A stretch of DNA of 29,935 bases, from IMG/VR virus record IMGVR_UViG_3300025809_000085, positions 1 to 29,935 of that record. One strand, given 5' to 3'. The first letter of the stretch is position 1; each line of letters begins with the position of its first letter. Of this stretch, positions 1-29,935 are shown piece by piece. A program made the translations under genes and the position numbers. The notes under the pieces are model-generated. The model was given only the letters and a program-made list of their open reading frames with translations. It was not told the origin of the DNA and made no database searches. This DNA comes from a virus.

Positions 1-102
1 TGTACCTGGATCTCCGTTGGAATCATACCATTGGTCTGGTTCACCTGGATCATAAGTATATTCTACTTCTACTGTTTCTCCTGTGTTTGTTATAAATTCC
101 AT
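1..102 (-). CDS. Hypothetical protein, truncated by window edge
   Basis: Thirty-four N-terminal codons are visible and the reading frame runs off the left edge. The peptide begins MEFITNTGETVEVEY and then has an acidic, Pro/Gly/Asp-rich stretch with an EPDQWYDSNGDPG-type segment. The ATG lies one base beyond the TGA of the upstream zinc-ribbon gene (104-343), which suggests translational coupling in the same minus-strand operon. No function can be assigned from this fragment. Short acidic proteins of this style occur in phage early regions, but that is only a resemblance. Confidence 0.6.
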   Translation of the reverse strand, partial: MEFITNTGETVEVEYTYDPGEPDQWYDSNGDPGT

Positions 103-103
103 A

Positions 104-343
104 TCACAAAAATCTTAGTGCTCCTCCGTCAACATAAACAAACTCTTGAGCACACTCAGTGCACTTAGCATTTGATTCATTGCGTAACAAAGTTGGCATG
201 TTACAGTTAGGACAAGGTGTATCACCTTCTTCTATATATTCTTCTATTGCTTTTCTAGCATAACTGTGTATCATAGAGTCATGAACGCCACGGTATTCTA
301 GTTCTTCTTGTTTCTCTATAAATAATTCTTTCATGCGTCCCAT
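104..343 (-). CDS. Small zinc-ribbon protein
   Basis: 79 aa. The first 40 residues are predicted helical and charged. The C-terminal half holds two CxxC pairs, C44/C47 (CPNC) and C61/C64 (CTEC), spaced as in a zinc ribbon. Such proteins bind nucleic acid or act as adaptors of larger enzymes; nothing here identifies a partner. The start is the first ATG, two bases after the stop of the 55-aa membrane gene; an internal Met at residue 4 is an alternative. It is packed in an operon with the partial gene at 1-102 and the helicase upstream. The fold is likely; the function is unknown. Confidence 0.7.
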   Translation of the reverse strand: MGRMKELFIEKQEELEYRGVHDSMIHSYARKAIEEYIEEGDTPCPNCNMPTLLRNESNAKCTECAQEFVYVDGGALRFL

Positions 344-345
344 AG

Positions 346-513
346 CTATATAGATTTAAATTCATCTCTCTTATTAGCTATCATTTGTCTTATAGTCATG
401 CTATTTAAAGTGGCTTTGATTTCTTTAGCTCCATTGTTTTTTCCTACTAAATAAGAAATAAAGATTCCACATAGTGCTATGGTGGTGCATAAGATAATAA
501 TTAATGTTTCCAT
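346..513 (-). CDS. Small single-pass membrane protein
   Basis: 55 aa, starting METLIIILCTTIALCGIFIS. The first ~24 residues form one hydrophobic transmembrane segment. The rest is a short polar tail with several Lys/Arg residues (GKNNGAKEIK onward) and probably lies in the cytoplasm. The gene sits between the helicase stop (526) and the zinc-ribbon start (343) with gaps of 12 and 2 nt, as expected in a compact phage operon. Short gene packing and composition are the only evidence that it is coding. A holin or membrane-remodelling role is possible but not shown. Confidence 0.55.
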   Translation of the reverse strand: METLIIILCTTIALCGIFISYLVGKNNGAKEIKATLNSMTIRQMIANKRDEFKSI

Positions 514-525
514 GATTTTGATTTT

Positions 526-1641
526 TTAAGGTTTATAGTATTTAATTTTAGTTGTATCAAAGTCTTTAAGGGCTTTTTCAACCCAGACTTCATCCTGTGT
601 GCCTTTATAGCACAGTATATGGCATGTTGCAGTATCTGAAGGGTTTAACCTTAGAAGCCTTCCAATCCTCTGTGAGGACTTTCTTTCATTACCATATGCA
701 TGCATAATAATACCTTCTTTTAAGTTTGGTATACTTATACCTTCTGACAGCTGTAAGACGCATGATAGCTGATCTATTCTACCATCAGAAAACAATTCTA
801 AATTATCTTCAGACAATTTATTACCAGAATGATAGCTATGCTTGCACAGCTTATCTGCTTGTTTTTGGGTATTTGCAAATATAATACATTTAGATCTTAG
901 TTTAGTCACTAATGACTTAACATATAGCTCTTTAGTACTATATTCCATCAATGCTCTCATCCTCATAATAGCAGCGAACTGCTTTTGTTTGGGTGATTGA
1001 GCCTCTGCAACTCTTGAGCTTACATAATTATAATCTTTAAGTTCAGTTGTATACCAGTAGCCACCATTCTTCTTAGTCTTCTTCAACGTAGGTTTCTTAG
1101 ATAGTTCTAACTGATGAACTATAATTCTATAATTATTTAAGATGTTAGAGTCTGTTGCTTGATCTACAGTAAACCTATATTTAATAGGGCAATATTTATT
1201 TACCATTACTGCTTTACTAGAGAAATCATCTTTCGGTGGAGTACCTGTCAATCCTAATATCTTACCAGTAAACTGTGATAAAAAGATTTCATGGCTTTCC
1301 AATAAACTATGACACTCATCTAAATAGACTATATCATAGTTATTTGGATTATGTTTCTTTAGTGATATGTAAGTAGTAAACGTTATATGTTTAATTAAAT
1401 CTTGCAAGTTTAACTTTCCTAACTCATCTATCCAAGCTTGCGCTACTGAATGTTTGGGTATAACAACTAAAGCTTCTACTAATGGATTATAACAATATTG
1501 TAAGTGTTGTATTGCAATTCTTGTTTTACCTACACCCATAGATATACCCAATCCACATCTCTTATGTGCTTTTGCTACTTCAAGTGCTTGATTTTGTATT
1601 ACATTTCTATTGGAAATAGTTTCAGAAGTATTTTTTGCCAT
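526..1641 (-). CDS. SF2 DEAD/DEAH-like helicase
   Basis: ATP-dependent superfamily 2 helicase, 371 aa from the chosen start. Visible motifs, numbered from that start: Walker A GISMGVGKT at about 32-40, motif II LDECH at about 107-111, motif III LTGTP at about 131-135, and motif VI QRIGRLLRL at about 324-332. The two RecA-like domains are complete and the length suits a compact phage UvsW/SNF2-like enzyme. It probably works in replication, recombination or DNA remodelling. An in-frame ATG at 1674 would add 11 low-complexity residues (MDNHFINNNNT). I prefer 1641 because the extra stretch overlaps a plausible membrane ORF in another frame. Family call firm, start uncertain. Confidence 0.92.
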   Translation of the reverse strand: MAKNTSETISNRNVIQNQALEVAKAHKRCGLGISMGVGKTRIAIQHLQYCYNPLVEALVVIPKHSVAQAWIDELGKLNLQDLIKHITFTTYISLKKHNPNNYDIVYLDECHSLLESHEIFLSQFTGKILGLTGTPPKDDFSSKAVMVNKYCPIKYRFTVDQATDSNILNNYRIIVHQLELSKKPTLKKTKKNGGYWYTTELKDYNYVSSRVAEAQSPKQKQFAAIMRMRALMEYSTKELYVKSLVTKLRSKCIIFANTQKQADKLCKHSYHSGNKLSEDNLELFSDGRIDQLSCVLQLSEGISIPNLKEGIIMHAYGNERKSSQRIGRLLRLNPSDTATCHILCYKGTQDEVWVEKALKDFDTTKIKYYKP

Positions 1642-1715
1642 AGTATTATTGTTATTGATAAAATGATTGTCCAAGCTACTATCTTAAGTAACCTATCTTT
1701 TTTATTTTGTTTCAT
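1599..1715 (-). CDS. Possible mini-membrane protein overlapping helicase start
   Basis: 38 aa, MKQNKKDRLLKIVAWTIILS and onward, ending FPIEM. It has a positively charged N-terminus (K2, K5, K6, R8, K11) followed by one hydrophobic span of about 18 residues, a normal membrane-protein layout. It begins 20 nt after the tRNA and its last ~43 nt overlap the helicase start in another frame. If real, it favours the helicase start at 1641. The evidence is composition and position only; a chance ORF cannot be excluded. Confidence 0.4.
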   Translation of the reverse strand: MKQNKKDRLLKIVAWTIILSITIILWQKILLKLFPIEM

Positions 1716-1734
1716 TTCTCTTTGGTGTTAAAGG

Positions 1735-1808
1735 TGATCCCACAAGGACTCGAACCTTGAACCTACAGCTTAGAAGGCTGTTGCTCTATCCATTTGAGCT
1801 ATAGGACC
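1735..1808 (-). tRNA. tRNA-Arg (anticodon UCU)
   Basis: A complete 74-nt cloverleaf can be drawn on the minus strand. The acceptor stem GGTCCTA pairs with TGGGATC with two wobble pairs. The D stem is GCTC/GAGC. The anticodon stem ACAGC/GCTGT encloses loop CTTCTAA with anticodon TCT, reading AGA. The T stem CAAGG/CCTTG has loop TTCGAGT, and the discriminator base is A. The 3' CCA is not encoded. AGA is the main arginine codon in these AT-rich phage genes, so the tRNA plausibly supports phage codon use. It lies between the helicase and HNH genes on the same strand. Confidence 0.95.
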
Positions 1809-1826
1809 TGATCTTATAAATTAAAC

Positions 1827-2231
1827 TTAAATCCTTTTTTCAGAAAAACCTAATTCTATAGCCTCTTCAGGATGCTCTTCTATATAATTATGACACGGTC
1901 TACATACTGATAGCCAAGTACTAACTGCTAAATGGTATTGCCCACGTCCTTTTTTATGATGAACATCAGTTGCTCCTCCATTACAACAATGTAATGCAGC
2001 TTCACACATTGGATTCTCTTCCATAAACTTACGCCTTAACTTAGAATAAGCTAAGTCTAAGATCTGCATCTTCTTAGATTTAGGGTTTATCCTCTTCTTG
2101 TTTAACGGCTTAGCAGTTGGACCTTTTGATTTGTACCAGCAACTCTTGCAATACCGGCTGCCTTTATCATTCTTCCAAATGAACTGCTCAGTATTGCAAT
2201 TGTTACATAGTTTCTTCTTTTGTTCAATCAT
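1827..2231 (-). CDS. Zn-ribbon plus HNH endonuclease
   Basis: 134 aa. The N-terminal zinc ribbon has C9-x2-C12 and C28-x2-C31. A basic linker rich in Lys and Pro follows. The C-terminal HNH (beta-beta-alpha-metal) domain has a Cys-rich entry (C76, C82, C83), the catalytic HH pair (H91-H92, in DVHHKKGRG), and C110-x2-C113 followed by H114-N115. Proteins like this nick or cut DNA during phage recombination, packaging or homing; the small size and operon position suggest a replication/recombination role, as for NinG-like proteins (inference). The start overlaps the end of the upstream 180-aa gene by 4 nt (ATGA), so the two are translationally coupled. Confidence 0.8.
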   Translation of the reverse strand: MIEQKKKLCNNCNTEQFIWKNDKGSRYCKSCWYKSKGPTAKPLNKKRINPKSKKMQILDLAYSKLRRKFMEENPMCEAALHCCNGGATDVHHKKGRGQYHLAVSTWLSVCRPCHNYIEEHPEEAIELGFSEKRI

Positions 2232-2770
2232 CCTTGTAAGGCTTGTTGATTAGCATTAGGTTTCAAAGTTAAATAGTTTTTAGGTAATAGACCTTTAGAC
2301 ATAAACAATAATATTACATCTTCATACTCTATATTTAACTCTTTGAAAGTCAACTTGTTGTGGTAGTCTTCTAAGACCTCATCACATGGAACTGATATAA
2401 TAAATTCCATAGCAGGACCTGTAAAAGTTCTTGCAAAGAATCCATTAACTCTTTTATTAGTTATCATTTGTTTCCATGCATTGATTTCTCTTTGAGATCT
2501 TTTCCAAACTTTAGATATTCTCCTCTTCTTATCCCAATGTAACTTAGCAACTTCATCTTTTGTATAAACATTAAGCCCATGTAACACTCTCTTAAATAAG
2601 AAGTGCTGATAAGGATTTAACTTTTTATATTCAAATGAATTAATTATTGAGGCTGGATGTAATTGGTATTCTTCCAATATTCCATAATAGTGGTAACGTT
2701 GCAGTCGTTGAGATAGTAAGTTTTGACTTTCTTTTTGTTTTAGCTGGTTGATTTGTTCTTGAGATAGCAT
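2228..2770 (-). CDS. Conserved-looking hypothetical protein
   Basis: 180 aa, mostly helical. It has a Gln-rich start (MLSQEQINQLKQKESQN), an aromatic Tyr-rich patch, a very basic centre around residues 78-98 (including DKKRRISKVWKRSQRE), and a predicted alpha/beta C-terminus. The basic centre suggests nucleic-acid contact, but I do not recognise a family. The leader contains TAAAACCA shortly before the ATG, like several other genes here. It is coupled by ATGA to the HNH nuclease downstream, so a role in DNA metabolism is plausible from context only. Confidence 0.7.
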   Translation of the reverse strand: MLSQEQINQLKQKESQNLLSQRLQRYHYYGILEEYQLHPASIINSFEYKKLNPYQHFLFKRVLHGLNVYTKDEVAKLHWDKKRRISKVWKRSQREINAWKQMITNKRVNGFFARTFTGPAMEFIISVPCDEVLEDYHNKLTFKELNIEYEDVILLFMSKGLLPKNYLTLKPNANQQALQG

Positions 2771-2852
2771 ATGACATGTGGTTTTATGAGTTTAGAGATT
2801 AGTATAAGATATAAAATGAGAGAGGCTACTGCATGTACCCATCAGTAATTAA

Positions 2853-2866
2853 TTCCCTATAGGGAA
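2853..2866. repeat. Perfect 14-bp palindrome
   Basis: TTCCCTATAGGGAA is a perfect inverted repeat without spacer. It lies in the 122-nt gap between two minus-strand genes, 27 nt past the stop of the 189-aa gene. It could be a protein-binding operator or the core of a weak transcript hairpin. No T-run follows on the minus strand, so a classic terminator is unlikely. Confidence 0.55.
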
Positions 2867-2892
2867 ACCTCACGCATTCTTTAGAATTTTAG

Positions 2893-3462
2893 TTATAGTT
2901 CAAAAGTTTCTTCTTCAAGAACTTCTTCTTCAACTACTTCCTCAGCAACAATTTCTGTATTGTCATCTGATTTTTTCTCTGGATCTTCAAAGCCAAATGC
3001 TTCTGCGGCAGATACTTTAACATCTGCTGCGTTGCTTGTTTCAGAACTATTTGCATCCTTAATGTCTTGACCATTATTGTGTGCAATTAATACATCCTCT
3101 GCGGTAGCATCTGCTACAAAGAATGTTTTCCTATAAATAGGTTGTCCGTCAACAGCACATATGATGCCTGTTTCACCAGCTTTTTTGTAATCTCTATCAG
3201 GGTCATTCTTACTAAATGGCTCTAAAGATTCTTTAATAACAATTTTACCTGGTATTGAATCCATAGCTTCTAGTCCTAATTCTTTTAGGTCTTCTAGTTT
3301 ACCGTGTAATAATGTGCTGATGTTTGATTTTTTAACCCAACCTCCATTACCAAATGTTACTCTGGTTTGTTGTAGTCTTACGTGACCGAATTCTGGATTT
3401 GAGCTAGATTGGCGTACAACATTTCCCATGTCATCCGCAAGGATGTTTACTTTACTTTGCAT
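2893..3462 (-). CDS. Acidic-tailed protein, candidate ssDNA-binding protein
   Basis: 189 aa. Residues 1-130 look like a beta-rich domain with regularly spaced aromatic and basic residues (FGNGGWVKK, YRKTFFVAD). The last ~30 residues are strongly acidic (EEVVEEEVLEEETFEL) and end with a bulky hydrophobic tip. That layout, an OB-like body plus an acidic C-terminal tail with a terminal aromatic/hydrophobic residue, is shared by bacterial SSB and T7 gp2.5-like proteins, whose tail recruits partner enzymes. The neighbours (helicase, nuclease) fit a replication role. No diagnostic SSB motif is readable, so the function is an inference. The segment FGFEDPEKK may be a linker. Confidence 0.6.
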   Translation of the reverse strand: MQSKVNILADDMGNVVRQSSSNPEFGHVRLQQTRVTFGNGGWVKKSNISTLLHGKLEDLKELGLEAMDSIPGKIVIKESLEPFSKNDPDRDYKKAGETGIICAVDGQPIYRKTFFVADATAEDVLIAHNNGQDIKDANSSETSNAADVKVSAAEAFGFEDPEKKSDDNTEIVAEEVVEEEVLEEETFEL

Positions 3463-3506
3463 AATAAATTATTTTGAAATTAATAAATGATTGGAGTGCC
3501 TATCTA

Positions 3507-3779
3507 TTAGACATCATCCGAGTGAAAATACGGGTCTTCCAGTTTTTCATAAGCTTCTATTTCATCAAGTCCTGGTTCATATTCTTGGACAGACTCTAAT
3601 ATCTCAGGATCTGTCTCTAATACAGACTTTCCTGAAAACTTATTGTAAAAGGGATCACCCACTTCTTTGGTATATGAAGTACTTAAGCCGTTAAGATCAT
3701 TTACCTCTTGATCTGAAAGAGACAAATATTGTTCTATTGAACACTCAACTATTCTACCATTGGGTAACTGTATGATCAT
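3507..3779 (-). CDS. Small acidic hypothetical protein
   Basis: 90 aa and strongly acidic, with many Asp/Glu from residue 20 on. It starts with a short beta-like stretch (MIIQLPNGRIVECSIEQYLS) and continues as polar, helix-prone sequence. Acidic phage proteins of this size may mimic DNA or inhibit host enzymes, but no family is recognised. It is followed 44 nt later by the acidic-tailed 189-aa gene on the same strand. The GTTAGCTATATA element lies about 100 nt upstream of its ATG and could drive it. Confidence 0.65.
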   Translation of the reverse strand: MIIQLPNGRIVECSIEQYLSLSDQEVNDLNGLSTSYTKEVGDPFYNKFSGKSVLETDPEILESVQEYEPGLDEIEAYEKLEDPYFHSDDV

Positions 3780-3878
3780 TTTATTATGTTAGTAACTCTA
3801 ACAAAAATAAATAAAATTACAGCCCTAACTGGTTTAATAGATAAATGATTTGCTTAAATACTTAATTTAATAAGCATA

Positions 3879-3890
3879 TATATAGCTAAC
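3879..3890 (-). promoter_or_regulatory. GTTAGCTATATA element, copy 1
   Basis: Read on the minus strand this is GTTAGCTATATA, with 14 bases (ACGTTAGCTATATA) identical to the copy at 18111-18124. It lies just past the stop of the HTH gene and about 100 nt before the next minus-strand ATG (3779). The same 12-mer occurs at 5959 and 18113 on the plus strand, always in intergenic DNA. It may be a promoter or operator; the role is inferred from location only. Confidence 0.4.
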
Positions 3891-3893
3891 GTT

Positions 3894-4151
3894 TCATTGT
3901 ATTAGCAATTTTCTACCTATCCTTTTGATGAAATTCTTTGCTTTCAGTTCTTTTATCAATCTTTTGATAGTGCTTTCACTAACATTTAAGTCATTGGACA
4001 GTGTTGATATAGAAGGAAAACAAGTTCTTTCATTGTTTGCATAACATGCTAAAGCTGAATATAATGCTTTGGCCTGCAGTGTAATGTCTGGAGCTAATAT
4101 AATATCACGCGATACTATACCATATCTATATTTACTTGACGGATCTTTCAA
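3894..4151 (-). CDS. Helix-turn-helix DNA-binding protein
   Basis: 85 aa. Residues 11-40 carry the pattern GIVSRDIILAPDITLQAKAL followed by YSALACYANN. Residues 45-80 (FPSISTLSNDLNVSESTIKR, then LIKELKAKNFIKR) form a clear winged-helix/HTH of the HTH_36 type found in phage and plasmid replication regulators. It should bind DNA as a regulator of early genes or of replication initiation. The start overlaps the end of the upstream 72-aa gene by 20 nt. It is shorter than RepA/DnaD-like replication proteins because it contains little more than the HTH unit. Confidence 0.82.
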   Translation of the reverse strand: MKDPSSKYRYGIVSRDIILAPDITLQAKALYSALACYANNERTCFPSISTLSNDLNVSESTIKRLIKELKAKNFIKRIGRKLLIQ

Positions 4152-4350
4152 TATGATCTCTCATGATTATCATTAATGCACGGTTATGATCTTTCTCATC
4201 ATCCAGTACATCATCTTCAAATAGATACCTCCTGTTCATTTCTTTACCGAAGTAAGTCATTTTACCATTAGGTGTTTTATCTATAGAATGTTTAACTTTT
4301 AAATAGTTTTTATATTCACGTGTAAGTAGCTCCATGCTAATTTTTGCCAT
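4132..4350 (-). CDS. Hypothetical protein
   Basis: 72 aa, helical and highly charged (starts MAKISMELLTREYKNYLKVK; the centre has RRYLFEDDVLDDEKDHN). No motif is recognised. It shares one base with the upstream gene (TAATG) and overlaps the HTH gene by 20 nt, so the three are probably translated as a coupled set. A role linked to the HTH protein, such as a co-regulator, is possible but unsupported beyond position. Confidence 0.65.
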   Translation of the reverse strand: MAKISMELLTREYKNYLKVKHSIDKTPNGKMTYFGKEMNRRYLFEDDVLDDEKDHNRALMIIMRDHIERSVK

Positions 4351-4886
4351 TATATATCTATTTTAGTTTGGTTAGGGTCTTCTATGATCTCTTCAAAGAA
4401 TTCTAAATGACTTTTGTCATTAAACTTTGGTAAGTCAGATTTACTAATGGTCTTTAAATCAAAAGTATTAACTGTTTCTTCTTGAGTAATTACAGTATCA
4501 TCTGACCAGACATAGACTTGTATTTTCATAGTACCGTAGTAAGGATTAAATTCCCCATCAGTACTCCATGAACCGTCTGAATTTACAATACCATAGACAT
4601 AACCGTCTTCACTCATTAGTTTTTTGTCAATCATCACATCTCTATCATAATGCGAAGAGTATGACGATGGTTTAAAAGTTACATGATCACCCATTTTTAA
4701 TGGCTCACGTTCTTTCTTTGCCAACACAAGAGTTATTAATGCACTTACAGAATGCTCAGGAAGCGATATTAGTAAGTCAATGATGTGTTTGCAATTCTTC
4801 CAGTTTCCTAGACCCTCAGAATTAATTAAGGTGCTTAAAACGTCTTTAATTGAGTCTTGGGCTATAGTGTATGTTTTTGTTTTCAT
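4350..4886 (-). CDS. Hypothetical protein
   Basis: 178 aa. The first ~65 residues look like a helical bundle (IKDVLSTLINSEGLGNWKNC and onward). Residues 68-130 look like a small beta-barrel of the SH3/KOW kind, with KMGDHVTFKPSSY, a VYGIVNSDGSWST strand and KIQVYVWSD. The tail is acidic (EFFEEIIEDPNQ). The beta part resembles domains that set ligand binding in phage replication or transcription factors, but no family is firmly recognised. The ATG is the first codon of the frame and the stop overlaps the following ATG by one base. Confidence 0.65.
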   Translation of the reverse strand: MKTKTYTIAQDSIKDVLSTLINSEGLGNWKNCKHIIDLLISLPEHSVSALITLVLAKKEREPLKMGDHVTFKPSSYSSHYDRDVMIDKKLMSEDGYVYGIVNSDGSWSTDGEFNPYYGTMKIQVYVWSDDTVITQEETVNTFDLKTISKSDLPKFNDKSHLEFFEEIIEDPNQTKIDI

Positions 4887-4898
4887 TTTAAATTGGAT

Positions 4899-5030
4899 TT
4901 ATCTATTGATATAATAACCACCACCTCTATTTGTAGCTTTAGATGTACATTGACGTGATGATGAACAAGATTGTAGTAATAGCCCTGTAGTAAATAACAG
5001 TAGCATTAGGTAAACAAGTTTTTTTTTCAT
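4899..5030 (-). CDS. 43-aa predicted lipoprotein
   Basis: A lysine start (MKKKLVYLMLLLFTTGLLLQ) is followed by a hydrophobic signal-peptide core and the lipobox-like LLLQ-SC, with C22 as the likely lipidated cysteine. The mature part is only ~22 residues, with SSSR, a second Cys and a Gly/Tyr tail. It should be exported and anchored to a membrane through C22; a phage lipoprotein this small could act in superinfection exclusion, lysis (o-spanin-like) or host-surface change. It lies 13 nt upstream of the 178-aa gene and downstream of a long foldback. The signal-peptide pattern is the main evidence. Confidence 0.6.
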   Translation of the reverse strand: MKKKLVYLMLLLFTTGLLLQSCSSSRQCTSKATNRGGGYYINR

Positions 5031-5047
5031 TTGATTAGATTTATAAA

Positions 5048-5103
5048 GACAAGATAGAGTAGTGTAATGTATTAGACCATTACGAGCTACTCAAATCTGT
5101 CTT
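5048..5103. repeat. Long imperfect foldback (structured leader candidate)
   Basis: Three paired blocks nest in order: AGACA (5048) with TGTCT (5099), GAGTAG (5058) with CTACTC (5088), and GTAATG (5065) with CATTAC (5079), closing an 8-nt loop. The stem is interrupted by small internal loops. On the minus strand it would lie in the leader of the lipoprotein mRNA, 18 nt before its ATG. It could be a regulatory RNA structure, a processing site, a small RNA or a protein-binding site. Confidence 0.5.
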
Positions 5104-5139
5104 CGGTTACCACTAAATAACCATTGTTTCTTAGCCTTA

Positions 5140-5162
5140 ATATCTATTGTTATTATAGATAT
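5140..5162. repeat. 8-bp inverted repeat
   Basis: ATATCTAT and ATAGATAT are perfect inverted repeats separated by TGTTATT. The site lies between the 110-aa membrane gene and the lipoprotein gene. All pairs are A/T except one G-C, so an operator is as likely as an RNA hairpin. Confidence 0.35.
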
Positions 5163-5202
5163 AATATTACTGGTATTGTTAGTGGGTCACTGGTGATACT
5201 TT

Positions 5203-5535
5203 TTATTTTCTTCTTGGTTGTACTTCAATTATTACAAAAGGTATTACAATTGTTACTGTAGGTCTCATAGCGTTTCTATCATAAGCGATACAAAAGCCTA
5301 TTACTAAACCGGTTTCAAATGTAATCTGTGGTAATAACTTAGTAGTGCTTAATACGGCACTATAGAAGAAAGCATTGAATAGAGTCAACAGTGTTATTAT
5401 ACTCAACGCAACCATAACCATTAAGGGTGTATGTTCCCAATTGGTTATAACTAAATAGATACTAGATACTGATACAACTACTGGTAATACTATTACGAAT
5501 AGAAGCTTAACGATGTACTTTAATATTTTTTTCAT
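5203..5535 (-). CDS. Multi-pass membrane protein
   Basis: 110 aa. Residues ~8-30 (LLFVIVLPVVVSVSSIYLVI) and ~38-60 (MVMVALSIITLLTLF) are clear transmembrane segments. A third hydrophobic stretch sits near the C-terminus (TVTIVIPFVIIEV), and the protein ends in basic residues (QPRRK). It should sit in the inner membrane. A holin-like or superinfection-exclusion role is possible, but an early-region position on the minus strand away from the endolysin argues mildly against a main holin. The leader carries TTAAAACCA just before the ATG, as does the neighbour gene. Confidence 0.65.
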   Translation of the reverse strand: MKKILKYIVKLLFVIVLPVVVSVSSIYLVITNWEHTPLMVMVALSIITLLTLFNAFFYSAVLSTTKLLPQITFETGLVIGFCIAYDRNAMRPTVTIVIPFVIIEVQPRRK

Positions 5536-5556
5536 GATGGTTTTAATTTAGTGGAT

Positions 5557-5838
5557 TTAATTATAAGTTTTTACATAAGATAGATAAGTTTCTATACTAT
5601 CTCTTTGTTGTACTTCTATTATATCATGTTCAATAGCCAAGTGCTTAAGATCATCATTACGATCAAACGTTTTTTCTATTAGATCATTTAATGGATGCGT
5701 TAAGTCTTTTTCTTTGATACGATATATCTTATGACCAGTACTAAATGTTAGTATGTCATCTTCATTGTACAATACTACGCCTATCATAGACTTGTATTGC
5801 ATAATGGATTGTGGTTTAAGAATTATTGTTCTTTGCAT
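5557..5838 (-). CDS. Hypothetical protein
   Basis: 93 aa, mixed alpha/beta, with a basic start (MQRTIILKPQSIMQYKSMIG) and charged helices after residue 45. No motif is recognised. Its leader CACTAAATTTAAAACCAC before the ATG closely matches the leader of the 110-aa membrane gene that follows, so the two are likely controlled alike. It is the first gene of the continuous minus-strand block downstream of the 427-nt non-coding region, so it could be among the earliest expressed. Confidence 0.65.
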   Translation of the reverse strand: MQRTIILKPQSIMQYKSMIGVVLYNEDDILTFSTGHKIYRIKEKDLTHPLNDLIEKTFDRNDDLKHLAIEHDIIEVQQRDSIETYLSYVKTYN

Positions 5839-5958
5839 GTGGTTTTAAATTTAGTGGTGATTGCAATATTGCGGGTAATATGATACTATTCCTATAGAGA
5901 GAGAGACAACATATACTCTTGTTGCAATAACGTGAGTATTAGTTACACTCGTCTTGGT

Positions 5959-5970
5959 GTTAGCTATATA
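5959..5970 (+). promoter_or_regulatory. GTTAGCTATATA element, copy 2
   Basis: This is an exact copy of the 12-mer found at 3879 (minus) and 18113 (plus), here followed by TAATAATAAG. It lies in the non-coding region between the early block and the strand switch. The role is unknown; conserved placement in intergenic DNA suggests a promoter or operator. Confidence 0.4.
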
Positions 5971-6209
5971 TAATAATAAGGGTGATGATATTTATTTGAG
6001 TGGTAGAAAGTGGTAATATGTGGTATATGAGAGGTCATATTCATTTTGTCACACACACTTGAATATAAATTACTTTTTAATAAACAATTAAGCAAGTAAC
6101 TGCAATTATTAGCTTGGGAGCAGACAGAAGCGACTGAAAGGAGCAGCTGAAGAGCAGATAGATAGGAATGACCGGTTATTTTCCATTGTTCCTGTCTAAA
6201 AGTATGAGT

Positions 6210-6231
6210 TCAAGTAACAATCAAGTAACAG
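6210..6231. repeat. Tandem 11-nt repeat (iteron-like)
   Basis: TCAAGTAACAA is followed directly by TCAAGTAACAG, two copies differing in one base. A further CAAGTAAC occurs at 6093-6100. An 11-nt period is close to one DNA helical turn, which suits cooperative binding of a regulator or initiator protein on one DNA face. It lies just downstream of the 109-aa minus-strand gene. Confidence 0.5.
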
Positions 6232-6265
6232 TAAGAGGAGAGTTGTTACACCCTCCTCCGTTATG

Positions 6266-6595
6266 TTATACAGCCTCAACCCATCTCAGAGTTGTTGGCT
6301 CTTTGGTTACCATATCCATGACGAAATTGTCAGTCATTTGGAATCCTTCCATCTCATCTCCTACGTTAAGCGTTTGCTTAATAGCAGCAATGGTTGGATG
6401 GTCAGCTTTCATAGTCTCTCCAGTTTCAGGGTCCATAAGGCTTAAGACGCCAAAGGATATGTCACTGTTGCTACGTGTTGCCACAGGCATCCCTGCCAGT
6501 GTTGTTACCTTGTTGCTCAGTGCAGAAGATGATACGATTACTGTTGCGCTGTTTCTTGCAGCATTAATGTTTACTTTTCTAAAGAATACACTCAT
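6266..6595 (-). CDS. Hypothetical protein, GC-richer first minus-strand gene
   Basis: 109 aa, starting MSVFFRKVNINAARNSATVI. It has few Lys but many Val/Ser/Thr/Met, predicted beta strands, and segments such as DPETGETMKADHPTIAAIKQ and PTTLRWVEA near the end. No family is recognised. Base composition is visibly GC-richer than the surrounding genes, and the overlapping plus-strand frame has the poor composition of a shadow, which supports the minus strand. A 250-nt leader separates it from the divergent late block. It may be made early and in quantity, or have been acquired recently; both are inferences. Confidence 0.65.
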   Translation of the reverse strand: MSVFFRKVNINAARNSATVIVSSSALSNKVTTLAGMPVATRSNSDISFGVLSLMDPETGETMKADHPTIAAIKQTLNVGDEMEGFQMTDNFVMDMVTKEPTTLRWVEAV

Positions 6596-6674
6596 AATAT
6601 TAAGAATTAAATTAAGTTAACGGCGATTACTTACAGGGGGTACCCTCGCGCCAAAAATTTGCTGGGGAGTAGAA

Positions 6675-6696
6675 GCATAGGACCTCTCACCTATGC
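6675..6696. repeat. 7-bp hairpin in divergent leader
   Basis: GCATAGG, loop ACCTCTCA, CCTATGC: a perfect 7-bp stem. On the plus strand a T-run follows only after ~11 nt, so it is at best a weak terminator. On the minus strand it would lie in the 5' leader of the 109-aa gene. Confidence 0.4.
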
Positions 6697-6787
6697 AATA
6701 CACACTATTTTTTTTGGTAGGAAAAATTTTTTTTTGGTTACCCTTGTTTGTACGTATGTGGATTTTTTCTTTTAAATAAATAATAAA

Positions 6788-6798
6788 TTTTGTATATT
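6788..6798 (+). promoter_or_regulatory. Candidate phage promoter motif TTTTGTATATT, copy 1
   Basis: TTTTGTATATT lies 48 nt before the first plus-strand gene (6846). The same core recurs before five other plus-strand units (8795, 18196, 21583, 23371, 25111). The TTTG part recalls the -7 element of Bacteroidetes promoters (TAnnTTTG). Confidence 0.5.
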
Positions 6799-6845
6799 GT
6801 CTTAAAGAGATAGTTATTACTATTTTAATAAAAGAGATAATTAGT

Positions 6846-7169
6846 ATGGATAATAATGATGCAAGTGACGACTTTATGAAAGAGATCAGAAAAGCAGAAT
6901 TACAAGGTGAAATATTAGCTGATGCTTTTGACAACTCTTATAAATTATTAATTAAGGCCATAAGCTTTGATGAGATGATAGAAGACAAATATAGAAATGA
7001 TTTAGATGCTGTATTAGCATTTGACCCTGAATTAGGACCAGCTTTAAGTGAGCTTGAGAATATGATTGATTTTTATATCCAAGAGGAGGATTATGAGAAG
7101 TGTGCTAATCTTCGTGATATTATGCATATTAAATTTCCTCAAAGTATAAACTTAGGGATAGAAGATTGA
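6846..7169 (+). CDS. Acidic helical protein with UVR-like motif
   Basis: 107 aa, acidic and almost wholly helical. The C-terminal helix pair contains EEDYEKCANLRDIM (about residues 79-92), which matches the UVR motif pattern (E-x2-Y-E-x-A-x2-x-R-D-x-I) found in UvrB, UvrC, Clp adaptors and other protein-interaction hairpins. It is therefore likely an adaptor binding a partner protein, not an enzyme. It is the first gene of the plus-strand block and is followed at once by a highly basic mini-protein, an acidic/basic pairing that may be meaningful. Exact role unknown. Confidence 0.7.
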   Translation: MDNNDASDDFMKEIRKAELQGEILADAFDNSYKLLIKAISFDEMIEDKYRNDLDAVLAFDPELGPALSELENMIDFYIQEEDYEKCANLRDIMHIKFPQSINLGIED

Positions 7170-7171
7170 TT

Positions 7172-7363
7172 ATGGCAACAAAAAAGAAAAGTACTGTAAA
7201 TAGTTCGGGAAACTATACTAAACCAGCAATGCGTAAAAGATTATTCAATTCTATTAAGGCAGGGGGGAAAGGTGGAGCACCTGGGCAATGGTCAGCACGT
7301 AAAGCACAAATGCTTGCTAAACGTTACAAAGCAAATGGTGGCGGTTATAAATCTAAGAAATAA
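7172..7363 (+). CDS. Small basic Gly/Lys-rich protein
   Basis: 63 aa with no Asp or Glu at all. Key segment SSGNYTKPAMRKRLFNSIKA (about residues 11-30), then GGKGGAPGQWSARKAQMLAK and a GGGYKSKK end. I recognise this pattern (SGNYTKP...LF..IKAG.KGG.PGQWSARKAQ.LAK.YK..GGGY) as one that recurs in T4-like cyanophages and other marine phages, function unknown. It is likely nucleic-acid binding or packaged in the virion. The start is ATG at 7172, three bases after the upstream stop; a TTG at 7166 is in frame but less likely. Its stop overlaps the next ATG by one base. Confidence 0.8.
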   Translation: MATKKKSTVNSSGNYTKPAMRKRLFNSIKAGGKGGAPGQWSARKAQMLAKRYKANGGGYKSKK

Positions 7364-7590
7364 TGAAAGACTTTACTTTAAATTTAGGTAATATAATTTG
7401 GATCATAGGTATTATATTTACTATGGGTATTGCATATAGTCAGATAGCACAACTATCAGATGATATGGTAGTACTAGAATCTAGGTTAGAAAAGAAAATC
7501 AAAATGATTAATGAGTCGGAAGATAAAATTGTAGCATTAGAAAAAGATATTATTAGACTTGAGCAGTTTCAATGTAAACATAATAAGTAA
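7363..7590 (+). CDS. Membrane-anchored coiled-coil protein
   Basis: 75 aa. Residues ~9-27 (GNIIWIIGIIFTMGIAYSQI) form one transmembrane helix, and residues ~30-70 are a heptad-patterned coiled coil (VLESRLEKKIKMINESEDKI and onward), ending CKHNK. The layout is like small phage lysis accessory proteins (spanin- or holin-like) or membrane anchors. An endolysin gene lies 1.5 kb downstream on the same strand, which makes a lysis role plausible but not proven. TAATG overlaps on both sides show tight coupling with the neighbouring basic mini-genes. Confidence 0.65.
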   Translation: MKDFTLNLGNIIWIIGIIFTMGIAYSQIAQLSDDMVVLESRLEKKIKMINESEDKIVALEKDIIRLEQFQCKHNK

Positions 7591-7712
7591 TGGCTTTACC
7601 AAATAAAAAAACTAAAAAAAAATCATCTTGTTGGGTAGGTTACGTTAAAAAAGGAGTGAAGAAAAAAGGAAATAAGACGGTAAATAACTGTGTGCGTAAA
7701 AAGACTAGGTAA
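7590..7712 (+). CDS. 40-aa lysine-rich mini-protein
   Basis: MALPNKKTKKKSSCWVGYVK begins a 40-residue protein with 13 Lys, 2 Arg and no acidic residue. It has two Cys (SSCWVGYV and NNCVRKK) flanking a KKGVKKKGNK basic patch. Start and stop both overlap neighbours by one base (TAATG), which strongly supports a real gene despite the size. The paired Cys could bind metal or form a disulfide. Probably binds nucleic acid; function unknown. Similar lysine-rich CWxGYxxxG mini-proteins occur in marine phages, to my recollection. Confidence 0.7.
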   Translation: MALPNKKTKKKSSCWVGYVKKGVKKKGNKTVNNCVRKKTR

Positions 7713-7954
7713 TGGCAAAGACTAAACAACAAAAAAGTCTTACTAGGTGGACAAAGCAAAAATGGACAACTGCATCAGGAAAGAAAAGTTCTGAGACAGG
7801 TGAAGTATATGCTCCAAAAAAAACTATTGCTAAACTAAAGAGTACAAAAAAAGGTAAGGCTAAATTAGCAGCAGCAAATAAAAAGAAAAGAGCTGCAAGA
7901 AAAAAAGGTAAACAACATGCTAGTCATGGATTACACAAAGGAAAAAAACGTTAA
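7712..7954 (+). CDS. Small basic protein, DUF5872-like
   Basis: 80 aa. The N-terminus KSLTRWTKQKWTTASGKKSS with a following GEVYAPKK matches the pattern of DUF5872-type proteins from cyanophages and other marine viruses (SLTKWTKEKW.T.SGKKS...GERYLPKKA). The C-terminus is a Lys/Ala/Arg-rich tail ending HKGKKR. It should bind nucleic acid or another polyanion; the family's function is unknown. It overlaps the 40-aa gene by one base and is followed after 14 nt by a fibre-like gene. Family call by pattern memory. Confidence 0.75.
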   Translation: MAKTKQQKSLTRWTKQKWTTASGKKSSETGEVYAPKKTIAKLKSTKKGKAKLAAANKKKRAARKKGKQHASHGLHKGKKR

Positions 7955-7968
7955 ATAAAAATAATAAA

Positions 7969-8496
7969 ATGGGAACAATATTACAGGACATGATGGGAAT
8001 GCTTTCAAGAAAGAAAGTAGTAACACCAAGAACAGATGATTATATTACAATAGCAAGATACGCTGGCGCTCAAGAAAGAATGAAACCTCATCCAAAAGTT
8101 GAAACAGAACTTGTTACAATGGGTGCTATTAAAACATTTGTTAATACACCTATAGATCAGGAAGTAAAACTAACTCCTTTTGCTGTAGTTGCGGGAAGTG
8201 GTGGTAGTTCAACAATGCCAAGCAATTATAATTTAATTGATATATCGTGGGATGGATTAGGAAATGGAACATATACCTTAAATCTTCCTACAGCAGCTTC
8301 AATGAAATACAGAAATATACGTATTATTACTGATGGCACATTAGATAACGGTGCACAAGATAAAATAGATGTTACACCAACTGGATCTGAAACAATTGAT
8401 GGAGCTGCATCATTTGAAATATCTAAAAGATATGAAGGTATATCTATCTGGTCAAATGGTACAGAATGGATTATTATACAAGCTAAAGCTCACTAA
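7969..8496 (+). CDS. Fibre-like virion protein
   Basis: 175 aa. Residues 1-60 are a helical/charged linker with RTDDYITIARYAG. Residues ~75-175 form a beta-rich Gly/Thr/Asn domain (SGGSSTMPSNYNLIDISWDG, then NIRIITDGTLDNGAQD, and a last strand IWSNGTEWIIIQ). This C-terminal pattern is typical of trimeric head- or tail-fibre tips and decoration domains in marine phages. It probably projects from the virion. It is set among basic mini-genes, separated from the next by 2 nt. No adhesion target can be read from the sequence. Confidence 0.6.
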   Translation: MGTILQDMMGMLSRKKVVTPRTDDYITIARYAGAQERMKPHPKVETELVTMGAIKTFVNTPIDQEVKLTPFAVVAGSGGSSTMPSNYNLIDISWDGLGNGTYTLNLPTAASMKYRNIRIITDGTLDNGAQDKIDVTPTGSETIDGAASFEISKRYEGISIWSNGTEWIIIQAKAH

Positions 8497-8498
8497 GA

Positions 8499-8756
8499 AT
8501 GGCAACACCTAGAAAGGGAAAAGCGAAAGTCAAAGTAACAGCTAGCGGTAAGAAAGTTAGTTACGGTCAGGCAGGCAAAGCTAAAGGAGGAGGGCCAAGG
8601 GTAAAACCTGGTACCTCCAAAGGTGATAGCTACTGTGCTAGAAGTTTAGGTATTAAGAAAAGAGTATCTAAGAAAAAAAGAAATGATCCAAACACCCCGA
8701 ATAACTTATCTCGTAAACGTTGGAAATGCTCTGGAGCTAAATCCAAAAAGAAATAA
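8499..8756 (+). CDS. Small basic Cys-containing protein (marine-phage type)
   Basis: 85 aa, about one third Lys/Arg. The conserved-looking core is RVKPGTSKGDSYCARSLGIK followed by NDPNTPNNLSRKRWKCSG, with Cys at residues ~46 and ~77. I have seen this PGT.KGD.YCARS..I....NDPNTPN.L.RKRW.C pattern in proteins of ocean tailed phages, where the function is unknown. It begins 2 nt after the fibre-like gene and ends the cassette; a candidate promoter follows. A nucleic-acid-binding or capsid-cargo role is an inference from charge and position. Confidence 0.75.
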   Translation: MATPRKGKAKVKVTASGKKVSYGQAGKAKGGGPRVKPGTSKGDSYCARSLGIKKRVSKKKRNDPNTPNNLSRKRWKCSGAKSKKK

Positions 8757-8794
8757 TTGGCATTAAACTTTTTTTAGTTAAACTATTTATATAT

Positions 8795-8805
8795 ATTTGT
8801 ATAAC
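8795..8805 (+). promoter_or_regulatory. Candidate promoter motif, copy 2
   Basis: TATATTTGTATAAC (8792-8805) combines the exact Bacteroidetes TAnnTTTG pattern (TATATTTG) with the GTATA extension shared by the other phage copies. It is 22 nt before the ATG at 8827, in a 70-nt gap. Confidence 0.55.
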
Positions 8806-8826
8806 GTTTAATTAAAAAACTTTACA

Positions 8827-9120
8827 ATGGCACAAACCAACTTACAAGAAAAAGAACCAAATCTTAGCAAAGAAGAACTTAACGCTAGGAGAGAAGAAAT
8901 CACCGCTTTTTACAAAGACAACATCCAGCATTTAAAGATCCAAGCTGAATATGAAACACTATTAGCTGATATAGAAAAAGCTAGAGCAGAGCGCATGCAA
9001 GCTCAGATGTTTATGTCCCAACAATATGCTGACCAAAAAGAAGGTGGCGTAGCATCAGATTCTGAAGAAGCAAAAGCTTTTAAAGAAGCTATGGAGAATG
9101 CAGCAAAAAATATTGACTAA
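8827..9120 (+). CDS. Coiled-coil protein
   Basis: 97 aa, predicted almost wholly alpha-helical, with heptad-like runs (LSKEELNARREEITAFYKDN and LLADIEKARAERMQAQMFMS) and an acidic C-terminus. It is the first gene after a candidate promoter and lies 15 nt upstream of the endolysin. It may be a structural or lysis-associated helper. No family recognised. Confidence 0.6.
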   Translation: MAQTNLQEKEPNLSKEELNARREEITAFYKDNIQHLKIQAEYETLLADIEKARAERMQAQMFMSQQYADQKEGGVASDSEEAKAFKEAMENAAKNID

Positions 9121-9135
9121 CTTAAACTCAATATT

Positions 9136-10053
9136 ATGCTACTCAAAAAAGGAGACAAAAAAGTTAATGTAAGACATCTGCAAGCTAAATTAAATATTAC
9201 GCAAGATGGTGATTTTGGTCCACTAACAGAAAAAGCTGTTATTAAATACCAATTATCTAATGGATTACCTGTAACAGGAATGGTTGATAGTGATATGTGG
9301 GTATTACTATTTAACAAACCATATAGTGAAGAATTAGGTATAGATGAAGATACTGATATATCTTTAAACTACTTCACAACCAATTATGATCAATTAATTC
9401 ATAAGCACTATTTACCAGAAGGTGAATATATAAAAGGCCCAATCAAAAACGAATATATATTTCTACATCATACTGCAGGTAATGCTAATCCTTACAGATG
9501 TATTGATCACTGGGGTAGAGATAAAAGAGGTAGAATAGCAACAGAATTTGTTTTAGGTGGAATTAACCATAGAAACGGTGATGATGAATATAACGGTGTT
9601 ATGGTTCAAGCATTTCCTGAAGGAGGTCAAGCATTTCATTTAGGTAGAACTCAATCAGGTTGGATGAACAGACATTCAGTAGGTTTAGAAATTTGTTCTA
9701 TGGGTTATTTAGACAATGATTTAAAAACTTATGTGGGATCTCGTTGTCAACCAGAACAAGTAATGGAATTGAAAGAACCATTTAGAGGTTATTTAAATTA
9801 TCATAAATATTCTGATGAGCAAATTAAAGCAACTGAAAAATGGATACGTTATGTTGGTGAAAGAGATGAGATTGATATTAGAGTAGGTCTTAAAAAATAT
9901 ATACAAGCTTATGGTCCAACAAAAGGATTTGGATTTCAAATTAGTGCTTGCTTAGGAGAAGTTAAAGGATTATTAACACATACTAATGTTAGAAGAGGTA
10001 AATCTGATTGTTATCCAGATCCTAACTTAGTTGATATGATATTAAGCTTATAG
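9136..10053 (+). CDS. Endolysin: PG-binding domain plus N-acetylmuramoyl-L-alanine amidase
   Basis: 305 aa. Residues 1-60 form a PG_binding_1 domain (VNVRHLQAKLN, DGDFGPLTEKAVIKYQ, GLPVTGMVD). Residues ~100-300 form an Amidase_2 (T7 lysozyme/PGRP-like) zinc amidase: YIFLHHTAG with zinc ligand H112, and a second site at H282 with GKSDC (D291, C292). It should cut the amide bond between N-acetylmuramate and L-alanine at lysis. It has no signal peptide, so it needs a holin; the membrane genes at 7363 and 5203 are the only candidates here. The length and motif order are normal for the family. Confidence 0.9.
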   Translation: MLLKKGDKKVNVRHLQAKLNITQDGDFGPLTEKAVIKYQLSNGLPVTGMVDSDMWVLLFNKPYSEELGIDEDTDISLNYFTTNYDQLIHKHYLPEGEYIKGPIKNEYIFLHHTAGNANPYRCIDHWGRDKRGRIATEFVLGGINHRNGDDEYNGVMVQAFPEGGQAFHLGRTQSGWMNRHSVGLEICSMGYLDNDLKTYVGSRCQPEQVMELKEPFRGYLNYHKYSDEQIKATEKWIRYVGERDEIDIRVGLKKYIQAYGPTKGFGFQISACLGEVKGLLTHTNVRRGKSDCYPDPNLVDMILSL

Positions 10054-10055
10054 AT

Positions 10056-10427
10056 ATGGCAATAGTAAACAAAGTAGATTTTAAATTAAAAGTGGGAATA
10101 AATGATTCAATAAAATATCAGATATTAACTTATTGTTTTTTTACAAAAACATTAATAAGTAATTCTGATTTAGATTTCTTAGCTGTACTTGCTAAAAATC
10201 CTAAAATAGAAATATCTAAATTTTGTATTTTATTAACTGAATTAAATATTTTTAAAAGTGCTCAATCAGCTAGAAATGCAATATCAAAAGCTGAAAAAAA
10301 AGGATTGGTTAATAAAAATGGTAATAATAAAAAAACCATAGACTTAAATAAAGATATTAATGTTCAGTCTGATGGATTAGTATTATTAGACTATAAAATT
10401 TTAGGAAGTGAATCCCAAGAAACATAA
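10056..10427 (+). CDS. Winged-helix-like DNA-binding protein (tentative)
   Basis: 123 aa, Lys/Ile/Asn-rich. The first half is helical (SIKYQILTYCFFTKTLISNS and onward). Residues ~67-100 (IFKSAQSARNAISKAEKKGL, then VNKNGNNKKTIDLN) have the pattern of a recognition helix followed by a wing. The stop is overlapped by 20 nt by the GTG-started HU/IHF-like gene, so the two products are made together and may act together on DNA. The wHTH call is my reading of the pattern, not a firm family match. Confidence 0.6.
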   Translation: MAIVNKVDFKLKVGINDSIKYQILTYCFFTKTLISNSDLDFLAVLAKNPKIEISKFCILLTELNIFKSAQSARNAISKAEKKGLVNKNGNNKKTIDLNKDINVQSDGLVLLDYKILGSESQET

Positions 10428-10770
10428 AGATTTTACAAATGGTATTGCTGAGCAAGTAGGAGTTCATCAGCAAGTAGTAGATGATTTTATAAGTTTCTAT
10501 TATAGTAAACTAAGAAAGAAATTATCTAAACTTGCTTATCCTAGAATAAATGTAGATGGTTTAGGAACTTTTGAAATAAGAAAGGGTAAACTTGAAACAG
10601 CAATAAAGAAAAACAAAAGCATGTTAGGTAACATTGCTAAAAGGACATATAACGGTTATGCAAAAAGTGAAAACATAATTAAAGACATAAAAGAAATGTC
10701 TGATGCACTTAACAAAATTGAAGAAGCTAAATTAAGAAAAAAAGAATTTAAAAGTAAGAAGAATGAGTAA
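10408..10770 (+). CDS. HU/IHF-family DNA-bending protein
   Basis: 120 aa from a GTG start. The N-terminal helices (FTNGIAEQVGVHQQVVDDFI) and the turn NVDGLGTFEIRKGK (about 48-61) match the HU/IHF signature (GFGTFEVR). The beta-arm tip is shortened and the C-terminal helix extended by a Lys/Glu-rich tail (AKLRKKEFKSKKNE). It should bend or compact DNA, in replication, transcription or packaging. IHF-like genes are a known feature of crAss-like phages. There is no ATG nearer than residue 72, so GTG is the only sensible start. The GTG lies inside the preceding gene. Confidence 0.82.
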   Translation: MNPKKHKDFTNGIAEQVGVHQQVVDDFISFYYSKLRKKLSKLAYPRINVDGLGTFEIRKGKLETAIKKNKSMLGNIAKRTYNGYAKSENIIKDIKEMSDALNKIEEAKLRKKEFKSKKNE

Positions 10771-11098
10771 GCCCTGGAAGAAGTATACGGATGCTTTTAA
10801 AAACATTGATAAAATTGCAGAAGGAATCAAAAATAATCTATTTAAAAAAGAACATGTTGAAGCAGTAGCTACAAGTAGATTTCAAGTATGTATTAATTGT
10901 TCTTTATTTGATGCAAAAGGAACTGATTGCTTAGCTCCTGGTACTCAACCTTGTTGCTCTGATTGTGGATGTAGTTTAGCTTTTAAAGTAAGATCGTTAT
11001 CTAGTGAATGCCCTAAAGGTTATTGGAATTCATTAGTATCAGAAGAAACTGAAGAATTAATAATTAAACAAATAGGATCAGATGGAAATAACAATTAA
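10763..11098 (+). CDS. Cysteine-rich zinc-binding protein
   Basis: 111 aa. Residues 1-40 are a basic helical part (MSKPWKKYTDAFKNIDKIAE). Residues ~43-87 have the pattern CINC...DC...CCSDCGC, then ECPKGYW, eight Cys in all, as for a treble-clef/zinc-ribbon unit with C-x2-C pairs and a CPxGxW end. I know this CPKG(K/Y)W ending from small phage proteins near terminase or tail genes, function unknown. It overlaps the HU-like gene by 8 nt and precedes a nuclease gene. It may bind DNA or a packaging partner. Confidence 0.72.
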   Translation: MSKPWKKYTDAFKNIDKIAEGIKNNLFKKEHVEAVATSRFQVCINCSLFDAKGTDCLAPGTQPCCSDCGCSLAFKVRSLSSECPKGYWNSLVSEETEELIIKQIGSDGNNN

Positions 11099-11177
11099 TT
11101 ATATTTATCAAAACAATAGTACACCAATGACAATTAACAATAAAGAAAGTTATTGGTATACATCAACAACATTTTAA
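11082..11177 (+). CDS. Possible 31-aa ORF
   Basis: MEITINYIYQNNSTPMTINN then KESYWYTSTTF. It starts 17 nt inside the end of the cysteine-rich gene and stops 2 nt before the nuclease ATG, filling an otherwise empty 81-nt gap exactly. The spacing suits this phage's overlapping style. Composition is polar and aromatic. No function; could be a chance ORF or a coupling leader for the nuclease. Confidence 0.35.
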   Translation: MEITINYIYQNNSTPMTINNKESYWYTSTTF

Positions 11178-11179
11178 TT

Positions 11180-11992
11180 ATGGCAATAACATTTAAAGAA
11201 GAAGGTCATATATACGAAAGTAATGATCAAGACAAAATAAACTGGACAAGTGTAACATCCTTTATTGGAATGTTTAAACCTAAATTTGATAGGGAAGGTC
11301 AAGCCAAAAAATCTTCTAAAAATAAAAGATCTAAGTGGTATGGTATGACACCAAAAGAAATACTTACTGCTTGGGATAATGAAACTCAAAGAGCTATTAA
11401 ATTAGGAAATTGGTATCATAACCAAAGAGAAGCAGATATGCTAGACTTTAAAACTATTGAACGCAATGGAACAGAAGTACCTATTATAAAACCCTTATTG
11501 ACAGAACAAGGTGTAAAGTTGGCACCAGTACAAAAACTAAAAGAAGGGGTTTATCCTGAGCATATGGTTTATTTAAAATCAATGGGTTTATGTGGACAGG
11601 CAGATTTAGTTGAGGTTGTAGATGGTTATATTAATATCCATGATTACAAAACAAATAAAGAAATAAAAGAAAAAGGATTTACTAATTGGGAGGGTATTAC
11701 AAATAAATTATATAAGCCTTTAAATCATTTAGATGATTGTAATCTTAAGCATTATAACTTACAATTGAGTATTTATGCGTATATTATTAAAAAGCACAAC
11801 CCTAAATTAAAGATAGGAAAGTTAACAATTCAACATGTTAAATTTGTTACAGTAGGAGAAGATAGTAATGGTTATCCAATTACAAAAGTAGAGAATGGTG
11901 AACCGGTTTTAGAAGAAGTAAAAATATATGAACTACCATATTTAAAAGATGAAGTATCTTCATTAATGATGTGGCTTAAAGATAAAAATTAA
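11180..11992 (+). CDS. PD-(D/E)XK (Cas4/RecB-like) nuclease
   Basis: 270 aa from the ATG at 11180; a TTG at 11153 is less likely. Motifs, in order: GNWYHNQRE with H80 and E84, GQADLVE with D142, the catalytic IHDYKT with D155 and K157, and QLSIY (Q195 and Y199), a full set for the RecB/Cas4-type PD-(D/E)XK fold. No cysteine cluster for a Cas4 iron-sulfur site is seen. It should cut DNA, probably as an exonuclease in recombination or end-processing before packaging. It sits between the HU-like/Cys-rich cluster and the packaging genes, and its stop overlaps the next ATG by one base. Confidence 0.85.
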   Translation: MAITFKEEGHIYESNDQDKINWTSVTSFIGMFKPKFDREGQAKKSSKNKRSKWYGMTPKEILTAWDNETQRAIKLGNWYHNQREADMLDFKTIERNGTEVPIIKPLLTEQGVKLAPVQKLKEGVYPEHMVYLKSMGLCGQADLVEVVDGYINIHDYKTNKEIKEKGFTNWEGITNKLYKPLNHLDDCNLKHYNLQLSIYAYIIKKHNPKLKIGKLTIQHVKFVTVGEDSNGYPITKVENGEPVLEEVKIYELPYLKDEVSSLMMWLKDKN

Positions 11993-12252
11993 TGGCATCA
12001 ATACAATTAACACAAGTTTTTTTAGAAGTAACAAATCCTCCTAATCCTTTAGAACCATTGTTTGTAATACCGGGTAGTGCAAACTTAATAGCAATAAACC
12101 CTACTCATTTAGTTGGTGTTGGATCAGTATTCACAGGAAACGGAGTTAATATTGATGTACGTCAAATATATGTAACAGGCGGAAGTATATCACCAATGTA
12201 TGTTAGTGATAGTTATGCTACAGTAAAAGCTTATATTGACGCATTACCTTAA
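11992..12252 (+). CDS. Small beta-rich hypothetical protein
   Basis: 86 aa, neutral, with hydrophobic beta-like strands and Gly/Asn turns (LFVIPGSANLIAINPTHLVG, GVGSVFTGNGVNI, IYVTGGSISPM). The composition is that of a small virion or decoration protein. It overlaps the nuclease stop by one base and precedes the 172-aa gene by 12 nt. No family recognised. Confidence 0.65.
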   Translation: MASIQLTQVFLEVTNPPNPLEPLFVIPGSANLIAINPTHLVGVGSVFTGNGVNIDVRQIYVTGGSISPMYVSDSYATVKAYIDALP

Positions 12253-12264
12253 AATATAAAAAAC

Positions 12265-12783
12265 ATGATAGTAAGATTATTTGATATACAAAATAATAAA
12301 GTTATACCTTCTGAACATTGCTATGCTTTACCATTTCTTAAAAAAATAATGGATACTTATCCTGACACTTATATGCAGGTGTATCAATATATATTTTATT
12401 TAAGTTGTCCGGATCCAGATTTAAATCCATTTTTTAATCTTCCTGAACATGAAAAAGAAGATATTATTATAGAAGAGATAGGACTTGAAGAATCACCAGA
12501 AGACGGTAAGATAAGATATGCATTAGATATGTGTAAGCAGATGTATGAAACACCCACATACAGGGCGTACGTAGGTATTAAAGCTATGTTAGACAGATTA
12601 GCTAAGTATATGGAGGTAACCCCTATTGAACACGGTAGAGACGGTAATATGAACTCTATGATTAATGCTGCTGCTAAATTTGAACAGATAAGACAATCTT
12701 ATAAAGGAGCATTTACTGATATGAAAAATGAACAGGAGAGTTCAGTACGTGGAGGAGCAGGATTAGCTTATGATCAAATATGA
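12265..12783 (+). CDS. Hypothetical protein upstream of terminase
   Basis: 172 aa, helical, acidic, with a Tyr-rich stretch (MDTYPDTYMQVYQYIFYLSC) and a central NLPEHEKEDII segment. The C-terminal helices (SMINAAAKFEQIRQSYKGAF) precede a flexible Gly/Ser tail. Its place two genes before TerL suggests a small terminase or packaging accessory role, but no small-terminase HTH is readable, so this is only positional inference. Its TGA overlaps the ATG of the next tiny ORF by 4 nt. Confidence 0.7.
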   Translation: MIVRLFDIQNNKVIPSEHCYALPFLKKIMDTYPDTYMQVYQYIFYLSCPDPDLNPFFNLPEHEKEDIIIEEIGLEESPEDGKIRYALDMCKQMYETPTYRAYVGIKAMLDRLAKYMEVTPIEHGRDGNMNSMINAAAKFEQIRQSYKGAFTDMKNEQESSVRGGAGLAYDQI

Positions 12784-12935
12784 TAAATAACAAAAAAGAA
12801 ACCAAATGGCATTTCTGCTATTGGGATGAACCAGAATTTAATAATACAAAAAAAACTAACAACGATGGCACAACAAGTAATACCAGTAGGAAAGAAACTT
12901 TTGATCAAACAAAAGGCAGCAGAGACAATGACTAA
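12780..12935 (+). CDS. 51-aa ORF overlapping groES 5' end
   Basis: MINNKKETKWHFCYWDEPEF followed by a hydrophilic Asn/Thr/Lys/Asp tail, ending GSRDND. It starts by an ATGA overlap with the 172-aa gene, typical coupling in this genome, and bridges the gap to the GroES-like gene, with its last 71 nt overlapping that gene in another frame. The aromatic KWHFCYWDEPEF stretch looks like a genuine short motif while the tail is low complexity. Likely real but unproven; no function. Confidence 0.45.
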   Translation: MINNKKETKWHFCYWDEPEFNNTKKTNNDGTTSNTSRKETFDQTKGSRDND

Positions 12936-13149
12936 ATCAGGTTTTATTTTACCTGATATGGCAATTAAAAAAGAATGTATAGGTACTGTAATTGGTATAG
13001 GTCAATCTGTAGAAGAAATTAAAATTGGAGATGTTGTTCAATATACTGAACATTGTTTACCTACATCAATGAAACATAATGAGGAGGAACATTTACTTAT
13101 TCAAGAAGGAGATGTCTTTGCAATTTTAGTTGAAGTAGCGAATGTATAA
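12865..13149 (+). CDS. GroES-like co-chaperonin (Cpn10)
   Basis: 94 aa from the chosen ATG, close to the usual 95-97 aa. It shows the GroES fold pattern: IPVGKKLLIKQK at the start; the mobile-loop region AAETMTKSGFILP (18-30), where FIL matches the hydrophobic tripeptide that docks on GroEL; then GTVIGIGQSV, IKIGDVVQY and an EGDVFAILVE end. It probably works with the host GroEL to fold capsid or other phage proteins, as gp31 does in T4; no GroEL gene is in the window. An ATG at 12826 would add 13 poorly fitting residues. It lies just before TerL and overlaps it by 8 nt. Confidence 0.88.
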   Translation: MAQQVIPVGKKLLIKQKAAETMTKSGFILPDMAIKKECIGTVIGIGQSVEEIKIGDVVQYTEHCLPTSMKHNEEEHLLIQEGDVFAILVEVANV

Positions 13150-15328
13150 AACCGTTCCTACATATACAAATGGGCAATGGACAACAACTGAGTTTGAAAC
13201 AGAAGAATTATTTATAGAATACATATTATCTATATTTAAAGAACCCGGTTTATATGGCTTTTCTGATATAGCTTTTGAGTTTAATAAAGAAGCTAAATCA
13301 TTTAATACTCAAGGGTTTTATTGTAATGCTCCTTTTAGATCTAAAGATTTTACAAATTATTGGGAAGATCAAAAAAATAAATGTAGAAAAGGAGTAATAT
13401 ATAATGATAATGGTAAAAGTTTTTTTTTAACCAGAGATTATTACATGTGGTTAAACTTTTTACCAATTTTTGATAAAGAAGAAAAAAAGTATGGATTTGC
13501 AAAAGTAAGAGATGCTCAATATCACATGGCATTATATGAGTTATTAGCTGAGCTAAATAATCAGCATTCAGCAATACTTAAAAAACGTCAGATAGCTTCT
13601 TCTTATTTTCACATGGGTAAAATTATTAACACCTATTGGTTTGAAGAAGGTTCTATTTGTAAAGTTGGAGCATCACTAAAAGATTACATTAATGATAAAG
13701 GTTCTTGGAAGTTTTTAGATGAATACAAAACTTTTCTTAATGAGCACACCGCTTGGTATAGACCAAGCAATCCAGAAAAGGTATTATTGTGGCAACAACA
13801 AATAGAAGTTAAAGTAAACAATAGAAAAACAGCTAGAGGTTTAAAATCTAAAATCCAAGGGGCATCATTTGAAAAAAATGCAACAGCTGGTGTAGGGGGA
13901 CCTACCACTTATTTTTTCCATGAAGAAGCGGGTATTGCACCTAAGATGATGCAAACATATGAATACTTACGTCCCGCAATGTCTTCTGGTATGATGACAA
14001 CAGGTATGTTTATTGCAGCAGGATCGGTTGGAGATTTGCAACAGTGTAATCCCTTAAAGGATATGATACTAAATCCTAAAGCAAATGATATATATGCTGT
14101 AGAAACAAATCTAATGGACGCTGATGGTACAATTGGTATGGCAGGATTGTTTATTCCTGAACAGCATTCTATGCCACCTTATATTGACAAATATGGCAAC
14201 TCTTTAGTTGAAGAAGCCGTTAAAGCAATTATAGAAGAAAGATCAAGGTGGAAAAATGAATTAAATGGAGAGCAATATCAGTTAAGGATTTCACAAAAGC
14301 CTATGAATATTGCTGAGGCTTTTGCATACAGAAAAGAATCTATTTTTCCTCAAGGAATTTTAAGTAGACAGCAAAAGAGAATAGAGGAAAAAGAATACCC
14401 TTATGAGCTAATAGAACTAGACAGAAATGAGAAAGGAATATTTGCTAAAAGAACAAATAAACTTCCAATCAGTAAATTTCCTGTAGACAAAAAACAAATT
14501 GATAAAACAGGAACAGTTGTGGTATGGGAAAGACCAATTAAAAGTCCGGAGTTTGGAGCATATTATGCGTCTATTGATCCCGTGTCAGAAGGAAAGACAA
14601 CAACCTCTGATTCTTTATGTAGTATTTTTGTATATAAAAATGCAATGGAAGTTATAAGAACTACCGAATCCGGTGAAGTTGAACAATTTATTGAAAAAGA
14701 TAAAGTAGTGGCAGCCTGGTGTGGTAGATTTGATGACATAAATAAAACTCATGAAAGGTTAGAATTAATTATAGAATGGTACAATGCCTGGACATTAGTT
14801 GAAAATAACATATCTCTTTTTATTCAGCATATGATTGCTAGAAAAAAACAAAGATATTTAGTACCTAAACAACAAATTTTATTTTTAAAAGATATTGGAT
14901 CTAATAAAACGGTATATCAAGAATATGGATGGAAAAATACAGGAACTTTATTTAAGAGTCATTTAATATCTTATGCAATAGAATTTTTAAGGGAAGTAAC
15001 AAATGAGGAGACTGATATAAATGGTGTAGTAACAGATCAAACATTTGGTGTAGAAAGAATACCTGATCCAATGCTAATAAAAGAAATGTTAGCTTATTAT
15101 CCTGGGTTAAACGTAGATAGATTAGTTGCATTTGGTGCATTAATAGCATTTGTAAAAATACAACAGTCTAACAGAGGATATACTAAAAGACGTGAATCAG
15201 AGGGTAAATCTTTGGTAAACTCAGAAAATTTGTATAAATTAAAGTATAGTCCGTTTAAAAATATTGGGCGTAGTTCAACATCCAGAACTAGCAGGCCTAA
15301 TAGATCAGGATTTAAAAATATTAAATAG
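13142..15328 (+). CDS. Terminase large subunit (TerL)
   Basis: 728 aa. The packaging ATPase half has a deviant Walker A (LKKRQIASSY, 146-155), where K/R-rich and SS replace the usual GKS/T, a Walker B FFHEEA (258-263) with the catalytic Glu pair, and a coupling motif near FIAAGSVG (290-297). The nuclease half has the RNase-H-like acidic triad expected for TerL: D479 (in SIDPVSEG), E554 (LVENN) and D659 (NVDRLVAFGAL). The length suits large podoviruses of the crAss-like type. It cuts and pumps DNA at the portal. It overlaps groES by 8 nt and is 22 nt from the portal gene. The C-terminus is Ser/Arg/Asn-rich. Confidence 0.9.
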   Translation: MYKTVPTYTNGQWTTTEFETEELFIEYILSIFKEPGLYGFSDIAFEFNKEAKSFNTQGFYCNAPFRSKDFTNYWEDQKNKCRKGVIYNDNGKSFFLTRDYYMWLNFLPIFDKEEKKYGFAKVRDAQYHMALYELLAELNNQHSAILKKRQIASSYFHMGKIINTYWFEEGSICKVGASLKDYINDKGSWKFLDEYKTFLNEHTAWYRPSNPEKVLLWQQQIEVKVNNRKTARGLKSKIQGASFEKNATAGVGGPTTYFFHEEAGIAPKMMQTYEYLRPAMSSGMMTTGMFIAAGSVGDLQQCNPLKDMILNPKANDIYAVETNLMDADGTIGMAGLFIPEQHSMPPYIDKYGNSLVEEAVKAIIEERSRWKNELNGEQYQLRISQKPMNIAEAFAYRKESIFPQGILSRQQKRIEEKEYPYELIELDRNEKGIFAKRTNKLPISKFPVDKKQIDKTGTVVVWERPIKSPEFGAYYASIDPVSEGKTTTSDSLCSIFVYKNAMEVIRTTESGEVEQFIEKDKVVAAWCGRFDDINKTHERLELIIEWYNAWTLVENNISLFIQHMIARKKQRYLVPKQQILFLKDIGSNKTVYQEYGWKNTGTLFKSHLISYAIEFLREVTNEETDINGVVTDQTFGVERIPDPMLIKEMLAYYPGLNVDRLVAFGALIAFVKIQQSNRGYTKRRESEGKSLVNSENLYKLKYSPFKNIGRSSTSRTSRPNRSGFKNIK

Positions 15329-15350
15329 ATTCATCTAAATAAAATACGTA

Positions 15351-18107
15351 ATGAAAGTATTAAATGCAATGCAGTTAAAGAATGGTGCCAAGGCTGAAGG
15401 AGGCCCTACGTATTCAAGCTTAACACAACCAGTACAGTTTTTACCTTCTTCAGAAAAAACTGATGATTGGGCGGCATGGAATTTAGATTGGCTAGAACTA
15501 CAAGGTGTAGAATTTTTAAGATCAAATGCTAGAAGACTTTTAAAAAATTATAAGTTAGCAAAAGGTATTATTGATAAGTCTGATTATATAGTAGAAGAAG
15601 ACAATGATTATAAAGATATGATGGATGTTTTAACAAAGGAAAATGATTCTGCGTTAGAACTTAAGTTTTATCCAATTGTTCCAAATGTAATCAATGTATT
15701 AACTGGTGAATTTAGTAAACGTTATAACAAAGTACAATTTAGAGCTGTTGATGACAAATCATATAATGAAATGTTAGCTCTTAAAAAAACACAAATAGAA
15801 GACACTTTATTAGCTGATGCAGAAATGCAATTAGTTCAAAAAATGATAGAAGCTGGAATGGATCCAGCATCTGAAGAAGCACAACAACAACTATCACCTG
15901 AAAATTTAAAAACACTTCCTGAGATAGAAGACTATTTTAGCAAGTCTTACAGAAGTAGTATAGAAGAATGGGCAACTCACCAGTTAAATGTGGATGAGGA
16001 AAGATTTAAAATGCATGAGCTAGAAGAAAGAGGGTTTCGTGATATGCTTATTTCTGATAGAGAGTTTTGGCATTTCCGCATGTTAGAGGATGACTATGAT
16101 GTAGAGTTATGGAATCCAGTATTAACATTTTATCAAAAATCACCAGATCAAAGATATATAGCTGACTCTAACTATGTAGGTAAAGTTGACCTAATGACCG
16201 TATCTGATGTAGTAGATAAGTATGGTTATTTAATGGATGAAAAACAACTATCATCTTTACAAAGAATATACCCAGCACGTTCTGCACAATATCAAGTTAA
16301 TGGTTATCAAAATGATGGATCATATTATGATGCTACAAGATCTCATGAGTGGAATACAAATATGCCAGGCTTAGCATACAGACAGTATACAAGTAATTAC
16401 ATGGCAGATCCAGTAAAAGGAGGAGATATACTTACTCAAATACTTTCTCAAAGTGAAGATCTTGAACAATGGGGAGATGGTAACTTAATGAGAGTATCTA
16501 CAATTTATTGGAAGACTCAAAGAAAAGTAGGTCACTTAACTAAAATAGAATTTGATGGTGAAGTAACTCAAGAAATAATAGATGAATCATTTAAAATAAC
16601 TGAAAAACCAGTTTATGATACATCAATATTTAAGAACAAATCTAAAGATACATTACTTCAAGGTGAACATGTTGAATGGATTTGGATAAATGAAACATGG
16701 GGTGGAGTAAAAATTGGCCCTAATGTACCTGCCATGTGGAGAACTACAATGGATGACAATGTTAACCCTATATATCTAGGTATTAATAGAGATAAACCAG
16801 GTAGATTACCTTTTCAATTTAAAGGTGAAAATTCTTTGTATGGTTGTAAACTACCCGTAGAGGGTAGAGTATTTTCTGATAGAAATACTAGATCAACATC
16901 TTTAGTAGATTTAATGAAAGCTTATCAAGTTGGATACAACATGGTTAATAACCAGATTGCGGACATTTTAATAGATGAATTAGGAACAGTAATAATGTTT
17001 GATCAGAATGCTTTACCACGTCACTCAATGGGAGAAGATTGGGGTAAAAACAATTATGCTAAAGCATATACTGCTATGAAAGATTTTAGCATGTTACCTT
17101 TGGATACATCTATTACTAATACAGAAAATGCTACAAACTTTAATCACTATCAGACTCTAAACATGGAGCAGACTAGCAGATTAATGTCTAGAATACAATT
17201 AGCAAATTACTTTAAACAACAATGTTTTGATTCTATTGGTATTAATCCACAACGATTAGGTGGAGCTGTATCTGCAGAAACTGCAACAGGTGTAGTAAAT
17301 GCTATGCAACAATCATATGCACAAACAGAAATATATTTTGTACAACATTCAGATCATTTAATGCCTAGAGTGCATCAAATGAGAACTGACCTAGCTCAGT
17401 ATTATAATAGTACTAATCCAAGTCTTAGATTATCTTACATCTCTACAGAGGCTCAGAAGGTAAATTTTACTATGAATGGTACTGATCTATTACTTAGAGA
17501 TTTTAATGTATTTGCAACTACTAAAACTAATCACAGAGCGGTTTTAGAACAACTCAAGCAAATGGCATTAACTAACAATACTACAGGAGCATCAATTTAT
17601 GAGCTTGGTAATATTGTTAAAGCTGATTCAATATCTGAAATAACAGATATCTTAAAAGACTCAGAAAACAGACTTGAGCAACAAAGAACTCAAGATATGC
17701 AGCAACAACGTCAAATGCAAGAACAACAACTTAAAGCTAAAGCACAAGAAGATCAGCAAAAGCTTCAGGTTGAGATGCAAGAAAACGCCAAAGACAGACA
17801 AAATGATATTACTATTGCTGAGATTAGATCCGCAGGTTTTGGAGCACAAGTAGATATAAATCAAAATCAAGTATCTGATTATCAAGATGCAATGAAAGAT
17901 ATTAGAGAAACTACAAGGTTCCAAGAACAAACAAATCTTAAGCGTGATGAGATGGCAATGAAAGGTAGTATGGAATCTGCAAGACTTCAAGTTGAAAGAG
18001 AAAAAATTGCAGCAACAAGAGATGTTGCAAACAAAGATCTACAAATTGCAAGAACTAATAAAAATCAATACGATGTTAAAGATTCTAAAAAATCTGATAA
18101 GAAATAA
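15351..18107 (+). CDS. Portal protein
   Basis: 918 aa, placed right after TerL. It forms the dodecameric DNA gate of the head. The N-terminal and central regions have the mixed alpha/beta pattern and many aromatic residues seen in portals (including FYPIVPNVINVLTGEF near 105-120 and NPQRLGGAVSAETATGVVNA about 640-660, a helix typical of the portal stem). The last ~170 residues are a Gln/Glu/Lys/Asp-rich coiled coil (MQQQRQMQEQQLKAKAQEDQ and on) that may form a barrel or bind the ejection proteins. It is longer than most portals, as in crAss-like podoviruses. Call based on position, length and composition. Confidence 0.85.
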   Translation: MKVLNAMQLKNGAKAEGGPTYSSLTQPVQFLPSSEKTDDWAAWNLDWLELQGVEFLRSNARRLLKNYKLAKGIIDKSDYIVEEDNDYKDMMDVLTKENDSALELKFYPIVPNVINVLTGEFSKRYNKVQFRAVDDKSYNEMLALKKTQIEDTLLADAEMQLVQKMIEAGMDPASEEAQQQLSPENLKTLPEIEDYFSKSYRSSIEEWATHQLNVDEERFKMHELEERGFRDMLISDREFWHFRMLEDDYDVELWNPVLTFYQKSPDQRYIADSNYVGKVDLMTVSDVVDKYGYLMDEKQLSSLQRIYPARSAQYQVNGYQNDGSYYDATRSHEWNTNMPGLAYRQYTSNYMADPVKGGDILTQILSQSEDLEQWGDGNLMRVSTIYWKTQRKVGHLTKIEFDGEVTQEIIDESFKITEKPVYDTSIFKNKSKDTLLQGEHVEWIWINETWGGVKIGPNVPAMWRTTMDDNVNPIYLGINRDKPGRLPFQFKGENSLYGCKLPVEGRVFSDRNTRSTSLVDLMKAYQVGYNMVNNQIADILIDELGTVIMFDQNALPRHSMGEDWGKNNYAKAYTAMKDFSMLPLDTSITNTENATNFNHYQTLNMEQTSRLMSRIQLANYFKQQCFDSIGINPQRLGGAVSAETATGVVNAMQQSYAQTEIYFVQHSDHLMPRVHQMRTDLAQYYNSTNPSLRLSYISTEAQKVNFTMNGTDLLLRDFNVFATTKTNHRAVLEQLKQMALTNNTTGASIYELGNIVKADSISEITDILKDSENRLEQQRTQDMQQQRQMQEQQLKAKAQEDQQKLQVEMQENAKDRQNDITIAEIRSAGFGAQVDINQNQVSDYQDAMKDIRETTRFQEQTNLKRDEMAMKGSMESARLQVEREKIAATRDVANKDLQIARTNKNQYDVKDSKKSDKK

Positions 18108-18112
18108 TTGAC

Positions 18113-18124
18113 GTTAGCTATATA
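18113..18124 (+). promoter_or_regulatory. GTTAGCTATATA element, copy 3
   Basis: ACGTTAGCTATATA (18111-18124) begins 4 nt after the portal stop. It matches the minus-strand copy at 3879 over 14 bases and the copy at 5959 over 12. The next gene starts at 18236. Confidence 0.4.
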
Positions 18125-18125
18125 C

Positions 18126-18141
18126 TGCAAAAAACTTTGCA
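18126..18141 (+). repeat. Short hairpin after portal
   Basis: TGCAAA-AAAC-TTTGCA: a perfect 6-bp stem with a 4-nt loop, followed by TAAATG. It may mark the end of the portal transcript or help stabilise its 3' end. No T-run follows, so termination is uncertain. Confidence 0.4.
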
Positions 18142-18151
18142 TAAATGTAAA

Positions 18152-18195
18152 ATAATAAAAGTTTATCTATTGTAGTATAGCTAAACTTTTATTAT
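18152..18195. repeat. Long 14-bp inverted repeat between portal and scaffold genes
   Basis: ATAATAAAAGTTTA (18152-18165) and TAAACTTTTATTAT (18182-18195) are perfect inverted repeats over 14 bases. The 16-base loop can extend the stem with CTAT/ATAG. It is A/T-rich with T-runs on each strand, so it could be a bidirectional terminator or RNA processing site. A candidate promoter (18196) follows directly. Confidence 0.65.
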
Positions 18196-18208
18196 ATTGT
18201 ATATATAA
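18196..18208 (+). promoter_or_regulatory. Candidate promoter motif, copy 3
   Basis: ATTGTATATATAA lies immediately after the 14-bp inverted repeat and 28 nt before the scaffold ATG (18236). It matches the shared TTGTATAT core. This is the weakest copy because it lacks the TTTTG run. A TTAAAACCA leader element follows at 18219. Confidence 0.4.
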
Positions 18209-18235
18209 GTACTAAATATTAAAACCAACAATATT

Positions 18236-19561
18236 ATGAATACAAAAGAAGCTGCTGTGAATAGCAATGTAGAAACATTAGATATTAACTTAGATGAGAT
18301 CTTTAACGGTGCTCCAAGTGCTGGTGATGTAACATTACCTGAAGAAAGTAAATCTAAAACTAATATTTTATCTGGATTAAATAAAAAAGCTGATTTTTCA
18401 TTTGCAGATGTAGATGAAGATGGTGTAGATGATCTAAGTAAAAAAGAACCTGCGAAAGCAGAAACTGAAGAGACTAAAGATTTAGAAGATGCTTTGCCAG
18501 AAGCTAAAGAAGAAGTAAAAGAAAAAAAAGAAACAAAAGAAGTAGAATCAGCTAATGATATTTTAGATGCATTAGATGATGAGACTGAGGAAGATGTAGA
18601 GAAGAAAGAAAAAAGAGGTAGAAAGTCTATTAATGGTATATCTGATGTATTCAGTAAACTTATTAAAGATGACAAGATTGTACCTTTTGATGACGAGAAA
18701 TCATTGGAAGATTACACTGCAAAAGATTGGGAAGAATTAATTGAAGCTAATTTAGAAGAAAAAGCTAATCAAGTAAGACGTGAAACTCCTAAACAGTTTT
18801 TTGCAAGTTTACCAGAAGAATTACAAATTGCTGCAAGATATGTTGCAGATGGAGGAACAGATATTAAAGGTTTATTTAATACTTTAGGTAGTGTTGAAGA
18901 AACAAAACAATTAAGTCTAAAATCTGAATCAGATCAAGAAACAATTATTAAAGAATATTTAGGTGCAACCGGATATGGAACATCAGATGAAATAGCTGAG
19001 GAAATAGAAATCTGGAAAGACTTAGGTAAGCTTGAAAAGCAAGCTGCTAAGTTTAAACCTAAGTTAGATAAGATGCAAGAAAAAATTGTTGTTAAAAAGC
19101 TTGAAGAACAAGATTTAAAAAAGAAACAACAAGAACAAGCATCTAAAAAATATATGTCAAGTGTGTATGAAACACTTAAAGAAGGTACTTTGGGAGATAT
19201 CAAAGTAGACAGAAAGACTCAAGCCATGTTATATAATGGTTTAGTACAACCTAGTTATCCTTCAGTAAGTGGTAAGAATACAAACTTGTTAGGGCACTTA
19301 TTAGAAAAGTATCAATTTGTTGAACCAAATTATACATTAATTTCTGAAGCATTATGGTTACTTCAAGATCCTGAAGGATATAAAGCAAAAATAATGGATA
19401 AGGGAGCTCAAAAAAGTGTTGAACAAACTGTAAGAAAATTAAAAACTGCAGCAGCTAGTAATAGTTCAGCATCATTGGGAATACAAGAAAAAGAAAATAC
19501 TAAAAGAAAACCAGCAGGAAAAAAATTACCAAGAACCAACAACATTTTCAAACGAATTTAA
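18236..19561 (+). CDS. Acidic scaffold-like head-assembly protein
   Basis: 441 aa, very acidic in the first ~135 residues (runs such as LPEAKEEVKEKKETKEVESA) and then mixed with coiled-coil stretches; the C-terminus is basic (NTKRKPAGKKLPRTNNIFKR). An acidic, helical protein encoded between portal and major capsid protein is the expected place and build of a phage scaffolding protein, whose basic tail commonly docks on the capsid. No protease motif is readable. Function inferred from position and composition. The leader has TTAAAACCA (18219-18227) and a candidate promoter. Confidence 0.75.
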   Translation: MNTKEAAVNSNVETLDINLDEIFNGAPSAGDVTLPEESKSKTNILSGLNKKADFSFADVDEDGVDDLSKKEPAKAETEETKDLEDALPEAKEEVKEKKETKEVESANDILDALDDETEEDVEKKEKRGRKSINGISDVFSKLIKDDKIVPFDDEKSLEDYTAKDWEELIEANLEEKANQVRRETPKQFFASLPEELQIAARYVADGGTDIKGLFNTLGSVEETKQLSLKSESDQETIIKEYLGATGYGTSDEIAEEIEIWKDLGKLEKQAAKFKPKLDKMQEKIVVKKLEEQDLKKKQQEQASKKYMSSVYETLKEGTLGDIKVDRKTQAMLYNGLVQPSYPSVSGKNTNLLGHLLEKYQFVEPNYTLISEALWLLQDPEGYKAKIMDKGAQKSVEQTVRKLKTAAASNSSASLGIQEKENTKRKPAGKKLPRTNNIFKRI

Positions 19562-19614
19562 TTAAACAATTAAATATAAACAATAATTATTAACAACAAA
19601 AACAAGTAAAAATT

Positions 19615-21234
19615 ATGGCAACTCCAGTATTAAATAATGGGATTTTCCTAAGAGATACAAGCTACAAGGCTAGTTCTCATGTTGATTCTTACCACCTAAC
19701 ACAGATGCTCGGTAACGCTGAGCCTATGGATATGGGACCAGTTGATCTTTGGGCTATGACCCAAAAGGTAGAAATGCCTTTGTATCAAATGGCATCATTT
19801 GGAGGAAAGAATACTATCATGGTGGACAATGCACGTGGTGAGTACAAATGGCAAACTCCTATTGCACAAGACCTACCTTATATCATTGCTGATATAGAGG
19901 CGGCTAACACAAGTAAAGGTGTAGATGGTACAACTTTTAAAATTAAAATTTCCAAAAGAACTTTTGGTCATGGTGATATTATCACTTATGATAAGTACAA
20001 TGGATTAGAACTTTACATCACAGCTGATGATATTATCCCAGCAGGTGACGGTTTTATTTACACTGTTCAATTGGTAAACAACAACAACGCAGCTAGCTTA
20101 GACAATAAGTATTTAGCTAAAGGTACAAAGTTCTTCAGAAAAGGTTCTGCAAGAGGTGAGTATGGAGAGCGTTTTTCTGACATTGAAACAGGATCTGGTT
20201 TCCGTGAATTCTACAATTTTGTAGGTGGAGCAGAAGCACATGTACATTATTCTATTTCTAGCCGTGCTGATCTTATGATCAAAGGTGGTTTGAATGCTGA
20301 TGGTACTGTACCAGTAACTGAGATTTGGAGAAACTTTAACACTGATCCTAACAATCCATCAGTACCTAGTATTGAAGGACTTGTAGCAAACATGGGTAAA
20401 GCAGGAGCTAGAGAAGCATTTGAAAATGGAACTCTTACAAGAACTTTCATTACAAATATGGAAGCAGCTCACTTATCTAAAATTGCAACGGATATTGAAA
20501 CTTACCTAATGTGGGGTAAAGGTGGTAGAATTAAGCAAGATGGACCGGATGATATTAGATTATCTGTAGGTTTATGGGCACAGTTAGATAACTCTTTCAA
20601 AAGAGTATATAACAAGTCTTCATTTACTCTTGACATGTTTAAGTCTGAACTTTACAACTTCTATCAAGGTAAAGTTGAATTTAAAGGGCCAGACCCACAA
20701 AGATCACTTGTTGTACAAACAGGTATTGCAGGAATGCAGTTGATCAACAAAGCTATTGCTGATGAAGTATATGGTTCAGGTCTAGTTCAAAATGCATCAG
20801 ATATCGGAGCTGTTAAAGGTTCAGGTATGGATTTAGATTATGGTTTTGCTTACACAAGCTTTACTATTCCTTTCTTAGCTAACGTTAAGTTTGTATTGAA
20901 TCCTGCATTTGATAATTTAAATACTAATGACATTGAGAATCCATTAATTGATGGACGTCCTCTAAGTTCTTATAGCTTTATTATCTTTGATGTAACAGAT
21001 GAAGGAAATGACAACATTCACTTGTTGAAACTTTCTTGGGATAATCAACTTAAGTGGTTCTACCAAAATGGTACTATGGACTACATGGGAAGAACTCAAG
21101 GTTTTGCTTCTACTGGAAACTTCAATGGTTACCGAGTTATGATGACTCAAACGATGCCAGCTATTTGGGTTAAGGATCCAACTAAAGTTCTTAAAATTGT
21201 AATGAGAAACCCTGTTACAGGAGGATCATTCTAG
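19615..21234 (+). CDS. Major capsid protein
   Basis: 539 aa, neutral, without cysteine, starting MATPVLNNGIFLRDTSYKAS. It has the mixed alpha/beta build of HK97-fold capsid proteins: an N-terminal region to ~90, a beta-rich P/A-domain core, and a long helical segment around KSELYNFYQGKVEFKGPDPQ (about 343-362). It is the largest gene of the head cluster after portal, lies directly behind the scaffold-like gene (53-nt gap), and is followed by a strong terminator, as expected for the most abundant virion protein. Call rests on position, size and composition; no motif alone proves it. Confidence 0.82.
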   Translation: MATPVLNNGIFLRDTSYKASSHVDSYHLTQMLGNAEPMDMGPVDLWAMTQKVEMPLYQMASFGGKNTIMVDNARGEYKWQTPIAQDLPYIIADIEAANTSKGVDGTTFKIKISKRTFGHGDIITYDKYNGLELYITADDIIPAGDGFIYTVQLVNNNNAASLDNKYLAKGTKFFRKGSARGEYGERFSDIETGSGFREFYNFVGGAEAHVHYSISSRADLMIKGGLNADGTVPVTEIWRNFNTDPNNPSVPSIEGLVANMGKAGAREAFENGTLTRTFITNMEAAHLSKIATDIETYLMWGKGGRIKQDGPDDIRLSVGLWAQLDNSFKRVYNKSSFTLDMFKSELYNFYQGKVEFKGPDPQRSLVVQTGIAGMQLINKAIADEVYGSGLVQNASDIGAVKGSGMDLDYGFAYTSFTIPFLANVKFVLNPAFDNLNTNDIENPLIDGRPLSSYSFIIFDVTDEGNDNIHLLKLSWDNQLKWFYQNGTMDYMGRTQGFASTGNFNGYRVMMTQTMPAIWVKDPTKVLKIVMRNPVTGGSF

Positions 21235-21246
21235 AACTAAATAATT

Positions 21247-21282
21247 AAAGGGGAGGGGTTAATCTTCCTCCCTTTTTATTTT
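21247..21282 (+). terminator. Rho-independent terminator after the capsid gene
   Basis: AAAGGGGAGG (21247-21256) pairs with CCTCCCTTTT (21267-21276) with one G-U pair, closing a 10-nt loop, and is followed by TTATTTT. This is a good intrinsic terminator 12 nt past the MCP stop. Confidence 0.88.
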
Positions 21283-21302
21283 AATCTTTAAAACAAATAA
21301 TT

Positions 21303-21497
21303 ATGGGACTAGATATAAAGTTAGCAAATAAAACATATGAATTTTCAAATTCAAGTGTGTCTAAAATAATCTCTTCAAAATCAGTTGGGAAAGATATATT
21401 AGTCAGAGACTATGCAGATAATGCAGCAGCAGTTGCAGCAGGATTAGTTAAAGGTGATCTATATCATTCCACAGGAGATTTGAAGGTTGTAGTATAA
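21303..21497 (+). CDS. Small virion-associated-type protein
   Basis: 64 aa. The second half DYADNAAAVAAGLVKGDLYH and ...STGDLKVVV is a pattern I recognise from short phage proteins that follow capsid or fibre genes (DNAAA.AAGL..GD.Y...G.L.VV); it often caps larger structural proteins. It probably adds to the head or fibre. It lies between the MCP terminator and two hairpins, so it may be expressed as a separate small unit by readthrough or from an unseen promoter. Confidence 0.7.
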   Translation: MGLDIKLANKTYEFSNSSVSKIISSKSVGKDILVRDYADNAAAVAAGLVKGDLYHSTGDLKVVV

Positions 21498-21514
21498 TAA
21501 AAGTCAAAAACTTT

Positions 21515-21535
21515 AGCAAGATTAAACATCTTGCT
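21515..21535 (+). terminator. 8-bp hairpin, weak terminator or processing site
   Basis: AGCAAGAT-TAAAC-ATCTTGCT is a perfect 8-bp stem with a 5-nt loop, 17 nt after the 64-aa gene. No T-run follows directly (TTAGAAATT), so it is a weak terminator or a stabiliser. A second inverted repeat GTACAT/ATGTAC lies at 21560-21576. Confidence 0.5.
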
Positions 21536-21582
21536 TTAGAAATTATTAATATATAAAATGTACATTAAATATGTACCTTTGA

Positions 21583-21600
21583 TTTTGTTAAATTATTAAT
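21583..21600 (+). promoter_or_regulatory. Candidate promoter motif, copy 4
   Basis: TTTTGTTAAATTATTAAT resembles the copies at 23371 and 25111 with one extra base. It is 20 nt before the ATG at 21620. A TTAAAACCA element overlaps the gap at 21602-21610. Confidence 0.4.
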
Positions 21601-21619
21601 TTTAAAACCAAAAAAAACA

Positions 21620-22636
21620 ATGAGCGATTACACAATTGTAGAAAAGTATCAACAAGGAAAAAGTGCAACTATTGCAGTGCGTCCTTTTTTTAGCCCTAAC
21701 AAAGAAAACATGGGGTTAGAACAATATGGTTTATCACTCCATGATGGAGTATACCATGAAGAAAATTTAGCATGTTTAGAAATGAATGGTGTTAAAAGAT
21801 ATATAACTGGATTAAATGAATTTGATCCTAAAGTAAAAATGCTTTCTAAAGATGAAAAGAAAAAGAAAGTTAAAGAAATTAGAGAAGTAGTAGCTCAATT
21901 AGAAGCAGAATTAGCAGCTAATGTTGTTGATCCAAATGATAAAGATTTTTGGAACAAGTTAACAATTATGAAGCCTGACAATTCTAAGTTTTGGGATAAA
22001 ATAAGTTTAAGGTGTGGAAATGATCCTGTGTTTTTAGATCCGGATACAGATCCATATGATTTAATTAAATTACACGCAATAAATGCAGGTGGTTTTTCAA
22101 TTGTAGCTAAATCATTAAGAGAGGCTAAAGAAATGAATAATCCTCCTAAATTTTATTTAGATACAGTTCAAGAAAGTTTAAGTACACGTACTGAATTAAG
22201 TAAGATTAAAAACAGAGCATTAGTTGAATTACAAAAAATGTATGATTCTAATACTGCTAAGTTAATTTATGTTGCAAAAATATGTGACGTTGATAGTGTA
22301 CAATATATTAAGTCTACACCTAATGATATTCTATATGAAAATATGGATAATTATATTAATGGGTTTGGAGCAGAGTCTTCTAAGAAAAAAGCTGCTAGTC
22401 AGTTTTTAGAGGTAGCAGGTTTGACAATGGAAGATTTAAAAATAAGAGCATTAATAAAAGATGCTTTGTATTATAGATTTATAACTACTAAAGCAGGTGG
22501 TTGGATTGAACCAATTGACAGTGGTATTAGATTAGGTAAAAGACCTTCTGAGGTATTAGAGTTTTTAAAGAAACCTGAGAATGATGAAGCCTTATCATCT
22601 ATTTTAGAAAAAGTAGAACCATATTGGAATTCTTAA
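21620..22636 (+). CDS. Conserved-looking structural or assembly protein
   Basis: 338 aa, starting MSDYTIVEKYQQGKSATIAV. It has a beta-rich N-terminus, a Lys-rich coiled segment (KMLSKDEKKKKVKEIREVVA, about 73-92), and a helical, charged C-terminal half. No enzyme motif is seen. Placed between MCP and the probable connector gene, it is likely a head or neck assembly protein. No family recognised with confidence. Confidence 0.7.
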   Translation: MSDYTIVEKYQQGKSATIAVRPFFSPNKENMGLEQYGLSLHDGVYHEENLACLEMNGVKRYITGLNEFDPKVKMLSKDEKKKKVKEIREVVAQLEAELAANVVDPNDKDFWNKLTIMKPDNSKFWDKISLRCGNDPVFLDPDTDPYDLIKLHAINAGGFSIVAKSLREAKEMNNPPKFYLDTVQESLSTRTELSKIKNRALVELQKMYDSNTAKLIYVAKICDVDSVQYIKSTPNDILYENMDNYINGFGAESSKKKAASQFLEVAGLTMEDLKIRALIKDALYYRFITTKAGGWIEPIDSGIRLGKRPSEVLEFLKKPENDEALSSILEKVEPYWNS

Positions 22637-22646
22637 AATATAAATA

Positions 22647-23351
22647 ATGAATAATAATACGCTTTTAATAAAACTAAAACAAAGGTTAAATAAACTAGAT
22701 AGTCAAGATTTTGACAATATAGAATGTTGGCAATTTGTGGAAGCTTTTAATAAGGCGCAAGTTGAATGGTGTAGAAGAAATTTACACGGGGGTAATATGT
22801 ATAAAGAAGGTGATGAGTTGTCTAAAAAAAGAATAGATGACTTACAACCTTTATTAATTGAATTATCTTTAACAGGAACAACAACAGATTCTTATTTTGA
22901 AACTAATAATTTTCCAGTAGAAACTTATTTGGAATTTAAAAAAGTTAGTGCGGATGCTAAGACTGAATGTTGCCCAGCTAGAGATATGACAGTTTATTTG
23001 GCAGAAGAAGCAAATGTAAATTTACTTTTGAGAGATCCTTTAAAGAATCCAGATTTTGAATGGGGTGAAACATTTTGTACTATGATAAATAATACAATAA
23101 GAATCTATAGAAATACAGACTTTACAATAGTTAATCCAGTATTAACTTATTATAGACAACCTGTATACATAGAAATATTAAATTGTGTTGATCCATATAC
23201 AGGACAAGTATCATTGGTCAATGTTGAGTGTGAATTTAAAGATGATTTAGCAGAAGTAATGTTAGATGATGCTGCTGCTATTATTGCTGGTGATATAGAA
23301 AGTGTATATCAACAACAAAGAGCACAAGCTGCTGCTGAAAGAAATAATTAA
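22647..23351 (+). CDS. Probable head-tail connector / adaptor protein
   Basis: 234 aa. The first ~60 residues are two helices (LLIKLKQRLNKLDSQDFDNI and CWQFVEAFNKAQVEWCRRNL), which resembles the helical start of phage adaptor/stopper proteins that sit under the portal. Beta-rich middle and acidic end (DDLAEVMLDDAAA). It has seven Cys. Its place after MCP and the 338-aa gene fits a ring/neck protein as in crAss-like virions. This assignment is from location and secondary-structure look; sequence family not confirmed. Confidence 0.65.
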   Translation: MNNNTLLIKLKQRLNKLDSQDFDNIECWQFVEAFNKAQVEWCRRNLHGGNMYKEGDELSKKRIDDLQPLLIELSLTGTTTDSYFETNNFPVETYLEFKKVSADAKTECCPARDMTVYLAEEANVNLLLRDPLKNPDFEWGETFCTMINNTIRIYRNTDFTIVNPVLTYYRQPVYIEILNCVDPYTGQVSLVNVECEFKDDLAEVMLDDAAAIIAGDIESVYQQQRAQAAAERNN

Positions 23352-23370
23352 AATTTGATATACAATTAAA

Positions 23371-23389
23371 TTTTTGTATATTATTATAG
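23371..23389 (+). promoter_or_regulatory. Candidate promoter motif, copy 5
   Basis: TTTTTGTATATTATTATAG is one of the two longest matches (with 25111); the first 16 bases are identical. It lies in the 124-nt gap before the 511-aa structural gene, leaving a leader of about 85 nt. Confidence 0.55.
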
Positions 23390-23441
23390 TAACACAGAAG
23401 TTACGAACAGAGTAAACTGTTAAAATCATTATATATAACCA

Positions 23442-23461
23442 GTGGGGGTAATGGTCCTCAC
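23442..23461 (+). repeat. Leader hairpin before the 511-aa structural gene
   Basis: GTGGGG pairs with CCTCAC with one G-U, closing the 8-nt loop GTAATGGT. It ends 14 nt before the ATG (23476). A smaller inverted repeat AACAG/CTGTT lies at 23406-23421. They may stabilise the mRNA or tune translation. Confidence 0.45.
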
Positions 23462-23475
23462 ATAAATTAATTAAT

Positions 23476-25011
23476 ATGGCATATTTTAATAATGCGTTTT
23501 ACAAAACGTTCGTGGCATCCTCAACTGAAGCAGTTGCAGGTGTGTCAACTTCTTTGCTTGCTGCAGGGGAGTTAGGGCTTGTGAAAGATTCTGATTGGAC
23601 AACAATGGCCATTCCAGGAGCTGCCTTACCGGCTAATTCACACGCTTACTTGGTTCAAGGAAGTTTCTACACAAAAGACACGATTGGTAACAATCCAGGT
23701 CATGGTGGATACCAAGAATCAGTAAAATCAAAAGGTATTAACCCTAAGTACATCTCAAGAGTATGGGCTGCAGATTGTTTAACTGCTCAGCAGGCAACTG
23801 CTTCTTTAGCTTTAGGTGCTGAATGTACTCCATGTGGAACTACACAATTCATGAGAATGGATGTGAAAGGTTCTCCAGCATTACGTTTCTTAAATCACAA
23901 TGCTTATGCAATTGGTGATTCTGCAAACATTTGCTGTATTGATGGACAAGAATTTTTAGATCCTGCATTAGTGTTAGCTACTGAAGCTGCACAAGTTGTT
24001 GGAAATGGACTAATGAAAGATGATGTAGGATACCAAGCTGGTAATCCACTAATTACTCCATTTGTAGCTGAGGCTGATTTGAATGGTGTTGATGTTGCAA
24101 CTTTATCTGGTGGAGTAGGTTATTCTGTTACTGTTGGTGCTGCTTCGGCTGCAACTACTGTTGCTTCTCCTGCTGTAGGATCCGGAGCTAAAATTAACAT
24201 CTTAACTGTAAGTGGAACAGGTGTTATTTTAACATTTAGTTATGCAAGTGTTGGTAAAGGTTATGCAGTTGGTGATGTATTAACTGTTGTTCAAGCAGGT
24301 TCTACTACTGATGCAACTTTAACTGTTACTGCTATAAGTGAAGGTGGTGTTATTGTAAATGTAACTGATGCTGCTGGTGCAGTAGTACAAAATATATACA
24401 GTATTGCACAAGCACAAGGTAAAGCTGCTTCTGGAAACTATGTAGCTTCTACAACTCCAAACGCTGCTGCTGCAACAGTTGATGCTGTAGTAAATTTTGT
24501 TGGAGCTTATGTTAGTACTAAATTTGGAGATTGTTCTTTTGACACAAGAGATCACTTTAATGCAGAACCTGTTGAAATCATTGCAAGTATCCTAGATGAA
24601 ACTGGAGATCCATGTAACGATTGTGGAACTGCTGCTAGTACTCCAGGTCAAATGCAAGCAACTCAAGGTGAGGCAGTAATTAGAGACTTAATTTTATCTG
24701 AAAGATACCGTCAATCTCCTTATAATCAAGGAAACGCTGACAGTGCTAGAATCAGAGAAATTGAAATGTCTGATGAGCTTCTTGCTGCTGTAGATAGAAC
24801 TGCAACTTATAGAGCTTTCTATATTCAACATGTTGTACCAAGATTCAATAACCCAAGTGGTGTTTTTGATAATGATCAATATGTATATCAAATTTATGTA
24901 AAATGTTCTGATGCTGCGGCAATTGCTGCTGTATTAGCATTAGCAAATCAAGTTGTTACTTTAGCAAATGCTGCTGGTAATAATATTGCTCTTGAATCAG
25001 ATTTAGGATAA
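23476..25011 (+). CDS. Abundant structural protein (tail or decoration candidate)
   Basis: 511 aa, Ala-rich, nine Cys, starting MAYFNNAFYKTFVASSTEAV. Residues ~205-300 are an inserted-looking Gly/Val/Thr/Ala domain with KGYAVGDVLTV (260-270), a pattern common in beta-sandwich domains of marine phage structural proteins. The C-terminal part (TQGEAVIRDLILSERYRQSP) looks like the body of the protein again. It has its own candidate promoter, structured leader and strong terminator, so it forms a single-gene unit, which suggests high expression. A major tail or capsid-decoration protein is the best guess; function not proven. Confidence 0.65.
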   Translation: MAYFNNAFYKTFVASSTEAVAGVSTSLLAAGELGLVKDSDWTTMAIPGAALPANSHAYLVQGSFYTKDTIGNNPGHGGYQESVKSKGINPKYISRVWAADCLTAQQATASLALGAECTPCGTTQFMRMDVKGSPALRFLNHNAYAIGDSANICCIDGQEFLDPALVLATEAAQVVGNGLMKDDVGYQAGNPLITPFVAEADLNGVDVATLSGGVGYSVTVGAASAATTVASPAVGSGAKINILTVSGTGVILTFSYASVGKGYAVGDVLTVVQAGSTTDATLTVTAISEGGVIVNVTDAAGAVVQNIYSIAQAQGKAASGNYVASTTPNAAAATVDAVVNFVGAYVSTKFGDCSFDTRDHFNAEPVEIIASILDETGDPCNDCGTAASTPGQMQATQGEAVIRDLILSERYRQSPYNQGNADSARIREIEMSDELLAAVDRTATYRAFYIQHVVPRFNNPSGVFDNDQYVYQIYVKCSDAAAIAAVLALANQVVTLANAAGNNIALESDLG

Positions 25012-25060
25012 ATTTAATATTACATAAGCCTTAGTTATTGCTAAAGCTTTTAAATTAATT

Positions 25061-25096
25061 AGAGCAGGGGTTACAAAACTCCTGCTCTTTTTATTT
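25061..25096 (+). terminator. Rho-independent terminator after the 511-aa gene
   Basis: AGAGCAGG (25061-25068) and CCTGCTCT (25081-25088) form a perfect 8-bp stem with a 12-nt loop, followed by TTTTATTTT. Like the MCP terminator, the loop starts with GGTTA. Confidence 0.9.
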
Positions 25097-25110
25097 TACA
25101 ATCTCTAGTT

Positions 25111-25133
25111 TTTTTTGTATATTATTAATATAG
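25111..25133 (+). promoter_or_regulatory. Candidate promoter motif, copy 6
   Basis: TTTTTTGTATATTATTAA then TATAG. It shares TTTTTGTATATTATTA exactly with 23371 and lies directly behind the terminator, 21 nt before the next ATG (25154). This placement is the best evidence that the motif is a promoter. Confidence 0.6.
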
Positions 25134-25153
25134 TGTATTAAAGCAAACATGAA

Positions 25154-25729
25154 ATGGCAAACAAGCATATATTAAGTCTAGAAATTCCCACAGTATCTAA
25201 CTGTGATTTATTATGTATTAAGGATACAAGTCAATACTCAAAAGACTTAGCGGTAGATTGTGAGGAACTCTTAATCACATTACCTGGGTACTCAGTACCA
25301 GTACTTCTTAAAGTAGATAGTAAATTTGATATGTGTTTAACAGCATGTACATTAGCTTTACAAAAAGATGATTGTGGTACAACACAACAAAAAATTCCAG
25401 ATGGTATATATATCATAAGATATAGTGTATCACCAAACACAAAAGTATTTGTAGAATATAATCATTTAAGGGTAACAAGATTGTTAACCACTTACTATGA
25501 AGTATTATGTGATCTTGATGTGCAAGCATGTCAACCAGACACTAGAAAGCAAGATATTTATACAGAATTAAGTTACATAAAAACAATGATAGATGCAGCA
25601 GTATCTAATGTAGAATATTGTGAATCTCCTGCACAGGGAATGCAGTTATATAATTATGCAAAAGCAAGATTAAATAAAATAGCTTGTCCATCAGGTAACT
25701 GTGGTTCAAGTTCTAAATATTCATTTTAA
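25154..25729 (+). CDS. Cysteine-rich virion-region protein
   Basis: 191 aa with about eleven Cys spread along the chain (SNCDLLC, VDCEELL, FDMCLTACTL, KDDCGTT, VLCDLDVQACQ, EYCESP, IACPSGNC). Beta-rich first half with YVEYNHL-like strands (TKVFVEYNHLRVTRLLTTYY), helical second half. I have seen the IPDGIY.I.YSVSPN pattern in flavobacterial phage proteins, function unknown. It is the first gene after a terminator-promoter pair and heads the tail-fibre cluster. Possibly a tail or baseplate component using metal or disulfide links; not proven. Confidence 0.65.
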   Translation: MANKHILSLEIPTVSNCDLLCIKDTSQYSKDLAVDCEELLITLPGYSVPVLLKVDSKFDMCLTACTLALQKDDCGTTQQKIPDGIYIIRYSVSPNTKVFVEYNHLRVTRLLTTYYEVLCDLDVQACQPDTRKQDIYTELSYIKTMIDAAVSNVEYCESPAQGMQLYNYAKARLNKIACPSGNCGSSSKYSF

Positions 25730-25746
25730 TAACCATTTAATAACCA
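25725..25746 (+). repeat. Tandem 11-nt repeat in leader
   Basis: TTTAATAACCA occurs twice back to back; the first copy overlaps the stop codon of the 191-aa gene and the second ends 9 nt before the ATG at 25756. It resembles the TTAAAACCA leader element found before other genes and may help ribosome loading. Confidence 0.5.
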
Positions 25747-25755
25747 ACAAAGATT

Positions 25756-25932
25756 ATGGCAAATTGTACTAAATGTAATAAAGTTTTTACATGCGGATGT
25801 CAAAAAGCTAGTTTAAGTGATGGATCAATAGTTTGTAAAAATTGTAAATCAGAGATAGAAAATACTGCTGATGCTACAAGTGATTTATCAAGAGAATTAG
25901 CAAGGCAACAAATACAGAATTTAAGAAGTTAA
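25756..25932 (+). CDS. 58-aa zinc-finger-like protein
   Basis: Starts MANCTKCNKVFTCGC and has six Cys: C4, C7, C13, C15, C27, C30, i.e. CxxC...CxC...CxxC, enough to bind one or two metal ions. The last 25 residues are a polar helix (DATSDLSRELARQQIQNLRS). It lies between two cysteine-rich genes with a 26-nt and a 6-nt gap, so it is likely co-expressed with them. A small structural or adaptor role in the virion is possible; zinc binding is inferred from the spacing. Confidence 0.7.
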   Translation: MANCTKCNKVFTCGCQKASLSDGSIVCKNCKSEIENTADATSDLSRELARQQIQNLRS

Positions 25933-25938
25933 AAATAT

Positions 25939-26484
25939 ATGGCAGCCTCAACTATACAAATATCAGATAATTCTGCACAAAAAGCAAAATTAAAACTGAG
26001 CAAACGAATCCAAATTGAAAAAGATTTTGCTAATCAAGCATACATAAATTTCAAGGCCGTAAGGTTTGGTATATCTGCATGCTGCTATACTGATTTTGAA
26101 ACAGCTACAAACAACAAAGATTTATGTGATTGGCAAAATTCTGCTAGTACAAAAGTTGTTATAGCTACAGAAATACCTGGAATATTTGTAGAACCATTAG
26201 CTAAAGTAAATTTAAAAGCAAGTATGTCTTGCCCAGATACTCCAACTAATGTATGTACAGTTTTAGATTTAGAAGAAATATTAATAGCTGATAGCACCTA
26301 CACACAATGTTTTGAAGTTGCAGCAGCTCAATGGACTATCACTCATAACTTAGGAAAGTATCCGTCAGTTACAGTAGTTGATAGTGCAAACACAGTTGTG
26401 GTTGGTAATGTAGATTATACAACAAGCAACTCATTAGTAATAACTTTTAATGCTGCCTTTTCAGGGTGTGTGTTCTTAAATTAA
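25939..26484 (+). CDS. Fibre-associated protein with C-terminal fibre domain
   Basis: 181 aa with seven Cys. Residues 1-50 are basic and helical (DNSAQKAKLKLSKRIQIEKD). The last ~55 residues, beginning WTITHNLGKYPSVTVVDSAN and ending FNAAFSGCVFLN, match a beta-domain that caps phage tail fibres (H-NLG..PSVTVVDS...VVG.V.Y......ITFNAAFSG..YLN). It should be part of the adsorption apparatus. It lies 6 nt after the zinc-finger-like gene and 24 nt before the 660-aa fibre gene. Confidence 0.75.
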   Translation: MAASTIQISDNSAQKAKLKLSKRIQIEKDFANQAYINFKAVRFGISACCYTDFETATNNKDLCDWQNSASTKVVIATEIPGIFVEPLAKVNLKASMSCPDTPTNVCTVLDLEEILIADSTYTQCFEVAAAQWTITHNLGKYPSVTVVDSANTVVVGNVDYTTSNSLVITFNAAFSGCVFLN

Positions 26485-26508
26485 AAAATAAAATAAATAT
26501 AAAATAAA

Positions 26509-28491
26509 ATGGCAGTACAATTTTTAACCGGACTAAATGTAAATGGTAATATTAATATTAATACCAACCAATTACAGAACGTAGTAATACAACCTTTAGC
26601 GGCTGACCCTGCTGGGATTGATGGGAGGATCTATTATAATTCAGGTACAAATAAATTAAAAATTTATAATGGTACAGATTGGGTAGCATTCCAAACAGGA
26701 AATGATCAAGTAGTAACTTATGATTTAACAGGGGTTGGATCAACAAATGGAACAGCAGGTGTTAGGCTTACTGGTTCTGATGCATCAGTAGATGATGTAT
26801 TAGTAGTTGGTGCAGGTACAACTACTGTAACAAGATCAGGAAATACATTAACAGTAACATCAAATGATTCAGCGGTTGGTACAGTAACATCTGTTGCAAC
26901 TACTCATGGTGGTAATGCATTTACAGCAACAATTGGTAATGTAGCTACAGTTAATCCATCGGTTGATATAGCAATGGCAGGTGATGCTACTCAGTATGTC
27001 AATGGAGCGGGTGATTTAATTCTTTTGAGTACTATTCCACAAGGAGATGTAACAGAAGTACAAGGTGGTACATACATAACTGTAACAGATGAAACAGGTC
27101 CAATACCTATTGTTAATCATGATGCAACAAGTAGGACTGATACAACAAGTACTGCAGCTCCAGCATCGGGTGCTACATTTACAGCAGTAGATAGTGTAAC
27201 CTCAAATCTAACTGGTCACATTACAGCACTTAATGTTAAAACAATTACACTTCCAACATCGGATAACTACGGTTCTTGGAATTTAGGTGGTGATTCAGGA
27301 ACGGCTGAGTCAATATTAAGTGGTGATACTGCTACTTTTGCTGGTGGAACAAAAATTACTACAGCAGTAGCAGCAACTGATACTTTAACAATAACACATG
27401 ATTTAACAACTAGAACAGATACAACGTCTACGGTAAGTGCTAATGCATTTACAGTTGTAAACTCTGTTGCAACAGATGGTACAGGTCATGTTACAGCTGT
27501 TGATATAAAAACAGTAACCGTACCTGATAATAATACAACATATACTTTACCTGTAACTGCTGGGTCAACCACAGCTCCAAAATCAGGTATAATAACTTTA
27601 ACTGGTAGTGACGGATCAACAGATCCTGTAACCTTTAAAGGTACTACAAGTAGAATTGCAGTATTAGGTGATCCTTCAAGTTCAGAAATAATTATTGATT
27701 TACCGGATGATGTTGTAATAGTAAATGATTTATCAGCTGGTGGTAACTTAGCTATAACAGGAACAGGTTCATTTACAGGTCAAGTAACAGTTCCTCTTGT
27801 ACCTTCCGCTGATGCACATGCAACATCAAAACAATATGTAGATCAATCAAACCTTGGTCAATCAGTATTTCAAGGTGGATATAATGCTGCTACAAATACT
27901 CCAGACTTAGATACGGCACCTTCTAATCTTATTAAGAAGGGTTGGTTCTGGGCAGTAACAGTTACAGGAGATTTCTTTACAGAAACTGTACAACCAGGGG
28001 ATTTAATTTATGCTGATCAAGATGATCCAGGAGCAACATTTGCAAACTGGGTTGTGGTTCAATCAGGGCAAGATATTGCAACGGCAGGTGCACAAGCTAG
28101 TGCTATTAGAGGTATCTCTGCATATGACAGTACAAACTTTTCAGTAGATGCTAGTGGTTGGGTTACATTAAATCCACAAGGTAATGCAAATGGTAGAAGA
28201 GTAAATTTAGATGATGGTGGAAGTGCTTCTCCTGCAACTAGCCCTGTTACACGAACAGAAACAGGGACAAGTCCAAATATTGTCACTACCTTTACAGTAG
28301 ACATTCGTGATGCATCATTATTTGGAGCATTAGCAGAAGCATCAAGAGTTAAAGTAGAAACAACTGACTATGCAGCTCCTTTTGCAACTGTATACCCGGA
28401 TGTAACAAGAAGTGGTAGTGGTACAATAATAATTACTATGAATGACGCTATTGCAGTTAACACATATTCTTTACTACTAAATTACGTGTAG
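26509..28491 (+). CDS. Tail fibre protein with internal repeats
   Basis: 660 aa, Thr/Gly/Asn/Val-rich, no Cys seen, low charge. Residues 24-60 are a short head domain (DGRIYYNSGTNKLKIYNGTD). Two long repeats follow at ~205-249 and ~297-340, each with TRTDTTST or SRTDTTST, a hydrophobic strand with a TGHxTAxxxKT turn, and a final VKTITLP/IKTVTVP. The ~430-660 part has an adhesin-like look (TSKQYVDQSNLGQSVFQGGY). Such repeats build trimeric beta-helical shafts. It binds the host surface. The repeats are a likely place for recombination between related fibres. Confidence 0.82.
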   Translation: MAVQFLTGLNVNGNININTNQLQNVVIQPLAADPAGIDGRIYYNSGTNKLKIYNGTDWVAFQTGNDQVVTYDLTGVGSTNGTAGVRLTGSDASVDDVLVVGAGTTTVTRSGNTLTVTSNDSAVGTVTSVATTHGGNAFTATIGNVATVNPSVDIAMAGDATQYVNGAGDLILLSTIPQGDVTEVQGGTYITVTDETGPIPIVNHDATSRTDTTSTAAPASGATFTAVDSVTSNLTGHITALNVKTITLPTSDNYGSWNLGGDSGTAESILSGDTATFAGGTKITTAVAATDTLTITHDLTTRTDTTSTVSANAFTVVNSVATDGTGHVTAVDIKTVTVPDNNTTYTLPVTAGSTTAPKSGIITLTGSDGSTDPVTFKGTTSRIAVLGDPSSSEIIIDLPDDVVIVNDLSAGGNLAITGTGSFTGQVTVPLVPSADAHATSKQYVDQSNLGQSVFQGGYNAATNTPDLDTAPSNLIKKGWFWAVTVTGDFFTETVQPGDLIYADQDDPGATFANWVVVQSGQDIATAGAQASAIRGISAYDSTNFSVDASGWVTLNPQGNANGRRVNLDDGGSASPATSPVTRTETGTSPNIVTTFTVDIRDASLFGALAEASRVKVETTDYAAPFATVYPDVTRSGSGTIIITMNDAIAVNTYSLLLNYV

Positions 28492-28515
28492 TATAATAAA
28501 ATATAAAATATAAGC

Positions 28516-29935
28516 ATGGCATTAAGATTTTTAAGAGGTGGATATTTTGCTGGCTCAGTAGGTATAGGTACACAAACCCCTACTGCTGTATTAGATGTAC
28601 TATCAAAAACAGATAATAGATATGTAAGATTTAGAGCTCCTAATGGAGAAGAAAGATTTGAGTTTTATATAGGTAGTACAGGTAATAGTTCTAGGCTTTC
28701 TATGTTTCAATCTGATGGAACTACAGAAGGAGTAAAAATTTCATCATCGGGTGATTCTTTTTTTAACGGAGGAAATGTTGGTATTGGAATAGCAGCACCA
28801 ACTAAAACTTTAAATTTACAATGGGATAGCAGTAGTGTTGATCCACAAACAGGAGAAGGTTTAGGTGGAGGTGTAACGGGTAAAGGAGTTTTATTAAGAA
28901 ACTCAAATGCAACTGTTGGCACTTTTGCTAATTTAGATTTTAGAGCTAACAATGTTGACGCAAGAATAGCTGTTACTCACAATGCTACAAATAATGGTGA
29001 CTTTCATTTTATATTAGATAACACAACAGCAAATCCATTAACAAGACTATTTATTGAAGGAGAGACTGGAAACGTTGGGATCGGTACGACTAGTCCTGAT
29101 AATACGCTTGATGTTGTTGCAAGTGATGTTAATATTACGCCTAATGCAGAAAGCTCTGCAGTGTTTAGAAGAAATGGAAACAATTACCTTACAATATTAA
29201 GTAATGCTTCTAACGAAGGAGGAATATTGTTTGGGAACGCAGTTGATGATAATGATGGTAGTATATCATACAAGCATAACACTCAATCTATGCAATTCGC
29301 AACTGCTGATGTAGAAAGAATGCGTATTAATTCCTCTGGTAACGTTGGTATTGGGACTACTAGTCCTATTGGATGTTTAGATATAGATGATACTTTTAAA
29401 TTAGAAGGTAATTTTAGATTAGGAGATAGTACTGTTTATACTGGTGGATGGGCAAGAGGAATGATTACTCTTTATCAAAACACAAGTACTGGAAGTAAAA
29501 ACTTTGTAAGACAAGGAATGCTTGGAACTGATGATACGCTTAGTTATTATTGGCATTCTATGGATACAACAACTACCACACCTTGGAGTGTTAATGCTTT
29601 TAGAATATATCCTAATAATAATGTTATTGCTGGTTTTCTTGACGGTAAAGTTGGGATAGGGACAACTAATCCTGGAGCTAAATTAAATGTAGCAGGAGAT
29701 GTATTAATAGATAGTGGAGAATATATATCTTGGGGGACAGTAGGAGCAACTTCAATAGAAGGAAGTACAGCCAGTAATAAGTTACAGTTTAGAACAAATA
29801 GTTCTGACAGAATGATTATCAATGACACTGGTGTAGGTATCGGTACAACATCACCGAGTTCTAAACTAGAGGTTGTTGGTAGCGGTGGAACAGTGTTAGA
29901 TATCCAAGGAAGTCAAGGGCAATTATTCTCTGTAA
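28516..29935 (+). CDS. Tail fibre protein, truncated by window edge
   Basis: Open from ATG 28516 to the right edge (473 codons seen). Six GIGT-type repeats mark segment starts: near residues 15-28 (SVGIGTQTPTAVLDV), 88-100 (NVGIGIAAPTKTLNL), 186-200, 276-290, 378-390 and 439-450, mostly of the form GxVGIGTTxPxxxLxV. This is a well-known trimeric fibre repeat in phages of aquatic bacteria. It probably carries the second receptor-binding fibre. The C-terminus, with the tip, is outside the window. Confidence 0.82.
   Translation, partial: MALRFLRGGYFAGSVGIGTQTPTAVLDVLSKTDNRYVRFRAPNGEERFEFYIGSTGNSSRLSMFQSDGTTEGVKISSSGDSFFNGGNVGIGIAAPTKTLNLQWDSSSVDPQTGEGLGGGVTGKGVLLRNSNATVGTFANLDFRANNVDARIAVTHNATNNGDFHFILDNTTANPLTRLFIEGETGNVGIGTTSPDNTLDVVASDVNITPNAESSAVFRRNGNNYLTILSNASNEGGILFGNAVDDNDGSISYKHNTQSMQFATADVERMRINSSGNVGIGTTSPIGCLDIDDTFKLEGNFRLGDSTVYTGGWARGMITLYQNTSTGSKNFVRQGMLGTDDTLSYYWHSMDTTTTTPWSVNAFRIYPNNNVIAGFLDGKVGIGTTNPGAKLNVAGDVLIDSGEYISWGTVGATSIEGSTASNKLQFRTNSSDRMIINDTGVGIGTTSPSSKLEVVGSGGTVLDIQGSQGQLFSV

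Follow-up and report, generated by a model that had tools for sequence, protein, structure and literature searches.

Two Pfam domains, DUF5872 (PF19197) and DUF6321 (PF19846), are relevant to the small basic phage proteins considered here. In the full-text literature searched, DUF6321 is named nowhere and DUF5872 only for Chrysochromulina parva virus CpV-BQ1, in which a DUF5872 protein has been annotated (PMC12085832). A further point of comparison is provided by multi-module proteins of cyanophages (phrog_727, phrog_3477, phrog_10346 and a protein of Synechococcus phage RN05-S), which carry the modules termed E, G, F and/or C/D in one chain and are encoded among structural genes. As functional analogies only, T4 internal head proteins (IPI-IPIII) are small proteins packaged with DNA (PMC7697877), and the basic DNA-binding virion proteins of PBCV-1 are found on packaged DNA, although they are larger and belong to a virus of a eukaryote (PMC3281028). 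For phages, the same source reports no evidence of basic proteins contributing much to DNA neutralisation (PMC3281028).

The locus described here resembles several of these systems in part. It lies in a window that comprises the whole IMG/VR record IMGVR_UViG_3300025809_000085, 29,935 bases in length. A-B fusions and B match parts of the DUF5872 profile; in the window, however, this domain is split over two genes, is far more basic and falls below the profile cut-off. D-type proteins, whose module occurs in 543 phage records, pass the DUF6321 cut-off of 28.5 bits (two homologues score 74.1 and 86.7) and align with window protein C over an RxSFCAR...W block, whereas C itself has a different N-terminal half and no Pfam match, and hence lies below that cut-off. 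Finally, cyanophages encode long single chains with other segments between the modules, whereas the window encodes stand-alone mini-proteins, and A was not found in the long cyanophage proteins examined.

Layout of the cassette

The record is probably a fragment of a larger phage genome. Its MCP is 22-28% identical to those of Lbo-JY46, csAssE-Sib and Cellulophaga phi4:1/phi17:2, its terminase large subunit (TerL) belongs to phrog_6681 and its portal to phrog_6547; on sequence grounds, these three proteins suggest a relationship to crAss-like phages. Seven abutting plus-strand ORFs are present at 6846-8756, in agreement with the gene count in the reasoning of the initial annotation and at odds with the five mini-genes of its heading. 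Three junctions (at 7363, 7590 and 7712) are the TAATG one-base overlaps that it had described, and the remaining ones are gaps of 2-14 nt.

As that annotation also stated, four of the ORFs encode very basic mini-proteins of 40-85 aa, here found to have net charges of +15 to +26. All four are lysine-rich: A (7172..7363, 63 aa, +17, phrog_17747), F (7590..7712, 40 aa, +15, a two-Cys module), B (7712..7954, 80 aa, +26, phrog_14910) and C (8499..8756, 85 aa, +26, a two-Cys module of the C/D superfamily). A and F are indeed the two without Asp or Glu; B contains two Glu and C two Asp. A net charge density of at least 0.25 per residue was reached by four window ORFs. In 60 first-order Markov shuffles of the window, ORFs of this kind numbered 0.15 on average and never more than one per shuffle, so that the number observed is beyond chance. 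Given their homologues in many phages and very strong purifying selection, these ORFs are real genes. In the stretch 7150-8820, no clear Shine-Dalgarno sequence precedes the cassette genes and the starts follow A/T-rich sequence, a context that would fit a Bacteroidota host.

The other three proteins, P1, P3 and P6, are no general part of the system; among the sequences searched, the window included, P1 was detected in only 9, P3 in 4 and P6 in 6. P1 (6846..7169, 107 aa) had been read as an acidic UVR-like adaptor and a possible chaperone or antidote for the basic proteins. Its acidity is confirmed (net -17), but its weak match to the UVR domain (PF02151) reaches 13.4 bits against a cut-off of 21.5, with E<=1 in two of seven relatives; the adaptor identity was rejected because the match is sub-threshold and unconserved among these relatives. 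P1 stands beside A only within the window's own crAss-like clade (9 loci) and is 34-42% identical where A retains 93-98%; it is the fastest-evolving gene of the cassette, which argues against a chaperone or antidote tied to A and B. P3 (7363..7590, 75 aa, net -1), also clade-limited, combines an N-terminal hydrophobic segment with a charged coiled-coil-like tail and gives a weak Rz-like-spanin match (E=0.015). P6 (7969..8496, 175 aa, net -2) is likewise clade-limited, and its C-terminal part shows similarity to a baseplate/fibre domain (phrog_20556, E=9.5e-4).

A and B and the DUF5872-like domain

A search of IMG/VR with A gave at least about 600 matches; among the matches listed, 80 loci were kept, and two were left out as untestable, with the locus ending no more than 75 nt from A. 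Among the matches listed, B shares the strand of A in all 78 testable loci, lies downstream of it in 77 and within 150 nt in 49, and in the 78th locus B overlaps A by three bases, as judged from profile edges. Co-occurrence across related phages, proposed in the initial annotation as a check, was thus found for A and B in all 78 testable loci listed. Clustered on neighbouring proteins, these loci fall into 19-28 neighbourhood clusters, the biggest with 32-39 loci, and represent more than one lineage, yet fewer than 78 independent cases. Cultured phages with A and B include Pelagibacter phage HTVC033P, Puniceispirillum phage HMO-2011 and Methylophilales phage MEP402, and C is present in Vibrio lentus phages such as 1.036.O.

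The two proteins also occur as one. In Fibrella, Spirosoma, Hymenobacter, Corallococcus, Occallatibacter, cyanobacteria and other bacterial chromosomes, A is followed by B in a single protein of about 130-230 aa, and a second IMG/VR search, with an A-B fusion as query (at least about 600 matches), yielded further viral loci in which, among the matches listed, A and B share one frame in 59 of 78 and are split in 18 of 78. The reverse fusion, B-A in one frame, is found on two SAR11 single-cell contigs (L163:4731-5144 and L173:4731-5144). Against the 116 positions of the DUF5872 profile, A-B fusions match within 2-94 and B alone 49-110. The scores (B, 21.0 bits; fused A-B, 19.5-26.4 bits; the B relative E, 27.3 bits) are all under the gathering cut-off of 27.5, and the domain is therefore named DUF5872-like, that is, related but formally no member. 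On this profile and fusion evidence, A and B are the N-terminal and C-terminal halves of one DUF5872-like domain, which in the window is divided between two genes. The fusions and the linkage suggest that A may bind B. NCBIfam supplied no name for A, B or the A-B fusions tested. A viral contig also encodes a 454-aa protein with B at its N-terminus (L043:5761-7122).

The cellular A-B fusions are frequently extended at the N-terminus by a tail rich in lysine, alanine and proline, and Rho_N repeats are present in two cyanobacterial ones (E=3.5e-12 and 5e-10). Bacterial fusions that bear either a lysine-rich tail of histone-H1-like type or Rho_N repeats include L172:4905-5381 (Fibrella), L175:4920-5396, L170:4998-5669 and similar proteins; they resemble nucleoid or stress proteins of an uncharacterised kind. 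The neighbours of A-B in bacterial isolates revealed no common pathway. An archaeal host for A, raised by Poseidoniales and other archaeal bins, was given no weight, because the contigs examined carry tailed-phage-like genes; on L115, L121, L135 and L165, the archaeal bin labels may be wrong.

The viral and cellular forms differ in charge. Window A and B together have a net charge of +43, and the whole open frames of the 30 viral A-B fusions listed range from +21 to +42. Among 26 long proteins with both halves, mostly cellular although L161 and L167 may be viral, the A-B core has a median of +5 (range -2 to +24). Viral forms are thus supercharged relative to cellular-type fusions, and this charge, together with the fused tails and Rho_N repeats, suggests a nucleic-acid role for A-B. 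The fold does more than carry charge, since a number of the cellular A-B cores come close to neutrality and a haloarchaeal virus has an acidic F; both observations count against the packaged DNA-binding role proposed below. Using AlphaFold2, B is predicted as a compact multi-helix fold (pLDDT 87, pTM 0.69) and A, with moderate confidence, as a helical hairpin (pLDDT 76). A search of the PDB with the B model gave no credible fold match; its matches in BFVD are mostly unnamed, so the presence of the domain in giant viruses rests on the CpV-BQ1 annotation (PMC12085832).

Selection was assessed by comparing pN and pS between the window and relatives L011-L014, L016 and L047. A has a pN of 0.007-0.07 at a pS of 0.50-0.63 and B a pN of 0.016-0.093 at a pS of 0.34-0.76, against a pN of 0.08-0.4 at similar pS for most other genes of the region; A, B, C and F are its most constrained, slowest-evolving genes. 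Recent horizontal transfer as the source of the high within-clade identity was rejected, as synonymous divergence resembles that of the neighbours. In other phages, A is mostly 65-85% identical, and between lineages pS is saturated or nearly so, which makes age and transfer inseparable there. These values also bear on the idea that the cassette consists of selfish or drifting low-complexity mini-genes with no defined role. The gene order around A-B is variable and accessory modules come and go, as such an idea would expect, but within the clade, where dS is high, A has a dN/dS near 0.01, which contradicts it, and the confidently predicted fold of B and the fixed A-B order also stand against it, leaving it very improbable.

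Companion modules and virion evidence

The F module follows the pattern CWxGY...GxKxKxGKxVxNCV. As a tblastn query, F gave no phage match, and its relatives came to light solely by way of PHROG profiles and the S-TIM5 module; T4-like cyanophages have them within long proteins, and Haloarcula virus HCTV-16 has one within a protein as well. In HCTV-16, the acidic F module is part of a 179-aa protein (L092:4776-5312) adjoining a ribonucleotide reductase gene. E is a two-Cys relative of B, and its CRP-7 form accounts for the 27.3-bit match noted above, to the same part of the DUF5872 profile as B. In CRP-7, the modules C, G and E are three mini-genes directly before TerL; in Synechococcus phage RN05-S, a 427-aa protein annotated as structural carries the modules in the order E, G, F, D, and its gene is one gene away from the phrog_1645 virion structural protein. 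The same modules therefore exist both as separate genes and as one chain, and F and C are modules that cyanophages join with the B-like module E into long proteins. The initial annotation was right that the families are widespread in marine phages with no assigned function; it missed the single domain that A and B make up and the place of F and C as modules in larger proteins.

Two published virion proteomes contain fused relatives of these modules. In S-CREM2, 52 of 219 ORFs were detected by mass spectrometry (PMC10665884), and profile searches identified two module-bearing proteins, ORF137 (C/D, encoded between terminase genes) and ORF160 (E, F and G), which are represented in the virion table by 4 and 7 unique peptides, respectively (PMC10665884). 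In S-SZBM1, with 30 of 218 ORFs detected, S-SZBM1_139 (F) was found in the virion and S-SZBM1_192 (D) was undetected (PMC9146016). At these base rates, which ignore protein length, detection of at least three of four module proteins has a chance of 0.02, and the two proteomes support a virion association of the modules. Against this, the peptides of the long proteins may derive from non-module parts, and highly expressed proteins can, according to the S-CREM2 authors, survive CsCl purification (PMC10665884). Among the virion proteomes examined, none yielded A, B, C or F as a protein on its own, and no pelagiphage virion proteome was found in the literature searched. Lysine-rich chains are cut into very short tryptic peptides, so standard tryptic proteomics would be expected to miss such mini-proteins, and this blind spot could explain why they were overlooked.

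Gene neighbourhood and possible roles

In the window, the cassette opens a plus-strand run that includes an endolysin with peptidoglycan-binding and N-acetylmuramoyl-L-alanine amidase domains (9136..10053), a phage-encoded GroES-like co-chaperonin just upstream of TerL (12826-13149, phrog_3188), TerL itself (13142..15328), portal and capsid genes. Outside the window's clade, the most frequent families in a set of 98 larger proteins encoded no more than 3.5 kb from A are terminase and portal/head-tail adaptor; around fused viral A-B, Terminase_6N, capsid and P22-like portal lead. The position of the window cassette, upstream of the endolysin and about 4.4 kb before TerL, speaks against a head-protein reading. 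Three SAR11 single-cell contigs of 71-325 kb (L152, L154 and L149) have prophage-like regions in which A begins where TerL ends and which also contain B and, downstream, an integrase; these are candidate SAR11 prophages.

The detection of fused relatives in virions, the packaging-gene neighbours, and the cellular fusions to Rho_N repeats and lysine-rich tails make it the best reading, with a probability of about 0.5, that the cassette produces late, virion-associated, nucleic-acid-binding mini-proteins packaged with the genome. For the window, we infer late expression, DNA binding, a location in the head, reassembly of A with B and the presence of its own proteins in the particle. The cassette proteins would be made together with packaging and head genes, would bind the packaged genome, or DNA on its entry into the head, and would locally neutralise and bridge it; A and B probably reassemble or act jointly on DNA. 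F and C may act as companions, which other phages fuse to a B-like module in one virion protein, and the bound proteins would exit with the genome, as T4 internal proteins do. The quantity required counts against this reading, as neutralising 10% of a 100-kb genome was computed to need about 240 copies of each protein, and so does the published statement on phage DNA neutralisation cited above (PMC3281028). Among the roles proposed at the outset, DNA condensation or packaged cargo survives in the form of this nucleic-acid-binding, packaged role, and mimicry of ribosomal proteins found no support.

The same virion evidence would also fit an injected cargo that is packaged with the genome and acts on the nucleoid, RNA or ribosomes of the new host rather than in genome packing. 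Those cellular A-B fusions that bear Rho_N or a lysine-rich tail resemble host nucleic-acid proteins, and a non-structural cytidylyltransferase is also detected in the S-CREM2 and S-SZBM1 virions; such a cargo has no known target, and sequence evidence cannot tell it from the packaged genome-binding role. It is regarded as possible, if doubtful. A role outside the particle, in which free polycations take over the host nucleoid or RNA late in infection, draws on the nucleic-acid-binding fusions of cellular relatives and on the run that stand-alone mini-genes share with late genes. The fused relatives in virions and the packaging and structural neighbours count against it, and it is considered unlikely.

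The adjoining endolysin and TM/coiled-coil protein in the window, and the lysozyme, amidase or peptidase genes nearby in HTVC033P, HMO-2011 and Lederberg, raise the idea that the basic proteins disrupt the outer membrane at lysis in place of spanins, in the manner of the phage phiKT disruptin, disruptins being short cationic antimicrobial peptides (PMC12819732). However, the prediction for B is a conserved, folded domain and that for A a lower-confidence hairpin, neither of them a single amphipathic helix; A-B occurs in bacterial chromosomes with no recognisable phage context, F in a haloarchaeal virus that infects a host lacking an outer membrane, and module proteins in virions. Such a lytic role is accordingly judged quite improbable.

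The packaged, genome-binding reading can be extended tentatively, with the odds against the extension as a whole: many unrelated marine tailed phages may have in common a set of exchangeable, supercharged modules for nucleic-acid binding, which would be related to a nucleoid-type domain of cells, encoded as neighbouring mini-genes or one chain and packaged as a protein component of the genome, equivalent in phages to viral chromatin. Few of the small genes examined are as widespread or as well conserved as these mini-genes, yet the mini-genes are annotated as hypothetical. If their products do coat or organise the DNA inside the head, the published position that tailed phages lack basic DNA-packing proteins (PMC3281028) would need revision for many marine phages.
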